From Carboxylicivirga fragile (GTDB lineage Bacteria; Bacteroidota; Bacteroidia; Bacteroidales; Marinilabiliaceae), in assembly GCA_025499625.1 (NCBI GenBank), contig JAFMVD010000032.1:1-64000 (forward strand): a stretch of 64,000 nt of DNA. The letters are read 5' to 3'. The position numbers and the translations under genes are program-made. A model generated the notes under the pieces. It was not told the origin of the DNA. It saw only the letters and a program-made list of their open reading frames with translations, and made no database searches. Shown one piece after another: positions 1-64,000 of the stretch. Each line of letters starts with the position of its first letter. Within the stretch, counting starts at the first letter, position 1.

Positions 1-127
1 TCACCATTTTGGTATTTTCACCAAATGGATGATTTGCTTTATCGTTATGCATTTAGGCTATTTTTTATTATTCGAATGCATAGTTTGGGTTAATGGTTCC
101 ATAACTGTTTTTTATTAAGTAGATAGT

Positions 128-198
128 GTCAACTTTGCACTTCGGACTACGGACTGTTGACTTCAGACTATTATACTAGGCACTGCGCACTAAGCACT
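128..198 (-). repeat. AGT-type heptad repeat array
   Basis: Read on the minus strand, the array is ten consecutive words each starting AGT (on the plus strand each ends in ACT). Nine are exactly 7 bp and one is 8 bp. The other four positions vary, for example AGTGCTT, AGTGCGC, AGTCTGA, AGTCCGT. The core AGTGCTTAGTGCGCAGTGC recurs with one change at 48026-48044. The rest of 1-256 holds no gene I can support; a weak hairpin lies at 4-28 and a near-consensus -7 box (TATCTTTA) at 232-239. Confidence 0.8.
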
Positions 199-256
199 TT
201 TATAATCGCCAGCCCAATCTTTATATTTTTTTATCTTTACACAAATTTTTGAAAGC

Positions 257-1258
257 ATGACTAGAAGCGAATTTTCCCAACTGTTCGATGGTTTTGATAA
301 TATGCACATATTGGTAGTGGGCGATGTTATGATCGACTCCTACTTATGGGGCGATGTAACACGTATTTCGCCAGAGGCTCCTGTTCCAATATTGGCAACC
401 ACGGGACGCGAAAATCGCTTGGGGGGTGCCGCCAATGTGGCATTGAACATTCAATCTTTAGGTGCTATACCCATCATGTGCTCAGTTATTGGTAAGGATG
501 ATGCTGGTGCAATATTTAGAGAACTGCTCGAAAAAAGACAATTACCAGCTGATGGCATTATTGCTTCGAGCAAGCGTAAAACCACCATTAAAACGCGCAT
601 TATCAGTCACAACCAACATGTGCTTCGAGTTGATGAAGAAGAAGATAATGAGCTGAATCAAGAATTAGAAAAGAAGCTTCAGGAACACATTATAGAACTA
701 CTCAACACTTACAAGATTGATGCATTAGTTTTTGAAGATTACGACAAAGGTACATTAACCAAAAAGTTAATAGAGCAAACCGTAACTATTGCCAACGAAA
801 AAGGTATACCAACGCTTGTTGACCCTAAAAAGCGTAATTTTCTGGCCTATTCTAATGTGAGTTTCTTCAAACCCAATTTCAAAGAATTTAGAGAAGGTTT
901 GAAACTCGATTTGGACAATAACGATGAAAACGAACTCATTAAATCGGCGCGTCATTTTTTGATTGACCAGAACATGGATAATATAATGGTTACCATGGCT
1001 GAAAAAGGAGTAATGATTTTAAATAAGGATAAACAGTATTTAATACCTGCCGAAATAAGAAAGATAGCAGATGTTTCTGGTGCTGGTGATACCGTTATCA
1101 GTGCAAGTACTTTAGCATTAGCTTCAGGACTAACTCCTAAGTTGGTGGCAGGAATAGCGAACTTGGCTGGTGGACTGGTGTGTGAACATTCGGGTGTAGT
1201 ACCAATTGATAAAAATGAATTATTAGAAGAATGTTTTATAAAGCTGGCGAGTCAGTAA
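257..1258 (+). CDS. rfaE1: D-glycero-beta-D-manno-heptose-7-phosphate kinase
   Basis: PfkB/ribokinase-family sugar kinase that phosphorylates heptose 7-phosphate at C1 on the way to ADP-heptose for LPS core. The N-terminal fold motif VGDVMIDSYL is at residues 20-30, the sugar-binding GGAAN at 56-60, and the catalytic DVSGAGDT, including the anion-hole GAGD, at 272-279. At 333 residues it is a kinase only: the nucleotidyltransferase half of E. coli HldE is absent and should be a separate rfaE2 elsewhere. gmhA, which makes the precursor, is in the same window at 34465. An internal ATG at codon 16 exists, but the start used here keeps the usual N-terminal helix. Some relatives act on other sugars, but the motif set favours heptose. 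Confidence 0.85.
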   Translation: MTRSEFSQLFDGFDNMHILVVGDVMIDSYLWGDVTRISPEAPVPILATTGRENRLGGAANVALNIQSLGAIPIMCSVIGKDDAGAIFRELLEKRQLPADGIIASSKRKTTIKTRIISHNQHVLRVDEEEDNELNQELEKKLQEHIIELLNTYKIDALVFEDYDKGTLTKKLIEQTVTIANEKGIPTLVDPKKRNFLAYSNVSFFKPNFKEFREGLKLDLDNNDENELIKSARHFLIDQNMDNIMVTMAEKGVMILNKDKQYLIPAEIRKIADVSGAGDTVISASTLALASGLTPKLVAGIANLAGGLVCEHSGVVPIDKNELLEECFIKLASQ

Positions 1259-1324
1259 ACTAAATACTTAAGCCATCAAATTGCAGAAAATTCACCGAGC
1301 CTGCCCAAATGTTTTATAAAAGAT

Positions 1325-1332
1325 TAACTTTG
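1325..1332 (+). promoter_or_regulatory. -7 box upstream of parA
   Basis: Exact TAnnTTTG match (TAACTTTG), the Bacteroidota housekeeping -7 element, about 60 bp before parA. No clear TTTG -33 element is seen at 18-20 bp upstream. Confidence 0.35.
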
Positions 1333-1392
1333 GGGTTCAGAAAATATTTAGCATTTTGCAGTTCTTAACTTCATCACAAAAAAAACCAAAAT

Positions 1393-2172
1393 ATGGGTAA
1401 GATTATTGCTCTGGCAAATCAAAAAGGAGGGGTTGGAAAAACAACAACAGCAATTAACCTGGCGGCTAGCTTAGCTGTACTAGAATATAAAGTATTAATA
1501 GTTGATGCTGATCCACAGGCCAACGCAACATCAGGATTAGGTTTTGATTTAAAGGAAGTTGAAAATAGTATATACGAATGCATCGTTGACGGCATTGATC
1601 CGAAAAAGGCATTAATACAAACAGAAATTGAGCATTTATTTGTTCTTCCTTCTCACATCGACTTGGTAGGTGCTGAAATTGAGATGCTGAATTTACCAAA
1701 TAGAGAAAAGGTATTAAGCGGTGTTCTTGAAAAGCTGCGTGATCAGTTTGACTTTATCTTGATAGACTGCTCGCCTTCATTGGGACTAATTACTGTGAAT
1801 GCACTTACAGCAGCTGATTCAGTTATTATTCCTGTTCAATGCGAGTATTTTGCACTTGAAGGATTAGGAAAATTATTAAACACGGTTAAGATCATTCAAA
1901 GTCGTTTGAATCCGGAATTAGAAATAGAAGGTTTCTTATTGACCATGTACGATTCTCGACTTAATTTATCGAACCAGGTTGTTGAAGAAGTACAACGCCA
2001 TTTCCAGGACATGGTATTCGAAACTTTAGTTTCGCGTAACATTAAGCTCAGTGAAGCGCCGAGTTATGGTAAAGCAGTTGTTATGTATGATGCCACTTCG
2101 AAAGGTGCGGTTAACTACCTTAACCTGGCACGCGAACTGCTTAAGAAGAATAATTTAGCAGTAAAAAAATAA
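1393..2172 (+). CDS. parA: ParA/Soj chromosome-partitioning ATPase
   Basis: Deviant Walker ATPase that dimerises on the nucleoid with ATP and is driven off by ParB, so segregating the origin region. The P-loop KGGVGKTTTA is at residues 11-20 with the signature lysine at 11; IVDADPQANA follows as switch I, then FILIDCSPSLG as Walker B. At 259 residues it has the size of chromosomal Soj/ParA and lacks the extra N-terminal helix-turn-helix of plasmid ParA. parB follows after 28 bp, so the two are very probably co-transcribed. The assignment is not in doubt; only the cellular role relative to other ParA-family members in the genome is inferred. Confidence 0.93.
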   Translation: MGKIIALANQKGGVGKTTTAINLAASLAVLEYKVLIVDADPQANATSGLGFDLKEVENSIYECIVDGIDPKKALIQTEIEHLFVLPSHIDLVGAEIEMLNLPNREKVLSGVLEKLRDQFDFILIDCSPSLGLITVNALTAADSVIIPVQCEYFALEGLGKLLNTVKIIQSRLNPELEIEGFLLTMYDSRLNLSNQVVEEVQRHFQDMVFETLVSRNIKLSEAPSYGKAVVMYDATSKGAVNYLNLARELLKKNNLAVKK

Positions 2173-2200
2173 TAGAATAAAAATTAACTGATAGGATACA

Positions 2201-3079
2201 ATGGCGAGAAAGAATGCTTTAGGACGTGGTTTAGGTGCACTTATTGAAGATGCGGGTGATGTTAATAAAGGAAAACCAGCTGCTTCAATCAATGAGATTG
2301 ATGTGACAATGATTGAAGCCAATCCATGGCAACCACGTACAAAGTTTGATGAAGAACGCCTTCAGGAGTTGGCTGCTTCCATTAAAGAAATTGGTATTGT
2401 TCAGCCATTAACCGTTCGTAAAATTGGTAGAGACCGATACCAACTTATTGCTGGTGAACGCCGATTTAGAGCTTCTAAATTGGCGGGACTTGAACGCGTA
2501 CCTGCCTATATTCGGACGGCTGATGATGATACCATGCTTGAAATGGCTTTGGTTGAAAACATTCAGCGCGAAGACTTAGATCCGATAGAAGTTGCCATTA
2601 GTTACCAACGCTTAATTGAGGAATGTAAATTAACTCAGGAAAGCATGTCGGAACGTGTAGGTAAAAAACGCTCAACAATAGCAAACTACCTTCGTTTATT
2701 GAAATTACCTGCCGAAGTACAGTTAGGTTTGGTTTCCAAGGAAATTGGTATGGGGCATGCAAGGGCAATCATCAGTGTTGAAGACCCGACCGCTCAGCTA
2801 ATGATTTTTGACGAAACCGTTAAAAATGATCTTTCGGTTCGTAAGGTGGAAGAAATGGTGCGCGAATTAAATTCGGGCAAGGCTGCAAAAAATGCAAGCA
2901 AAGCTAAACCTAGCATGAGTGAAGAATATGTGGAACTAAAATCTCAATTATCTTCATTTTTTAATACCAGTGTACAGTTTACGCGTACCGATAATGGTAA
3001 AGGAAAAATTGTTATACCGTTTGGCTCCGATGATGATTTGGAAAAAATAATAAGCATCTTGGATAAAACAAAGTCTTAG
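2201..3079 (+). CDS. parB: ParB/Spo0J partition protein
   Basis: Centromere-binding CTPase that loads at parS and spreads as a clamp; partner of the ParA just upstream. The N-terminal ParA-stimulating segment (RGLGALIEDAG) is at residues 9-19, the ParB/Srx domain at about 33-125 with the CTP-binding GERRFR box at 85-90, and a helix-turn-helix around 147-172. A variable linker leads to a C-terminal dimerisation domain at about 240-292. At 292 residues it is of usual size. No intact parS consensus was found by eye in the window (see rejected items). Confidence 0.93.
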   Translation: MARKNALGRGLGALIEDAGDVNKGKPAASINEIDVTMIEANPWQPRTKFDEERLQELAASIKEIGIVQPLTVRKIGRDRYQLIAGERRFRASKLAGLERVPAYIRTADDDTMLEMALVENIQREDLDPIEVAISYQRLIEECKLTQESMSERVGKKRSTIANYLRLLKLPAEVQLGLVSKEIGMGHARAIISVEDPTAQLMIFDETVKNDLSVRKVEEMVRELNSGKAAKNASKAKPSMSEEYVELKSQLSSFFNTSVQFTRTDNGKGKIVIPFGSDDDLEKIISILDKTKS

Positions 3080-3107
3080 TAATAGCTTTGTCCAAAACAC
3101 CAGTACT

Positions 3108-3764
3108 TTGACCACAAAACTGATACATCGCAAATGGCTTTTAGGCCTATGTCTTTCTTTGGTGCTTTTGTTTAATACAAGAGCGCAGGAGTCTGATACA
3201 CTAGTTGCTGGTGCTGACACGGCATTCATTGAAGGTACAGCAATTGATTTAGCTCCTGTTGTAAAAGTACACTCACCACACAAAGCTACTTTTTATGCGG
3301 CCATTCTTCCGGGATTAGGACAAGCCTACAATAAAAAATACTGGAAAATTCCAATACTTTACGCAGGGATTGGTGGTTTGGCGTATGCCATCCATTTTAA
3401 CAGCAAGTATTACAATAGTTACAAATCAGCCTATCGAGATTTTATAATTCGCGACCCTGGCAACAAAAGTTACCTTGAATTTATTCCTCCAAACCTAACA
3501 GAGGAACAGGTTACTGGACAATATGAAGATTGGTTTGAATCAGCACTACTTAATAAAAAACAATACTACCGTCGCTACAGAGATCTTAGTTACCTTGGTA
3601 TGGTGGGTATTTATATTATTCAAATGGTTGATGCTGCTGTGGATGCCCACTTTTATAATTTTGATATCAGTGATGATTTAAGCATGCGTGTTGAACCAGC
3701 TATGATGGCACCAGCGCCAGGTGAATTTGCTGGCTTAGGAGTACAAATACAATTAAAGTTTTAG
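3108..3764 (+). CDS. DUF5683 secreted/membrane protein
   Basis: Member of the DUF5683 family found beside parB in many Bacteroidota; molecular function unknown. A signal peptide occupies about residues 1-26 (basic start, hydrophobic stretch, cleavage near TRAQES). The conserved core has the family-like motif PGLGQAYNKKYWK at about 68-80, followed by a hydrophobic segment and a second hydrophobic stretch near 165-180. No ATG exists early enough in frame: the reading frame opens with TTG at 3108, which is needed to keep the signal peptide, so TTG is the likely start. It lies 28 bp after parB and 7 bp before the lytic transglycosylase gene, suggesting one transcript. Confidence 0.7.
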   Translation: MTTKLIHRKWLLGLCLSLVLLFNTRAQESDTLVAGADTAFIEGTAIDLAPVVKVHSPHKATFYAAILPGLGQAYNKKYWKIPILYAGIGGLAYAIHFNSKYYNSYKSAYRDFIIRDPGNKSYLEFIPPNLTEEQVTGQYEDWFESALLNKKQYYRRYRDLSYLGMVGIYIIQMVDAAVDAHFYNFDISDDLSMRVEPAMMAPAPGEFAGLGVQIQLKF

Positions 3765-3771
3765 AAGTATC

Positions 3772-5319
3772 ATGTGGAAAATGAAAGGATTAGTAAGCGT
3801 TGTGTTGGTGGCAGTTGGGGTGATAGGAAATGGGCAGACACAAACATCAGATACGATACCTGACACTACACCACCATACCTTGAAGAATGTCTGGACAGC
3901 CTGGTTAACAAATGGTATGTTAATAAGTCGGCTACCAACATGGTATTAGATAGCATTCACTTTGACGAAACGATTGCTACAAAGGCCTTACCTGACTCGG
4001 TATACATACAACGCTTAGCAGATATCATGTCGCCGATGCCTTTTACCTTTAATTCAAAAGTTAAAGCATACATTGAGCTATATACGATAAAAAGAAGAGA
4101 TCAAGTACAAACCATGCTTGGCTTATCTGATTATTATTTTCCGATGTTTGAAGAGGCTTTGGATGCCAAACAAATGCCGCTGGAATTAAAATACTTACCA
4201 ATAATTGAATCGGCCTTAAACCCAAAAGCTTACTCCAGAGCCGGCGCATCAGGCCTCTGGCAATTTATGTATTATACGGGTAAACAATATGGACTAAACA
4301 TAGATTCATACATTGATGAACGTCGCGATCCTTATCGCTCATCGCTTGCTGCTGTTGATTTCTTAGAAGATTTATATAGCATTTACAAGGATTGGTTTTT
4401 GGTTATTGCGGCTTATAATTGTGGGCCTGGTAATGTAAATAAAGCAATCCGCCGTTCGGGAGGTGAGCGTGATTTTTGGAAAATATATTATCACTTACCA
4501 AAGGAAACAAGGGGGTATGTGCCTGCTTTTATTGCGGCTACCTATGCCTTCACCTATGCAAAAGAGCACAACCTACATGCTCAAGCATCGAAATTACCTG
4601 TGGCTACTGATACCATCATGATATCACAACCATTGCATTTCAAACAGATAGCAGGCGTTTTAAATGTTAAGGAGAATTATCTAAGGGAATTAAACCCGCA
4701 GTATCGCCGCGATGTGATTCCTGCCAATAAGAAATCATATCCTTTGCGATTAACCTTTAATCATGCAGCCGAATTTGCAGCATCTGAAGATAGTATTTAT
4801 GCACATCGTAGAGATCAATATTTTGCAAATGGGAAATTAGTTTCCAATCCAGAATATACAAAACATTCACCTCAGGTTCCTAAAGGAAAAGCAACCGTTT
4901 ACTATACCGTTAAATCGGGCGATGCCATTGGCTTAATTGCCGATTGGTACGATGTACGCACTTCTGATCTTAGGTATTGGAACAATGTTCGCCGTAATCT
5001 TATAAAGGTAGGACAGCGATTAGCTGTTTATGTTCCGAAAAATAAAACGGATTATTACGCTAAGATTAATAACATGAGTTATGCGGAGAAACAGCGTCTT
5101 AGCGGAAAAACTGTTAGCACTAATCAGCCAAAGAAGACGGCTCCTGAACCAGAAGATGCCAATTACGTTTATTATACTGTAAAGTCAGGTGATAACCTGT
5201 GGACTATTGCAAAAAAATACAACGGCGTTTCAAATACCGACATTATGCGATTGAATAAATTGAACGATGAATCTAAACTTTCAATTGGACAAAAACTAAA
5301 AATCAAACGCAAGTCGTAA
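3772..5319 (+). CDS. Lytic transglycosylase (MltD-like) with two LysM domains
   Basis: Cleaves peptidoglycan between MurNAc and GlcNAc with 1,6-anhydro ring formation; acts in the periplasm. A signal peptide is at about 1-24, with no lipobox cysteine. The SLT domain lies at about 120-280: catalytic Glu146 in IIESALNPKAYS, the GLWQF motif, and AYNCGPGN at 214-221. Two LysM repeats each open with YYTVKSGD, at about 380-425 and 463-513, and would bind the glycan. At 515 residues it matches MltD in layout. It could remodel the wall at division given its parAB neighbourhood, but that is inference. A strong terminator follows at 5355. Confidence 0.88.
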   Translation: MWKMKGLVSVVLVAVGVIGNGQTQTSDTIPDTTPPYLEECLDSLVNKWYVNKSATNMVLDSIHFDETIATKALPDSVYIQRLADIMSPMPFTFNSKVKAYIELYTIKRRDQVQTMLGLSDYYFPMFEEALDAKQMPLELKYLPIIESALNPKAYSRAGASGLWQFMYYTGKQYGLNIDSYIDERRDPYRSSLAAVDFLEDLYSIYKDWFLVIAAYNCGPGNVNKAIRRSGGERDFWKIYYHLPKETRGYVPAFIAATYAFTYAKEHNLHAQASKLPVATDTIMISQPLHFKQIAGVLNVKENYLRELNPQYRRDVIPANKKSYPLRLTFNHAAEFAASEDSIYAHRRDQYFANGKLVSNPEYTKHSPQVPKGKATVYYTVKSGDAIGLIADWYDVRTSDLRYWNNVRRNLIKVGQRLAVYVPKNKTDYYAKINNMSYAEKQRLSGKTVSTNQPKKTAPEPEDANYVYYTVKSGDNLWTIAKKYNGVSNTDIMRLNKLNDESKLSIGQKLKIKRKS

Positions 5320-5354
5320 CATCTTTAAAATAATAACATTAATCAAAATATAAG

Positions 5355-5392
5355 TTTCTCCCTAAGATAATTAGCGGAGAAATTTTTATTTT
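5355..5392 (+). terminator. Intrinsic terminator after lytic transglycosylase
   Basis: Stem TTTCTCC/GGAGAAA (5355-5361 with 5376-5382), extended inward by CTAA/TTAG around a GATAA loop with one bulged C, followed by a T-rich run TTTTTATTTTA. Confidence 0.75.
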
Positions 5393-5414
5393 ACGCTTAA
5401 CTATACAATTATTC

Positions 5415-6848
5415 ATGAGTCAAGCCAAGCGCATACTGCTATATTACCTGATCATTCTTGGTCTGGCGTACGCCTTGATTAAACTCATTCCAATTAACTT
5501 TCAACCGGCAACATGGCAATTGACAAAATCTGATGCTATAATTGGTACGGCTACCGATTCCATTGAAGCATTAGATACCATTGCTCTTTCTTTTGAAAAG
5601 CCAGACTCATTAGTTGTGAATGATAGTATACCTCTGGTAAAAGACACGATAGTTAGTTCTGATTTTTTAAGTTACCCTACTGCTTTTCACACTCAACTGA
5701 AAAAGCTAAAAAAAGCGCTTGCTGAAAGTGTGCAGAATAACGAAGTGATAAGAATATTGCATTTTGGTGATTCTCAAATTGAAGGCGACAGAATAACAGC
5801 CTATCTACGCGAAGCTTTTCAAGAAAAATATGGTGGAAGTGGGCCTGGCTTGATAAGTATTCTCGATCTTCAACGACTAAATCCATCGGTGTGGCTTGAA
5901 CATAGTAAAAGCTGGCGCTTGCATAGCATCTATGCAAAACCAAAGCAAGATTCAATAAATCGTTTTGGATTGATGGGGCAAACAGCCTTACTACCTCCTA
6001 ATACGAGGGCTTTTTTCAAAATGAGTCGTTCGCCCTGGGCTGAATCTCATGCTTCAAATTATCAACAAATACGCTTATTTATTGCACCACATGCTGATTC
6101 GATTTTAATTAATGGCAGCATCAAATCAACTGAGATAATTAATGATACCCTAGGCAGATCTGACGAATTAACCGAGATTAATTGGACTTTTCCGGAGCCA
6201 TCACCGTCTTTAAAAATTTACCTTGAAAGTAAAACTCAACTTAATATATTAGCGTGTGCCCTTGATAGCACATCGGGGGTGGCAGTAGATAATATTGCGC
6301 TTCGAGGCCAGAATACGCCATTGCTACAGCATACTGATGGAGAACTTTTTCAAGCCATGGGTGAGCACCTAAATATAGGAATGGTTATTTTTCAGTACGG
6401 AACGAACATGGTTCCTGTTAAGCGAAAGCAATACGGTTTTTATAAAAAAATACTTACCCAACAGTTTGAACTTCTTCAACAATACATACCAAACGTACCT
6501 GTATTAGTTGTTGGTATTTCTGATGCAGCATTTAACAAGGATGGTAAAACTGAATCGTACAAGCATTTAACCAAGATACGTGATGCACAAAAGGAAACAG
6601 CACATAAATATGGCTTTGCATTTTTTGATCTATACGAAGCGATGGGAGGCGAAGGTGCTATTATTGATTGGAGCAATCAGTCGCCACCTTTGGCGTTAAC
6701 CGATTATATTCATTTCACTCGCTTGGGTGGTAAACATGCGGCGGAACTAATTAACAAATCATTAATTACTGAACTTGATAAGATAAAGAGTATTGAATCA
6801 ATACCTTTAATAATGAGAATCGATTCAACATCATGGAACAATTACTAA
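5415..6848 (+). CDS. SGNH/GDSL-family hydrolase or O-acetyltransferase partner of MBOAT
   Basis: Membrane-anchored SGNH-fold protein. One N-terminal membrane helix (about 8-25) is followed by a linker and an SGNH domain: block I HFGDSQIEGD with nucleophile Ser120, a block III-like FQYGTNMV, and the catalytic Asp430/His433 pair in DYIHFTRLGG. The stop overlaps the MBOAT start by 16 bp, so translation is probably coupled. In alginate (AlgI/AlgJ/AlgX) and peptidoglycan (PatA/PatB) O-acetylation, an MBOAT protein passes acetyl across the membrane and an SGNH protein places it on the polymer. This pair should do the same, but the polymer is unknown. Confidence 0.75.
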   Translation: MSQAKRILLYYLIILGLAYALIKLIPINFQPATWQLTKSDAIIGTATDSIEALDTIALSFEKPDSLVVNDSIPLVKDTIVSSDFLSYPTAFHTQLKKLKKALAESVQNNEVIRILHFGDSQIEGDRITAYLREAFQEKYGGSGPGLISILDLQRLNPSVWLEHSKSWRLHSIYAKPKQDSINRFGLMGQTALLPPNTRAFFKMSRSPWAESHASNYQQIRLFIAPHADSILINGSIKSTEIINDTLGRSDELTEINWTFPEPSPSLKIYLESKTQLNILACALDSTSGVAVDNIALRGQNTPLLQHTDGELFQAMGEHLNIGMVIFQYGTNMVPVKRKQYGFYKKILTQQFELLQQYIPNVPVLVVGISDAAFNKDGKTESYKHLTKIRDAQKETAHKYGFAFFDLYEAMGGEGAIIDWSNQSPPLALTDYIHFTRLGGKHAAELINKSLITELDKIKSIESIPLIMRIDSTSWNNY

Positions 6849-8338
6849 AATGGATAGAAACGCAATCTGATCTATTCCTGTTTACCCAAGCAGGTTTTTG
6901 GATATTCTATGCCTTTGTTCTACTGGTGCATGCTTTTATTTATAAAAAACGATCTCTGAGAAGTGGTTTTTTATTTGCAGCAAGTCTTTATTTCTATTAC
7001 AAAACCGGGGGGTACTTCTTTTCTCTTCTTATAATTTCAACCATAGCAGATTATCTGATAGGCCTATCGCTTGATTATTACCAACAGAAATGGAAACGAA
7101 AATTATTAGTTGTACTGAGTCTTTGTATCAATCTTGGCATTCTGGCTTATTTTAAATACACCTATTTTATACTTGATACCTACGCTCAACTCACCCAATC
7201 AAACTTTATTATAATTGATTATCTGGCTAACTTTTTTAATTCAATAACTGGCACAAATTTTAGCATTGATCACATTACATTACCAGTAGGTATTTCATTC
7301 TTCACCTTTCAAACCATAAGTTATACAATTGATGTTTACCGAAGAGAATTAAAACCAGTTCGAAACATTATCGACTTCGGTTTTTATGTGTCCTTCTTTC
7401 CGCAACTCATCGCGGGGCCAATTGTAAGAGCGCGCACTTTTATACCACAACTGTATAAGCCTTTTATGGTTTCCAACAAATGGTTGTGGTACGCCATGAT
7501 ACTTATTATTGGAGGTCTGTTCAAGAAAATGGTCATTTCCGATTATATCTCAATCAACTTTGTTGATCGCATATTTGAGCATCCCATTGCCTATTCCGGG
7601 TTTGAAGTTTTAATGGCCATATACGCTTATGCGCTTCAAATTTATTGCGATTTCTCTGGCTATACCGACATTGCACTTGGGGTGGCTTTATTACTCGGCT
7701 TTAGGTTACCTACCAATTTTAATCACCCATATAAAGCTAAATCGATTCAGGATTTTTGGAGGCGCTGGCACATCAGTTTATCAACCTGGCTTCGCGATTA
7801 TATTTACATTCCTCTTGGAGGTAGCAGGTTTAGTAAATTCAGAACAGCTTTTAACCTAATGTTGACCATGCTACTCGGTGGACTTTGGCATGGTGCTGCT
7901 CTAAAGTTCATAATATGGGGCGGTCTTCATGGGGTTGCTTTAGTTATTAATCGCGTATTTTCAAGGCTTTTCAAATATAAACCCAATAAGTTTTCATCAC
8001 TATTAACTTGGTTCATCACGTTCCATTTTGTTATAATAACATGGATAGTTTTTAGGGTTGACTCAATGGAAAATGCCCAAATAATTTTTGACCGATTAGG
8101 CAGAGCTTTTGTACCATCCTCTTACACCGCCATTTTTGGATCACAACTTTATCTATTCATTCTTATTGCTGGTGGTTTTATTTTGCACTTCTTACCCGAT
8201 AAATGGCAACGAAATTCAAAATTACTATTTATAAAACAATCCTTATTTATAAAAATCGTAAGCTCTGCTATCGCTGTGTTTGCAATTGTTAGCTTACACC
8301 AATCTGATATTCTACCATTCATTTACTTCCGATTTTAA
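6833..8338 (+). CDS. MBOAT-family membrane O-acyltransferase (AlgI/PatA-like)
   Basis: Polytopic acyltransferase that would move acetyl groups from cytoplasm to periplasm. About 11-12 hydrophobic segments span the 501 residues. The conserved core includes FWRRWHISLSTWLRDYIYIP, then GGLWHGAALKF with the invariant His353 and WGGLHG with His366, as in AlgI, DltB and PatA. It overlaps and follows the SGNH gene, with which it forms a two-gene unit closed by a terminator at 8338. Substrate (peptidoglycan, exopolysaccharide or other) cannot be told from sequence. Confidence 0.85.
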   Translation: MEQLLKWIETQSDLFLFTQAGFWIFYAFVLLVHAFIYKKRSLRSGFLFAASLYFYYKTGGYFFSLLIISTIADYLIGLSLDYYQQKWKRKLLVVLSLCINLGILAYFKYTYFILDTYAQLTQSNFIIIDYLANFFNSITGTNFSIDHITLPVGISFFTFQTISYTIDVYRRELKPVRNIIDFGFYVSFFPQLIAGPIVRARTFIPQLYKPFMVSNKWLWYAMILIIGGLFKKMVISDYISINFVDRIFEHPIAYSGFEVLMAIYAYALQIYCDFSGYTDIALGVALLLGFRLPTNFNHPYKAKSIQDFWRRWHISLSTWLRDYIYIPLGGSRFSKFRTAFNLMLTMLLGGLWHGAALKFIIWGGLHGVALVINRVFSRLFKYKPNKFSSLLTWFITFHFVIITWIVFRVDSMENAQIIFDRLGRAFVPSSYTAIFGSQLYLFILIAGGFILHFLPDKWQRNSKLLFIKQSLFIKIVSSAIAVFAIVSLHQSDILPFIYFRF

Positions 8339-8365
8339 AGCCATTTTGGCTTCACATCTTTTTTT
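8338..8365 (+). terminator. Intrinsic terminator after MBOAT gene
   Basis: AAGCCA-TTT-TGGCTT hairpin starting at the last base of the stop codon, followed within 5 bp by a run of seven T. Confidence 0.6.
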
Positions 8366-8437
8366 CAATAAACAAGATGCCGAATAACAGCACATTTTAG
8401 CTTGTTCAATTAAGGCTAAAAAGCTATATTTATCATG

Positions 8438-8477
8438 TTATACCATTTATACAATGGTATTAACATCAGGTATAATA
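8438..8477 (+). repeat. TTATACCA...GGTATAAT dispersed element, copy 1
   Basis: A 40-bp element opening TTATACCATTT and closing GGTATAATA. It contains an 8-bp perfect inverted repeat ATACCATT/AATGGTAT (8440-8447 with 8453-8460). A second, diverged copy with the same ends and size lies at 32987-33027. It sits 9 bp before the sensor gene start. Confidence 0.5.
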
Positions 8478-8485
8478 GATGATTC

Positions 8486-11400
8486 ATGAGATACATTCTG
8501 CTAGTAAGCATGCTATGCACATGGTTTGGCTTACATTTAAGTACTGCGCAAAACTATAACTTCAAGCAATACTCTTTGGAAGAAGGTCTTCCTCAGTCTG
8601 AGATATATGCCTTGGCTGAAGATCAGTTTGGTTATTTGTGGATCGGTACGAATGGAGGCGGTTTGTGTCGTTTCGATGGTAAAAGTTTTGACATCTATAC
8701 GATTGAAGACGGTTTGCAAGACAACATTATTTCAGGTTTGCATCACGATGAAAATTACGACCTATGGATTGGTACACCAAAGGGCATTCAGAAATTTGAT
8801 GGTGAAAAATTTACGTCAATCATTCATTCAGATACTACTTATTTCGCAGATGATATAAGTTTTGCAGAGAACAATAATGGCACGCTTTGGTGCGAAGCTC
8901 GATTAAAGTCGGGCGAACGTGTTCTTTATGAAATTAAAAATGAAAAGATCTCAAATCTTTACGACCGCTATTCTAGTATCTTCAATAAGGGAAATGGAGC
9001 CTTTAGAATAATCCCCAACAATAAAGGTGGTATGTTAATTGGAAGTAGGGATGATCTTTTTTTATTAAAGAATGACTCCATTAGGCCTTACCGTTTTAAT
9101 ACGGATATTGAGAAAAATCGCCTTAAATATCCCTTGTTCGTTGATAACCAAGGCGCATTATGGGCAATGTTATTTGGTGAAGATGAGCCAAAACTTGTAA
9201 TACATAAACAAGGAAAAGGAATAAAAAACATCAAACTTCCTGATTATGCCAAAGGTAAACTTATTTTTGATGGATACGAAGATAGAAATGGGCAGTATTG
9301 GTTCATACTTGAATCGGGTGGGTTATTGAATCTTAATAAGAAGGGATGGCGACTGTTTAATAAAGAGAATGGCTTGCCCATTAATACAATCTACAAAACG
9401 CTTCAGGATGCGGAAGGCAATATATGGCTTGGAACCCTAGGTGCTGGATTGGTGCGTTATGGAGGTGATTTATTTTTATCACTTGATAAAAACAATGGGC
9501 TAACTGATAACATTATTCGTTCCATATTTCAAGACTCAAAAGGGAAATATTATTTTGGAGATGGTGATGGAGGTATTAATATTCTGAATAAAGGAAATCT
9601 TACTACCTATCCTAAAAATTCTCTAGGTGATTTTTCATTTATTGGCGATTTTTTCGAGCAAAAGAATGGTGATATCTTGTTGTCGACCAACACAGGCCTT
9701 TGGAAATTAAAATATGGAAAAATTACTAGTGTCAATAGTCAATTTGGATGGAATAGAGACATTCCATTAAACGATATTAAGGCACAAAAAGATACCGTTT
9801 TTATATCAACAATGGGCTTTGGTCTTATCAAGAGCATTAATGGTAAAGCCACTTTTTACAACACCTATAACTCTGATATTCTTGATAATAACATTCAGGA
9901 TATTTTCATTGATTCGAAGGAACGTATTTGGTTATCGTCAACTAGAGGAATTACCTTATACGAAAATGGTAAGTTCACTCAATTTACCGAAGGGCACGAG
10001 CTGTCATCTTCGTATGTTTTACAGGCTGCGGAAGACAAAGCTGGGAATATTTGGTTTGCAGCATTTACAAAAGGCTTAATCAGATACGACAATAAAAATT
10101 GGAGTAGCTTTGGCGAATCGCACGGCCTCTCATCCAATAACATATACTCCGTACTAACCGATGCTAAAGGGAATATATGGGCAGGTGCACAAAATGGAGT
10201 TGATAAAATAAAAATTGCAACATCTGGTGAAGTTGTTTCTGTCAATAATTTTGATCGCCACGATGGATTTGTGGGCATTGAGAATAACAGTGGAGCCAAC
10301 TTACGAGATAACAACAACAACTTATGGTTTGGAACAGTTAAGGGTGTTATGCGCTATAATCCTGGCGAGCAAAAAATCAATTACCTGCCTCCACCAGTTT
10401 ATATCCGAAATATTGAACTGGCCAACAAACAACCAGATTGGAAAAGTGAAACTTTCAATAGCTCTTACGATTCCATAGTACCTTGGTTTGGCATTCCCGA
10501 CCACCTTAAACTAACAAAGTCACAGAATAATATCTCTTTCGCTTTTGATGCTTTATGTTATTCGGTTCCTGAAAAAGTAGTCTTTAAATGGCGTTTAGAG
10601 CCCATTGAAAGTGAATGGATCGAAGGAAAAGACAACAAGGTAACGTATCCTTCTTTACCTCCTGGCGATTACACATTTAGAGTTAAGGCAGCTAACAATA
10701 GTGGCATTTGGAATGACGAAGGCATATTCTATAATTTCAGTATTCACCCTGCTTGGTACCAAACAACCATTTTTCGTATCATTCTGGTACTTCTATTTAT
10801 TGGCATTGCCTTTTTACTAATTTTCGTTTGGAATAGTAAGATACGCACTTTGCGTTTCGAAATGGAAATGTTGGTGCATTCAAAAACCAAAGAGCTGGAA
10901 AAGTCGAAGAATGAAATTGAAGAAAAAAACACCGAACTCGAAAGTCAGAAAAAGAAAATAACGGATCAGGCCGAATCAATTAGTGCGTCCTTAAAAGACC
11001 TTGAGAAACTAACAGATATCGGTAAAAATCTTACCGCCAATTTATCGGGTGAGAAAATATTTGATTTGGTGTATCAAGCTACCAGCGAGATAATGGATAC
11101 CTATCTATTTGGTTTAGGCTTGTTCAATGCTGAAACCAATACCCTCGATTTTCAGAATGTTAATTTGAGTGGCGAACGTATGCCATTCATTACATTTCCT
11201 GTTGATGACCTTGATAGGCTTTCTATTAATTGTTTCGTAAACGATAGGGAGATCTTTATTGGAGATCTTGAGAAGGAGTACAAAAATTTCTCAAAAGAAG
11301 TACGTCCTACACCTGGAGATATTAACAGTCAGTCTGTCATATTTATTCCGATTAAAGTTAGCGACAAACCTTTTGGAGTGCTCACTGTTCAGAGTGCCGA

Positions 11401-12265
11401 AACAAATGCCTATACCAATTATCATTTGAACTTCATGCGTAATATTGGTATATATACAAGTATTGCTCTTGAAAATGCAGATGCTTTTGAACAAGTTGCC
11501 AAGCAGAAAGACTCATTGGAAGCGGCTAATAAAAGCATCCTTAATCAAAAGGAATCCATTGAGATTCAACGCGACAATATTAATGAACTCCATAAAGAAA
11601 ACTTGCATTTAATAGCCTTGTTCACAAGCGAACTTGATAACCCACTTACCTCTTCGTTGAAACTCATTAACAGCATTAAAAATGGAGAAACAATAAGTGA
11701 AAAGCAATGTGCAAAATCTTTGCATCAAGTTTCTGAAGCCCTATGGCAGATCAAAAATATGATGAATCAGGTTGGTGAGATTAAACGCTTGGACCAGGAA
11801 GGTTTCCAAATCAGTACATCGCCTGTTCCTGTGCTTTCTCTCTTTCAAGAAGTAATGTCTCAATTTCAAGCTGACATTGATAACAAAGCCCTTACCATTA
11901 AATGGAATGTGGATGACATTATTGTGGATACTGATTATTCTATACTAGAGAAAGTTATCTCAAATTTAATCTCCAATGCCATTAATTTCTCCGAAGAAAA
12001 TGCCAGTATCGATCTTAGTGCATTTAACAGTGCTGAAAATGTAGAAATCAGAATTAAAGATACAGGCTCTGGTATTGCCGAAGAGGCACTCAAAAATGTA
12101 TTTAGTAAGTTTAATCAACTGAGCATTAATAGTGGCGATGGCAAAGTTCTTTCTGGTTTCGGGTTGTACATAGTTAAGCGCTATATTGATGGCCTAGGAG
12201 GTGATATTAAATGCGAAAGTATAGTTGGAATTGGGACTACCTTTATTCTTCATCTACCAAAATAA
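8486..12265 (+). CDS. Two-component-type propeller sensor with GAF and histidine kinase-like domains
   Basis: 1259-residue sensor. Signal peptide at about 1-21; two seven-bladed-type propeller regions of Reg_prop repeats (recurring LWIGT/IWLGT and W.GT motifs) at about 25-650; Y_Y_Y domain at about 690-755; one transmembrane helix at about 760-782; coiled coil; GAF domain at about 855-1000; second coiled coil; DHp-like region from about 1035; HATPase with N box (SNLISNAINFS), G1 (DTGSGI) and G2 (GFGLYIVK). There is no AraC or receiver domain at the C terminus. The H-box reads TSELDNPLTS, with Ser1048 where the phospho-acceptor His normally stands, so classical autophosphorylation looks impossible. 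The external ligand is unknown; many relatives sense glycans. It stands alone between a terminator and the peptidase gene. Confidence 0.82.
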   Translation: MRYILLVSMLCTWFGLHLSTAQNYNFKQYSLEEGLPQSEIYALAEDQFGYLWIGTNGGGLCRFDGKSFDIYTIEDGLQDNIISGLHHDENYDLWIGTPKGIQKFDGEKFTSIIHSDTTYFADDISFAENNNGTLWCEARLKSGERVLYEIKNEKISNLYDRYSSIFNKGNGAFRIIPNNKGGMLIGSRDDLFLLKNDSIRPYRFNTDIEKNRLKYPLFVDNQGALWAMLFGEDEPKLVIHKQGKGIKNIKLPDYAKGKLIFDGYEDRNGQYWFILESGGLLNLNKKGWRLFNKENGLPINTIYKTLQDAEGNIWLGTLGAGLVRYGGDLFLSLDKNNGLTDNIIRSIFQDSKGKYYFGDGDGGINILNKGNLTTYPKNSLGDFSFIGDFFEQKNGDILLSTNTGLWKLKYGKITSVNSQFGWNRDIPLNDIKAQKDTVFISTMGFGLIKSINGKATFYNTYNSDILDNNIQDIFIDSKERIWLSSTRGITLYENGKFTQFTEGHELSSSYVLQAAEDKAGNIWFAAFTKGLIRYDNKNWSSFGESHGLSSNNIYSVLTDAKGNIWAGAQNGVDKIKIATSGEVVSVNNFDRHDGFVGIENNSGANLRDNNNNLWFGTVKGVMRYNPGEQKINYLPPPVYIRNIELANKQPDWKSETFNSSYDSIVPWFGIPDHLKLTKSQNNISFAFDALCYSVPEKVVFKWRLEPIESEWIEGKDNKVTYPSLPPGDYTFRVKAANNSGIWNDEGIFYNFSIHPAWYQTTIFRIILVLLFIGIAFLLIFVWNSKIRTLRFEMEMLVHSKTKELEKSKNEIEEKNTELESQKKKITDQAESISASLKDLEKLTDIGKNLTANLSGEKIFDLVYQATSEIMDTYLFGLGLFNAETNTLDFQNVNLSGERMPFITFPVDDLDRLSINCFVNDREIFIGDLEKEYKNFSKEVRPTPGDINSQSVIFIPIKVSDKPFGVLTVQSAETNAYTNYHLNFMRNIGIYTSIALENADAFEQVAKQKDSLEAANKSILNQKESIEIQRDNINELHKENLHLIALFTSELDNPLTSSLKLINSIKNGETISEKQCAKSLHQVSEALWQIKNMMNQVGEIKRLDQEGFQISTSPVPVLSLFQEVMSQFQADIDNKALTIKWNVDDIIVDTDYSILEKVISNLISNAINFSEENASIDLSAFNSAENVEIRIKDTGSGIAEEALKNVFSKFNQLSINSGDGKVLSGFGLYIVKRYIDGLGGDIKCESIVGIGTTFILHLPK

Positions 12266-12316
12266 AATTTGGCAACATTTTTGATAATGCTTAGCGAAAC
12301 AATAAAAAGTTAAGCT

Positions 12317-13021
12317 ATGTTTTCAATGCCATTATTAATTATATTTCTATTCTTTCTTGTTCTAAGTTGGGCAGTTAGCTCAAAGCTAAAAAGTAAATTC
12401 AAAGCCTATTCTAAAATTCCAATAAATTTTGGAATGACAGGAAAAGAAGTTGCTGAGAAGATGTTACGCCAAAATGGCTTACTGAATGTTCAGGTTAATG
12501 CGGTAAAAGGAACGTTAAGTGATCATTATAATCCAAGTAATCGCACCATTAATTTAAGCCCTGAGGTTTACCATGGACGAAGCGTGGCTTCAGCAGCTGT
12601 TGCGGCACACGAAACAGGTCATGCTATCCAACATGCCAACAGTTATTCATTACTCGAATTTCGCTCCGCATTAGTACCCTTGCAGAACGTAAGTGCCAAG
12701 GTACTTAACTTCTTATTCATTGCACTGTTTGTAGGAGCAATGGCATTGCCAGGTATGATAAGTTATAATTTGGCACTTCAAATCATTATTGTTTGCTATA
12801 GTATTTTTACTTTAGCAGCCATTGTAACTTTACCTGTTGAAATTGATGCAAGTAGAAGAGCATTAGCCTGGTTAGATACGGCTAGCATAACAAGTCAAGA
12901 TACGCATGCTAAGGCTAAAGATGCTTTAAAATGGGCTGCTTATACTTATGTAGTAGCTGCTTTGTCGGCATTGGCAACCCTTTTGTATTATGTCATGTTG
13001 ATTGTTGGCGGAAGAGATTAA
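12317..13021 (+). CDS. YugP-like zinc metallopeptidase
   Basis: Membrane zinc peptidase of the Zn_peptidase_2 (YugP) family. An N-terminal helix is at about 3-20, the zinc motif HETGH (HExxH) follows in VAAHETGHAIQH at about residues 95-106, and then there are three hydrophobic segments (about 130-150, 155-175, 210-230). At 234 residues it is of normal family length. The physiological substrate is not established for the family, to my knowledge. It is followed by a good terminator at 13043, so it closes the plus-strand block that starts the window. Confidence 0.8.
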   Translation: MFSMPLLIIFLFFLVLSWAVSSKLKSKFKAYSKIPINFGMTGKEVAEKMLRQNGLLNVQVNAVKGTLSDHYNPSNRTINLSPEVYHGRSVASAAVAAHETGHAIQHANSYSLLEFRSALVPLQNVSAKVLNFLFIALFVGAMALPGMISYNLALQIIIVCYSIFTLAAIVTLPVEIDASRRALAWLDTASITSQDTHAKAKDALKWAAYTYVVAALSALATLLYYVMLIVGGRD

Positions 13022-13042
13022 ATTTTATAACAATTATGAATC

Positions 13043-13077
13043 ATGGATAATTGGGCACTTTCAGTTATCCATTTTTT
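13043..13077 (+). terminator. Intrinsic terminator after zinc peptidase gene
   Basis: 8-bp perfect stem ATGGATAA/TTATCCAT (13043-13050 with 13065-13072) with a 14-nt loop, followed by TTTTT. Confidence 0.65.
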
Positions 13078-13159
13078 ATGATTCGCAATATTGTAAAGGG
13101 TGTTTGTATAACATACCTTGCTCTTTGGTAACCACATGACCATGAGGTTTCATTAGCCA

Positions 13160-13855
13160 TTAGTGGCTCGTAATTTCTTTCTTAAAGTTGCGAATTAAAT
13201 CTTCCAATTTCTTTTTATTCTCAAAGAATTCATTCTCAGCCTTGTTATTCCAGAATGTATATTCACTAATTATTTGAGATATAACATGCTTTCCTCCAAA
13301 GAGCCAATCCTGGTCACGTTTTGTAGTATATACTTTTACTTTTCCCTTGGAGGTAATTTCTCCTTCTAATTTAGTTGGTACTCTATTGAATAGAGCATAG
13401 TCTGTCGAACTTTTTGTTAAGGTGATATTACCAAGACAATCAATGTTTCCGTCGAATGAAGATGGAAACGAATATTCTGAGAAGAAATTTAAAATTGGAA
13501 AGTTTGTTTTCTTTACGTAACAGTAAATGTGACCATTCCTGTGTAGTCTACCCTTCAATTCTGTGGCGTGAGTGCCTGTTAATGACATTTGTTGCGCTGT
13601 TGTCTTGAAAACAAGGTTTCCATTCTTTAATAGTTCATAGCTTTTATTCGCAAGTACATTAAAATCGTTGTTTTCAATGAGTAATCGGCGAGCTATTAAC
13701 TTGTTAAGTTCTGTATCTATTTCAGTATGCTTTTTCTTTAATCTTACTATTGTAGTGCGCGGCATTCTGATTTTCTCGTATTTGGATATTTTTGTTGCAA
13801 GCTTTTTAAGCTTACTATCAATCTTAGTTATTTTTTTGTTTTTAATTTCCACCAT
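13160..13855 (-). CDS. Hypothetical coiled-coil protein
   Basis: I do not recognise the family. The 231-residue product is lysine-rich. It begins with a predicted coiled coil (about 5-60, alternating K/I/L/E), has a middle region rich in beta-type residues with isolated cysteines (about 75-190), and ends in another charged helix (about 195-228). There is no signal peptide or membrane helix. It sits on the minus strand between the peptidase terminator and the toxin-antitoxin pair, in what looks like an accessory insertion between conserved gene blocks. Function unknown; the open frame itself is well supported by length and composition. Confidence 0.55.
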   Translation of the reverse strand: MVEIKNKKITKIDSKLKKLATKISKYEKIRMPRTTIVRLKKKHTEIDTELNKLIARRLLIENNDFNVLANKSYELLKNGNLVFKTTAQQMSLTGTHATELKGRLHRNGHIYCYVKKTNFPILNFFSEYSFPSSFDGNIDCLGNITLTKSSTDYALFNRVPTKLEGEITSKGKVKVYTTKRDQDWLFGGKHVISQIISEYTFWNNKAENEFFENKKKLEDLIRNFKKEITSH

Positions 13856-13988
13856 GTTTATCTGTCTTGTTCAGTGATTACGATCTGTACTTATAAGGTG
13901 CATGGGCTAATTTGTGACACATACTACCGAAACTGTATTTAGCCCCGCGTTTGGTTTTAAATTTCCATTTTATAAAGTCAGATGAACG

Positions 13989-14078
13989 ATTGGGTGTTGT
14001 TTATCGAAATTGCGAACATTCCAGAATACACTGACTCCCTTATATGCTCTATCACGGTTCATTGGGTGTAGTTTTTAT
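13989..14078. repeat. Direct repeat ATTGGGTGTWGTTTWT flanking toxin gene end
   Basis: Two direct copies at 13989-14004 and 14061-14078 (with a TT insertion). The second overlaps the toxin stop codon. A nearby inverted repeat GGGCTAA/TTAGCCC (13914-13920 with 13939-13945) may form a hairpin. The pattern recalls gene-cassette ends but does not fit an attC consensus. The gap 13856-14074 holds no gene I can support. Confidence 0.4.
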
Positions 14079-14374
14079 TCCGTTATTCTATTCTTTAAGT
14101 CCATTTGCTCATGCAGAATTCTTGTTATTTCAATCGGATTGTCTATAGATTTGCGGTAAAAAATAATGTGTCGATTTACTTTTAATCCAAATAATTCAGA
14201 GTTTATTTCAGTGTAATTTGTTCCAAGTTCAGGGTTATCAGCAATGTCTTGGCAACTACTTAGAAGAATGTCATAATATTTGTCAGCTTGATATTCAGAC
14301 CAAGTATCAAATGTGTAATCCCAAATATTATTTAAATCTATTACAGCCTTATTAGTCAATTCGTATTTAGCCAT
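14075..14374 (-). CDS. ParE/RelE-superfamily toxin
   Basis: Toxin of a type II toxin-antitoxin pair. The 99-residue product has the ParE-type fold signature: helical N terminus (YELTNKAVIDLNNIWDYT), central NPELGTNY, then the strand motif HIIFYRKS and C-terminal ITRILHEQMDL. ParE toxins act on DNA gyrase while RelE toxins cut mRNA on the ribosome; the ILHEQMD ending is typical of the ParE side. The start overlaps the antitoxin stop by 8 bp, as is usual for translational coupling. It may stabilise a locus or act in stress or phage response; which is unknown. Confidence 0.85.
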   Translation of the reverse strand: MAKYELTNKAVIDLNNIWDYTFDTWSEYQADKYYDILLSSCQDIADNPELGTNYTEINSELFGLKVNRHIIFYRKSIDNPIEITRILHEQMDLKNRITE

Positions 14375-14615
14375 TCCTTCTCTTTTGAGCTTTTAATTCC
14401 GCAAGATTTTTTTTGGGGTCAAAATCATGAGCAATTCCACTATCAACACCTTCTTGGATAGCATTTCTTAAAGCAATAGCTTTACTTTCCTCATTTTCTA
14501 GAAGTCTTAGCCCTGCACGAATAACTTCGCTAACATTTTTATAACGACCAGCAGATACTTGAGTCTGTACGAACTGGTCAAAATAATTTCCGAGTGATAT
14601 TGAGGTATTTTTCAT
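14367..14615 (-). CDS. ParD/CopG-type antitoxin
   Basis: Antitoxin partner of the ParE-like toxin. The ribbon-helix-helix N terminus MKNTSISLGNYFDQFVQTQV is followed by GRYKNVSEVIRAGLRLLE, the classic ParD signature (residues about 25-42), then an acidic C-terminal tail that would wrap the toxin. I place the start at 14615 (82 residues). The longer frame to 14702 would add 29 residues not seen in ParD and would run through the promoter/operator. The operator at 14636-14652 suggests autoregulation. Confidence 0.88.
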   Translation of the reverse strand: MKNTSISLGNYFDQFVQTQVSAGRYKNVSEVIRAGLRLLENEESKAIALRNAIQEGVDSGIAHDFDPKKNLAELKAQKRRNG

Positions 14616-14630
14616 TTTCCATTTTTTTAT

Positions 14631-14660
14631 CAAAATTACCAAAAATTGGTAAAAACCCAA
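14631..14660 (-). promoter_or_regulatory. Promoter of the parDE-type operon
   Basis: TTG (-33, 14658-14660), then exactly 19 bp, then TAATTTTG (-7, 14631-14638): a close fit to the Bacteroidota TTG-N19-TAnnTTTG promoter. It lies 16 bp before the antitoxin start. Confidence 0.6.
14636..14652. promoter_or_regulatory. Palindromic operator over the -7 box
   Basis: Perfect 17-bp palindrome TTACCAA-AAA-TTGGTAA overlapping the -7 box of the antitoxin promoter. ParD-type ribbon-helix-helix proteins repress their own promoters at such sites, so this is the probable autoregulatory operator. Confidence 0.6.
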
Positions 14661-14716
14661 GCGTGTTTCTTTATTTAACAACAACTTATCAACATAAAGC
14701 ACTGCAAGGTATTTAC

Positions 14717-15439
14717 CTACTGATGATAGTAGTTGTAATCCTTTAAAACAGTGTTAAGAAACTCAGAAGCTGGCTGTTTGGTTTCTATACCCAATTTGCC
14801 TAACACAACATCTTTTGTTTTTAGAGCCAAAGGATGAGGTGCTCCTATTTCACTGTATTGATTGGTTCGTTCAGATAATAAAACCACTTCCTTGATGGTC
14901 TGTAAATCTGTATCGGATAACTTAAGTACCTCAGGGTATACAGGCTGATAGCCTTCTTCAAGCTCCATGTATGCCGTCTCATTCAAATCACCTTTCGCAT
15001 TAATCTTTAATACCGTAGTGCCAGCAGCCAAATCGCCAATACGTTGACCTTTTCCATTAATAATAACAGTTAAAAGACCTGCAACTCCATAGCTTAGAAG
15101 AAAATCAACAATTCTAAAAATCCAGCGGATAAAGCATACTCCAAAACTTAACTCGCCACCATCCTTCTTAATCACCTTTATTTTCATGATCATCTTTCCA
15201 AAAGTTTGACCATTCAAAAACAAATCACACAATAGGTTATAAAAGTAAATAGGCAGGCAAACAATTGAGAACCACCAATCAACATCACCAACGGTGTACT
15301 GTATAAGTAAGACCAAAATAAGGATATAACTTCCCTTAATAACCAAGTCGAGCAGATGTGCAAAAATACGATCGCCCACACTTGCTAACTGATAATCAAT
15401 ATCGACATTCTGGGTGGTGGAAATTTGTAGTTTCTCCAT
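14717..15439 (-). CDS. RDD-family membrane protein
   Basis: Integral membrane protein with the RDD domain: the family Arg/Asp motif region VGDRIFAHLLDLVIKG (about 18-33), hydrophobic segments at about 30-50, 60-80 and 115-140, and the FGKMIMKIKV/GKGQRIGDLAAGT conserved stretches. RDD proteins are poorly characterised; some are linked to ion transport. I use the Met at 15439 (240 residues), as the longer frame adds an atypical N terminus and crosses the -7 box. It is divergent from the SpoIIM-MoxR operon, a pairing that recurs in Bacteroidota, and probably belongs to the same system. Confidence 0.78.
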   Translation of the reverse strand: MEKLQISTTQNVDIDYQLASVGDRIFAHLLDLVIKGSYILILVLLIQYTVGDVDWWFSIVCLPIYFYNLLCDLFLNGQTFGKMIMKIKVIKKDGGELSFGVCFIRWIFRIVDFLLSYGVAGLLTVIINGKGQRIGDLAAGTTVLKINAKGDLNETAYMELEEGYQPVYPEVLKLSDTDLQTIKEVVLLSERTNQYSEIGAPHPLALKTKDVVLGKLGIETKQPASEFLNTVLKDYNYYHQ

Positions 15440-15478
15440 AATGGGCAAGGAAATTATAGGATTAGTGTATGACTTAAG

Positions 15479-15486
15479 CAAAAGTA
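15479..15486 (-). promoter_or_regulatory. -7 box of RDD gene
   Basis: Exact TAnnTTTG (TACTTTTG on the minus strand) 40 bp before the chosen RDD start; no clear -33 element. It supports the shorter start at 15439. Confidence 0.35.
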
Positions 15487-15548
15487 GCAAAATAAATTTT
15501 TTATGTGTAAAATTTTAATTTTATTCGTAGTGCTTTAGGCAAACCCCA

Positions 15549-16544
15549 ATGAAAGAAATAACCTTTATTAATCGAAATAAATCAAGGTGGACTCAATTCG
15601 AGCAACATCTCAAGAAACCCAACCTCATTGATCCGGATGAACTGGCCGATCAGTTTATTCAATTAACCGATGATTTGGCTTTCGCACGAACGTTCTATCC
15701 GCGCTCGCGTACATTGGCTTATCTCAATTCCTTATCGCAACAAACTCACCTGGAGGTTTATCGTAACAAACGCGAAAAAGGGAGTCGTATTCCACGTTTC
15801 TTTACAAAAGAGTTGCCTTTGGTTTTGCGATCAGCTCGTCCCTATTTTATCATTTCTTTTCTTGTATTCATGGCCGCTTGGTCCTTGGGAGTTGTTTCTG
15901 CACTTACCGACGATAGTTTTGTTCGCCTTATAATGGGCGATGCCTATGTGGATATGACACAGGATAATATTGAGAAGGGTGATCCGATGGCAGTATACAA
16001 TAAAATGGAACAAATGCCCATGTTTGTGGCCATCACGTTTAACAACGTGTTTGTATCATTTATGGTATTCCTCTTTGGTTTGCTAACGCCACTGGGTACA
16101 ATCTTTCAATTATTCCGAAATGGGGTAATGGTTGGGGCTTTTCAGGCCTTCTTTTTTCAAAAGAACCTGATGGGTATTTCAACATTGGCTATTATGATAC
16201 ATGGTACATTGGAATTATCAGCCATCGTATTGGCAGGAGGAGCTGGCATTATTCTAGGGAAATATTTATTATTTCCGGGCACCTATCCGCTTAAAGAATC
16301 ATTTGTATATGGCGTGAAAAAGGGAATAAAAATCATGCTTGGTTTAGTGCCGGTTTTTATTGTAGCGGGTTTTCTTGAAGGTTTTGTTACCCGTCATTAT
16401 AATAGTATGGAAACCTGGACAAATATCCTCATCATTGGCTTATCTTTACTTTTTATCATTTGGTACTTTTTTATATTACCCGAATTAAGCTATCGTAAAT
16501 ACATCAAACAAACATCAGAATATAATGAACGAATTGGACATTGA
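15549..16544 (+). CDS. SpoIIM/DUF95-family membrane protein
   Basis: Stage II sporulation M family integral membrane protein. Amphipathic cytoplasmic N terminus (about 1-95), then hydrophobic segments at about 100-120, 160-185, 190-225, 250-275 and 285-315. In sporulating Firmicutes SpoIIM works with SpoIIP/SpoIID in engulfment; homologues in non-sporulating Gram-negatives occur in MoxR/DUF58 clusters with unknown function. At 331 residues it is of normal length. It is the first gene of a tightly packed operon and overlaps the next gene by 20 bp. Confidence 0.82.
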   Translation: MKEITFINRNKSRWTQFEQHLKKPNLIDPDELADQFIQLTDDLAFARTFYPRSRTLAYLNSLSQQTHLEVYRNKREKGSRIPRFFTKELPLVLRSARPYFIISFLVFMAAWSLGVVSALTDDSFVRLIMGDAYVDMTQDNIEKGDPMAVYNKMEQMPMFVAITFNNVFVSFMVFLFGLLTPLGTIFQLFRNGVMVGAFQAFFFQKNLMGISTLAIMIHGTLELSAIVLAGGAGIILGKYLLFPGTYPLKESFVYGVKKGIKIMLGLVPVFIVAGFLEGFVTRHYNSMETWTNILIIGLSLLFIIWYFFILPELSYRKYIKQTSEYNERIGH

Positions 16545-17400
16545 AGTAAATAAACGTCGCGACTTTAGCGATGTTATAAACGTCACTTTTAAATTTATAA
16601 AGCAAGAGTTTAAACCTTTTTTTGGAACGATTGCGACTTATAGTATTATACCTATTATTGGAGCAAGTGTACTTGCTGTATTCTATACTACCGATTCGTT
16701 TCAGTTGTATTTTCAAGGATTAGTCGACAATAATTCATCCATCGCCACGCCCGATTTTGGTATGTATGGACTAATGATGTTAGTGTCGATGCTATGTTAC
16801 CTTATTGTGATGGGCATAAGCTATGAGTATCTTAATTTATACAATGAGCGTGGCAGGGGTAATTTCACAGGTGGAGATGTAGCCAGTGCTTTTGGGAAGA
16901 ACTTTTTGAGTTTAATAGCTTATTTCATAGTTGTCTATATCATTACAATTATAGCTTCCATTTTCTTTATCATTCCAGGAATTTATTTAGGTATCGTACT
17001 GTCTTTGATTTTTATGGTGAAAACAGTTGAGAACAAGGGTTTCTCACGCAACTGGAGTCGTTGTTTCGAACTAATAAAAGGTAACTGGTGGAACACATTT
17101 GGTTTATTAATTATCCTAAGCATTATCGTAGGAGTTTCATCTAGCATTTTCACAATGCCAACCATGATATACTCGTTTACCAAGGGAATAACAATGGCAC
17201 AAGGTGGTGAAGGTGAATTTGATAAAAAGATTATGATCGTGTTTTCACTCATATCAACTTTTGCTTCTTACATGATCTATTCTGTTATCTATTTGGGTAT
17301 TGGGTTTCAATATTACAGCCTTGCTGCCAGAGATAATAGTCAATCTATTCTTGAACGCATTAATAAAATTGGAGAAAGCGACACGAATGAAGTTCAGTAG
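16525..17400 (+). CDS. Polytopic membrane protein of MoxR/DUF58 cluster
   Basis: I do not recognise a named family with certainty; it resembles DUF4013/glycerophosphodiester-phosphodiesterase-type membrane domains. The 291 residues carry about six hydrophobic segments (near 30-55, 85-105, 130-160, 190-215, 235-260) with a glycine-bearing FFIIPGIYLGI motif, a common turn in this class. It overlaps the SpoIIM gene by 20 bp and the DUF4129 gene by 14 bp, which argues for coupled translation and a shared membrane complex. No enzyme motif is visible. Confidence 0.65.
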   Translation: MNELDIEVNKRRDFSDVINVTFKFIKQEFKPFFGTIATYSIIPIIGASVLAVFYTTDSFQLYFQGLVDNNSSIATPDFGMYGLMMLVSMLCYLIVMGISYEYLNLYNERGRGNFTGGDVASAFGKNFLSLIAYFIVVYIITIIASIFFIIPGIYLGIVLSLIFMVKTVENKGFSRNWSRCFELIKGNWWNTFGLLIILSIIVGVSSSIFTMPTMIYSFTKGITMAQGGEGEFDKKIMIVFSLISTFASYMIYSVIYLGIGFQYYSLAARDNSQSILERINKIGESDTNEVQ

Positions 17401-18115
17401 TTATCTTCTTTTTTCTCTGTTTTTAATCTTTGCTTGCCTATGGTCGGCCGAAGCGAATACCAGCGCACCTAACGATTCCATTCAAGCATGGGACAATAGT
17501 GTGGTTGATGTACGCACACCTTCGGCGGATACCATTGCCTATTATAAACAATTATCAGAATATCAATACGAACCCTTAAACCAAGAACCTAGTCTTTGGG
17601 ATCGGTTTTGGGCGTGGGTCAGATCCATGTTATTTAGTGGCGATGCTGATTACTCTTGGGTCTCTTGGTTAATACTAGTAGTTGCTGTATTAGCATTGCT
17701 CGCCATCGTTTTAAAACTAATTGGTATTCCTATCAAAGGCCTCTTTGTGTTTTCGCGATCCACAAAAGTAACCGATTTAGCATTTGCATCTGGAACGATG
17801 GACTTGGAACAAGAGAACCTTGAAAAACTATTTAAGAAATATCATTCTCTGGAAGCCTATCGCGAAGCAACTCGTATTTTGTTCTTATTGGCCTTGCGAC
17901 AATTAAATCGCCAAAGCATCATTAAATGGAATAGTTGGAAGACGGATAGAGAATACTATTACGAAATCACTAATACGGAGCTAAAGCAAAACTTTTTAAA
18001 TGTAATGCGGCATTATGAATACATCTGGTTTGGTAAGTTTGAACCGAGTAGTGAGCAATATAAGAAAGTAAAAAATCAGTTTGATGAACTCATGATTCAA
18101 ATAAAAGCGGACTAA
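17387..18115 (+). CDS. DUF4129 domain protein
   Basis: Secreted-then-anchored protein. Signal peptide at about 1-24 (ends near SAEANTS), extracytoplasmic segment with a YYKQLSEYQYEP stretch, one membrane helix at about 86-107, and a C-terminal DUF4129 domain with the typical YREATRILFLLALRQLNR and YIWFGKFEP elements. DUF4129 often occurs at the C terminus of transglutaminase-like proteins beside MoxR/DUF58; here it stands alone. I start at ATG 17387, inside the preceding gene, because this gives the signal peptide; the longer frame from 17300 does not. 242 residues. Confidence 0.75.
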   Translation: MKFSSYLLFSLFLIFACLWSAEANTSAPNDSIQAWDNSVVDVRTPSADTIAYYKQLSEYQYEPLNQEPSLWDRFWAWVRSMLFSGDADYSWVSWLILVVAVLALLAIVLKLIGIPIKGLFVFSRSTKVTDLAFASGTMDLEQENLEKLFKKYHSLEAYREATRILFLLALRQLNRQSIIKWNSWKTDREYYYEITNTELKQNFLNVMRHYEYIWFGKFEPSSEQYKKVKNQFDELMIQIKAD

Positions 18116-18116
18116 A

Positions 18117-19310
18117 ATGGGAAAACAAAAAGGTAATAAAAACATGCTTATATGGGCACCACTAGTAGTGGTTATGCTTGTGTTTGTAGTTGTTTTTGCC
18201 CCTGTACCCATTGATTGGACTTTGAGTTTCTCGCGCAAAGACACCAAACCTTTTGGCAGTAAGCTTTTGTACGAATTGCTTTCAGAACTAGGAGATAAAA
18301 CAAATGTAAGCACGGCTTATCAAGCACCAGACCTTGATGACTTCGAATTGAGTAATGATGAAACCAACTACATTTTTGTGAATCAAAATTTCACACCTGA
18401 AGTTGACGAGTTGGATAACATCATTGAGCTGGCAGGGAATGGGAACAATGTTTTTATAGCAGCCCAATTCTTTAGCGACGAACTTAAAGATTCGCTAAAA
18501 TTTCAGGTAGATATCAATTTTAGGCCAACAATAGCATCAGAAGATTCGGTGAGTTTTAATTTGGCCAATCGTAAATTACAAAAGCATTTGGGTTATTGGT
18601 TTCACAAAGGAATGACCAATAATTATTTTACCTCGTACGATACGCTGCAAACCACCGTACTTGGATTTAATAACGAAGGTAAAACCAACTTTATCCGCCA
18701 AAGAATAGGTGATGGATACCTTTTTATTCATTTAAATCCAATGGTATTCACCAATTATCATTTGCTAAAAAACAACAATTATAACTACGCTTTCAGGTGC
18801 CTCTCTTATTTGCCGAATCAAACCACAGTGTGGGACGAACATTATAAGATGTATCGCAACAAGCACAAAACAACGCTTAGTTATATTTTGGATAATATGC
18901 CTCTGCGCATAGCATGGTACCTAGTACTAATTGCAATTCTTCTTTTCTTCATTTTCGAATCAGCTCGAAAACAAAGGGCTATAGCCATAATTAAAGCGCC
19001 AGAAAATAGCACAGTCAATTTTGTTGAAACAATAGGTCGCTTGTACTTTAGTAGAAAAGATCACCTTGATATTGCTCTTAAGAAATTTATCTATTTAAAG
19101 GAATTTATTCGCTCGAAATATTATTTAAACACATCGCTGATCGATGCCGAGTTTTACCAACAACTGGCTGATAAATCGTCGGTTCCAATTCGATCGATTA
19201 AGCAGCTATTTGAACTAGGTGAGAACTTAAAACAAATGAATCGATTGTCTGAGGAAGATTTGGAACAATTCAATCGAAAGATTGAATACTTTTACGAACA
19301 TTGTCAATAA
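18117..19310 (+). CDS. DUF4350 domain protein
   Basis: N-terminal membrane helix (about 10-30), a globular extracytoplasmic DUF4350 region (DTKPFGSKLLYELL at about 41-54, then alternating beta/alpha segments resembling a Rossmann/GATase-like fold) to about 250, a second membrane helix at about 263-283, and a helical cytoplasmic tail to 397. The usual order in such clusters is DUF4129, DUF4350, MoxR, DUF58, exactly as here. Function is unknown; it may bind a ligand outside the membrane for the MoxR ATPase system. It starts 1 bp after the DUF4129 stop. Confidence 0.78.
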   Translation: MGKQKGNKNMLIWAPLVVVMLVFVVVFAPVPIDWTLSFSRKDTKPFGSKLLYELLSELGDKTNVSTAYQAPDLDDFELSNDETNYIFVNQNFTPEVDELDNIIELAGNGNNVFIAAQFFSDELKDSLKFQVDINFRPTIASEDSVSFNLANRKLQKHLGYWFHKGMTNNYFTSYDTLQTTVLGFNNEGKTNFIRQRIGDGYLFIHLNPMVFTNYHLLKNNNYNYAFRCLSYLPNQTTVWDEHYKMYRNKHKTTLSYILDNMPLRIAWYLVLIAILLFFIFESARKQRAIAIIKAPENSTVNFVETIGRLYFSRKDHLDIALKKFIYLKEFIRSKYYLNTSLIDAEFYQQLADKSSVPIRSIKQLFELGENLKQMNRLSEEDLEQFNRKIEYFYEHCQ

Positions 19311-19324
19311 AAAAGAACAAGGAT

Positions 19325-20305
19325 ATGAACCAGGATACCCCATTCGAAAACCGCTTGCCACTTGATGAATTAAACCATGCGGCATTTCAAATCAGAAATG
19401 AAATCAATAAAGTTATTGTTGGTCAGGAAAAAGTGCTTGACTTGCTATTGACTGCTGTTATCGCTAATGGTCATGTATTAATTGAAGGGGTGCCAGGTGT
19501 TGCAAAAACAATGATTGCAAAGCTACTGTCGAAATCAATATCTTCTGACTTTTCGCGTTTGCAATTTACACCTGATTTAATGCCGTCGGATGTGGTTGGT
19601 ACAATGGTGTATAATACGGGCAAATCAGCATTTGAGTTTAATAAAGGGCCTATCTTTTCTAATCTGGTTTTAATTGACGAAATCAACCGTGCGCCTGCCA
19701 AAACGCAAGCCGCTTTGTTTGAGGTGATGGAAGAACGTCAGGTAACCATTGATGGCCATACACATAAAATGGAACCGCCCTTCTTGGTTTTTGCAACTCA
19801 AAACCCGGTGGAACACGAAGGAACCTATCGTTTACCGGAAGCTCAATTAGACCGTTTCTTGTTTAAGATAGATATTGACTATCCAAACCTTGAGCAAGAG
19901 GTTTCTATTCTTTCGAATGCTCAAAAACGTGAAGAAAAAGATCCGCTGAGCCTGGTTAATTCTATTATTACAGGAGAAGCTATAACGCATTATCAGGACA
20001 TGGCCTCGAAGGTTATTGTCGAAGATGATCTACTGCGTTACATTGCCCAAATCGTAGAAAAAACGAGAAGCAGTCATTCATTATTCCTTGGAGGTAGTCC
20101 ACGTGCGTCTTTGGCCATATTAAACTCAGCTAAAGCCTATGCCGCTTTGGAAGGCCGTGACTTTGTTACACCTGACGACATTAAAATGGTGTTGATTCCA
20201 GTGTTATGCCACCGTGTAATTCTTACGCCTGAAAAAGAAATGGAAGGTGTTAAACCAGAGATTATCATTCAACAGATTATTGATTCAGTAGAGGTTCCTC
20301 GCTAA
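19325..20305 (+). CDS. MoxR-family AAA+ ATPase
   Basis: AAA+ chaperone-like ATPase. Walker A GVPGVAKT at about 55-62, Walker B LVLIDEINRAP at about 118-128, sensor region FATQNPVEHEGTYRLPEAQLDRF, arginine-finger neighbourhood LDRFLFKI. 326 residues. MoxR ATPases help mature or assemble partner complexes and are nearly always next to a DUF58 protein, as here. An upstream TTG at 19301 would add eight residues and overlap the previous gene, but ATG 19325 has AAGG six bases upstream and is preferred. Confidence 0.9.
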   Translation: MNQDTPFENRLPLDELNHAAFQIRNEINKVIVGQEKVLDLLLTAVIANGHVLIEGVPGVAKTMIAKLLSKSISSDFSRLQFTPDLMPSDVVGTMVYNTGKSAFEFNKGPIFSNLVLIDEINRAPAKTQAALFEVMEERQVTIDGHTHKMEPPFLVFATQNPVEHEGTYRLPEAQLDRFLFKIDIDYPNLEQEVSILSNAQKREEKDPLSLVNSIITGEAITHYQDMASKVIVEDDLLRYIAQIVEKTRSSHSLFLGGSPRASLAILNSAKAYAALEGRDFVTPDDIKMVLIPVLCHRVILTPEKEMEGVKPEIIIQQIIDSVEVPR

Positions 20306-20318
20306 ACCACTGTAGCAA

Positions 20319-21662
20319 ATGGGTAAATTTAAAGTTAGGGGTCGTGTCTATTTTTCCAAGCTATTTTATTATGGTCTTGGTGCGCTCATCCTATTATTAG
20401 CATTCGGGCAATTTAATGCGCAGTTTTTTCGCATTGGATTATTGGCTCTTGGACTCTACTCTACCCTAATATTTTTAGATATTATCCTACTTTTCTTAAA
20501 TAACAAGTTAAGTTTCGAGGCACACCGAAAAGTTGATGAGCGCTTTTCAAATGGCGATGAAAATACGGTAGAACTTACTTTCACTAACCTTTATAATTTT
20601 CCGGTAAGCGCTGTGATAAGTGATGAGATACCTGAGCAGTTTCAGAAACGCGACTTTCATCTATCACTCAAATTCAAGTCGGGTGAATCAAAAAACAGCA
20701 CTTACCAACTTTACCCAACCCAACGAGGTGAGTACCATTTTGGCGCATTAAATGTATTGATTCAATCGCCTTTACGCTTGATGATTCGTCGCTTTCGTTT
20801 TTCGCAAAATCAAATGACCAAGGTGTATCCTTCGTTTAAAGAAATGAAGCAATTTGAGATGATGGCCATCTCTAATCGCTTGACCGAAGTGGGCATTAAA
20901 AAAGTGCGGAAAATAGGTCACCAGATGGAGTTTGATCAAATAAGAGAATACACCAAAGGGGATGATTATCGCACCATTAACTGGAAAGCAACAGCACGCC
21001 GCAGCCATCTGATGGTAAATCAATATCAGGAAGAAAAATCGCAGCAGGTGATTTCAGTGATTAACTTGGGGCGCTCAATGAAAATGCCGTTTGAAGGAAT
21101 GACTCTGTTAGATTATGCCATTAATACTTCATTGGTTATTTCTAAAATTGCCATGTTGAAAGATGACAAAGCAGGCTTGCTGACATTTAACAATCAGTTA
21201 CGCACTTTAATTGCTCCTCAGCGAAGTGGCAAACAGATGCAAACTATCATGGAAGCGCTGTATAACCAACAAACTAATTTTGAGGAGCAGAGCATACAAG
21301 TTCTTTATTCAGCTATTCGTCGCAATATCCATCACCGTAGCTTGCTTATTATTTATACCAATTTCGAAAGCTTAAGCTCAGCCAAGCGTCAGTTACCAAT
21401 GTTGCAAAAGCTGGCGCATGATCACCTTGTTGTAGTTGTATTTTTTGAAAACACTGAGCTCAAGAAATTAACAGATGAGAAAGCTATGGATATGGAAGGC
21501 ATCTACATTAAAACCATCGCTGAAAAATTCACCTACGATAAAAAACTAATTGTTCACGAACTAGAGCGTCATGGGGTACATACCATACTTACCGAACCTG
21601 GAAAATTAACCGTTGACACGATTAATAAATACCTTGAATTAAAAGCACGAGGAAGTATTTAG
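20319..21662 (+). CDS. DUF58 domain protein
   Basis: Partner of MoxR. Two N-terminal membrane helices (about 10-30 and 32-55), a beta-rich section (about 65-150), and the DUF58 signature around residues 209-228 (REYTKGDDYRTINWKATARR) leading into a von Willebrand A-like fold. The metal-site (MIDAS) DxSxS is not present: the corresponding stretch reads NLGRSMKM. 447 residues. It ends the operon 13 bp after MoxR. Role in the cell is not established; membrane-stress or complex-assembly roles are suggested for the family. Confidence 0.85.
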   Translation: MGKFKVRGRVYFSKLFYYGLGALILLLAFGQFNAQFFRIGLLALGLYSTLIFLDIILLFLNNKLSFEAHRKVDERFSNGDENTVELTFTNLYNFPVSAVISDEIPEQFQKRDFHLSLKFKSGESKNSTYQLYPTQRGEYHFGALNVLIQSPLRLMIRRFRFSQNQMTKVYPSFKEMKQFEMMAISNRLTEVGIKKVRKIGHQMEFDQIREYTKGDDYRTINWKATARRSHLMVNQYQEEKSQQVISVINLGRSMKMPFEGMTLLDYAINTSLVISKIAMLKDDKAGLLTFNNQLRTLIAPQRSGKQMQTIMEALYNQQTNFEEQSIQVLYSAIRRNIHHRSLLIIYTNFESLSSAKRQLPMLQKLAHDHLVVVVFFENTELKKLTDEKAMDMEGIYIKTIAEKFTYDKKLIVHELERHGVHTILTEPGKLTVDTINKYLELKARGSI

Positions 21663-21961
21663 ACCTATCTTATCCATACTTTTAATTGTACTTTTTGAAT
21701 AAATTGAGCTCCAAAAAATCGATTTACTTACAACTTTTGACGAACTATTAATATTTGGCGATAATCTATCACTTCATATTGAGCTAAACTTAAACAGTTT
21801 CGACTAATTAGTGAAAATTTTCTGTTATTTTGATACGTGTGATAATCAGATCAATTGTCTAAGTAATGAAAGGTTAACCTTAGCGTAAGCTCAATTTAAT
21901 TAGTTTAGCGCTGAGTTAACTTAGTTTTGTAGCAGAATACACGATTTTAAGTTTAGATGCC
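21663..21961. other. Longest intergenic gap: nothing coding
   Basis: No gene or clear terminator is visible after DUF58. An exact TAnnTTTG -7 box (TAGTTTTG, 21922-21929) lies 32 bp before the next gene, with no convincing -33 element. Confidence 0.4.
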
Positions 21962-22636
21962 ATGGAATTAACCTTAACCAATGTACCAAGAAGAATAGAG
22001 CTAGATGACGTATTAGACAGCGGACTAATTTCGATGATGACCCAATCGTCTGTTAATCCCGAAGATTTTTACTTAACTGGATACGAGACAGTTTGCTTTA
22101 AACGCACACGTGAATTTGCCTTAGAAAGTGTACTCGCCTCTGTGGTACCATTTGAAAAAGACATACTAATTGTTTCTAACAACAGTGATCATGCTCGCTT
22201 AAAAAAGCTGTGCAAGTATCATGGCGTAAGCAACCGAACGATAGAACAACCTCAAACGGCTCAGGAATGGGAAGAATTTGTTTCTATAGTTGCAAATTAC
22301 AAGAGCTATTCACACATTTTGTTTTCATGCGATGTTAATTCAGAATATGAAATGGATCAGCTTAAGAAAATTGCTACTTTAATTAAAGATTTACAGATTG
22401 GTCTGATTGTACATTGCCGTCGTCAAGCGATGGAACTAAGCAAGGTCAAAGAATTAAACATCGATTACATGGTTTGTAATGGAAGTGGAACCGAGATTAG
22501 TTCTGTGGTATTAGCATGTCGTCGTAAATTAGTGCAGATCGAAGGTATCTCGCGAAGTTACGACATGGACTTATACAACTATTGGCAAACAAGTTTATAC
22601 GGACGAAAATCATTTATTGAACCCATGGCTATTTAG
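21962..22636 (+). CDS. Degenerate aminotransferase class V-fold protein (pseudoenzyme, PhnW-like)
   Basis: 224 residues with no standard motif, but segment by segment it follows fold-type I PLP enzymes of the 2-aminoethylphosphonate transaminase kind. REFALESVLASVVPFEKDIL (50-69) is followed by IVSNNSDHARLKKLCKYHGV (70-89), KKIATLIKDLQIGLIV (135-150), ELNIDYMV (164-171), and SRSYDMDLYNYW (198-209), close to SRSLSLDLYxQW of PhnW. The residues that bind PLP are missing: His151 stands where the cofactor-binding Asp should be, and no lysine occurs at 168-187 where the Schiff-base Lys belongs. The C-terminal small domain is absent. It was probably an enzyme ancestor turned binding or structural protein. 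The homology call is mine from motif memory, so confidence is moderate. Its own terminator at 22660 makes it a single-gene unit. Confidence 0.5.
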   Translation: MELTLTNVPRRIELDDVLDSGLISMMTQSSVNPEDFYLTGYETVCFKRTREFALESVLASVVPFEKDILIVSNNSDHARLKKLCKYHGVSNRTIEQPQTAQEWEEFVSIVANYKSYSHILFSCDVNSEYEMDQLKKIATLIKDLQIGLIVHCRRQAMELSKVKELNIDYMVCNGSGTEISSVVLACRRKLVQIEGISRSYDMDLYNYWQTSLYGRKSFIEPMAI

Positions 22637-22659
22637 TTAGGCCAATCACTATAATTTAC

Positions 22660-22701
22660 AACCCAAGCTAATATCATTGTAGCTTGGGTTTTCTTTTTCT
22701 T
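22660..22701 (+). terminator. Strong intrinsic terminator
   Basis: 11-bp perfect stem AACCCAAGCTA/TAGCTTGGGTT (22660-22670 with 22680-22690), 9-nt loop, then TTCTTTTTCTT. Confidence 0.9.
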
Positions 22702-22787
22702 AACATTAAAGCTTTAATACTAATTATTTAGACTTTAGTTAACGCTGATTTATTAGTGGAGTTCTATACTTGCTGTCAATATTAATG

Positions 22788-23660
22788 GCAATAAGTATGA
22801 GTCAGAAAAACATTGAAAATCTAAAAAAAATAGAAGCATTGGTAATCTCGGATGTTCACCTCGGCACTTTTGGATGCAAGGCGAAAGAACTTGTGAGTTA
22901 CTTAAAAACGGTGGATCCTAAAACCATTGTGCTAAATGGTGACATTGTAGATGTGTGGCAATTTAGTACATCCTATTTCCCTAAACCACACCTAAAAGTT
23001 ATCCGTCAACTATTGAAGATGATGGAGAATGGAAGTAAAATATATTACATCGTTGGCAATCACGATGAAAACTTACGTCGTTTTATTGGCCTTACCCTAG
23101 GGAAAATTGAAATTGCCAATAAAGTGGTATTAAATCTGAATAATACGAAAACCTGGATTTTCCATGGTGATGTTTTCGATGTTGTTATGCACCATTCAAA
23201 ATGGCTCGCTAAGCTAGGTGCCAATGGTTATGGTATACTCACCCTCACCAATCGATTTGTAAATGGCGTACTTTCCTTGTTTGGCAAAAGGCGTATTTCA
23301 TTATCGCGCGATGTAAAGAAAGCCGTTAAAGGCAAAAGCAAAAATATCACTACACGTTTTGAAAGCACCGTTGCTGATTTAGCCATAAAAAAGGAATACG
23401 ATTATGCCATTTGCGGACACATTCATTGGCCCGAGAAAAAGTTAATTAAAACCCAGAATGGCGAAGTTTCTTATCTGAATAGTGGTGACTGGGTTGAAAA
23501 CATGACCGCCCTTGAATATCACAATGAGGATTGGCACCTGGTTTACTTTAAGCCTGAAATGAAGACAAACAATGAATCAATTGCAGCAAATGATGAATTG
23601 CTTGTGCCAAACGAAAAAACAATGCTTAAGGCAATGCTAAACGACATCATACACAACTAA
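22788..23660 (+). CDS. UDP-2,3-diacylglucosamine diphosphatase-like metallophosphoesterase
   Basis: Calcineurin-like phosphoesterase with all metal-binding motifs in order: SDVHLG, NGDIVD, GNHDE, and CGHIHWP near residue 210, with HGDVFD between. In lipid A synthesis LpxH removes UMP from UDP-diacylglucosamine; Bacteroidota relatives of this length (about 290 residues) are usually assigned this role, but other pyrophosphates are possible. I start at ATG 22788; ATG 22797 is equally possible, and the TTG at 22770 is unlikely. The glycosyltransferase gene follows after 23 bp on the same strand, which fits envelope glycolipid work. Confidence 0.75.
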   Translation, partial: AISMSQKNIENLKKIEALVISDVHLGTFGCKAKELVSYLKTVDPKTIVLNGDIVDVWQFSTSYFPKPHLKVIRQLLKMMENGSKIYYIVGNHDENLRRFIGLTLGKIEIANKVVLNLNNTKTWIFHGDVFDVVMHHSKWLAKLGANGYGILTLTNRFVNGVLSLFGKRRISLSRDVKKAVKGKSKNITTRFESTVADLAIKKEYDYAICGHIHWPEKKLIKTQNGEVSYLNSGDWVENMTALEYHNEDWHLVYFKPEMKTNNESIAANDELLVPNEKTMLKAMLNDIIHN

Positions 23661-23683
23661 ACATATAGACTAAACGGAATAAG

Positions 23684-24715
23684 ATGAAAATTCTTTATGC
23701 TATTCAAGGAACTGGCAATGGCCACATGGCACGGGCATATGAGGTAATTCCACAATTACAAAAATATGGCGATGTTGATTTATTAGTTAGCGGCACTCAA
23801 TGCGACATTAGACTGCCATGGCCCATAAAGTATAGATACCATGGTTTAAGTTTTATATTTGGCAAAAATGGTGGCGTTGATCTAAGAAAGACAATATTGG
23901 GATTTAGGCCCTTTCGCATGCTCAAAGAAATATTTAGTGTGCCTGTGCATAAATACGATTTAGTCTTAAATGATTTTGAACCAATAGTTGCCTGGGCGAG
24001 TACCTTTCGTCAAGTAAAATGCATAGGCATAAGTCATCAGAGTGCTGTTCTTCATCCTAATGCGCCTGCTCCTGCAAGTAAAGATAAACTTGGTTACAAT
24101 ATTCTGAAATACTACGCCCCTTGTAAACAATCCTACGGCTTTCATTTCCAAGCTTTGGATAAAACCATTTCTACGCCTGTTATTCGCAAAGATATTAGAA
24201 GTGGTAAAATCACAAATAAAGGACACTATACGGTTTATTTACCATCCTACGATGATCAAAAAATAGTAGATGTATTATCGCAAATTCCTTACATACAATG
24301 GCAAGTATTTTCGAAACATAATTCCAAAGCTTTTCAGTCGGGCAATGTTCAAATTCAACCCGTTAATAAAGATAAATTCACAGAGAGTTTTATTTCGAGT
24401 ATGGGAATACTTTGTAATGCCGGATTTGAGACACCTGCCGAAGCACTTTTTATGGGCAAGAAACTTTGCGTAATACCAATGAAAGGGCAATACGAACAAC
24501 AATGTAACGCAGCATTCCTAGAGAACATGGGTATATGTACACTTAAGCATTTAAGTTCAAGTGTAGAACGACTAAACGAATGGGTATATTTTGATCAGCC
24601 ACAAAAAATAGCCTATGCCGATAATTTATCTGATACTATCGAAGATATTATCGAGAATGTATGCAGAACTCATGAAAGCTATCCTGACTTTGCAATCAAC
24701 CAAATATTACGATAA
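23684..24715 (+). CDS. GT-B glycosyltransferase (MJ1255/MurG-like)
   Basis: 343-residue GT-B-fold protein. The N-terminal glycine-rich YAIQGTGNGHMARA (residues 5-18) is the MurG-type acceptor-domain loop. A C-terminal nucleotide-sugar site resembles LCNAGFETPAEALFMGKKLC (about 245-264), with KGQYEQQCNAAFLE following. The family is annotated as MJ1255-type or UDP-N-acetylglucosamine-processing transferases; donor and acceptor are not known. It is downstream of the LpxH-like gene and probably co-transcribed. A terminator follows at 24761. Confidence 0.75.
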   Translation: MKILYAIQGTGNGHMARAYEVIPQLQKYGDVDLLVSGTQCDIRLPWPIKYRYHGLSFIFGKNGGVDLRKTILGFRPFRMLKEIFSVPVHKYDLVLNDFEPIVAWASTFRQVKCIGISHQSAVLHPNAPAPASKDKLGYNILKYYAPCKQSYGFHFQALDKTISTPVIRKDIRSGKITNKGHYTVYLPSYDDQKIVDVLSQIPYIQWQVFSKHNSKAFQSGNVQIQPVNKDKFTESFISSMGILCNAGFETPAEALFMGKKLCVIPMKGQYEQQCNAAFLENMGICTLKHLSSSVERLNEWVYFDQPQKIAYADNLSDTIEDIIENVCRTHESYPDFAINQILR

Positions 24716-24760
24716 AATATTATAACACTTGAGTTACAATTACGACTAGTGTATCTGATT

Positions 24761-24810
24761 TTTAATGGGCCATCTTAAAACTTATTATGGCTCATTAAAA
24801 TCATTTTTTT
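24761..24810 (+). terminator. Intrinsic terminator after glycosyltransferase gene
   Basis: About 12-bp stem TTTAATGGGCCA/TGGCTCATTAAA with one G-T pair (24761-24772 with 24788-24799), followed by a run of seven T. Confidence 0.7.
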
Positions 24811-24897
24811 AAAAAATTATTACATCAATAATTTCAAACCCTTATAAGTCACGCAAACTTACATTTGAAAATGGCTATCAACTAATCCTAGTATCTT

Positions 24898-25980
24898 ATG
24901 CAGATATCTGATCAAAGTTTACACGAAATTGGAATTCCAGTACCTTCGAATCAATTGTTTAAGCGAGCATTATTTTCGTATCTGCGAGTAAATAAAATCA
25001 ATCGCATACTAGGCCAAATAACAGACGAGTATAAAGGAATCAGTTTTATAAATAACATTTTTGATCAGCTAAACATTAATTACAACATCTCTGATTATGA
25101 TCTGAAAAATATTCCTCAAAACGGACCATTCATAATCATGTCGAATCATCCCTATGGTTTTCTTGATGGTTTAATTATGATTCATTTATTGGCTCAAAAG
25201 CATCCTCAGTTTAAAGTGATGGCCAACTTCTTTTTAAAACAGTTTGATGCTTTAAATCCATACTTTATTGACCTTAACCCATTTCAAACCAAACATATAA
25301 CTAATGTTAAGGGAATACGAACGGCCTATCAACATTTACAAAATGGAATGCCCATTGGTGTATTTCCTGCAGGCGAAGTCTCCACAATGCAAAAGGGATT
25401 TAAGCTAATTGTTGATAAGGAGTGGGATTCAGGAATTATTCGTTTTATCATTAATGCTAATGTGCCAATTATTCCTTTGTATTTCGAAGGTCACAATAGT
25501 CTGCCATTTCATCTCTTAGGTAAGATCCATCCTTATTTAAGAACCTTAAGTATACCCAACGAATTTTTTAAACAAGAAAACAAGACCATCAAGCTGAGAG
25601 TGGGCAACCCTATATCTCCATCCGAACTAAAGGATTTTGATAATATACAGCGAGCAGGAAGATACTTGCGTGCGTCTCTTTTTGGGCTGGGATCAAAAGT
25701 GGATGTGAATCGTTATTTTAAAATACCCTCCTTTAACAAAAAAACTAAAGAGGCCATCATTCCAGCTGTTCCCAAGGAAGAAATTAAGCTAGAACTTAAA
25801 AAGTTAAAAGAATCTGAAGGAGTGATGCTTCAAAAATCACATTATGAGGTTTACTTAGCTTGTTCCGAGGAAATTCCTCAGATCATAACTGAACTTGGCC
25901 GCTTACGCGAAATCACTTTTCGTGATGTTGGCGAAGGCACAAATCGTATGCTCGACATTGATGAATACGACTTATATTAG
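24898..25980 (+). CDS. O-acyltransferase (PlsC-type) half of OlsF-like protein
   Basis: 360 residues up to the TAG. It contains the acyltransferase motifs NHPYGFLDG (residues 83-91), a GIFP-equivalent GVFPAGEVSTM, and a later VPIIPLYFEGHNS. As a free polypeptide it could still O-acylate an N-acyl-amino-acid acceptor, as GlsA/OlsA enzymes do when encoded separately. The linker ITELGRLREITFRDVGEGTN near its end belongs to the start of the GNAT half, so the break is not at a domain border. Confidence 0.7.
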   Translation: MQISDQSLHEIGIPVPSNQLFKRALFSYLRVNKINRILGQITDEYKGISFINNIFDQLNINYNISDYDLKNIPQNGPFIIMSNHPYGFLDGLIMIHLLAQKHPQFKVMANFFLKQFDALNPYFIDLNPFQTKHITNVKGIRTAYQHLQNGMPIGVFPAGEVSTMQKGFKLIVDKEWDSGIIRFIINANVPIIPLYFEGHNSLPFHLLGKIHPYLRTLSIPNEFFKQENKTIKLRVGNPISPSELKDFDNIQRAGRYLRASLFGLGSKVDVNRYFKIPSFNKKTKEAIIPAVPKEEIKLELKKLKESEGVMLQKSHYEVYLACSEEIPQIITELGRLREITFRDVGEGTNRMLDIDEYDLY

Positions 25981-26055
25981 CGACATCTTTTCTTATGGGA
26001 TAACAACAATGAATGCATTGTTGGAGCTTACCGATTAGGTAAAGGTGATGAAATA

Positions 26056-26637
26056 ATGTGTACCCAAGGCTCAAAAGGATTTTATATCAGCAGTCTTTTC
26101 GATATCGATAAAGAAATGAATTCAGTGCTTGATCAAACCTTAGAATTGGGGCGCTCCTTTGTGGTAAAAGAATATCAACAAAAGCCATTACCACTGTTTT
26201 TACTATGGCAAGGTATTCTTCATTTTTTGAAATCCAATGAACACTTCAAATATTTAATGGGCCCTGTTAGTATTAGTAATGACTTTAGCCGCTACTCCAA
26301 AGATCTATTAATTGCCTTCATCAAGAAATATCATTTTAACAACGAGCTATCTAAAATGGTGCATCCCAAAAAAGCTTTTGTTGTAAAGTCAGATAGAGAT
26401 GATATTGATGTTGTTCTGGAAAGGCATGCCAATGACATTCATAAATTGGATAAATACATATCCGGCATTGAACCAGGATACATTAAAATTCCAGTACTCT
26501 TAAAACAGTATATTCGACAAAATGCCAGGATTATAGGCTTCAACGTTGATCCAAATTTCAACGACTGTTTAGATGGTTTAATGATACTTGATATCTCTAA
26601 ACTACCTGAATCGACTATGTCCTCTTTAGAAAAATAG
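26056..26637 (+). CDS. GNAT-like (OlsB-type) C-terminal half of OlsF-like protein
   Basis: The first ATG after the stop lies 75 bp downstream, in the same frame. The 193-residue product keeps the conserved LELGRSFVVKEYQQKPLPLFLLWQG-type region (start near residue 30) and YLMGPVSISNDFSRYSKDLL, but lacks the first strand and part of the acyl-carrier binding region that sits before the stop. If made by reinitiation it would probably be inactive. It ends 46 bp before the converging folA stop, with no clear terminator between. Confidence 0.55.
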   Translation: MCTQGSKGFYISSLFDIDKEMNSVLDQTLELGRSFVVKEYQQKPLPLFLLWQGILHFLKSNEHFKYLMGPVSISNDFSRYSKDLLIAFIKKYHFNNELSKMVHPKKAFVVKSDRDDIDVVLERHANDIHKLDKYISGIEPGYIKIPVLLKQYIRQNARIIGFNVDPNFNDCLDGLMILDISKLPESTMSSLEK

Positions 26638-26683
26638 GGTAAATCAAACAGCCCGTTAATCAACAAATATCTTAACAATTTAC

Positions 26684-27193
26684 TTAAACACAATCAAACT
26701 TACCTGTTCGCTTTAGATTGCTGTAGTTGTAGGTTAATCCGGTTTTCTCATCTGTAAATGGCCCTTCGCGTAAAGTTTCTTCCCAGCCCATACTCTTGTA
26801 TTCAGGAAAAAACACATCTACACCTTTAAATGCATGATGAATTTCAGTCAGGTATAATTCGTCCGTTTCTGGCAAGAAAGCCTTGTATACTTCACCTCCA
26901 CCAATCACAAAAACTTTCTGATCATCGCTACACAAAGCTAATGCTTCACCAATTGACTTTACAACTTCGGCTCCCGGAGCTTCGTAATTTGCCTGGCGTG
27001 TGATAACAATATTCCTACGTTTTGGAAGGGCTCCTTTCGGCAGCGCCTCAAAGGTTTTACGCCCCATTAAAATGGTATGTCCAGTGGTGAGGCCTTTGAA
27101 GCGTTTTAAATCGGCTGAGATATATGCTAATTGATCATTATCTTTTCCAATGCCATTTTTTTCGTCAATGGCTACAATCATTGCAAGGGTCAT
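26684..27193 (-). CDS. folA: Dihydrofolate reductase
   Basis: Reduces dihydrofolate with NADPH, restoring tetrahydrofolate consumed by the thymidylate synthase encoded 2 bp upstream. The N-terminal MIVAIDEKNGIGKDN (substrate and nicotinamide loop) precedes the catalytic acid in ISADLKRFK. ILMGRKTFEALPKG and FVIGGGEVYKAFL are the NADPH-binding elements. 169 residues, normal length. The Met at residue 5 (27181) is an alternative start that matches most DHFR N termini better. thyA-folA order makes a functional two-gene operon. Confidence 0.93.
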   Translation of the reverse strand: MTLAMIVAIDEKNGIGKDNDQLAYISADLKRFKGLTTGHTILMGRKTFEALPKGALPKRRNIVITRQANYEAPGAEVVKSIGEALALCSDDQKVFVIGGGEVYKAFLPETDELYLTEIHHAFKGVDVFFPEYKSMGWEETLREGPFTDEKTGLTYNYSNLKRTGKFDCV

Positions 27194-27195
27194 AA

Positions 27196-27990
27196 CTATA
27201 TCGAAATTGCACCTTTAATGTGCGGGTGTGACTCGTAATTTGTTAACTCAAAATCATCAAACACAAAATCGTCGATGTTTTTTCGTTCAGGATTAATTAG
27301 CATTTGTGGCAAAGTCATTGGATCACGCGTTAACTGTAATTTAACCTGCTCCAAATGATTTAAGTAGATGTGTGCATCGCCAAGTGTATGAACAAATGTG
27401 CCAGGTTTTAAACCCGTTACCTGTGCAACCATCATCAACAATATGGCATAAGAAGCTATATTAAAAGGTACACCTAGAAAGATGTCGGCACTTCGCTGGT
27501 ACAACTGACAACTCAACTTACCATCGGCCACATAAAACTGAAACATGATGTGACAAGGTGGTAATTGCATATCATCAATGGCTCCAACGTTCCAAGCACT
27601 TACCAGGTGACGGCGCGAATCAGGATTGATCTTAATACTCTCAATTACTTGTGCAATCTGGTCAATTTGGCCTCCTTTATAATCAGGCCACGAGCGCCAC
27701 TGATAACCATAGATTGGCCCAAGCTCACCATCCTCTTTGGCCCATTCATTCCAAATGCGCACACCATTATCCTGAAGGTATTTCACATTTGTGCTGCCCT
27801 TCAAAAACCATAACAGTTCATGAATAATGGATTTAAGATGCAGCTTCTTAGTGGTTAACAAAGGAAATCCTTCACTCAAATCGAAACGCATCTGATGGCC
27901 AAAGACACTTCTCGTTCCGGTACCTGTGCGATCTTCCTTGGTAACACCTTCATCCAACACGCGTTGCAGTAAATCCAAATATTGCTTCAT
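27196..27990 (-). CDS. thyA: Thymidylate synthase
   Basis: Methylates dUMP to dTMP using methylenetetrahydrofolate. 264 residues, the same length as E. coli ThyA. Catalytic Cys146 lies in [12 protein letters not shown]. Other landmarks are [11 protein letters not shown] for phosphate/loop contact, the SRRH arginine motif at about 125-128, [18 protein letters not shown], and [10 protein letters not shown] -7 box TATTTTTG lies 20 bp upstream. It forms a compact pair with folA. Confidence 0.96.
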
Positions 27991-28009
27991 AATGGTAAAC
28001 TTTAAGCGC

Positions 28010-28017
28010 CAAAAATA
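28010..28017 (-). promoter_or_regulatory. -7 box upstream of thyA
   Basis: Exact TAnnTTTG match (TATTTTTG on the minus strand), giving a very short leader before thyA; no clear -33 element. Confidence 0.35.
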
Positions 28018-28076
28018 AGAAAATTACAGAGGCTTATGCATGAAAAGCAGATGCTATTTTAAGAAGTGGTATAAAA

Positions 28077-29189
28077 TTATTTTTTTACTTCTTCTGACAA
28101 ATCAATTATTGTTACAATTGGAAAATGATCGGAGTAATTGACATCCAGTTTTTTAAAATCATAGGCTTGAAAACGCTGATCGTGGAAGATAAAGTCGATC
28201 CGAAATGCTGGCAACTTGCCATTGTATGTTCCACCCATTCCACTTCCTGATTCCACAAAGGCATCCTTTAATTCACCTCTCATCTCACGGTAAACATAGG
28301 ATACTGGCGTATCATTAAAATCGCCGCATACAATTGCGGGGAATGGTGAATTGCTAATGTGTCGACCAATGCGCTCTGCTTGATCGGCCCTATGTTCAAA
28401 GGCTACTCGCATCTTCCCGGTAATCTCTCGTATACCGGCTCGTCTTTCATCTTCATTTTTAAAATTGAGACTATCTAAAAAATTCAAATGCTTAGAGCTA
28501 AAACGGATCGATTCGAGGTGATTATTAAACACACGAACACGTTTTCCATGTACCTTAATATCGGTATGAATGCTAAAATTGCTGGTATGTTCAAATTTCA
28601 GGTTGCCCTTTTCTACAATGGGGTATTTACTAAGAGTGACCAAACCAAAATTTCGCCGGCCGCGTTTACCAGCTCGATATTCGATGTGTTTGTATTTGTA
28701 TTGATTCAATCGGGCCAAGATTGAATGCTCACTATATCGCGACTTGCTAGTTGATGAATAAAATTCTTGCAAACACAATACATCAGGATTTTCCTTTCGT
28801 ATCATCTCAAAAATTTTATTCTGCACGTTTTTTTCGCCAGTCCAATTATAGATGTCCCACATGCGCACGTTGAAACTCATAACGCTCAAAGGCATTTCAA
28901 GTTGCTGCGATTCTTTTAAGCGTTTGCCCTTCCATTGAAAGGTATTATTCCAATGTCCCCATGTTAGCAGAATTGCAAGTAATGGAATCAACAATTGCCA
29001 TCGCCGTTTTGAAGCCCACAGCAAGACCAGTAGTACATTGACACCCCAAAGAATAGGAAAGCCAAAACCCAGAAATGCCAACACCCACATGCGTGAAGGA
29101 TTGACATAGGCTGTTAGAACAGATAACATCAAAAAGCCAGATGCAACCAGACTGATTAGGGTAATTATGGATCGAAAAAAACGTCTCAA
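28077..29189 (-). CDS. Membrane-anchored endonuclease/exonuclease/phosphatase-family protein
   Basis: Three N-terminal hydrophobic helices (about 8-28, 36-58, 65-82) precede an EEP-fold domain with the complete catalytic set: MSFNVRMWD, LCLQEFYSS (metal-binding Glu), FNNHLESI, CGDFNDTPVSY, RIDFIFHD, SDHFPIV with the catalytic His. 370 residues. EEP enzymes cut nucleic acids, phosphoinositides or sphingomyelin; the topology suggests the domain faces outside the cytoplasm, and a phosphodiesterase role is all that can be said. It follows the rhomboid pair at 10 bp, a grouping I associate with Bacteroidota mutL regions. Confidence 0.82.
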   Translation of the reverse strand: MRRFFRSIITLISLVASGFLMLSVLTAYVNPSRMWVLAFLGFGFPILWGVNVLLVLLWASKRRWQLLIPLLAILLTWGHWNNTFQWKGKRLKESQQLEMPLSVMSFNVRMWDIYNWTGEKNVQNKIFEMIRKENPDVLCLQEFYSSTSKSRYSEHSILARLNQYKYKHIEYRAGKRGRRNFGLVTLSKYPIVEKGNLKFEHTSNFSIHTDIKVHGKRVRVFNNHLESIRFSSKHLNFLDSLNFKNEDERRAGIREITGKMRVAFEHRADQAERIGRHISNSPFPAIVCGDFNDTPVSYVYREMRGELKDAFVESGSGMGGTYNGKLPAFRIDFIFHDQRFQAYDFKKLDVNYSDHFPIVTIIDLSEEVKK

Positions 29190-29199
29190 GGTTTAGGTT

Positions 29200-30081
29200 T
29201 TATTTTTTACTTGCTTCAAATAAAGTTTTCTTTTCACTACTTGATAAACTATCGTAGCCACTTGCCTTTATCTTTTCCAAAATTCGATCCACCTCTTGCT
29301 GATTAGCTACAACTCGCTTATTATATTCCATATCAGAGACTGGTCTCCGGTGTGTCACTGTCAATTTTGATTTACGCGAAAATAAAGATACCAAACTATC
29401 CATTGCTTTATTAAATCCAATGGTTACATCCTTGCCTTTCATAATCATGCCAGCATAAAGAAAACCAAAGCCAGCACCACCTAAATGTGCTAAATGTCCA
29501 CCAGTATTTGATAATGATGATATGCTAACCAAATCGAGAATCAAGGCAAACAAAGCAATGTATTTTAATTTAACCGGCCCTATAAACATCAGGTTAATCT
29601 GATAATCGGCCTTTAATCGTGCTATCGCAAATAAGATGGCCATTACCGATGCAGATGCGCCTAGTAAAATTGATGATGAATGATTTGAGTACAACTCAGG
29701 AATTAAATTATAAGCCAATAAATACATTAAAGCGCCCGAAAGTCCACCAAGGAAATACACACCTAAAAATTGACGTGGATTGAGAAATTCCAGGAAGATA
29801 CGCCCAAACCAATAGAGCCAAAGCAGGTTAATGAGTATATGAAAGAAATCGTAATGAACGAACATATAGGTTAATAGAGTCCATGGCTTAAACAGCAACT
29901 CCATTGGATCGGAAGGTACAGATATCCACTGCAACAAAGGCGAATCGACCGAACCCGTTGAAAGACTAAAAAACACCTGAATCAATCGCACCGCAATAAA
30001 TACACCTACATTAATGTAGATAAGACGCGTTAAAGCGCCACCTTGGCGATACGATTGTTTTATTTCGTCAACTATGCTCAT
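29200..30081 (-). CDS. Rhomboid-family intramembrane serine protease (second copy)
   Basis: Six or so membrane segments, with the catalytic serine in LLGASASVM (Ser143) and the catalytic histidine in GGHLAHLGG (His199); the HILINLLWLYWFG stretch supplies the conserved His/Asn of helix 2. The last 60 residues form a charged cytoplasmic tail. 293 residues. It differs from its neighbour in GASA rather than GASG, which is still compatible with activity. Substrates unknown. Start is 6 bp after the upstream rhomboid stop: a tandem pair probably from old duplication, now very diverged. Confidence 0.85.
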   Translation of the reverse strand: MSIVDEIKQSYRQGGALTRLIYINVGVFIAVRLIQVFFSLSTGSVDSPLLQWISVPSDPMELLFKPWTLLTYMFVHYDFFHILINLLWLYWFGRIFLEFLNPRQFLGVYFLGGLSGALMYLLAYNLIPELYSNHSSSILLGASASVMAILFAIARLKADYQINLMFIGPVKLKYIALFALILDLVSISSLSNTGGHLAHLGGAGFGFLYAGMIMKGKDVTIGFNKAMDSLVSLFSRKSKLTVTHRRPVSDMEYNKRVVANQQEVDRILEKIKASGYDSLSSSEKKTLFEASKK

Positions 30082-30087
30082 AGCGTA

Positions 30088-30825
30088 TTATATTCCTTTT
30101 TTCTGCCAATATTTTATTAAGATAAAACCAAATATCATACCACCCAAATGTGCCCAGTGCGCAACATTGTCGAATGAGAAATTGGCAACTCCCATAAATA
30201 ACTCAGCCACACCGTAAATGATTACAAAATATTTAGCCTTAATTGGAATTGGCGGGAACAATAACATCAACTCGGTATTGGGGAACAACATTCCGAAGGC
30301 CAAGAGTATACCAAATACGGCTCCCGAGGCACCAACAGTAGTTCCGTTTAAAGCAACATTAAGCTTCCCCATTAACGGATCGGTAAAATTCTTATATTGA
30401 TCAAGAGCAGCCGCCCCTTGTTCAAAAACAATGCTAATTTGCTCTGGCGACATTTGAGCAGCTATTACCTGATAATTAATGTAACTGGTAATTAAGTGAA
30501 TTACCCCTGCTCCAATACCAGTGATAACATAATACAAGAAGAATTTTTTTGAACCCCAATAAGTCTCCAAAATTCGTCCGAACATAAATACAGCAAACAT
30601 ATTAAAGAACAAGTGCATAAAACCGCCATGCATAAACATATAAGTTCCAAACTGCGCCGGATGAAATCGTTCCGACATTGGTAAATGCAAGCCTAGATAT
30701 CTTGATAGATCGACACCAAATGTGGTTTGCAATACCCATGTAGCCAATAAAAACAAGGCATTAATAATCAAAAGATTCTTAGTTACGGGAGGTAGGCCTG
30801 CCAATGGATTCGGACGATAATTCAT
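30088..30825 (-). CDS. Rhomboid-family intramembrane serine protease (first copy)
   Basis: 245-residue rhomboid with the full catalytic set: HLFFNMFAVFMFG (helix 2 His/Asn), VGASGAVFG with Ser167, and WAHLGGM with His226. It has a longer loop between helices 3 and 4 (about 118-158) than the second copy. It cleaves transmembrane segments of partner proteins; the target is unknown. It is the first of the rhomboid/rhomboid/EEP group. The gap upstream (30826-31083) holds a strong hairpin at 31020 but no gene. Confidence 0.87.
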   Translation of the reverse strand: MNYRPNPLAGLPPVTKNLLIINALFLLATWVLQTTFGVDLSRYLGLHLPMSERFHPAQFGTYMFMHGGFMHLFFNMFAVFMFGRILETYWGSKKFFLYYVITGIGAGVIHLITSYINYQVIAAQMSPEQISIVFEQGAAALDQYKNFTDPLMGKLNVALNGTTVGASGAVFGILLAFGMLFPNTELMLLFPPIPIKAKYFVIIYGVAELFMGVANFSFDNVAHWAHLGGMIFGFILIKYWQKKGI

Positions 30826-31019
30826 GTAAATATTTTTTTATAATCACTATGGCATACTTTTAAGCAACATCAATGCCAGATTGAAAAATTAGTAAAAAAA
30901 ACGCAAGATCTTTCTTATATCAAACAAAAAAAAGAACTTCCTGGTTTAGTCAACACTTGTAAACTGTCATTGTGTCACTCGTTTTAACTTTAAATAGTTA
31001 ATTTTAATTTCGCAAATAC

Positions 31020-31061
31020 GGAACGGTTCTTTATGTGTTTCTTACAATAGAGAACCGTTCC
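31020..31061. repeat. 11-bp perfect inverted repeat between mutL and rhomboid
   Basis: GGAACGGTTCT / AGAACCGTTCC (31020-31030 with 31051-31061), 20-nt loop. Probably the 3' end hairpin of mutL, although no T-run follows on the minus strand. Its arm shares AACGGTTC with the hemN terminator at 45411. Confidence 0.6.
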
Positions 31062-31083
31062 CTAGAATATTTTTAAGCTTCAA

Positions 31084-32973
31084 TTAACTCATAAAACGTT
31101 TCTCCAATTCATCATTATCCAATATTGAGATAATGGATTTACCCGAAGGGGAGAAATTAGGAATTTGACAGGCAAACAGCTGATCAAAGAGTTCACTCAT
31201 TTCAATTCCGCTTAGTGCCTTACCATATGGGATAGATGCCCGCTTGGCCATCGATCCGGCTATTTGTTCAAAAACTTCTTTCTCTAAGTCAACTTCACCA
31301 TCTCTAAAATCGGTTAGTATGCCATCAACCAATTGAGCTGCCGAAACCGATTCTAAGCCAGCCGGTGTCGAAAGTACATTAAACGTTCCGTCATCCACCT
31401 GCTCCAACTCAAGGCCAAGTGACAATAAATCGCTCTTTAACTCATTCACCAAAGCCATTTCTTGTGGGCCAAACTTCAACTCCTCAGGAAAAAGGCTCTT
31501 CTGCGATAAAGAAGCCCCTTTACGAATTGAGTGCATGAAACCTTCGAAAACCACTCGCTCATGGGCGCGCTTCTGGTCAATCATCATTAGTCCCGACTTT
31601 ACTGTCGTCAGTATATAACGGTTCTTCAATTGGAAGAAGCGATTCTGCCCCAAAGTCGACTCATCACCTCCTGAAGATAATAAGGTTTGCTGAACAGGTT
31701 CAACATGCTCTACAAATTGCGTATTGTCATTGCCAGGCAGTTGCATTGATTCATCATTTTCAAAACCACTGTATAACTTATCCCAGCCTTCCGTTTTTGT
31801 TGGTTTCTCATATCCACCTCCGGAGAAAGAACCACCATAACTGGCAGCAGCACTTTTTTTCTCTTCTTCAAAAGGATTGTAAAAAGGATCAACTGAAATT
31901 TCGGGTTCAACAGGTGAAAAATCCTGATTAGCCACAGGAATATGAATCTGATCATCGGTATCAAAATCGATGGAAGGCATCATATTGAATTTCCCTAAAC
32001 TCTCACGAATAGCAGCATTCATTATCTGCCATATGGCTCGTTCGTCCTCAAACTTAATCTCCGTTTTGGTTGGATGAATGTTGACATCCACAATTTTGGG
32101 ATCCACCTCAAGACAAATAAAATAGGCTGGAATGGTTTCTGGTTGTAAGATATTATCATAGGCATCCATCAAGGCGCGATGCAAATATGGATGTTTCATG
32201 AAACGATTGTTCACAAAAAAGAACTGATCGCCCATGGTCTTGCGTGCCGATTCTGGTTTACCCACAAAACCGGAAATATTTACCATCACCGTATCCGTCT
32301 CAATGGGAATTAATTGATCACCCATTTGTTTCCCCATCATATTCACAATGCGCTGCTTAAAATTACCCGATGGCAGATTAAACAAAGGCACACTGTTATG
32401 AATAAGACTCATGGCAATTTCAGGATTAGCCAATGCCACACGCTGAAATTCGTTAATTATATGACGTAATTCCGTTGAGTTCTTTTTTAAGAAACGACGT
32501 CGAGCCGGTACATTATAAAACAAATTCTTGATAATGAATTGGCTTCCTTTGGCACATTGTATGGGTTCTTGCGATTCAAGACTTGAACCGGAAATACAGA
32601 TGTGTACCCCTAATTCATCTTCATCGCGACGCGTTTTTAATTCAACTTGTGCAATGGCAGCAATTGAGGCTAAGGCTTCACCACGAAAACCCATGGTGCC
32701 CAATGCAAATAAATCGGTAGCCTCACGAATTTTTGAAGTAGCATGACGCTCAAACGACATACGAGCATCCGTTTCGGCCATACCCGAACCGTTATCAATC
32801 ACCTGAATAAGTGTTTTGCCAGCTTCGGCAGCCACTACCTGAATTTCACTCGCCCCAGCATCCACGGCATTCTCCATCAACTCCTTAATAACCGAAGCAG
32901 GACGTTGTATTACCTCTCCCGCAGCAATTTGGTTAGCCACCGAATCGGGCAATAACTGAATAATATCTGACAT
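31084..32973 (-). CDS. mutL: DNA mismatch repair protein MutL
   Basis: GHKL ATPase that links mismatch recognition to strand incision. N-terminal domain motifs: ELMENAVDAGA, DNGSGM, TSKI, GFRGEALASI (about 75-100), then a variable linker at about 345-440 and a C-terminal dimerisation domain. The endonuclease motif usually read as DQHAxxE appears as DQKRAHERVVFE, so the metal-binding His is Lys, and the later C-P-H-G-R-P motif is replaced by NFSPSGK. Nicking may therefore be lost or altered, or the variation may be normal in this lineage. 629 residues, expected length. Confidence 0.93.
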   Translation of the reverse strand: MSDIIQLLPDSVANQIAAGEVIQRPASVIKELMENAVDAGASEIQVVAAEAGKTLIQVIDNGSGMAETDARMSFERHATSKIREATDLFALGTMGFRGEALASIAAIAQVELKTRRDEDELGVHICISGSSLESQEPIQCAKGSQFIIKNLFYNVPARRRFLKKNSTELRHIINEFQRVALANPEIAMSLIHNSVPLFNLPSGNFKQRIVNMMGKQMGDQLIPIETDTVMVNISGFVGKPESARKTMGDQFFFVNNRFMKHPYLHRALMDAYDNILQPETIPAYFICLEVDPKIVDVNIHPTKTEIKFEDERAIWQIMNAAIRESLGKFNMMPSIDFDTDDQIHIPVANQDFSPVEPEISVDPFYNPFEEEKKSAAASYGGSFSGGGYEKPTKTEGWDKLYSGFENDESMQLPGNDNTQFVEHVEPVQQTLLSSGGDESTLGQNRFFQLKNRYILTTVKSGLMMIDQKRAHERVVFEGFMHSIRKGASLSQKSLFPEELKFGPQEMALVNELKSDLLSLGLELEQVDDGTFNVLSTPAGLESVSAAQLVDGILTDFRDGEVDLEKEVFEQIAGSMAKRASIPYGKALSGIEMSELFDQLFACQIPNFSPSGKSIISILDNDELEKRFMS

Positions 32974-32986
32974 GTTTCTTTAATTC

Positions 32987-33027
32987 TTATACCATTTTTT
33001 ATAAAGAGATTGGTACTTGGTATAATG
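32987..33027 (+). repeat. TTATACCA...GGTATAAT dispersed element, copy 2
   Basis: 41-bp element opening TTATACCATTT and closing GGTATAATG, with the inverted pair TATACCA/TGGTATA (32988-32994 with 33018-33024). It matches the ends and spacing of the copy at 8438-8477 while the centre differs. Confidence 0.5.
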
Positions 33028-33121
33028 CCGATATAATAATGATTAGTGTTAAGGAGCACAGCGAACTTGATACTAAATTCATTATATAAACGGTATTAAT
33101 CTACTACCTCAACCTTAGTTA

Positions 33122-33451
33122 CTACTCAGCAAGGTAGGTGTTTAACCACTCCATTCCTGACTCGATCAGGTACAGCCCCAGGGCGAATAAAGCAATTAAA
33201 ATAATGATCAAACGTAAATTAGAACGTTTCTTTTCGCTACGTGCCACATCGAAATTAGTCTTAGTACGACGACGCATTCCACCTCTAATTCGTTCTGAAT
33301 ATCCGCTCTCTTTCTCCGCACTATCCAATAAACCTAATTCGCTTTTTATTCTGCGTTCACGCTCCTGGCTTTCCTCCTTCTTCTCATCGTAATAAATCGG
33401 ATCATGCTGAAACACACGATGACGTGCTAGTTTTGAAAATGTAAATTTCAT
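33122..33451 (-). CDS. Small C-terminally anchored membrane protein upstream of mutL
   Basis: 109 residues: a conserved N terminus MKFTFSKLARHRVFQHDPIY followed by a charged region rich in E, R and K (about 23-75) and one membrane helix near residues 78-98. This matches a Bacteroidota family next to mutL that is often mislabelled as riboflavin synthase beta subunit; nothing in it resembles lumazine or riboflavin synthase. Function unknown. It lies 148 bp upstream of mutL on the same strand, with a dispersed repeat in the gap. Confidence 0.7.
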   Translation of the reverse strand: MKFTFSKLARHRVFQHDPIYYDEKKEESQERERRIKSELGLLDSAEKESGYSERIRGGMRRRTKTNFDVARSEKKRSNLRLIIILIALFALGLYLIESGMEWLNTYLAE

Positions 33452-33532
33452 AATTATCGATTTTTGCGTTTCATCCGCACCTCATGCAAAGATAAGAAGT
33501 AATCTGAAATGATGAGGAACTCTGTAATAAAA

Positions 33533-34348
33533 CTAATCGTTCAAACATTTGCCACAATACTTACAGTGGCTTGCATCATCATCATGGCCTTCTTTTAAGC
33601 ACGATTGACATACCTGGGTATTGGTTGGTGTTGGATTACGAAATTCTTTTGCCAATTCCGATGTTACAATACCTGTTGGAACCGCGATAATGGCGTAACC
33701 AATAATCATTATAAAACCAGCAATAAACTTTCCCAAAGTGGTAACAGGAACAATATCGCCGTAACCCACAGTTGTGAGAGTAACCACTGCCCAATAAATA
33801 CTTTCGGGTATACTTCTGAAACCTTCGTTAAACGGACTTTCAACGATGTACATAACCGTTCCAAGTATGGTTATTAGGATTACCACTGCAAATAAAAATA
33901 CGCCTATTTTGTTTCGTCCCGATGACAGAGCAGACCATAATACAGAAGCTTCTTTTACGTAACGTGTCAATTTCAACACCCTGAAAATACGCAACAAACG
34001 GAGCGAACGTATAACCACTAACATGTGTGTGCCCGCAAAAAAGAAAGCGATAAACGTAGGCAGGATAGATAGTAAATCGATGATGCCAAAAAAGGAAAAA
34101 ATATACTTTCGCGGTTTATCAACCACCCAAATACGAAGCAAGTACTCAACAGAAAACAACAGTGTTACTATCCATTCAGCTATGGTTAACCAATGTTCTT
34201 TATCGCGTAATATGCGATCATCACTTTCAATCATCACAATGATGATACTAAAAACAATGAGTACAATTAAGAGAATATCAAAGAAGCGACCAGATTTTGT
34301 GTCCGCTTCAAATATGGCTTCGTGAAGTTTATTTTTTAGGCTTTGCAT
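33533..34348 (-). CDS. Voltage-gated potassium channel-like protein with C-terminal zinc ribbon
   Basis: Six-helix Kv-type ion channel subunit of 271 residues. The S4 voltage sensor carries regularly spaced arginines/lysines (IRSLRLLRIFRVLKLTRYVK, about 118-137) and the pore has the potassium selectivity filter TTVGYGDI (about 192-199). After S6 a short tail ends in cysteines arranged CxxC-x11-CxxC (CQSC...CKYC) with one extra Cys, a zinc-ribbon-like module. It would tetramerise in the inner membrane and pass K+ on depolarisation. The ribbon could sense metal or redox state or help assembly. The gene is divergent from gmhA. Confidence 0.85.
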   Translation of the reverse strand: MQSLKNKLHEAIFEADTKSGRFFDILLIVLIVFSIIIVMIESDDRILRDKEHWLTIAEWIVTLLFSVEYLLRIWVVDKPRKYIFSFFGIIDLLSILPTFIAFFFAGTHMLVVIRSLRLLRIFRVLKLTRYVKEASVLWSALSSGRNKIGVFLFAVVILITILGTVMYIVESPFNEGFRSIPESIYWAVVTLTTVGYGDIVPVTTLGKFIAGFIMIIGYAIIAVPTGIVTSELAKEFRNPTPTNTQVCQSCLKEGHDDDASHCKYCGKCLND

Positions 34349-34464
34349 GGGTTAAGTAATTAATGCTATAAATATAATAAAACAATAATAGCCTAAACAT
34401 ATAATTACGTGCTTGGTTTTATGTTTGAAAAATCCACACTACTTTTACAGCTATAATTGAAGCT

Positions 34465-35037
34465 ATGACAAAGGAAGATATTATTCAAGGATTTAAAGAA
34501 GCGCAAGAAGTACTTTCAAACTTTATTGAGGACAATAGCAATATTGATAAAATAGAGAAAGCAGGTGATTTAATGGTAGATGCTATTAAAAATAATGGCA
34601 AGGTACTTTCGTGTGGTAATGGCGGATCAATGAGTGATGCCATGCACTTTGCCGAGGAGTTAACAGGACGCTTCAGAGAAAACCGTCCGGGTTTAGCCGC
34701 GATTTCAATATCTGATCCTACGCACATTACCTGCGTTGGAAACGATTATGGTTTTGATTATATCTTCTCGCGCTACGTTGAAGCTGTTGGCCAAAGTGGT
34801 GATGTGTTATTAGCCATCAGTACAAGTGGTAACTCGGCCAATGTATTAAACGCTGCCATAGAAGCTCAAAAGAAAGGTATTAAAGTTGTTGCGCTTAGTG
34901 GTAAAAAAGGCGGTGAATTAGCGAACCATTGTGATGTGGAGATACGCGTTCCTCATATGTCCTATTCCGATCGCATTCAAGAAATCCACATCAAAGTGAT
35001 TCATCTATTAATACAATATATCGAAAGTAAAATTTAG
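34465..35037 (+). CDS. gmhA: Sedoheptulose-7-phosphate isomerase
   Basis: SIS-domain isomerase converting sedoheptulose 7-phosphate to D-glycero-D-manno-heptose 7-phosphate, the first step of LPS heptose synthesis. Signature [23 protein letters not shown] (starting near residue 50), then [10 protein letters not shown] (about 115-124) for sugar-phosphate binding and the C-terminal [15 protein letters not shown] helix with active-site His/Glu residues. 190 residues against 192 in E. coli. It is physically separate from rfaE1, which uses its downstream product. A heptad repeat array begins inside its stop codon. Confidence 0.9.
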
Positions 35038-35065
35038 ACACTTAGATTTATAGATAATAGATCGC
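35036..35065 (+). repeat. AGA-type heptad/octad repeats after gmhA
   Basis: Four words starting AGA: AGACACTT, AGATTTAT, AGATAAT, AGATCGC (8, 8, 7, 7 bp). The first begins inside the gmhA stop codon (TAG). Confidence 0.6.
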
Positions 35066-35144
35066 AAATTAACTTATCAAAATACTTTCAAAAGTAAGCA
35101 GCATTGCGTGATTTTTCTTAACTTGAATGAAAATCGCACATGTT

Positions 35145-36683
35145 ATGCTTGTAAAAACCTTTGGATCAGCTGTAAGTGGCGTGAATGCCTACACCATTAC
35201 AATGGAAGTTAATGTATCAAAAGGCATTCGCTTCTTCTTAGTTGGTCTGCCTGATAACGCTGTTAAAGAAAGTCAGCAACGCATAGAATCAGCTCTAAAG
35301 ATTAGTGATTACAAATGGCCAGGCCATAAAATTGTTATTAATATGGCGCCGGCAGATATTCGCAAAGAAGGTTCATCTTACGATCTTCCATTGGCCATAG
35401 GCATATTGGCTGCATCAACGCAAATATCGGATCAATCCATTGGTGATTATATCATCATGGGCGAACTCTCATTGGATGGCAGTTTGAAACCAGTGAAAGG
35501 CGTACTTCCCATGGCCATTAAAGCTAAGGAAGAAGGATTTAAGGGCTGTATTCTGCCCATTCAAAATGCCAAGGAAGCTGCTGTAGTTGGAGGATTAGAC
35601 ATTTATGGTTTCGAAAACATTAGTCAAGTAATTGGTTTTTTAGAGGGAACTGATCAAGTAGAAAAAATACAATTGGACACGGAGGAAGAATTTGAGAAGA
35701 GCATTCAAGCCGTTGATTTTGATTTTTCCGAAGTGAAGGGACAGGAGAGTGTAAAACGCTCGTTGGAGATTGCTGCCGCAGGTGGGCACAACCTGATAAT
35801 GATAGGACCTCCTGGTGCTGGAAAATCAATGTTGGCTAAACGCCTGGCTAGCATACTGCCGCCATTATCGCTGGATGAAGCTTTGGAAACAACCAAGATT
35901 CATTCTGTTGCCGGGAAAACAGATTCGAATAATGCACTCATTACTCAACGTCCTTTCCGTTCGCCGCACCATTCCATATCGGACGCAGGCCTGATTGGCG
36001 GTGGTTCTTTTCCTCAGCCGGGTGAAATTTCGCTGGCTCACAATGGGGTATTGTTTTTGGATGAATTACCCGAGTTTAAGCGGACGGTACTTGAGGTAAT
36101 GCGTCAACCATTGGAAGACCGTATGATTAATATTTCACGTGCTCGCTTTTCGGTTGATTATCCTGCCAGCTTCATGATGGTGGCTAGCATGAATCCATGT
36201 CCATGTGGTTATTTTAATCACCCCGACAAGAAATGTGTTTGCAGTCCGGGTGTAGTGCAAAAATACTTAAGTCGAATTTCAGGTCCACTGCTGGATCGAA
36301 TAGATCTACACATCGAAGTAGTGCCAGTCCCTTTCAATAAGCTAGCAGAAGCTCCACCCTCGGAGAATAGTTTAGCTGTGCGAGAACGTGTTATCAGAGC
36401 GCGTAAAATTCAGAATGAGCGCTATAGTGAGGACTCAAACATTCATTGCAACGCCCAAATGAGCTCTCGCTTGTTAGCCAAATTTGCTACACCTGACGAA
36501 GGAGGAATGCAGATATTAAAAACGGCCATGGAAAAGCTAGATCTATCAGCTCGAGCCTATGATCGTATCTTGAAAGTATCAAGAACCATTTGTGATTTAG
36601 AAGGAGAAAACACTGTTCAATCGCATCACATAGCCGAGGCTGTTCAATACCGAAGTCTTGATAGGTCGAATTGGGGGGCTTAA
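35145..36683 (+). CDS. comM: YifB/ComM-family Mg-chelatase-like ATPase
   Basis: AAA+ protein of the ComM type, a branch-migration helicase used in recombination of transformed DNA in Haemophilus and Vibrio. An N-terminal Lon-protease-like fold (about 15-170) includes LPDNAVKESQQRI. Then come Walker A GPPGAGKSML (about 221-230), Walker B LFLDELPEF, the conserved FRSPHHSISDAGLIGGG loop, and the MNPCPCGYF cysteine motif. The Met at 35145 starts the usual MLVKTFGSAV; six residues upstream (35127) are also open. At 512 residues it is full length. It suggests, but does not prove, natural competence. Confidence 0.88.
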   Translation: MLVKTFGSAVSGVNAYTITMEVNVSKGIRFFLVGLPDNAVKESQQRIESALKISDYKWPGHKIVINMAPADIRKEGSSYDLPLAIGILAASTQISDQSIGDYIIMGELSLDGSLKPVKGVLPMAIKAKEEGFKGCILPIQNAKEAAVVGGLDIYGFENISQVIGFLEGTDQVEKIQLDTEEEFEKSIQAVDFDFSEVKGQESVKRSLEIAAAGGHNLIMIGPPGAGKSMLAKRLASILPPLSLDEALETTKIHSVAGKTDSNNALITQRPFRSPHHSISDAGLIGGGSFPQPGEISLAHNGVLFLDELPEFKRTVLEVMRQPLEDRMINISRARFSVDYPASFMMVASMNPCPCGYFNHPDKKCVCSPGVVQKYLSRISGPLLDRIDLHIEVVPVPFNKLAEAPPSENSLAVRERVIRARKIQNERYSEDSNIHCNAQMSSRLLAKFATPDEGGMQILKTAMEKLDLSARAYDRILKVSRTICDLEGENTVQSHHIAEAVQYRSLDRSNWGA

Positions 36684-36836
36684 AACCGACATTCGTATCC
36701 AAAAATACGGCATTGGCAAAAATCACAAAACAATCAATCTACTAGGCTGTTTAAATCGTGTGCAAACGAAATGATGTACGTGTTGATAAAAGGTAAAAAA
36801 GCACTCAATCTTCATATGAAAAAAAGAAAAAAAGAA

Positions 36837-37511
36837 ATGACTACAAACAGCTTAATGGATCCAATTGGCCGACTGATGGGCCTTCGTTATAAATCTCACC
36901 CTTGGCATGGAATTGACATCGGTGATGACTTACCTGATATTGTTACTACATTTATTGAAGTGGTACCAACGGATACCATTAAATACGAGATTGATAAGGT
37001 GAGTGGTTATCTACGTATCGATCGTCCGCAGAAATATTCCAATGTTGTTCCTGCGCCTTATGGTTTTATTCCTCAAACCTACTGTGGTGTTAAGGTTGGT
37101 AAATACTGTGGTGAAAAATCGGGTAAGAAAGACATTATCGGCGATGGCGACCCATTGGATATATTGGTCTTGACAGAAAAAGACATCCCTCATGGTGATA
37201 TTATTGCCAAAGCAATCCCCATTGGTGGATTCAGAATGCTGGATGGCAATGCCGCTGATGATAAAATTATCTCAGTTCTGAAAGGAGATATGGTATATGG
37301 CGAATTCAAAGACATTACTGATTTACCAGAATTGGTGATTAAAAGATTGAAGCATTACTTTTTGACTTACAAAGACATGCCTGGTTTGAGTAACGAATCG
37401 GAAATAACCCATGTTTATAATGCTGAAGAAGCCAAGGAAGTCATTAAACTTTCGATGCAAGATTATGAAAGTCGCTTTGAAGGTCTTAGAAAAGCTCTTT
37501 CGACATATTAA
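36837..37511 (+). CDS. ppa: Inorganic pyrophosphatase (family I)
   Basis: Hydrolyses pyrophosphate from biosynthetic reactions. Substrate and metal-binding features: KYSNVVPAPYGFIPQTYCG, then DGDPLDILVL with the catalytic Asp cluster (about 80-100 of the chosen product), and a KGDMVYGEFKDI strand. The chosen ATG at 36837 (224 residues) is preceded by an A-rich stretch with GAA. Two upstream ATGs (36771, 36816) would add a basic leader unlike the family. It is closed by a terminator at 37536 that also lies at the end of the converging kinase gene. Confidence 0.88.
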   Translation: MTTNSLMDPIGRLMGLRYKSHPWHGIDIGDDLPDIVTTFIEVVPTDTIKYEIDKVSGYLRIDRPQKYSNVVPAPYGFIPQTYCGVKVGKYCGEKSGKKDIIGDGDPLDILVLTEKDIPHGDIIAKAIPIGGFRMLDGNAADDKIISVLKGDMVYGEFKDITDLPELVIKRLKHYFLTYKDMPGLSNESEITHVYNAEEAKEVIKLSMQDYESRFEGLRKALSTY

Positions 37512-37535
37512 AATAATATCTCACTAGTAAATATG

Positions 37536-37566
37536 AATCCTCGAACTTGAGTCGGGGATTTTTTTA
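37536..37566 (+). terminator. Intrinsic terminator after ppa
   Basis: 9-bp stem AATCCTCGA/TCGGGGATT with one G-T pair (37536-37544 with 37552-37560), 7-nt loop, then TTTTT. The run touches the stop codon of the converging histidine kinase gene. Confidence 0.75.
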
Positions 37567-38829
37567 TGCCTCGTTGTTTTCCCGAAACTTCAATTCAAAT
37601 GAATGAATATCATCCTCACAAGAATACAACACATCGATATTTGAGATATCACAAATACGTTTTACTACCGATAAGCCAATACCGAGTGATTGTGGATGAG
37701 ACCCCGACTTCTTAAAGCGTTTAAATAATTCGTCGGGCGAACCAGACAATTGCACTCCACTATTACAAATTGTCAAACCTTGCTGTTGGCAGTCAATTTT
37801 AATAAAACCTCCGGGTACGTTGTGACGGATGGCATTCTTCAATAAGTTTTGGATAAGGGTATGTGCCAAAGAACGATTCATTCGGATGTTACAGTTATCA
37901 CCCGAAGTTAATTCAAGTGTTAAAGCCTTATCTTCAATCATAGGTTCTAACAATTCCAATTGCTCGCGAATTAGATTAATCAGCTTTATATCTTCTACTT
38001 CAGCAAACATGCGATTGTCGAGCTTGGCCAAATAAATTAAAGCCTGATTTATCTTTGACAAGCGATTGGTAGTTTCCATTAATCCAGCCACCGTTTTTAT
38101 TTGCTCTTCGGTCAGATTACTGGCTTGCAATAGCTCATCTAACTTTGATGTAATAATGGCCAAAGGTGTTTGCAGTTCATGTGATGTATTCTCGGTGTAT
38201 TCTTTCAGTCGTTCAAAATCCTGCTTAATCTTTTCTCCCATGGAGTTAAACACCTCATTGAGTTGTTCAAACTCATCCACATCCGATGTCATCAATTCTA
38301 GTCGATTATCCTTATTCACATCAAAGGCCCGAAGCTTTTTAATGGTATCGTAAAAAACGGAAAGCGAATATTTGGTTGACTCGCGGTTGACAAAATAAAG
38401 GATGAGAAAAAACAATACCGGAAAGACGGTCAACATCAAAGTGAATTTCATCACCATTAGGTCCGATGGTGCCGAGGGTCGAATAATACAATAACGTAGT
38501 GTTTGACCATGCACTTCCTTATCGAAGCATAATTTTCGGTAAAACTCGTAATTACCCGTTTGAGGATTTCGAATCACTGTATCGTTTATGAAAGCTTCTT
38601 CAAATTCGATAGGAGAACTCAACGTATCGATGCTTACATCAGCATAAGTCAACTGAACAGGCATATCCGAATCTAGTAATTCAATTTTTGCCTTGGCTTC
38701 TAATAATTCATTGTTTAGAAATTTATCAACTGCATAACGAATAAAATAATAACCTCCCAGGCTTCCGAACAAGAAGAAAAAGATACTTGCCGATATAAAG
38801 TTTAAACCTGATTTAGTTAGTAGTTTCAT
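37564..38829 (-). CDS. Two-component sensor histidine kinase
   Basis: Membrane kinase of 421 residues. TM1 at about 10-30, extracytoplasmic sensor of about 95 residues, TM2 at about 127-148, HAMP-like linker, DHp with phospho-acceptor His217 in TSHELQTPL, and HATPase motifs (NLLKNAIRHN, a short G1, LGIGLSVVKRI). The layout is like QseC/PhoR-type kinases that pair with OmpR regulators, and the regulator gene is immediately upstream. Signal unknown. The gap between the two genes is filled by heptad repeats. Confidence 0.88.
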   Translation of the reverse strand: MKLLTKSGLNFISASIFFFLFGSLGGYYFIRYAVDKFLNNELLEAKAKIELLDSDMPVQLTYADVSIDTLSSPIEFEEAFINDTVIRNPQTGNYEFYRKLCFDKEVHGQTLRYCIIRPSAPSDLMVMKFTLMLTVFPVLFFLILYFVNRESTKYSLSVFYDTIKKLRAFDVNKDNRLELMTSDVDEFEQLNEVFNSMGEKIKQDFERLKEYTENTSHELQTPLAIITSKLDELLQASNLTEEQIKTVAGLMETTNRLSKINQALIYLAKLDNRMFAEVEDIKLINLIREQLELLEPMIEDKALTLELTSGDNCNIRMNRSLAHTLIQNLLKNAIRHNVPGGFIKIDCQQQGLTICNSGVQLSGSPDELFKRFKKSGSHPQSLGIGLSVVKRICDISNIDVLYSCEDDIHSFELKFRENNEA

Positions 38830-38835
38830 TGATTT

Positions 38836-38878
38836 AGATTATTAGAATTGAGACTAGTAGATTATAGACCAAGAATTC
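38836..38878 (+). repeat. AGA-type heptad repeats filling the regulator-kinase gap
   Basis: Six words starting AGA: AGATTATT, AGAATTG, AGACTAGT, AGATTAT, AGACCA, AGAATTC (6-8 bp). They run from just before the kinase start to the regulator stop codon, leaving no other sequence in the gap. Confidence 0.65.
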
Positions 38879-39555
38879 TAATCAACATCTGTGAACTTAT
38901 AGCCCACACCATACACATTACGGATGTAATCGCCACAACCAGCTTTTAGTAATTTCTTCCGTAGGTTTTTAATGTGGGTATAGATAAAGTCATCGGTAAA
39001 GCCATAATCCATAAAGTCTTTCGACATGTGTTCGCCAATACCAGTCTTTGTCAATACTCTGTTTTTATTGGCGATGAAATACACTAGTAGATCAAATTCC
39101 TTCTTGGTAAGATCCAAAATTTGTTTGTTCACTGTCACCAACAATTCGCTTGGACTAATCATGAGTTCGTTAAACTCAATTTTCTCTTCACCTTTAAAAT
39201 GAACCCGTCGTACCAATGATTTCAAGCGGGCATTTAGTTCGGCCATCTGAAAAGGTTTGGTCAGATAATCATCGGCTCCTAGCTCTAATCCCTCAATTTT
39301 ATTATCCAGGCTATCGCGTGCCGATACTATGATGACACCCGTATTCATAGCCTTCCCCTTTACTTTTTTAACTACCTCAAGGCCATTTCCATCAGGCAGA
39401 TTGAGATCAAGGATAATAATGTCGTAGATATTATCGACCATGTGAAGGGCCTGAGATAGATCAATGGCGCTTTCACAGATATGACCTTCCGACTCTAAAA
39501 ATGCAGTGATACTCTGAGCCAATTGTGGTTCGTCTTCTACAACTAATATCTTCAT
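38878..39555 (-). CDS. OmpR-family response regulator
   Basis: 225 residues. Receiver domain 1-115 with the acidic pocket VEDEP and phospho-accepting Asp50 in IIILDLNLPDGNG, the switch SARD and Lys in YLTKPFQ. Winged-helix DNA-binding domain at about 130-225 (LTKKEFDLLVYF, VYGVGYKF). Partner of the kinase directly downstream. It has the clearest single-gene promoter in the window (TTTG-N18-TATATTTG at 39579), so the pair is transcribed from here. Targets unknown; neighbouring haem genes are possible but only by proximity. Confidence 0.92.
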   Translation of the reverse strand: MKILVVEDEPQLAQSITAFLESEGHICESAIDLSQALHMVDNIYDIIILDLNLPDGNGLEVVKKVKGKAMNTGVIIVSARDSLDNKIEGLELGADDYLTKPFQMAELNARLKSLVRRVHFKGEEKIEFNELMISPSELLVTVNKQILDLTKKEFDLLVYFIANKNRVLTKTGIGEHMSKDFMDYGFTDDFIYTHIKNLRKKLLKAGCGDYIRNVYGVGYKFTDVD

Positions 39556-39578
39556 ACAAAAATTAAATTTATCGCAAT

Positions 39579-39608
39579 CAAATATAAATAATCAAAGCCT
39601 TTTACAAA
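39579..39608 (-). promoter_or_regulatory. Promoter of the response regulator gene
   Basis: TTTG (-33, 39605-39608), 18 bp, then TATATTTG (-7, 39579-39586) on the minus strand, 24 bp before the start codon. The -33 element overlaps the last codons of the upstream 4-TM protein gene. Confidence 0.55.
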
Positions 39609-40045
39609 GCATGTTTGATGACATTCATGGCCATAGACACCATTATCATAGCACATGCAATACCAAAATACAAAAGATTCTTCTTATAGAGTAAGCTTGG
39701 CGTCTTGCCATTTTTAGCAAACACCCAACCAATATGACTTACAACAAGAGTAAACACCATTAATATAAAATGCTCAACGGCCCAAAAACGACTTCGTAAA
39801 GCTGATTTCTTTAAGAGATCAATTTCACCATTGGCATAATCCACCATATAAAAAATAAACAAGGCGGTGCCTAAAGCCAATTGTACATAGAGCAAAACGG
39901 TAGTCCATAAAGGCATGCTCACATCAAATTTCGAAACAGACTTCTTTTTAATCAAGCCAATAATGGCACGTGTCACAATAACCATTGTAACAATACAAGC
40001 CAAGATGCTCGTAACTATGTGAAGAATCAGAATGGCATTCCTCAT
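39602..40045 (-). CDS. 4-TM cytochrome b-like membrane protein
   Basis: 147 residues with four membrane helices (about 5-30, 48-70, 85-110, 120-143). Histidines lie at the membrane face: His9 in ILHIVTS, one in FWAVEHFILM and one in VVSHIGW. The pattern matches a small Bacteroidota family usually labelled cytochrome B. It overlaps the hemG stop by 4 bp, so it is coupled to the last haem steps. A haem-binding or electron-accepting role for protoporphyrinogen oxidase is a reasonable guess. HemJ has similar size and an N-terminal His but a different pattern. Confidence 0.6.
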   Translation of the reverse strand: MRNAILILHIVTSILACIVTMVIVTRAIIGLIKKKSVSKFDVSMPLWTTVLLYVQLALGTALFIFYMVDYANGEIDLLKKSALRSRFWAVEHFILMVFTLVVSHIGWVFAKNGKTPSLLYKKNLLYFGIACAMIMVSMAMNVIKHAL

Positions 40046-41412
40046 TCTACTAATTTATCGGCCAATAAAGTAGCCTGTTTAATACGATCGGCCATGCCTA
40101 TGCCATCGCGTAAATTACCTGCAATGAATAAACCATTGTATTTTTTTTGAACACGTTCGATGGCATCGAAACGATCACCTGAATTAATGGCATATTGCGG
40201 AATGGCATGTGAGTAGCGCATGATGTCGACCATGGATGGGTTAAAGGCATCCATTTTCATGATGTCTTTCAGTTCCGATTCCAAGACCTTCATTAATTGC
40301 TCATCATCTAAATCGCAAAGGGCTTCGTTGCGAATACCACCCATAAAAACAGATAACAAAGCGCCGCCTTCAGGAGCTCTTTCTTTGAATAAGGATGACA
40401 TAAACAATACGCCCAATAGATCACGTTTCTCTTTATGAGGGATTAATCCACCAAAACCATCCAAAGCACGCCCGTTCCATTTATTGAAACCAAGAGCCAC
40501 TTCAACCACGCGTGCATATTTCAGATTTGTGAGGTGAGTCATTTCCTCTTCACTAATGAAGGGCAAAGCTTCTTTAAAGCCAGTGGAGCCAAAAGTTGTA
40601 ATAAGTTTATCACATGTTACCACCTGTTTTTCTCCATCAAGCGTATAACTTACGGTATAAAGTCCATCATTGTACGACACACTTAACTCTTCTGCACCAA
40701 AGGTGAAATTATCCTTGCCTGCACTTTTTAATAAGGCATCTGTCAATTGGCTTAATCCACCTTCAAAAGAAAACACCGCACGATCGGTACGTTGCTCTAA
40801 CTCTGTTTTTGGTTCCTTACGTTTCTTGATAGCACCCTTTATGAAACTGCCATAGTTCTGCTCCAAGTTATACAGCTTAGGCAAGGCATGACGCGGAATT
40901 AACATGGCAGGATCGCCAGCGTATATGCCTAATATGAATGGATCGATGGCATAATCCAAGAAACTATTTCCCAGACGACGTTTCACCAAATCAGCCAAGG
41001 ACTCATCCGGATTATTTCCTTTCTTACGGAAAGGTTCACCTAGTACTCTTAGCTTATCTTTAAAGGTGAATAAGGGTGTGGTAACCGCCAACTTCATGCT
41101 CGACGGCAAAGCGTGCCATTCACCATTCTTCAGCACATAACGTACTTTTACCAAATCATTGCCCTTCTCAACCTTTATGGCATCGCCCAGTTCGTCAAAT
41201 AGGGCAACCACCTCCGGGTGCGAAACAATGCCCGAGTTTGGCCCAGACTCATACACAAAACCTTTTTCACTTTTGGTATGTACAACACCTCCATGACGTT
41301 TAGCTTTTTCAATTACCTTGAACGAAAGCCCTTTCTTATTGAGATGATGCGCCAAGCTTAAGCCAGTCACGCCAGCACCCAAAATTATATGCGGATAATG
41401 CTTATTACTCAT
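40042..41412 (-). CDS. hemG: Protoporphyrinogen oxidase (FAD-dependent, HemY type)
   Basis: Oxidises protoporphyrinogen IX to protoporphyrin IX. FAD-binding GxGxxG in ILGAGVTGLSLAHHL (about 8-22), then the GG-rich GGVVHTKSEKGFVYESGPNS, and a C-terminal FAD motif GLFIAGNLRDGIGMADRI. 456 residues, as in Bacillus-type HemY/HemG. These enzymes usually pass electrons to oxygen. It overlaps hemH by 8 bp and the 4-TM protein by 4 bp, making a tight hemH-hemG-4TM operon. Coproporphyrinogen oxidase activity, as in Gram-positive HemY, is an alternative, but hemN and the gene order favour the protoporphyrin route. Confidence 0.88.
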   Translation of the reverse strand: MSNKHYPHIILGAGVTGLSLAHHLNKKGLSFKVIEKAKRHGGVVHTKSEKGFVYESGPNSGIVSHPEVVALFDELGDAIKVEKGNDLVKVRYVLKNGEWHALPSSMKLAVTTPLFTFKDKLRVLGEPFRKKGNNPDESLADLVKRRLGNSFLDYAIDPFILGIYAGDPAMLIPRHALPKLYNLEQNYGSFIKGAIKKRKEPKTELEQRTDRAVFSFEGGLSQLTDALLKSAGKDNFTFGAEELSVSYNDGLYTVSYTLDGEKQVVTCDKLITTFGSTGFKEALPFISEEEMTHLTNLKYARVVEVALGFNKWNGRALDGFGGLIPHKEKRDLLGVLFMSSLFKERAPEGGALLSVFMGGIRNEALCDLDDEQLMKVLESELKDIMKMDAFNPSMVDIMRYSHAIPQYAINSGDRFDAIERVQKKYNGLFIAGNLRDGIGMADRIKQATLLADKLVE

Positions 41413-42322
41413 TTAATACACGTTTAAGTGTTTCGATAAAAAGAGGATGCGCCTGAGGAATTTCCACACGAGAGATGTGATGCATACGTTCATCCTTTTT
41501 ATATATGTCGACCAATTTAATATTTAAATCATAATAGGTCTCTAAACATTCAGTCGTGAAACTAACGGGAATCATTACCACATTACGCTCCCCGGCAGCC
41601 ACCAACTCCTCCAAATGATCATCCGTATCGGGACCAACCCATTTAACAGGTCCCACACGTGATTGAAAAGCCACATCGTAGCGACGATCCATCATGTCAG
41701 CTAGGCGTTTCGACATATGTCGCACTGTATCCGGATATTTATCGCCTCGCTTAACCCCATAAATTGGGATGGCATGCGCTGTAAACAGAAGAAGTGGATC
41801 ATCCACGCCTGCTGCTGCAATATGTTCTTCTATTAAAGTCTTCCAATAATCGAGGAAGGAAGGGTGTACACTGTAATCACAAATTTTACGAATGGTTAAG
41901 CCGCTTAGTTTCTTAGCTGCCTTGGTAACATCCACAAAAACGGATGTAGTGGTAGTATCGCTCGCTTGGGGATACATGGTCAGTACATTGATATCATCCA
42001 CACCATCGGCATTCATCTTTTTCATCACATCAGCAATAAATGGTGCTGTGTACGAATAAGCGGTGTAAACAGGCATTTCGGCTGCTTCCTGAAGTGCCTT
42101 GCCTGTTGCCTCAGTGTGTTTTATTATTGGTGTTCCTCCGATCAGCTGGTACTTCTCCCACGACTTTAGATGGCGCTTTTTAGCGATCATCTTAGCTACA
42201 AACTGGCGTAGTCCCCAAGGCAATGGCAAGATGTATTTATCGCTGAACATATTTTTCAAAAAGACCTGCATCTCCTCCAGAGACTGCGGACCTCCCATAT
42301 TTACTAGTAATACTCCCTTCAT
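41405..42322 (-). CDS. hemH: Ferrochelatase
   Basis: Inserts Fe2+ into protoporphyrin IX. The catalytic pair is His183 in LFTAHAIP and Glu258 in SFTTECLETYYDLNI. N terminus GVLLVNMGGPQSLEEM and WEKYQLIGGTPI are typical. 305 residues, close to the short Bacillus type. First gene of the hemH-hemG-4TM unit, with a long imperfect inverted repeat in its leader (42341-42372) that may have a regulatory or terminator role. Confidence 0.93.
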   Translation of the reverse strand: MKGVLLVNMGGPQSLEEMQVFLKNMFSDKYILPLPWGLRQFVAKMIAKKRHLKSWEKYQLIGGTPIIKHTEATGKALQEAAEMPVYTAYSYTAPFIADVMKKMNADGVDDINVLTMYPQASDTTTTSVFVDVTKAAKKLSGLTIRKICDYSVHPSFLDYWKTLIEEHIAAAGVDDPLLLFTAHAIPIYGVKRGDKYPDTVRHMSKRLADMMDRRYDVAFQSRVGPVKWVGPDTDDHLEELVAAGERNVVMIPVSFTTECLETYYDLNIKLVDIYKKDERMHHISRVEIPQAHPLFIETLKRVLNE

Positions 42323-42340
42323 AAAACTGGACGTGTCTAA

Positions 42341-42372
42341 TTGTTGCTTCTTATTTGCATAAGAAACAACAA
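42341..42372 (-). promoter_or_regulatory. 14-bp inverted repeat in hemH leader
   Basis: TTGTTGCTTCTTAT / ATAAGAAACAACAA (one mismatch) around a 4-nt loop, 19 bp before the hemH start. It could be an operator, an mRNA hairpin in the leader, or the 3' hairpin of the upstream gene; there is no T-run to decide. Confidence 0.5.
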
Positions 42373-42474
42373 TATAGTCAGAATGGTTGAATTAGCTTTT
42401 GAGCAAAGTGTATTAAATGGGTAAAACTTGATTTAAAACAGGGTTTGAGTGTTTAAATCTTAAAGAGATAAACT

Positions 42475-43797
42475 CTAATCTTTATAATACCAAAAAGGGA
42501 TTTCTTTAATGGTAACAATAGAATCGGTATCCGAATGTTTATATCTTGAATAGACAAGTGTATGTTTCCCTTCTTCCAAATTATTTGTTCCTATATATGT
42601 TTCAAAACCAATGCTAAGGTTCATACCATTATTCTCTTTCGCAATAATGAAATCTGGTTTGTACCGTAACGAATCAATTTTAATATGAATTAATTCTTGA
42701 AATGTTGTCAAGAATTGCAGATGTAAACTATCTATGTCACCTTTAAAAGTAGACTCTATGCTTTTGCCATTAATATCCATACCAGATTTATAGAGGTTCT
42801 TATCCTGATTTGGCCTTAGGCTTTCATTAAATTTCAAAATACGCTCTTCAAGGGTGTTCGAGAGAGGTATTCTTATTCTTATATAAGGATCGGTAATTAC
42901 CTTAGATTGTACAGTAAATCCTGAAATAATCAGATCGTTTTTTTCTACTAAATCTTCGTAATTTCGGCTGTTAGCTCTAATGTCATTCGATGTTACCGAC
43001 GCGTAAGTGATAAAGCCTGATTGCTCTTTGTATAAACCACTAACAAATAAAATAGAAAGATAAATAGGCAATAAGAGAAAACTTGTTCTTCTTCCAAATT
43101 TATTATCGATGAGGTTATAATAAAGCGGTCGGTATAAAAATGATAGGGTTAAATAACTGAACACCCAATAAAAAGGGAAATACACGGCAGCCACCCATTT
43201 ATTCCTCTTAAGAAGTCCTTGAGTGATATAATCAAAAAAGGTAAGAACTGTACCTACAAGTATAAAAATCAAACAGCTAATATGAAGCGTTCGTAAAAAT
43301 ATTGAATTGGCATCGGAGCCGAGCGGTCCAACAAAGTTTATTAAATATTGTATAATAATTGTTGCTAATACATAGAAGATAAGTAAAAAGGAGATGGCGA
43401 AAATGATGCTGCAAAGCTTTTCGAGTTTTTCGATATAGCTATCGAACGAGCCAACCCTTTTGTTCAGGTACTTGGTAAAACGCTCGCTATAATTTAGTTT
43501 ACTAATATCAACCTCACCCGATAAATAGCGCAAGCCCAATGCGCCAATCCAAAGACTACGTAAAATAACATGTACAATTAAATTGAATATTAAAATTAAG
43601 ATGGCTACATACACGGCCTGATAAACATCCTTAAGTATATTGCCTTCATACGCTGCTTTTTGAAAGGCGTCTGCCACAGGATCGAGGGCATAAAATAATC
43701 CGAATATGGTAAAGCCCGAAACTAATAATTCTAATTGCCACGAATCTTCCTGTAATCTGTCGAGTAATTGTTTAAGTAGATTTTTGTTTTCACTCAT
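42475..43797 (-). CDS. Polytopic membrane protein of unknown function
   Basis: No family recognised. I start at Met 43797 (440 residues; MSENKNLLKQLLDRLQEDSW); the longer frame adds a cysteine-bearing stretch with no support. About six hydrophobic segments (near 28-45, 60-82, 130-155, 170-195, 210-235, 245-260) are followed by a soluble C-terminal region of about 180 residues rich in beta-type patterns, ending HTLVYSRYKHSD. The topology suggests a membrane domain carrying a folded soluble domain, perhaps outside the cytoplasm. It separates the two haem gene groups on the same strand. Confidence 0.6.
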   Translation of the reverse strand: MSENKNLLKQLLDRLQEDSWQLELLVSGFTIFGLFYALDPVADAFQKAAYEGNILKDVYQAVYVAILILIFNLIVHVILRSLWIGALGLRYLSGEVDISKLNYSERFTKYLNKRVGSFDSYIEKLEKLCSIIFAISFLLIFYVLATIIIQYLINFVGPLGSDANSIFLRTLHISCLIFILVGTVLTFFDYITQGLLKRNKWVAAVYFPFYWVFSYLTLSFLYRPLYYNLIDNKFGRRTSFLLLPIYLSILFVSGLYKEQSGFITYASVTSNDIRANSRNYEDLVEKNDLIISGFTVQSKVITDPYIRIRIPLSNTLEERILKFNESLRPNQDKNLYKSGMDINGKSIESTFKGDIDSLHLQFLTTFQELIHIKIDSLRYKPDFIIAKENNGMNLSIGFETYIGTNNLEEGKHTLVYSRYKHSDTDSIVTIKEIPFWYYKD

Positions 43798-44084
43798 TGG
43801 AGCCTGGGTTATGTTTGGTTTAATGCAGCCTTTACATCTCATTGCGATGATAATGTGCGCAGATATAAAGATAGTAAACAGATATGAATTACACTCTTAT
43901 GAGTCACAATATATTCATTGTTTCAATTACGTCACCTACCCATGTTTCACTGTGAAAAACACATTTATTACCTATTGTATAAAGCCAAGATTGATACTAT
44001 ATTTCACATCACCTTAATGTGCGACATTCATTAATGCAAGCCCGCGGGACATGACTACGCAATGTATCTTCCATCTTCGGCAGC

Positions 44085-45323
44085 TTAAAATGCATAAGCT
44101 AAAAAAAGATAATTTCGTTTTGTTGTTGTTTTAAGGCCAGTGTAGGCCGACATGCCATTACCTAACTCATAGCGACCTTCAAGAGAGAATTTCTTATACC
44201 TGATACCCATACCAAAATTGATACACTGCTCGTATTTTCGCGTATCATTTATAACTTTACCATTTCTAGTATTCCCATAAGATGTTTCTATCAACTCATT
44301 TTCTTCACTTAAAACCCATGCATTAGAAATACCTATATTAACAAAAAATGCAACTTGCTTGAAAGGGTATCTGTATCGAAACATATTATTAAGCTTCAAA
44401 TAGCTATATCCCAATTTTACGTCAGAAGTTGCCGTCTGAAATCCTATTGTCTCCTCATATTGTTCCTGATATGAGAATTGTGTATACATTAACTCATTGT
44501 TTATAGAGAGTCGATTTAATTTTCTGGGCAAATAAAATTCGAATGAACCACCAAATACTACATCTTGCGATAAACCAAAATCATGCTCCACACCAGATGA
44601 AAATATAAGCCGAGTACTTGAAACACCAGCTAGAACACCAAACTCGATTTTACTTTTTTCTTTACTTAATTCTTTTTGATAGGTTTTACCTGTACTTTTA
44701 TAATAATCCTTAAAAACACCTTGCAAACTTTGCTTTGTATATCTGCACTTATAAGCAGTACTCCTTATATCTTCACTATCCTTCAGATATAAAATAATTT
44801 GCCCTTTGAAAGTTTCATTTTCAACAATACTATATTGATTCTGTGTTTCAGTTGATTTTTGCATGTATCGTTTATACACCAATAGGTCATATCCATCTTT
44901 ACCACGAGTATAAAAATTTTCATTCCCATAAGAGTTTTTAAAAGACAATAAACTCTTTTCTCCTTTGATTAAGTACAACAGAAATGCTGAATCTCGTTTC
45001 AAATGCAGATTAGGGTCATCATCAAGGCTATTTGTATTTCTACTTGAATTTTCTGAATCGACTAATGCACTTACATAATGTTCATTGCTAACCGAAAAAC
45101 CAAGGATATCACTTGGTCTATATTTTTCCAGTTCTGCTGACTCATTTTTTCTGAAAGCTACTACTTCTGGATTTTTGTCCCAATTACCATAATGGACTAA
45201 TCCTTCAATAGTATCGCTATCGTTGGTAATAATATAACCGCTTTGATAATTTAATTGTGCTGATAAAAGCAAGGGCATGGCAAGAAAAATGCCTACCAAG
45301 AAGTGGCTTCTTAGATTCTTCAT
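44085..45323 (-). CDS. Putative outer-membrane beta-barrel protein
   Basis: 412 residues. Signal peptide 1-22 (cut near LSAQLN). The N-terminal domain has a GYIITNDSDTIEGLVHYGNW motif that I associate with Bacteroidota surface proteins of the GYI..NDTI.G.I.YRNW type. The C-terminal half (about 215-412) alternates short amphipathic strands and aromatic residues and ends YLFLAYAF, with a terminal Phe, like an 8- to 10-strand outer-membrane barrel. Function unknown. A palindrome overlaps its -7 box, so it may be regulated on its own. Confidence 0.6.
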   Translation of the reverse strand: MKNLRSHFLVGIFLAMPLLLSAQLNYQSGYIITNDSDTIEGLVHYGNWDKNPEVVAFRKNESAELEKYRPSDILGFSVSNEHYVSALVDSENSSRNTNSLDDDPNLHLKRDSAFLLYLIKGEKSLLSFKNSYGNENFYTRGKDGYDLLVYKRYMQKSTETQNQYSIVENETFKGQIILYLKDSEDIRSTAYKCRYTKQSLQGVFKDYYKSTGKTYQKELSKEKSKIEFGVLAGVSSTRLIFSSGVEHDFGLSQDVVFGGSFEFYLPRKLNRLSINNELMYTQFSYQEQYEETIGFQTATSDVKLGYSYLKLNNMFRYRYPFKQVAFFVNIGISNAWVLSEENELIETSYGNTRNGKVINDTRKYEQCINFGMGIRYKKFSLEGRYELGNGMSAYTGLKTTTKRNYLFLAYAF

Positions 45324-45353
45324 AATAACAATTAAGGTTTAGTTTACTCACTA

Positions 45354-45371
45354 GCAAATATAATTATTTGC
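45354..45371 (-). promoter_or_regulatory. -7 box with overlapping palindrome
   Basis: Exact TAnnTTTG (TATATTTG on the minus strand, 45355-45362) lies inside a perfect palindrome GCAAATA-TAAT-TATTTGC (45354-45371), 31 bp before the barrel protein start. A repressor-type operator is plausible. Confidence 0.4.
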
Positions 45372-45410
45372 AACAAAATTTTTAATAAAACTCAATTGTA
45401 ATTTTCAATT

Positions 45411-45455
45411 AAAAAAGAAACGGTTCAAATGGTCAAACCATAAGAACCGTCTCTT
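45411..45455 (-). terminator. Terminator of the hemA-hemN operon
   Basis: 12-bp arms AAGAAACGGTTC / GAACCGTCTCTT (45415-45426 with 45444-45455) with one mismatch and an inner TGGT/ACCA hairpin. On the minus strand it is followed by a run of T, 20 bp after the hemN stop. Confidence 0.75.
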
Positions 45456-45475
45456 ACATATCTACAGACCAGAGA

Positions 45476-46858
45476 TTACACTGTCTTCGAATACTGCCCT
45501 TTGCCTTTCTTCAAAGCAGGATCAAAAGCCATGGCGATGTTACGTATTACGAATCGTCCCTGACCATGTACTGTGAAAATATCATTCTCAATTTGTAATA
45601 AGTCATCATCGATGAAAGATTGTACTTTGAGCACATCGTATTCAACGGCTTTATAGACCTCATCAAGCTCTACTGAAAAATCAGCTGCTATCTGCTTAAA
45701 GTCGGCATAATAATTACACATCAACTCATTAATAACCTGACGAACAATCTGCTCATTCTGGCTTAAGCGATAGCCACGCACAACAGCACGACCATCAGCC
45801 TCAACACGCTCCATGTAAGCTTTAATGGTTTTTTCGTTTTGACTATAGGCATTAAACAACTGAGAGATGCTTGAAGTACCAAAACCATAAACTTGCCCGG
45901 TAGTTTCGCGGGTACAGTAACCCTGGAAATTACGGTGTAGCTTCTTTTCTTCCAAAGCAATGGCAAACTCATCGTCGGGCTTCGAGAAATGATCCATACC
46001 AATAGGTACATAACCAGCCTCTACTGCCATATTATAGGCATCTTCCAACATCGTTATCTTCTCATCAGCTCCTGGCAAGCCATGTTTTTCGAGCGCTTTC
46101 TGCCTTGTCATCACACTTGGTACATGCGCATACGAAAAAGTTACCAAGCGATCTGGCTTAGCCTCCAAAGCTAGTGCTACAGAAGCTTTAAAACTCTCTT
46201 TTGTTTGATAAGGCAAACCATAAACCAAATCAAGGTTAATGCCTTTGAAACCAACCTTTCGTAGGTAAGTCACCATTTCGTTAACCGGCACTTTCGCAGG
46301 CTTACGATTGATGGCCTCCAATACTTCCTTTTTAAAATCCTGTATACCAAGGCTGATACGATTGAATCCCATATCGCGCAGCTGATCCACCATTTTGAAG
46401 TCGAGATAGGCAGGACTACACTCCATGGCCATCTCATAGTCATCGGCAAAATTAAAATTAGCCTTAATGGTATCCGTTACTTTGCGAATAAGATCGGCTG
46501 AAATAGCATTGGGCGTTCCACCGCCCCAATGCACCTGCGTCAGTTTACGCTCCTTCGATACATCTTTCGATACGAGCTTAATCTCCTTGATGAGTGTCTC
46601 AACGTACTTTTCAATTACATTATGCCCCATACCCGTATAGGTGGTGCATCCACAAAAAGTACATAACTGTGGACAAAATGGGATGTGCACATATACCGAT
46701 ACATTCTCGGGTTTTTCGTCATTTGATAGAATCACACTCTCCTTGTAATTCTCATTGCCATACGCCTCATGAAAAAATGTGGCAGGTGGATAACTGGTGT
46801 ATCGTGGACCTGCTATATTGTATTTTTCCAGTAGGTTTCTATCAAATTCTAGTTTCAT
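45476..46858 (-). CDS. hemN: Oxygen-independent coproporphyrinogen III dehydrogenase
   Basis: Radical SAM enzyme oxidising coproporphyrinogen III to protoporphyrinogen IX without oxygen. The 4Fe-4S motif is CPQLCTFC within HIPFCPQLCTFCGCTTY (about 58-74), with HWGGGTPN for SAM binding and the C-terminal HemN domain (FAIALEEKKLHRNFQGYCT). 460 residues matches true HemN rather than HemW. Last gene of the hem cluster, with its own terminator. The short heptads AGACCAG and AGATTAC touch its stop codon. Confidence 0.92.
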   Translation of the reverse strand: MKLEFDRNLLEKYNIAGPRYTSYPPATFFHEAYGNENYKESVILSNDEKPENVSVYVHIPFCPQLCTFCGCTTYTGMGHNVIEKYVETLIKEIKLVSKDVSKERKLTQVHWGGGTPNAISADLIRKVTDTIKANFNFADDYEMAMECSPAYLDFKMVDQLRDMGFNRISLGIQDFKKEVLEAINRKPAKVPVNEMVTYLRKVGFKGINLDLVYGLPYQTKESFKASVALALEAKPDRLVTFSYAHVPSVMTRQKALEKHGLPGADEKITMLEDAYNMAVEAGYVPIGMDHFSKPDDEFAIALEEKKLHRNFQGYCTRETTGQVYGFGTSSISQLFNAYSQNEKTIKAYMERVEADGRAVVRGYRLSQNEQIVRQVINELMCNYYADFKQIAADFSVELDEVYKAVEYDVLKVQSFIDDDLLQIENDIFTVHGQGRFVIRNIAMAFDPALKKGKGQYSKTV

Positions 46859-46864
46859 CTATAA

Positions 46865-46914
46865 AGTATCAAGTAGTGAGACCCCGATAATTATCGGGGG
46901 AGTATCAAGACCGT
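46865..46914 (+). repeat. AGTATCA heptads enclosing an 18-bp palindrome
   Basis: Words AGTATCA, AGTAGTG, AGACCCC (46865-46885) and AGTATCA, AGACCGT (46901-46914). Between them is the perfect palindrome CCCCGATAATTATCGGGG (46882-46899). It lies directly upstream of the hemN start. Confidence 0.7.
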
Positions 46915-46950
46915 TTTAAAGCATTAATACAAAAGCAATACGTAACAAAA

Positions 46951-46985
46951 AGCTAGCAGCTATTAGCCAATAGCGATCAGCTTTT
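46951..46985 (+). repeat. AGC-type heptad repeats after hemE
   Basis: Five exact 7-bp words AGCTAGC, AGCTATT, AGCCAAT, AGCGATC, AGCTTTT. They abut the hemE stop codon at 46985. Confidence 0.75.
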
Positions 46986-48019
46986 TATTTTCTTCCCCAA
47001 TCAACTGATTTTACCCAATCAATTACAAACTTCACGTTTTCAACCGGAAGGTCTGGTAAGATACCGTGGCCTAAATTGAAAATCCATTTTTGATTATCGC
47101 GACCAAATGGCAGGTAAGTCTTGTTTAGTTCTGCCTCAATGGTTGCCTGATCGGCATATAATAAACGTGGGTCAAGGTTTCCTTGTAAGCCAACTTCAGG
47201 ATCAACAATTGAACGTGCGTGTTTTAGCGACATGCGCCAATCGATACCAACAAAATCAGCCACTTCTTTATCAATGGCCTTGATGCCATTACCTAAATCC
47301 TTAGGGAAATAAATAGTAGGAACACCTTTCTCGCGCACTGCATTTAATATCTTCTTAGATGCCGGTAAAAACATTTCCAGATATAACTCTTCAGGTAATA
47401 AACCACCATAAGTTTCGAATAACTGAAAGGCTTCCACACCATGATCAGCTTGCTTCAAAGCGTATTCAATGGATACCTCTGTAAGAGCATCAATAATTTT
47501 CTGACTTGTCTTACGATCCTTATACAAAAACTCCGTTGCATTCTTAAAGGTTATATCACGCACATTATCGCGAAACATGAAACAGAAGGTGGTCAACAAT
47601 CCACCGCAGAAACCAATCAAAGGCTTACCTTCCGGACGTGTTTCAAGAATCTTATCAATGTTGGCATAAACATGATCCAACTTCGACATGTCCTTCACCA
47701 ATTGTTTGGCGGGATCGTCGTAGGTATGTAATGGCGCTCCAAAAACAGGACCAGCATCGGTAAACTTCAACGACATACCCAAGGCCTCTGGCACTACCAA
47801 TATATCAGAAAAAAGAATGGCTGCATCAACACCCAAATCGTAAATAGGCATGAGTGTTACCTCAGCAGCTAATTTAGGATCGTCCATCAATTCAGAGAAG
47901 GTGTATTTAGCCTTCAATGCTTGATAGTTGGGTAATACACGCCCTGCCTGACGCATAAACCAAACTGGTGGACGCTCCGTTTTTTTACCTTGTATTGTAT
48001 CTAGAAAAATGTTATTCAT
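46985..48019 (-). CDS. hemE: Uroporphyrinogen decarboxylase
   Basis: Decarboxylates the four acetates of uroporphyrinogen III to give coproporphyrinogen III. N-terminal FMRQAGRVLPNY (residues about 21-32) carries the substrate-binding Arg residues; the middle FSDILVVPEALGM supplies the catalytic Asp; GFCGGLLTTFCFM and LGHGILPDLPVENV follow. I start at Met 48019 (344 residues): the 17 extra upstream codons of the open frame would come from the repeat array and are not protein-like. It lies between hemL and hemN. Confidence 0.94.
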   Translation of the reverse strand: MNNIFLDTIQGKKTERPPVWFMRQAGRVLPNYQALKAKYTFSELMDDPKLAAEVTLMPIYDLGVDAAILFSDILVVPEALGMSLKFTDAGPVFGAPLHTYDDPAKQLVKDMSKLDHVYANIDKILETRPEGKPLIGFCGGLLTTFCFMFRDNVRDITFKNATEFLYKDRKTSQKIIDALTEVSIEYALKQADHGVEAFQLFETYGGLLPEELYLEMFLPASKKILNAVREKGVPTIYFPKDLGNGIKAIDKEVADFVGIDWRMSLKHARSIVDPEVGLQGNLDPRLLYADQATIEAELNKTYLPFGRDNQKWIFNLGHGILPDLPVENVKFVIDWVKSVDWGRK

Positions 48020-48096
48020 AGTCTTAGTGCTTGGTGCGCAGTGCACAGTGCAATATGCCACAATTGGCACAGTGCACTAGGTACCGGGCACTATTA
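48020..48096 (+). repeat. AGT-type heptad repeats filling the hemL-hemE gap
   Basis: The words AGTGCTT, GGTGCGC, AGTGCAC, AGTGCAA are followed by the dyad TGCCA-CAAT-TGGCA and then AGTGCAC, TAGGTAC, CGGGCAC. The array occupies the whole 77-bp gap between hemE start and hemL stop. It shares its core with the array at 128-198. Confidence 0.75.
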
Positions 48097-49389
48097 TTAT
48101 TTTGTTGCCTCTAAAGCTTTTCTGTTTCCTTTAATCAACTTCTCCAAATCCTCTTCGGTGTGAGCCATGGAGATGAATAAACATTCGAATTGCGATGGTG
48201 CAATGTATAAACCATTCTCAACAGCTGCCTTAAAGTAAGTAGCATACTTATCCGTATCTGAACTCATAGCTTCATCAAACGAACTTACTTTTGCCTCTTT
48301 TGTGAAGAAGGCTGTCATCATTGAACCAACTCGATTCAATACTACATTTAAACCAAGTTCTTTGGCATTTAGTTTAAACCCTGCTTCAACAAATGCCGCT
48401 TTCTTTTCTAGCTCTTCGTAGGCGTTTGGTGTCTCGTCCAGCTTTTTCAATGCTGTTAAACCAGCTGCCATTGCCAACGGATTTCCCGATAAGGTTCCTG
48501 CCTGATAAACCGGACCAAGAGGGGCCAGCATATCCATAATTTCAGCACTGCCGCCATAAGCACCAACAGGTAAGCCACCACCAATAATTTTACCAAGGGT
48601 GGTTAAATCAGGCATTACACCAAAATGTTCCTGAGCTCCACCTTTCGCCAAGCGGAAACCAGTAATTACCTCATCAAAAATTAGCAAGGCTCCGTTTTCT
48701 TTGGTGATATCGCGCAAGCCTTGTAAGAAACCTTCTGCTGGTGGCACAACACCCATATTTCCAGCAACTGGCTCAACAATAAGCGCAGCTATCTGATCTT
48801 TATTCTCAGCAAACAACTTACGAACTGAATCAAGATCATTGTAATCGGCCGTTAAAGTATCCTTTGCTGTACTCTTTGTTACACCTGGGCTATCAGGTAG
48901 ACCAAGCGTTATTGCGCCAGATCCCGCTTTAATTAAAAAGCTATCGCCATGCCCGTGATAACAACCTGCGAATTTAATAATCAACTCACGATTAGTATAG
49001 CCACGTGCCAGACGAACCGCACTCATGGTTGCTTCTGTACCTGAATTCACCATGCGTACTTTTTCGACAGAAGGCACCATCTTCACGATCTGCTCAGCCA
49101 TTTCTGTTTCAATCAAAGTTGGCGCGCCATAACTCGTACCATTGGCTGCTGCCTTGGCAACTGCTTCCAAAACATCATCGTGAGCATGCCCTAAAATGAG
49201 CGGCCCCCATGAGGCCACAAAGTCGGTATACTCATTATCATCGATATCCCAAATGGTTGTTCCCTTTGCTTTCTTAACGAAAATAGGATCAATGCCCACA
49301 CTTTTAAAGGCACGTACAGGTGAATTTACGCCTCCAGGAATGGCTTGCTGCGCTGCCTGAAAAGCTTGTTTGCTATTATTGTTATTCAT
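48097..49389 (-). CDS. hemL: Glutamate-1-semialdehyde 2,1-aminomutase
   Basis: PLP enzyme moving the amino group of glutamate-1-semialdehyde to give 5-aminolevulinate, second step of the C5 route. Schiff-base Lys267 lies in [28 protein letters not shown] near the N terminus, CYHGHGDS and FDEVITGFR (PLP pyridine Asp) are all present. 430 residues, of family length. Its product feeds hemB two genes away in the same operon. Confidence 0.96.
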
Positions 49390-49397
49390 GTTTCTTT

Positions 49398-49434
49398 AGA
49401 TAATAGATTATTAGACAAATAGAATCAAGATGAT
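49398..49434 (+). repeat. AGA-type heptad/octad repeats upstream of hemL
   Basis: AGATAAT, AGATTATT, AGACAAAT, AGAATCA, AGATGAT (7-8 bp), starting 9 bp before the hemL start codon. Confidence 0.6.
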
Positions 49435-49454
49435 TTGCATGATGTCTAAGAAAA

Positions 49455-49489
49455 GGCTATCAACTAGTAGCTAATAGCCAGGAGCTTAT
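49455..49489 (+). repeat. AGC-type heptad repeats after hemB
   Basis: Words GGCTATC, AACTAGT, AGCTAAT, AGCCAGG, AGCTTAT, exact 7-bp phase, ending at the base before the hemB stop codon. The minus strand also reads as AGC/GGC heptads. Confidence 0.7.
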
Positions 49490-50470
49490 TTATTTTTGTC
49501 CATTTAAAATATCCGCTGCATCAAGTGCATGATAGGTAATGATAATATCGGCACCAGCACGTTTTATCGATAGTAGCACTTCCATCATCACACGTTGTTC
49601 ATCAATCCAGTCCTTTTCACCAGCAGCTTTCACCATACTAAACTCACCACTAACATTGTAAGCAGCAGTAGGCATCTCGAACTCACTCTTGGTACGATAG
49701 ATAATATCCAGATAACTCAAGGCTGGTTTCACCATAACGATGTCGGCTCCCTCTTCAATATCAGAGGCAATCTCGCGCATGGCTTCGTCAGAATTAGCAG
49801 GATTCATTTGGTAGGTACTTCTATCGCCAAATTGTGGTGCACTCTCAGCTGCTTCGCGGAATGGGCCATAAAAACCAGATGCATACTTAGCCGCATACGA
49901 CATGATTGGAATCTTTTCGAATCCAGCTAAATCCAATGCTTCACGAATGCGCAACACACGACCGTCCATCATATCACTTGGTGCAATGATATCGGCACCA
50001 GCTTCTGCTAATGAAACAGACTGATCGGCCAATGTTTTTAAAGTAGAATCGTTATCCACATCACCATCGATAATGGTTCCGCAATGACCGTGCGTAGTGT
50101 ACTCACAATTACAAACGTCTGCCACAATCATGATATCTTCAATCTCAGCCTTAATGGCACGAATGGCTTTCTGAACGATTCCATCTGCTTGACAAGCTAC
50201 GTGACCATGCTCATCTTTCGATTCAGGAATACCAAAAAGTAATACACTTTTAACGCCCTTTGAAACGGCCAATTTACATGCTTCAACCAATACATCAACC
50301 GACATTTGGTAATTACCCGGCATTGAACTAATCGGTTTTTTCACTTTAGTTCCTGGGCATACAAACAATGGATACACTAGGTCTTCAACACGTAGATGCG
50401 TTTCGGTAACCATGTTACGCAATACTTTATTATATCTTAATCTTCTTAGGCGAGTTTCTGGGAAAGCCAT
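49490..50470 (-). CDS. hemB: Delta-aminolevulinic acid dehydratase (porphobilinogen synthase)
   Basis: Condenses two 5-aminolevulinates into porphobilinogen. The zinc cysteines are Cys120, Cys122 and Cys130 ([16 protein letters not shown]), so this is the zinc-dependent class. Active-site lysines lie in [14 protein letters not shown] (about 195) and [10 protein letters not shown] (about 248). 326 residues, full length. It follows hemD after 17 bp. The 3' side is closed by heptad repeats rather than a terminator. Confidence 0.96.
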
Positions 50471-50487
50471 AATCTATGTTTATTTAG

Positions 50488-51240
50488 TTATCTATAATTG
50501 GGTTTTAACTGTAATTTCATTTCCTGCCACAATCCTTCGTAAGTCGATAGACGCGCAATAACCGCAGGAGTAACTTCTCTTTTGCGCATGCTCTTGGTGG
50601 TAGCCGGCCCGATGGATGCAAAACCAACTTCGTCATGCATTAACTCACCATATACATCCATAAATCCATTGAAACACGAAGGGCTTGTACACACCACCAA
50701 CATTGGGCGACCCGCTTTCAATAATGCTTCGGTATCTTCCTTTCGTTTATCTGCAATGATGGTTTTATAGACGTTGTAGCGTTGATAATTGCAGATATTC
50801 TTCAATCCATCCTCCAAGGTGTTTTCTGCCAGTTCTCCAAGCAGTCCAACCCATTTTTCGCCAGGTAAAACTCTGGTTTGTTGCAATTCATCAACTAAGT
50901 CAGAAGCTGTTCTTCCCTGCGATACCCACCAAACTTTTAAACCATTTTTCTCAACTATTTGAGCTGTTTTCTTACCGATACAGATGAAATTTTTATCTAA
51001 AATATCGGCTGGCTTGACTTGATTAAGGAAATATTCAACACCTCGCTTACTAGTGAAAATTATACGTCGGCTTTGATAGATGGTTGATAAATCATCTTGA
51101 GATAAGGGCACTTGAGCCGTATCAATCATTGGATCGCAAATCACTTCAACCCCTTCTTGCATTAATCCATTGTACAAAAGGTCATCTTGCCCCATTGGGT
51201 GGGTTAATACAACAGCTGTTTCGCGCGAATAAGGATCCAT
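50488..51240 (-). CDS. hemD: Uroporphyrinogen-III synthase
   Basis: Closes hydroxymethylbilane with inversion of ring D. The family has low sequence conservation. The call rests on the two-lobed HemD pattern (IIFTSKRGVEYFL in lobe 1, VVCTSPSCFNGFM and FASIGPATTKSMRKR in lobe 2), 250-residue length, and position between hemC and hemB. Start is 10 bp after the hemC stop. No unusual features seen. Confidence 0.88.
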   Translation of the reverse strand: MDPYSRETAVVLTHPMGQDDLLYNGLMQEGVEVICDPMIDTAQVPLSQDDLSTIYQSRRIIFTSKRGVEYFLNQVKPADILDKNFICIGKKTAQIVEKNGLKVWWVSQGRTASDLVDELQQTRVLPGEKWVGLLGELAENTLEDGLKNICNYQRYNVYKTIIADKRKEDTEALLKAGRPMLVVCTSPSCFNGFMDVYGELMHDEVGFASIGPATTKSMRKREVTPAVIARLSTYEGLWQEMKLQLKPNYR

Positions 51241-51250
51241 ACAATTGGTA

Positions 51251-52180
51251 TTAAAGGTTTCTTACTTGCGACAAAATTTCATTGCCGCCAAGTTTAATAA
51301 TCTGCTGCCCTAATTTACGACCAATTTTTTCAGCATCAATGGATTTTCCTTTTTCTGTTGCTCTTAATTCTTTCGAACCATCGGGAAGTGCAACCAGGCC
51401 TACTAACTCAAGGTCACCATCCTTAATGGTTGCATAGGCTCCAATGGGTATTTGGCAGCCACCTTCTAATTCGTTTAAGAAACTTCGTTCTGCAGTAATT
51501 TCCTGATAGGTATTTTCGCAATGAAGCGCTTTAACAACATCAGCTACTTCCTTATCATTTTCACGTATCTCAATAGCAATAGCGCCTTGTCCACATGCTG
51601 GGATTAATTCATCCGGCTCAAACAAAGATGTTATTTCTTTATCATACTCTAAGCGAATAAGACCAGCACCAGCCATAACCATAGCATCGCAATGACCACC
51701 GTGCATCTTTTTCAAACGCGTATCAACATTACCTCTAATATCTACAACCTGTACTTTAGGATTGATTCGATGTACCTGAGCAATTCGACGTAAACTCGAT
51801 GTTGCTACCTTATGGCTTTCATCCATATCTTTCAATGCCAATCCATCCTTACTAACCCAGGCATCTTTGAACTCTGCTCTTTTTAGAATTGCTCCTAACT
51901 GAGTTCCTTCAGGAAACACCGTTGGCATATCCTTTAAACTATGCACACACAAATCTACTTCATCGGCAAATAATGCCACTTCAAGCTCCTTGGTAAATAA
52001 ACCCTTGTCGCCAATCTTAGATAAGGCTACATCTAATATCTTATCACCTTTGGTTGATATAATTACCAACTCAAACTTGATATTGATAAAAGCTTTTTCT
52101 AATAGTGATTTAACCAGGTTGGCTTGATATAAGGCGAGTCTGCTTCCGCGGGTTCCTATTCGTATGGTAGATTTTGTCAT
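51251..52180 (-). CDS. hemC: Hydroxymethylbilane synthase
   Basis: Polymerises four porphobilinogens on a dipyrromethane cofactor. Cofactor-binding Cys242 is in ELEGGCQIPIGAYA, the same number as in E. coli. IGTRGSRLALYQA near the N terminus, SLKDMPTVFPEGT with the catalytic Asp region, and SSLRRIAQ arginines are present. 309 residues. It is separated from hemA by 47 bp holding a strong 10-bp hairpin. Confidence 0.95.
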   Translation of the reverse strand: MTKSTIRIGTRGSRLALYQANLVKSLLEKAFINIKFELVIISTKGDKILDVALSKIGDKGLFTKELEVALFADEVDLCVHSLKDMPTVFPEGTQLGAILKRAEFKDAWVSKDGLALKDMDESHKVATSSLRRIAQVHRINPKVQVVDIRGNVDTRLKKMHGGHCDAMVMAGAGLIRLEYDKEITSLFEPDELIPACGQGAIAIEIRENDKEVADVVKALHCENTYQEITAERSFLNELEGGCQIPIGAYATIKDGDLELVGLVALPDGSKELRATEKGKSIDAEKIGRKLGQQIIKLGGNEILSQVRNL

Positions 52181-52194
52181 AAGTCTAATTGCAA

Positions 52195-52220
52195 AACGGA
52201 TGGGCGCTGACCCATCCGTT
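52195..52220 (-). other. Hairpin between hemA and hemC
   Basis: Perfect 10-bp stem AACGGATGGG/CCCATCCGTT with a 6-nt loop CGCTGA, filling most of the 47-bp gap. There is no T-run after it on the minus strand, so it is more likely an mRNA processing, stability or attenuation element than a simple terminator. Confidence 0.6.
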
Positions 52221-52227
52221 GTAGTAT

Positions 52228-53493
52228 TTAAGAGCTGAAATTAAAAAATTCTTCAATCATTTTAACCTTCTCGGGGTCGCGCCCCTCGTTGGTTACATCC
52301 CGAATCTGCTTGATGATCATTCGGGTAAATTTAGAACTAAGGTGATCGCCATATTCCGAAATCTTACGGGCACCATCATCGTCCTTTACTTTTTTATAAT
52401 TGCGTGCTTCGTTAGCACTTATGCTTTTAAAGGTAGATGTAATTGAACTGATGGCCGAGCTCATGCGACGTACATTCAACCAATCTTCAAATTCTTCAAG
52501 TACCTCATCAATTATCGCTTCCGCCTCAACCAACTTACCTTTACGCTTTTCGAAGTTAGCTTTAACCACTTCTTCCAGATGATCAAGGTCAAAAACCGTA
52601 ATACCTTCGATATCACCAACAGTGGATTCCACATTCCGTGGATTCGACAAGTCAAGCACCATCAACGGCTTATTCTGGCGTAAATTCATTACTGCCTGTG
52701 CCATTGCCTGATCAAACAAGACCCGCTGCGAACCCGTTGTAAAGGTAATAACATCTACATCCTTAAGCGATGATGAGAAATTATCAAAATCAACAACTTT
52801 CCCGTTAATACGATCAGCCAGTTGCTCTGCTTTACCTTGCGTACGATTAGTTACCCAGTTGTTCACACAACCTTTTTTAGATAAGTTAAGCGCCACTATG
52901 GTTCCTGTTTCGCCACTACCAACTGTTAATGCAGTAATGTTTGAAAGGCAACCTAACTTTTTGCTGGCTAATTCAACAGCAGCTGAACTTACCGAAACGG
53001 CGCCTTTATTTATTGATGTACGTGTGCGTACTTCTTTACCTGCTTCAAAAGCCTTGTGCACCATGCGTGTTAACTCAGGACCTACCATGGCCGTATTATC
53101 CACGTATGAAAAAGCTTCTTTAATTTGTGAAACGATCTGGTATTCACCCAATATCATTGAATCTAAACCAGTAGTTACTCTAAATAAGTGACGTGCACAA
53201 TTGATACCAGTATGCGTGTACAAATATTGTTTTACAGTTTCTGGCTTTTTAAAATAGGCAATATATGCTGCAGTTACCTCTTTAATAAAATCTGCTGAGT
53301 CTTGAATTAAGGCACTGTCTGCCTCAAAATATAATTCGGTACGATTACATGTGCTAAGGGCAAGAATACCTGTAATGTCGCATTGACGATTCAAATATTC
53401 ATAAAGGCCTGGTATCTCTTCTTTTGAGATAACCAACTGCTCCCTTATTTCGAGTAGTGCTGTTTGGTGACTTATGCCAATTAAACCAACCAT
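52228..53493 (-). CDS. hemA: Glutamyl-tRNA reductase
   Basis: Reduces the glutamate of Glu-tRNA to glutamate-1-semialdehyde, committing step of the C5 pathway. Catalytic Cys49 in LALSTCNRTELYF, GLDSMILGEYQI for tRNA/substrate recognition, then an NADPH domain (VGSGETGTIVALNL) and a C-terminal dimerisation helix bundle. 421 residues. First gene of the haem cluster with a -7 box at 53555; in many bacteria HemA level controls haem flux, so this promoter is the likely control point. Confidence 0.95.
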   Translation of the reverse strand: MVGLIGISHQTALLEIREQLVISKEEIPGLYEYLNRQCDITGILALSTCNRTELYFEADSALIQDSADFIKEVTAAYIAYFKKPETVKQYLYTHTGINCARHLFRVTTGLDSMILGEYQIVSQIKEAFSYVDNTAMVGPELTRMVHKAFEAGKEVRTRTSINKGAVSVSSAAVELASKKLGCLSNITALTVGSGETGTIVALNLSKKGCVNNWVTNRTQGKAEQLADRINGKVVDFDNFSSSLKDVDVITFTTGSQRVLFDQAMAQAVMNLRQNKPLMVLDLSNPRNVESTVGDIEGITVFDLDHLEEVVKANFEKRKGKLVEAEAIIDEVLEEFEDWLNVRRMSSAISSITSTFKSISANEARNYKKVKDDDGARKISEYGDHLSSKFTRMIIKQIRDVTNEGRDPEKVKMIEEFFNFSS

Positions 53494-53554
53494 ATAATCA
53501 ATTCAGTTTTTCTTTTTTTCAAGTAACTATAGCCATTTCGGCAACATATTACTC

Positions 53555-53562
53555 AAAAGTAA
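53555..53562 (-). promoter_or_regulatory. -7 box upstream of hemA
   Basis: Exact TAnnTTTG (TACTTTTG on the minus strand) 62 bp before hemA, with TTG 16 bp further upstream (spacing shorter than ideal). A 10-bp palindrome TTTGATCAAA at 53620-53629 lies upstream and could bind a regulator. Confidence 0.4.
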
Positions 53563-53656
53563 AACTGAAATCTGTAGCAATTCTGTAAATGTGAAAAAAG
53601 TTTAAAATACAGTTGTTATTTTGATCAAATCTGCATTAAATCGCAGGGCTTTTAAA

Positions 53657-54085
53657 TCAAATAGGTCGTTGCTTGCGTTTAATTTCCCGAATGATTCGAA
53701 CTAAAGTTTCCGGATCGTCAGTGCCAATCCAGACTTTCATATTCTTATCTTTTATAGTCAGCTCAAGGGCTTTATTACCCGAAACATTATATATGATTTT
53801 ACCTGGCCTAAAACGAACTCCCCAACCCAGTGGCAAATATTCAACAGCTTTGCAATCAAGCACATTTTGCATGTTATACTTTCCATTGATTAAACCAATG
53901 CCCATTGAAAAACGTATCCATTGCTTATCAATCGTTATGGTTAATTTATAACACAGTACAATAATAATCACACAAATCAGTCCCGATATTTTTATGGCCA
54001 ATGGATTAACCGTAAAGGCTAAAACTGACATGAGAGCTAAGACAATAAAAATAACAGCCCATCCTATTTGCGTTGATTTAAACAT
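53657..54085 (-). CDS. Small membrane protein with PH-like domain
   Basis: 142 residues. Two N-terminal membrane helices (about 8-26 and 30-48) are followed by a beta-rich domain with PH-like patterns (ITIDKQWIRFSMGIGLINGK, GWGVRFRPGKIIYNVSG, LELTIKDKNMKVWIGTDDPE) and a final basic helix. It resembles bacterial PH-domain membrane proteins, but I cannot name a precise family. It lies between aroK and hemA on the same strand; no functional link to haem is evident. Confidence 0.6.
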   Translation of the reverse strand: MFKSTQIGWAVIFIVLALMSVLAFTVNPLAIKISGLICVIIIVLCYKLTITIDKQWIRFSMGIGLINGKYNMQNVLDCKAVEYLPLGWGVRFRPGKIIYNVSGNKALELTIKDKNMKVWIGTDDPETLVRIIREIKRKQRPI

Positions 54086-54146
54086 GCACCTACTTTAGTT
54101 TATAGCAAGTTCAGATAAATAATAGTTAGGTGCAAGTGGTAAAACT

Positions 54147-54674
54147 CTAAATCAACTTTCCAGAGGCTTCAATAATTTGCACAAATGCCTCAACTCCCAA
54201 GACTTCGGCATCTGCAACAACTTGTGCTTTATTGTAGAAAAATTCGCGCTCCTGTAATTTGGCACAGATAAAATCGCGTAACTCTTGACCTGATTTACCA
54301 GCCACCAATGGTCTAACTTGTTTACCTCCACTCAATCGGCCGATGAGAACATCAACAGACAGCTTTAGGTAAATACTCAAACCATTGTTGTTCATCACGT
54401 CCATATTGTCGAAAAAGCAAGGTGTGCCACCGCCTGTTGCAATAATCACACGCTCCTTATCAAGCACATCTTTCAACACCTCTTTCTCCGCTATACGAAA
54501 GGCATCTTCGCCATGAACACTAAAATACTGTTTGATTTTAACCTTAAATTTCTCCTCAAAAACATCGTCGAGATCCAGAAAATCCCATCCCATTTCTGTT
54601 CTTAGTCGCCTTCCGAGCGTAGACTTGCCACTGCCCATGAAGCCGACTAAAAAAATCCGTTTTATCTCTTTCAT
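54147..54674 (-). CDS. aroK: Shikimate kinase
   Basis: Phosphorylates shikimate at C3 in aromatic amino acid synthesis. P-loop GFMGSGKST at residues 11-19, DLDD shikimate/metal site at about 34-37, IATGGGTPCF Walker B-like motif, and the lid arginine region KQVRPLV. 175 residues, normal. It starts 8 bp after the topoisomerase IV A stop, so it probably shares that transcript without functional relation. Confidence 0.92.
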   Translation of the reverse strand: MKEIKRIFLVGFMGSGKSTLGRRLRTEMGWDFLDLDDVFEEKFKVKIKQYFSVHGEDAFRIAEKEVLKDVLDKERVIIATGGGTPCFFDNMDVMNNNGLSIYLKLSVDVLIGRLSGGKQVRPLVAGKSGQELRDFICAKLQEREFFYNKAQVVADAEVLGVEAFVQIIEASGKLI

Positions 54675-54682
54675 TCCAGATC

Positions 54683-57316
54683 TTAAAACAACGACATTTG
54701 ATTCTTATCATCATCCTCCTCTTCACCAGTTTCAGATGATTCATTTTCTGGCATCGGCTCATCTTTTATGATCGGCTCCAGCTCATGTATTTTTGAAATC
54801 TGGTAAGTCGTTAAACGCTTGCCTTTGGCTTTCCAGCTTTTAACGCCAATAAATTCAGCCACCTCAACAATTAGCTTCTCACGCAACTTATCATCACCAC
54901 CAAATTTCACTTCCAAGCGTGGATAATCAACGTGCATTATTTTCACCAAACGCGACTTGGCATTATCTCCAATAAAGGATTGCTGCTTATTTGAATTCTC
55001 AAACTGGAAACGTTTTATGTAGTAGAAATCCTGATCAGCATCGAAGTAAACCGCCGACCAAACAATGTCGTTTTTGAACTTCTCAATGATGAGTATATTA
55101 TCCTCAAAATGATTGCTTAAATCATAAGTGGTTAGATTGTACTTGCCATCCTTTGTAATAACTAAAACCTGATCTCCACCATGGAACTCGCCTAAAAATT
55201 GTCCACGCCCATCCGCATTTAAACGTAATGTTTCGTGCTCGAACCATATTTTACGACCACCTAAGGTTGACTCTCCTTTTTTCTTGAGTGCGATGGTTTT
55301 TACCTCATACTTGGTTAAGATGTTACCCATTGCTCCTCGACCTTTAATAGCGAGATCTCCCATATTAACATCGAAAATAAGATTTCGAATGCGGGCTTTT
55401 GGTCGTAATACAACTTTCAGAATTTCTGACTCGCCATTAGGATTGGCGCTGAAGTACATCAGTTTCGAACCAGGTGTTTCTTTGGTGATGTGATACTCTT
55501 TATCACGTGTTATGCCGGTAACTGCAAATCGTTTCATGTACACATTACCAGCTTTTCCATCACGATATACGGCATTGTAAATCGTCCGCTTATCGTTTTT
55601 CTTAAAGATAGTAATGTGCATAATATTTTTACCAACAAAAGCCTTGTCAGTGACCTTTGTAATTAAATATTTACCGTCTTTATAGAAAATAATGGCATCA
55701 TCAATGTCGGAGCAATCACAAACATACTCATCCTTACGCAAGGAAGTGCCGATAAATCCATCCTCACGATTGATGTATAACTTCTCATTCTTCACCACCA
55801 CTTTAGATGCCTCGATACTAGCGAAACTTCTAATCTCAGTTTTACGAGGGAAGTTCTTTCCAAATTGCTTCTTGATGCGTTTATAATAATCAATTGAGTA
55901 CGGAATAATATTGGCCAAATGATAATCTATTTGCTCCATCTCCTCTTCCAAAGTAACGATGTACTCCTCAGCTTTTTGCACATTAAATTTCAGAATGCGA
56001 CCCATTCTTGTTTCAAGCAATGTCTCAATGTCATCCAAAGTTATCTCGCGACGAAACTTTGGTTTGAATGGATCAAAACATTTATCTAAGAACTTCACAG
56101 CGGTTTCTTTGCTGCCAGCATCTTCATAACCTTTCTCCTTGTACATGCCCTCTTCAATGAAAATACGCTCCAATGAAGATTTGTGCCACATCTCTTCTAA
56201 TTCATTTCTGCGTATTTCGAGCTCACTTGTTAGTAACTTAACAGTATTATCAGTGTTCTCACGAAGAATGGTAGAAACTCCAATGAAATGCGGTTTATTA
56301 TCGCGAATAACACAGGCATTGGGCGAAATCGATACTTCACAATCAGTGAAAGCATATAAGGCATCTATGGTTTTATCAGGCGATGCTCCAGTCGGAAGAT
56401 AAATCATGATCTCGACATTCTCAGCCGTATTATCATCTATCTTCTTAATCTTAATTTTTCCCTTATCATTTGCTTTAAGAATCGACTCAATAAGTGAAGT
56501 CGTATTCTTACCAAAAGGAATATCTGATATAATAAGAGATTTACTATCAACCTTCGTGATTTTAGCACGAACTTTAACAGCTCCACCTCTTAATCCATCG
56601 TTATAGCGAGATGCATCCATCATTCCGCCTGTGTGGAAATCGGGCAATATCTCAAAGGGTTGATCCTTCAAGATATTAATAGATGCGTCAATTAGTTCAT
56701 TGAAATTATGAGGCAAAAGTTTCGATGCTAAACCTACCGCGATACCTTCTACTCCTTGCGTTAGGAGCAGTGGGAATTTTACTGGCAAAGTCACCGGTTC
56801 GTTATTACGACCATCGTAACTCAACTTCCAATTGGTTGTTTTAGGATTAAATACAACCTCCTGAGCAAACTTGGTCAAACGTGCCTCAATATAACGAGGC
56901 GCAGCAGCTCCATCGCCTGTGAAAACGTTACCCCAGTTTCCCTGACAATCTATCAATAAATCCTTCTGCCCTAGTGCTACCAAGGCATCTCCAATAGAAG
57001 CATCACCATGTGGATGAAACTGCATGGTATTACCAATAATGTTGGCCACCTTATTGTAACGCCCATCATCCATGCGGCGCATTGAATGCAGGATACGTCG
57101 CTGCACCGGCTTTAGTCCATCATTGACATGTGGCACTGCACGTTCAAGGATTACATAGGAAGCATAATCAAGAAACCACTCGCGGTACATACCAGGCAAA
57201 TGGCTAATGGTTGATTCGCTATTATCCCAAACATGTTGTTCTTTTGGTTTAATTTCTGATGACTCCGAATTAAGTTCTTCGGGTAGGTCAGTATTATTTG
57301 TGTCGTCCAAACTCAT
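54683..57316 (-). CDS. parC: DNA topoisomerase IV subunit A
   Basis: Breakage-reunion subunit. Catalytic Tyr142 in APRYIEARL; YASYVILERAVPHVNDGLKP and HPHGDASIGDAL are GyrA/ParC hallmarks. The C-terminal region from about 480 is a diverged beta-pinwheel without a clear GyrA box (QRRGGKG-like), which favours topoisomerase IV over gyrase. 877 residues with an acidic tail. Paired with parE 14 bp upstream. It decatenates daughter chromosomes, complementing the ParAB system at the other end of the window. Confidence 0.9.
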   Translation of the reverse strand: MSLDDTNNTDLPEELNSESSEIKPKEQHVWDNSESTISHLPGMYREWFLDYASYVILERAVPHVNDGLKPVQRRILHSMRRMDDGRYNKVANIIGNTMQFHPHGDASIGDALVALGQKDLLIDCQGNWGNVFTGDGAAAPRYIEARLTKFAQEVVFNPKTTNWKLSYDGRNNEPVTLPVKFPLLLTQGVEGIAVGLASKLLPHNFNELIDASINILKDQPFEILPDFHTGGMMDASRYNDGLRGGAVKVRAKITKVDSKSLIISDIPFGKNTTSLIESILKANDKGKIKIKKIDDNTAENVEIMIYLPTGASPDKTIDALYAFTDCEVSISPNACVIRDNKPHFIGVSTILRENTDNTVKLLTSELEIRRNELEEMWHKSSLERIFIEEGMYKEKGYEDAGSKETAVKFLDKCFDPFKPKFRREITLDDIETLLETRMGRILKFNVQKAEEYIVTLEEEMEQIDYHLANIIPYSIDYYKRIKKQFGKNFPRKTEIRSFASIEASKVVVKNEKLYINREDGFIGTSLRKDEYVCDCSDIDDAIIFYKDGKYLITKVTDKAFVGKNIMHITIFKKNDKRTIYNAVYRDGKAGNVYMKRFAVTGITRDKEYHITKETPGSKLMYFSANPNGESEILKVVLRPKARIRNLIFDVNMGDLAIKGRGAMGNILTKYEVKTIALKKKGESTLGGRKIWFEHETLRLNADGRGQFLGEFHGGDQVLVITKDGKYNLTTYDLSNHFEDNILIIEKFKNDIVWSAVYFDADQDFYYIKRFQFENSNKQQSFIGDNAKSRLVKIMHVDYPRLEVKFGGDDKLREKLIVEVAEFIGVKSWKAKGKRLTTYQISKIHELEPIIKDEPMPENESSETGEEEDDDKNQMSLF

Positions 57317-57330
57317 TCTACCTAAACAAT

Positions 57331-59196
57331 TTAATCTTCATTTACCAAATCTTCCTCTACTACCAAATTATCGATAATAAAGTTTTGTCTGTCGGGCGTA
57401 TTCTTACCCATATAAAACTCCAGCAATTCCTTCACCGTCACATCTTTTTTCATACGCACCGGCTCTAAGCGAATATCTTTACCAATAAAGTGCTTAAACT
57501 CATCTGGTGAAATCTCTCCAAGTCCCTTAAATCGGGTGATCTCAGGTTTCGCTCCACACTTTTTAATAGCTGTATGCTTTTCCTCGTCAGAATAGCAATA
57601 GAAGGTTTTTTTCTTGTTACGCACTCTGAAAAGTGGTGTTTGGAGAATATACACATGACCATTCTTCACCAACTCAGGGAAGAACTGCAAGAAGAAAGTC
57701 AGGAGCAACAAGCGAATATGCATACCATCCACATCGGCATCGGTGGCAATAATCACATGGTTGTAACGAAGCGTATCCAAACCGTCTTCAATATTTAAGG
57801 CTGCCTGAAGCAAGTTAAACTCTTCATTTTCGTATACCACCTTGCGCGATAAACCAAAACTATTTAAGGGTTTACCCTTCAAACTAAATACTGCCTGGGA
57901 ATTAACATTTCGTGCCTTGGTGATAGATCCACTAGCCGAATCTCCCTCAGTAATAAAAATAGAACTATCGCTATTTTCATCCTTCTTAATATCGGTATAA
58001 TGAATACGGCAATCGCGTAGTTTTTTATTATGGAGGCTCACTTTTTTAGCTCTCTCTCGAGCTAATTTCTTGATACCTGAAATAGCTTTTCGCTCACGTT
58101 CCGAATCCAAAATTTTGCGATTCAAAATCTCAGCCGATTCAGCATTTCTATGTAAGAAATTGTCTAAATGTTCGGTTACAAAATCAAGTATGAAATTACG
58201 AACAGATGGACCTTTGGGGCCAACATCTTTCGAACCTAATTTTGTTTTTGTCTGCGATTCAAAAACAGGTTCCTCAACCTTAATGCTTATAGCAGCAATT
58301 ACACCACTTCGAATATCAGAAACATCAAAGCTCTTGTTGTAGAAATCACGAATGGTTTTCACATAAGCCTCACGAAAAGCGACCAGATGCGTACCTCCTT
58401 GAGTTGTATGCTGGCCGTTAACAAATGAGTAATACTCTTCGCCATATTGATTACCGTGTGTTATGGCAATCTCTATGTCTTCATCTTCGAGGTGAATAAT
58501 CGGATATAAACCTTCCGTATCCATATTCTCGTTCAGAAGGTCAAGTAATCCATTCTTACTTTGAAAAGTTTTTCCATTAAATACAATGGATAAACCCTTA
58601 TTTAAATAAGTATAGTTTCGAAGCAGTGTTTCAATGTATTCTTCGCGATACTTGAAGTTTTCGAAAATGGTAACATCCGGAGCAAACTCAATGTATGTTC
58701 CGTTCTTTTCACCAGATTCTTCTATACCATGATCGGTAAGCACCTCTCCACGACAAAACTCAACGCGTTTGCTCTGACCTTCTCGGTAGGCATATACATT
58801 AAACTCGGTACTTAGGGCATTAACCGCCTTGATACCGACTCCATTTAAACCAACAGATTTCTTAAAAGCTTTAGAATCATACTTGGCTCCGGTATTCATT
58901 TTCGAAGCTACATCAATCACTTTTCCAAGCGGTATGCCTCGGCCATAATCTCGCACACTCACACGTCCATCTTGAACAGTAACTTCAATTTTTTTTCCGT
59001 TACCCATCATGAACTCATCAATGGAATTATCCATTACCTCTTTCAGTAAGACATAAATACCATCGTCAGCAAATGTACCATCGCCCAACTTACCAATATA
59101 CATACCAGGTCGCTTCCGGATATGTTCCTTCCAGTCAAGCGTCCTAATCGCATCTTCTGAATAGTTCTGTGTGTTTTGACTACCCTGCATACTCAA
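57331..59196 (-). CDS. parE: DNA topoisomerase IV subunit B
   Basis: ATPase subunit: GHKL motifs [39 protein letters not shown] motifs [10 protein letters not shown] (EGDSASG replaces the more common EGDSAGG, a form I associate with Bacteroidota ParE) and [12 protein letters not shown]-terminal [11 protein letters not shown]. 621 residues. Directly precedes parC, consistent with a balanced two-subunit operon. Confidence 0.92.
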
Positions 59197-59326
59197 TTAC
59201 TCCTATATTATTATGGAAAAATGAAAGCTCTTGCTTCAGCAAAAACATCCAAATATAATTAATTCAAGAAATGTTTCGTAATTTGTTTATTAACAATTGG
59301 ATCTTTCACCCTTTACAAAAACCCCT

Positions 59327-61138
59327 TTAAGCCTTTGGTATCAAGCCCATTTTACGCATTAAAAAAGATGCGTTATGACTTTGTGTGACACCGTCTCGCA
59401 ATGTATAATCAAATTCTAGATTATCAGCTACAAAACTCACTTCAAAACAATTATTAAATATTTTTCCCGGATGCTCTTCGGCCAATTCTCCTAATTCAAG
59501 ATCGTGTGTTGCAATAATACCACTGCCATTTAATTTTAACAATTGCTTAATGAGTGCCTGCGAACCTGTGGTTTTGTCGTGCGAGTTTGTCCCTTTTAAT
59601 ATCTCATCCAAGATGAAGAATATTTCGCCTTTTTCTTTGAGACGTTCAACGATCATTTGTAGACGGCTTAATTCTGCAAAAAAGTAAGACTCGTGTTTTA
59701 ACAAATTGTCAACAGCACGCATGTTGGTAACAAAAGGCAAGGAGCGATATGTGAAAGACTCTGCTACGACTATACAACCATTGCCTGCCAACACTAAATT
59801 ACAACCAACCGTTCTTAAAAAAGTACTTTTACCAGCCATATTAGCTCCTGTCACTACACATATGCGTCGATCATTGCCAATGGAGAAATCGTTGTTCACC
59901 CTTTCTTCAGTTGGAATTAAAGGATGTCCCAAAGATTTAGCTTCGAAAACAATAGTATCTGACAAAGTTGGGTAAATACCATTGGAATGATTGTAACAAA
60001 AGCTTGCTAAACTTATTTGGGCTTCAATTTCACTTAAAGTATCAACCCACGCAACTAAGGATTGATTATGCACTTTATACCACGATCGTAATCGCAAACA
60101 AACATTCAAATCCCAAAGAAATAAACCATTTAGAATGGCCCCCATCAACATATTCAATCGCTGATCAAAAAGTTGAATGATCTTGCCCAATTCACGGACA
60201 ACCTGGCTTGCAGATTTTCCATCTGTTTTTAATTGATTACTCAAATTTTTCAGAAAGGCTGACTCGAACGATTGTGTTTCAACATGAGCTATTAAGTTGG
60301 AATATCTACTCAAATAACGGCCTAGTGCTGAAACTTCATTATGAACCAAATTAATTTTACGAAGCACCGAACCTGTAATAATTAAACCTGCAAAAAACAG
60401 GTACAATATCAGAATTGAATCAATTACCCCAAAAATAGAAAGTGCTATAACTATTGTTGTAATTATCGGAAATAGTATAGTCAGAGACTTCATCCCTTTC
60501 CCAATAAACGATATATCAGGTACCGAAGTAGGATCAATCTCTTTTACTTTCTTATTCCGATCTTTTACAAAACTAGCCAACACATAAAATTGCTCTCGGA
60601 ATGTCTCTAGTGAAGTCAACTCCTGTAGACCTTCCTGCTTTGTCCGGATTTCATCAGCATCGAGCGAGATGCTATTAAGTTTTGAAGCCAAGCGTTTATA
60701 ACCAGCCTTTGTTGCCGTTCGGTTAATGTATTGAAATAATGAGCCCTTGCCAAACAAGTCAAGATCGTGCGAATAATCATGATTGGGATCAATTAGATCT
60801 GATCCATCAATTTCATCCGTCCAATTGCCCGATTGAATACGCAATTCCCTATCGAGCAACTCAATATAATAGGTAGCATACTTTCGTTGATAACTAAGCT
60901 TATTGGCATAATATACCAAGATTATAAAACCAACTAAAAAGAATACACCTGATAATAAAAATGCGCTCGAAAGAACCTGAAAGAAATAGAAAGGAACGGC
61001 AAAAGTAGCCACAAAGAAAAAGAGTCGAAACCACGACACAAACAAACTACGCTTTTTTAGAGCTGTGAGTTCATTTATCCAAAACTGCTTTTTTTCTTGA
61101 TACTTTTCAACTAATTGCTGTCCATCAAACTCTTCCAT
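59327..61138 (-). CDS. Membrane-anchored MutS-family ATPase
   Basis: 603 residues. Four hydrophobic helices (about 33-51, 56-77, 222-242, 246-265) are interspersed with helical segments resembling the MutS lever/clamp region, followed by a complete MutS ATPase domain: Walker [14 protein letters not shown] (about 424-436), the family loop [17 protein letters not shown], Walker [16 protein letters not shown], and [11 protein letters not shown]. The mismatch-recognition domain (FxE) is absent, as is the Smr tail of MutS2. It therefore probably does not recognise mismatches as MutS does; role unknown. Its start lies 28 bp inside the obgE 3' end. Confidence 0.8.
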
Positions 61139-62106
61139 ATCATGTCTTTAAGTTCAGTAACTCCAATATTGGCCACCGAAGATATAAAAACGTATGGTAA
61201 GTCGGGCAAATCAGATTCGATCTCAGCCTTTAATTCGTCGTCCAACATGTCGGTTTTCGAAATGGCTAAAATACGTTCCTTATCCAAAAGCTCAGGATTG
61301 TATTGTGTTAACTCATTAAGTAGAATCTCGTATTCTTTTTTAATGTCGTCGGCATCGGCCGGCACCATAAATAAAAGTATGGAGTTACGTTCAATGTGAC
61401 GAAGGAAGCGCATTCCAAGACCTTTACCTTCACTAGCTCCTTCAATTATTCCTGGTATATCAGCCATACAAAATGACTTATTATCGCGATAGGACACAAT
61501 ACCTAAGTTAGGAACCAGAGTTGTAAATGGATAATCAGCAATCTCAGGTTTTGCAGCAGATACAACGGATAACAAAGTAGATTTACCCGCATTAGGGAAA
61601 CCAACTAATCCAACATCCGCCAAAACTTTTAGCTCCAGAATAGCCGCCATTTCAATACCGTCTTCTCCAGGTTGTGCATAACGAGGCGTTTGATTGGTCG
61701 GAGACTTAAATCTATCGTTGCCGCGACCGCCGCGACCACCTTTTACTAAGACAACTTCTTCTCCGTCCTCAGTAATTTCAAAAAGCACTTCACCTGTTTC
61801 AGCATCCTTTGCTATGGTACCCATTGGCACTTCCACATAACGATCTTCACCATCAGCACCTGTTGACGTCTGTCGTCCACCTGCTTCACCGTGTGTAGCA
61901 AAAACGTGACGCTTATATTTTAAATGAAGTAAGGTCCATAAATTACGATTACCCCTCACAATGATATGGCCGCCGCGTCCACCGTCACCACCATCTGGTC
62001 CACCCATTGCCTCAAACTTTTCGCGACGCAAATGCGCAGAACCGGCTCCTCCTTTACCTGAACGACAGAATATCTTAACGTAATCAACAAAATTTGATCC
62101 AGCCAT
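61111..62106 (-). CDS. obgE: Obg-family GTPase
   Basis: Ribosome-assembly and stress GTPase. Glycine-rich Obg domain ([22 protein letters not shown] with [11 protein letters not shown]) at 1-158, then the G domain with GFPNAGKST (G1), switch [19 protein letters not shown] (G3) and a SKTD (G4) motif. It lacks the C-terminal OCT extension, as is common. I start at Met 62106 (331 residues); the 11-residue longer frame starts in the leader hairpin region. It overlaps the MutS-like gene by 28 bp and follows adk. Confidence 0.93.
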
Positions 62107-62133
62107 AACAATTGTTTTTTTAAAGATACAATA

Positions 62134-62164
62134 AGCCACGATAATCCTTCAGACTACCGTGGCT
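62134..62164 (-). other. Hairpin between adk and obgE
   Basis: 7-bp perfect stem AGCCACG/CGTGGCT (62134-62140 with 62158-62164), 17-nt loop, no clean T-run. Possible partial terminator or processing site inside the hpt-adk-obgE transcript. Confidence 0.45.
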
Positions 62165-62181
62165 AATATTATCTTACTTTA

Positions 62182-62757
62182 TTATTTTTTAATCTTATCC
62201 AAAATGGTGCAAGCGCGGTCGAATATTTCTTCAATATCACCAACTCCTTGTACTGCTTTGTATAAACGCTTCTTCTTGTAAAAATCAATTACAGGCAAAG
62301 TACGCTCATCATATACCTCCAGGCGTTTCTGAATGGTTCCTGAATTATCATCAGATCTTCCTGAAGTTTCACCACGTTTAGCGAGGCGGTTCAACAGTTC
62401 TTCGCGCTCAACCTCCAAATTCAACATTACAGAAACTTTGGTTCCATGTTCTTTCATGATTTCGGTTAAAGCGGCAGCTTGTCCTACGGTACGCGGATAC
62501 CCATCAAAAATTATCCCTTTACCTACCGGCAATTTTTCCAAAAAACTATCCAACATATCGATGATAGTTTCATCGGGCACTAATTCGCCTTTATCAATAT
62601 AGCTTTTCGCTATCACACCTTCGTGTGTATTTGTGTGTATCGCTTTTCTACACAATTCGCCTGTTGAAACATGTTCCAATTCATATTTCTCAGCAATTTT
62701 TTGACCCTGTGTACCTTTTCCTGATCCTGGAGGGCCAAATATGACAACATTGAGCAT
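62182..62757 (-). CDS. adk: Adenylate kinase
   Basis: Balances ATP, ADP and AMP. P-loop GPPGSGKGTQ at residues 8-17, AMP site HVSTGELCR and FDGYPRTVGQAAAL, LID-side RLAKRGETSGRSDD. 191 residues: the short LID type without the zinc or long lid insert. It lies 34 bp after hpt, making a purine-metabolism pair on the minus strand. Confidence 0.94.
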   Translation of the reverse strand: MLNVVIFGPPGSGKGTQGQKIAEKYELEHVSTGELCRKAIHTNTHEGVIAKSYIDKGELVPDETIIDMLDSFLEKLPVGKGIIFDGYPRTVGQAAALTEIMKEHGTKVSVMLNLEVEREELLNRLAKRGETSGRSDDNSGTIQKRLEVYDERTLPVIDFYKKKRLYKAVQGVGDIEEIFDRACTILDKIKK

Positions 62758-62791
62758 GGTTGTTACTCCTTAATAAAATGAATAATATAAA

Positions 62792-63328
62792 TTACTCCAC
62801 TACGGTGTAAATGTTTTTTAAATTACGTCCGTAACCATCATAATCTAACCCATATCCAACAATGAAATCATTAGGAATGTTTAGACCAACATAATCGAGG
62901 GTTACTTCTTTTTTACAGGCATCAGGTTTGAATAACATGGTAGCTACTCTTACATCAGCTGGCCCCAAGGCCTTAACCTGATCAATTGTGCTACATATTG
63001 TTAGACCTGTATCAACAATATCTTCCAAAAGAACAATTGTTCGTCCTTCAATATTCTCGTTCAGCCCTATTAATTCTTTTACTTTACCTGTTGAACCAGT
63101 GCCTTGGTAGGAAGAAAGCTTTACGAAAGAGATTTCGCAAGGGATAGTAATGCGTTTCATTAAATCAGATGCAAACATAAATGAGCCGTTAAGTACACAT
63201 ACCATCAAAGGATTTTTTCCGTCCAAATCAGAATTAATTCGCTCTGCAACCTCATCCACAGCTTTTAAAATATCTGTTTCGGGTATTGATAACTCAAATT
63301 CCTTATCTAATACTTTAACTCGACTCAT
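62792..63328 (-). CDS. hpt: Hypoxanthine phosphoribosyltransferase
   Basis: Salvages hypoxanthine/guanine with PRPP. PRPP-binding loop VLLEDIVDTGLT (about 99-110) with the two acidic residues, N-terminal VCVLNGSFMFASDL, and C-terminal PNDFIVGYGLDYDGYGRNL base-recognition loop. 178 residues, normal. Divergent from purE across 225 bp; salvage and de novo purine genes thus share this control region. Confidence 0.93.
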   Translation of the reverse strand: MSRVKVLDKEFELSIPETDILKAVDEVAERINSDLDGKNPLMVCVLNGSFMFASDLMKRITIPCEISFVKLSSYQGTGSTGKVKELIGLNENIEGRTIVLLEDIVDTGLTICSTIDQVKALGPADVRVATMLFKPDACKKEVTLDYVGLNIPNDFIVGYGLDYDGYGRNLKNIYTVVE

Positions 63329-63426
63329 AGTAACAAAATTTTATAATCAACTACCTAAGCTAGTTCAATTAAAATCATTAATTTTTAGACATAAAACACT
63401 GACAATTATGATTCTAAAAAGAAACT

Positions 63427-63451
63427 CCTTAAATTTTAAGGTGCAAAAGTA
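63427..63451 (-). promoter_or_regulatory. hpt -7 box with adjacent palindrome
   Basis: Exact TAnnTTTG (TACTTTTG on the minus strand, 63444-63451), and just downstream in the leader a 15-bp palindrome CCTTAAA-T-TTTAAGG (63427-63441). No clear -33 element. The palindrome could be an operator between hpt and purE. Confidence 0.4.
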
Positions 63452-63553
63452 TAAAAAATAAACGGAAGCTCATGTTTTATATTGATTCTTAATTATTTTT
63501 GTGGGCAATTAATAGGTTAAGAATATTTTATTAATTCATATAAACCAATTGAC

Positions 63554-64000
63554 ATGCAAGCACAAGTGAGCATTATTATGGGTAGCACATCGGACTTACC
63601 GGTGATGAAAAAAGCTGCTGACTTTTTGAATGATCTTGAAATTCCATTTGAAATTAATGCATTATCTGCGCACAGAACACCTTCGCAAGTAGAAGAATTT
63701 GCTAAAAATGCAGAGAACAGAGGAGTAAAGGTAATTATTGCTGCAGCAGGAATGGCCGCTCATTTACCAGGTGTTATCGCCTCAATGGTAAAAATACCAG
63801 TTATTGGTGTGCCTATCAATGCAAGCCTTGACGGACTAGATGCCTTATTGGCAATTGTTCAGATGCCTCCCGGAATTCCGGTAGCTACTGTTGGTATCAA
63901 CGGTGCACAAAATGCAGGTATACTAGCGGCACAAATCATTGCAACAGGCGATGCAGCGTTAGCACAAAAAGTAGCTGATTTCAAAGAAAGCTTAAAAGAC
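63554..64000 (+). CDS. purE: N5-carboxyaminoimidazole ribonucleotide mutase, partial
   Basis: Converts N5-CAIR to CAIR in purine synthesis. The window ends inside the gene after 149 codons, so the 3' end is missing. Class I PurE motifs: IIMGSTSDLPVM (residues 7-18), SAHRTPSQ (about 38-45) with the catalytic His, AAAGMAAHLPGVIAS (about 63-77), and INGAQNAGILA near the end. The usual length is about 160-170 residues, so little is lost. ATG 63554 starts MQAQVSIIMGS. Divergent from hpt. Confidence 0.93.
   Translation, partial: MQAQVSIIMGSTSDLPVMKKAADFLNDLEIPFEINALSAHRTPSQVEEFAKNAENRGVKVIIAAAGMAAHLPGVIASMVKIPVIGVPINASLDGLDALLAIVQMPPGIPVATVGINGAQNAGILAAQIIATGDAALAQKVADFKESLKD

Follow-up and report, generated by a model that had tools for sequence, protein, structure and literature searches.

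Period-7 word arrays between the heme biosynthesis genes of Carboxylicivirga fragile as possible modular intercistronic stem-loops

The short gaps between heme biosynthesis genes of Carboxylicivirga fragile (Bacteroidota; Bacteroidales; Marinilabiliaceae) hold rows of imperfect 7-nt words, which raises the question of what maintains the rhythm where the spelling of the words varies. The window analyzed here is the 64,000-nt stretch at positions 1 to 64,000 of contig JAFMVD010000032.1 (assembly GCA_025499625.1), in which the gene order at the arrays, all on the minus strand, is hemA, hemC, a gene without a match at the cut-off used, hemB, hemL, hemE and hemN; hemA and hemC pass their NCBIfam cut-offs like the four genes listed in Table 1. 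A search of named genomes found Carboxylicivirga records with hemL 87-92% identical to that of the window. With the start of hemE taken as the ATG at 48019 (the mechanical open reading frame reaches a GTG at 48070), the three gaps are hemE-hemN at 46859-46984 (126 nt), hemL-hemE at 48020-48096 and hemB-hemL at 49390-49489.

Table 1. Genes and period-7 features of the window, with the evidence for each.
Feature	Position	Strand	Basis
CGGACTN words passing into GCACTNN words, upstream of the gene at 257, single-armed	132..198	+	132-169 by lag-7 score; 170-198 by eye
hemN	45476..46858	-	NCBIfam TIGR00538 cut-off passed
TTGATAC/GTATCAA-family words upstream of hemN, interrupted by a palindrome at 46883-46898	46864..46912	-	AG at 46865, 46872, 46879 and at 46901, 46908
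AGC-word array (GCT words on the coding strand), five words, foldable, abutting the hemE stop, T5 next on the coding strand	46951..46985	-	phase and fold
hemE	46985..48019	-	NCBIfam TIGR01464 cut-off passed
GTGC/GCAC heptad hairpin spanning the hemL-hemE gap, stop to start	48020..48096	-	fold z -2.9; alignment with five relatives; covariance-model match 48019-48096 (training sequence of the model)
hemL	48097..49389	-	NCBIfam TIGR00713 cut-off passed
AGA/TCT-type words upstream of hemL, loose phase (7, 8, 8, 7); TCTAN words on the coding strand at the start codon	49398..49449	-	spacing; coding-strand fold
GGCT/AGCT array abutting the hemB stop; 11-pair hairpin, then TTTTC on the coding strand	49455..49489	-	fold and array scan
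hemB (porphobilinogen synthase)	49490..50470	-	NCBIfam NF006762 cut-off passed

A sequence-only reading of the window had proposed that these gaps are built almost wholly of words that begin with AG and keep a 7-bp phase, in arrays that end exactly at the stop codons of hemE, hemL and hemB. We indeed confirmed a strict phase for the five AGC words that touch the hemE stop codon, with AG at 46951, 46958, 46965, 46972 and 46979, and found the AG-AG distance of 7 in excess both in the hemE-hemN gap (seven times against a shuffled mean of 1.46, a count reached in 0 of 2,000 shuffles) and in the hemB-hemL gap (four times against 1.31; P 0.03), so that the pattern is not reproduced by the shuffled control that the reading itself had named. 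Ending at stop codons stood for the arrays at hemE and hemB. Other parts of the description were too generous: AGC begins three of the five supposedly "mostly AGC" words at 49455-49489, the AGA words have a loose rather than strict phase, and "almost wholly" overstates the case for the hemE-hemN gap, where a separate palindrome is found as well. The AG phase claimed for the hemL-hemE gap, with spacings of 6, 14, 7, 24 and 8, is not significant (P 0.33); this gap nonetheless folds well and, in the alignment with relatives, emerges as the clearest heptad element. By the strict definition used below (at least four words at a fixed period), arrays are present in two of the three hem gaps for which they had been claimed. 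The reading was right that the phase is kept without the sequence, and it had passed over the inverted arms, the existence of several word families and a TTAATGA family that breaks the AG rule in 11 of 14 hemE-hemN gaps.

Some further observations were made in the window and its genome. The palindrome within the TTGATAC words, CCCGATAATTATCGGG, gives eight strand hits, i.e., four sites, in 1.04 Mb of this genome and may be a small mobile palindrome that has inserted among the words. Between two minus-strand genes at 38830-38877 there are loosely spaced AG words (8, 7, 8, 7 by eye) that are absent from the list of strict arrays. An inverted repeat at 31020-31061 has the arms GGAACGGTTC and GAACCGTTCC, the former of which occurs 10 times in the 1.04 Mb sampled and also in strong hairpins of other gaps. 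Several gaps of the genome (e.g., 17821-17940 of L049 and 5801-5896 of L067) hold recurrent hairpins with GGATGNCATC in their arms, and GGATG.CATC has 17 hits in 1.04 Mb.

The 7-nt rhythm is real well beyond the hem operon. Our sample comprised 1,017 gaps from five Carboxylicivirga genomes (1.02 Mb of C. fragile, 400 kb each of G013 and G012, 340 kb of G003 and 60 kb of G004), with genes called by the longest open frame and with 12 C. fragile contigs below 15 kb (in most counts) and gaps below 30 or above 400 nt left out. In the 707 gaps flanked by same-direction genes we counted 29 AG arrays at period 7 (shuffles 2.1), compared to 0-4 at periods 5, 6, 8, 9 and 10, and 37 CT arrays (shuffles 2.3), compared to 0-4 at the same other periods. 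Together, 48 of these gaps carry a period-7 array, compared to 4.65 and at most 8 in 20 shuffles. Divergent gaps have strict arrays in 7 of 169 cases (shuffles 0.9) and convergent gaps in 5 of 141 (0.75), and the difference in frequency between same-direction and other gaps has a Fisher P of 0.082. The pooled lag-7 ratio is 1.58 in same-direction gaps (95% interval 1.40-1.75), 1.03 in divergent (0.83-1.26) and 1.19 in convergent ones (0.95-1.44). Counts per genome (19 of 309 gaps in C. fragile, two of the 19 being hem gaps, 15 of 118 in G003, 8 of 133 in G013, 5 of 124 in G012 and 1 of 23 in G004) place the arrays in a minority of gaps and mark the hem operon as a rich spot; the pattern is present elsewhere in the genome, where its absence would have spoken against the original claim, and in relatives. 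In 318 kb of the C. fragile genome there are 10 runs of five AG at a fixed spacing of 7, compared to 0-3 for every other period between 4 and 13. The highest lag-7 ratio belongs to GC (3.54 and 3.0) rather than AG because of the AGCT words. Period-7 identity pooled over all intergenic bases is weak (z 1.7 at lag 7).

The words in the hem gaps and the array list are of AGCT, GTGC, TTGATAC, CGGACT and TTAATGA types. Tandem Repeats Finder at score 30 reported a single hem array, with 2.7 copies at 48034, and the words vary rather than being near-identical units; the window has no match at Rfam gathering thresholds, and none of the 48 array-bearing gaps listed holds an exact TAACTGA array. REP and REPIN elements, which are associated with a transposase, have a conserved sequence that the elements here lack: a 61-nt query from the window gave its own match and 15 weaker ones (best E 2e-6), without a conserved repeat sequence of that kind. 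Conservation is uneven over the seven word positions, with a variance of 0.061 against 0.047 across 23 arrays (0 of 200 shuffles as high; 5 of the 23 reach P<0.05 singly).

Many arrays are hairpin arms, and on the coding strand AG words tend to lie on the side of the stop codon and CT words toward the next start. When 416 same-direction gaps of 40-150 nt were divided in halves, the first halves held 105 AG pairs at a distance of 7 nt (shuffles 49.9, sd 6.3, maximum of 200 shuffles 71) and the second halves 100 CT pairs at that distance (43.7, sd 6.2, maximum of 200 shuffles 62). The same half-gap excess is seen near hemL in 55 gaps of ten 5-21-kb named or metagenome-assembled (MAG) Carboxylicivirga records, which overlap the hem loci of our 14-genome set, at 38 against 11.9 for AG and 48 against 10.2 for CT, all 50 shuffles being lower (maxima 19 and 20). 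Among arrays without AGCT words, 11 of 15 AG arrays begin within 6 nt of a stop codon (two of the 11 in one gap), and 15 of 24 CT arrays end within 15 nt of a start codon. Where both arms pass a relaxed test, AG precedes CT by 6 to 0 with one overlap (seven cases of the sample) and by 9 to 0 in 42 hem gaps, two sets that share the hem gaps of five genomes. This order alone cannot tell which strand matters, since the reverse complement also reads AG-then-CT, and many arrays are single-armed. No signal was found for a stop codon standing in phase with its array, as an AG lies 7 nt beyond TAG in 15 of 177 stops compared to 7-18 at other distances from 2 to 17.

In 14 genomes of the genus, the fold z is -2.5 or lower for every one of the 14 hemL-hemE gaps, and among all 42 hem gaps it is -2 or lower for 28. 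Foldability does not by itself make a gap special, because ordinary hairpins are common in this genome: the median z over its gaps of 40-250 nt is -1.67 for same-direction (261), -0.44 for divergent (69) and -3.95 for convergent gaps (55). The GTGC/GCAC element of the hemL-hemE gap has a regular architecture, which in an alignment of six species consists of stems of 3, 5, 5 and 7 pairs with 2x2 loops every 7 nt. Its core cells are paired in 112 of 120 cases (102 Watson-Crick and 10 G-U) and its spacer cells in 10 of 36 (6 Watson-Crick and 4 G-U). The fraction of cells paired (93.3%) exceeds that of shuffled versions (86.1%; 0 of 500 as high), and the covariation score of 0.270 exceeds both shuffled (0.134; 0 of 500) and all slid versions, a control that is weakened by the relatedness of the rows; five pairs have changes on both sides. 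As judged from the alignments, covariation is clear in this one element only. The GTATC element aligns with 11 pairs, no compensatory change and an unfavorable covariation term, and the TTAATGA words yield no consensus structure over 11 species, with 25 pairs, four of them with compensatory change, in a subset of six.

A covariance model built on the GTGC element has matches in 12 of the 14 genus genomes, six of which supplied training sequences. The hem site accounts for 10 of the 30 matched loci that we extracted; the remaining 20 hits fall at 16 distinct places, of which 13 lie between same-direction genes, a share not above the 70% background of such gaps. Beyond the genus, the model gave a match with E of 0.01 or less in 14 of 98 Bacteroidota genomes, where about one would be expected by chance; the E-values are rough, and the matches were taken on score. 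Some results speak against the structural interpretation. Recurrence of mismatches at 7-nt steps across the stems is weak (107 against 91 in heptad gaps), and the comparison of G-U with A-C mismatches, a test for selection on RNA, gives 54 to 56 in heptad gaps and hence no support for stems kept for their shape. The same ratio is 27 to 47 in hem gaps, i.e., in the wrong direction though from rows that are not independent, 323 to 255 in all same-direction gaps (P 0.005), 43 to 51 in convergent and 83 to 85 in divergent gaps.

Between species, different word families stand in one and the same gap. By eye, the hemL-hemE gap holds GTATC words in G001, G002, G003, G005, G008 and G012, GTGC words in G000, G004, G006, G007, G009, G010 and G013, and both in succession in G011. 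In a tree of hemL and hemE, the sister pairs G005/G009 (support 100), G003/G010 (100) and G001/G013 (88) differ in the family at this site, so that either both families may have been present early, with repeated loss of one, or they may replace each other. The hemE-hemN gap has the TTAATGA words, which lack AG, in 11 of 14 species, AGCT or GGCT words in G000 and G006, and neither clearly in G007. In two pairs of orthologs the lengths are exactly one 7-nt word apart: the hemB-hemL gap with its AGCT array measures 127 nt in C. mesophila (G006) and 120 nt in C. sediminis (G007), and G002 and G013 differ by one word in a GTGC element elsewhere. Length differences in two further ortholog groups are not multiples of 7, and no conspicuous excess of length-7 indels was seen in 20-kb alignments of ten genomes, in which species are 73-79% identical except for one pair at 93.7% with 11 indels, one of them of 7 nt. 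We note that the hemL-hemE gap of C. mesophila and C. sediminis has an insert of about 110 nt between the GTGC arms that folds strongly itself, much as a palindromic element inserted into the loop would.

The reading that we tentatively prefer, at a probability of about 0.4, is that the arrays are modular intercistronic stem-loops that are edited in whole words and kept for their shape rather than their spelling. Each arm would be a row of 7-nt words, and each word, on the model of the best element, would contribute some 5 nt that pair with the opposite arm and 2 that stay unpaired, giving a ladder in which short stems alternate with 2x2 internal loops. An AG-type arm would run, on the coding strand, from the stop codon of one gene and a CT-type arm to near the start of the next, an arrangement by which the fold would draw stop and start together and separate the cistrons in the mRNA. 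Slippage or hairpin-templated copying may lengthen, shorten or re-register the arms by whole words; the 7-nt phase would survive because changes come in whole-word steps, and with the ladder rather than the spelling being kept, word families could replace one another between species. We infer from these patterns that the RNA hairpin forms in the cell, that selection keeps it and that it may act in processing, stability or translational coupling of the neighboring cistrons. The sequence-only reading had offered repeated slippage or insertion, a structural role and DNA bending side by side. The one-word length differences lend some support to steps of 7 nt, and a structural role fits better than slippage alone because, in one element, stem positions pair and stay and spacer positions vary. 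Bending is not indicated and was set aside, as 7 bp is not a helical repeat.

It is the G-U result, together with the commonness of ordinary hairpins, that holds the structural reading to this level and makes it quite possible, though not probable, that the arrays are functionless mutational products. Slippage with a preferred 7-nt step and template switching at quasi-palindromes would then generate inverted heptad arrays wherever the sequence is free, and would pile them up in same-direction gaps because divergent gaps hold promoters. Such an origin would agree with the one-word length differences, the even balance of G-U and A-C mismatches, the different families at one site in sister species and the arrays in 12 of 310 gaps that are not same-direction, and heptamers have been reported to be the most frequent type of long simple repeat for most genomes, for which a polymerase footprint was proposed (Mrazek 2007, as told in PMC4679880). 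It sits poorly with the sharp contrast in pairing between core and spacer in the GTGC element, with the uneven variation over the seven word positions and with the weaker signal of convergent gaps, which are likewise free of promoters; slippage offers no reason for AG arms at stops and CT arms at starts, and the ten-genome alignments show no conspicuous length-7 indels.

Readings in which the words serve another purpose fare worse. Intrinsic terminators or attenuators built of heptads that cut transcription part-way between the hem genes would suit the hemB-hemL array, by scan the sole hem gap with a hairpin followed by a T run of this kind, and the T5 at which the hemE array ends; as a general account they are improbable, given that a run of at least four T stands in the examined tail of 6 of 20 AGCT-type arrays in same-direction gaps, that GTGC and GTATC elements have no T run and that terminator-like sites at 46500-50000 number 5 against 2.9 (sd 2.0) in shuffled sequence. 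Rows of protein binding sites whose cores (GTGC, TTGATAC, AGCT) are read at 7-bp spacing, as proposed for TAACTGA repeats, would explain why cores are kept and spacers vary, and the CT arrays near start codons match the position reported for those repeats (PMC4679880). This is very improbable, with AG and CT arms that are ordered and inverted and with cores that differ between sister species in the same gap, so that each family would need its own protein. Scarcely credible, finally, is that a reverse transcriptase or a telomerase-like enzyme extends the 3' ends of breaks with AG-type words, in which case two joined ends would give an AG-then-CT palindrome and one end a single arm. AG does precede CT wherever both are found, single-armed arrays occur, and two related genera carry CCCTAAA words, which equal the plant telomere unit, but the ladder covaries in one element.

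How far the arrays extend was followed in gaps beside hemL. At the family level (32 gaps), CT pairs at lag 7 number 52 against 11.1, AG pairs 19 against 9.9 and AG pairs at lag 8 22 against 9.8; at the order level (15 gaps), the counts at lag 7 are 8 against 3.1 for CT and 2 against 2.1 for AG, and 24 gaps at the phylum level gave no lag-7 signal. A half-gap control of 97 gaps in 61 non-Bacteroidota records, grouped by record title, gave AG 12 against 7.8 (sd 2.4) and CT 13 against 7.5 (sd 2.4), not exceeding the highest of 50 shuffles (13); two of its records, L242 and L243, may be mislabeled (hemL 56 and 62% identical to that of the window), and L239 is in no group. The two related genera with CCCTAAA arrays (L209 and L217) have them close to genes that adjoin hemL. 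A comparable inverted array of 8-nt words (TGATTAAG / CTTAATAA) was noticed by eye in L199, and the step may not be 7 in every lineage.

The heptanucleotide STRR of cyanobacteria (Calothrix; mentioned in PMC4692102) resemble our arrays as intergenic heptanucleotide repeats, but have near-exact words and, to our knowledge, no inverted arms. The sequence-only claim that no named element follows such a rule was half right: intergenic heptamer repeats are a known kind already in print (PMC4679880, PMC4692102, PMC2700814), and the folded, word-swapping form here is a variant of them. Among the closest are the TAACTGA direct repeats of Beggiatoaceae, Cyanobacteria and five Bacteroidetes, which are likewise intergenic, made of 7-nt units that contain CT and mostly situated just 5' of start codons, where many of our CT arrays end, and which in some Bacteroidetes are mixed with related heptamers; they differ, in the sections drawn on, in that a single exact word is repeated directly (with one inverted set among 170), a hairpin is not predicted, the stop codon has no second arm and the family does not change at one site (MacGregor 2015, PMC4679880). 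The heptamers GGGAATC of Xanthomonas and GGGGA(C/T)T of Nostoc are also intergenic, lie mostly between same-direction genes and nearer the upstream ORF and include some inverted rearrangements, but consist of one G-rich word with G-quadruplex potential and, in the part of the source drawn on, no stem ladder (PMC4692102). Elements of Geobacter metallireducens (four GGACCGG or five MTYCTGA) are dispersed rows of degenerate heptamers, with class 3 sites drawn as two facing strands, and differ in a fixed consensus interpreted as regulator binding sites (PMC2700814). REP and REPIN share with our elements that they are dispersed intergenic palindromes (PMC3116915, PMC3733652, PMC12306157). For inverted, word-swapping heptad arrays we found no description in searches of an open-access library, with subscription journals mostly outside this scope and absence accordingly unproven.

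It is conceivable, if on the unlikely side, that the arrays represent a shape-coded intercistronic class in Bacteroidota, a ladder in 7-nt steps from stop to start that would be read by its shape by the ribosome, a nuclease or an RNA-binding protein and whose words are interchangeable. If the ladder is the feature that is kept, it would be a regulatory or structural element invisible to sequence searches and would account for the recurrence, in bacteria, of intergenic heptamer repeats whose spellings are unrelated. It would also tie a mutational habit, change in 7-nt steps, to a use, the spacing between the cistrons of an operon, and this is directly testable in a marine bacterium that can be cultured.
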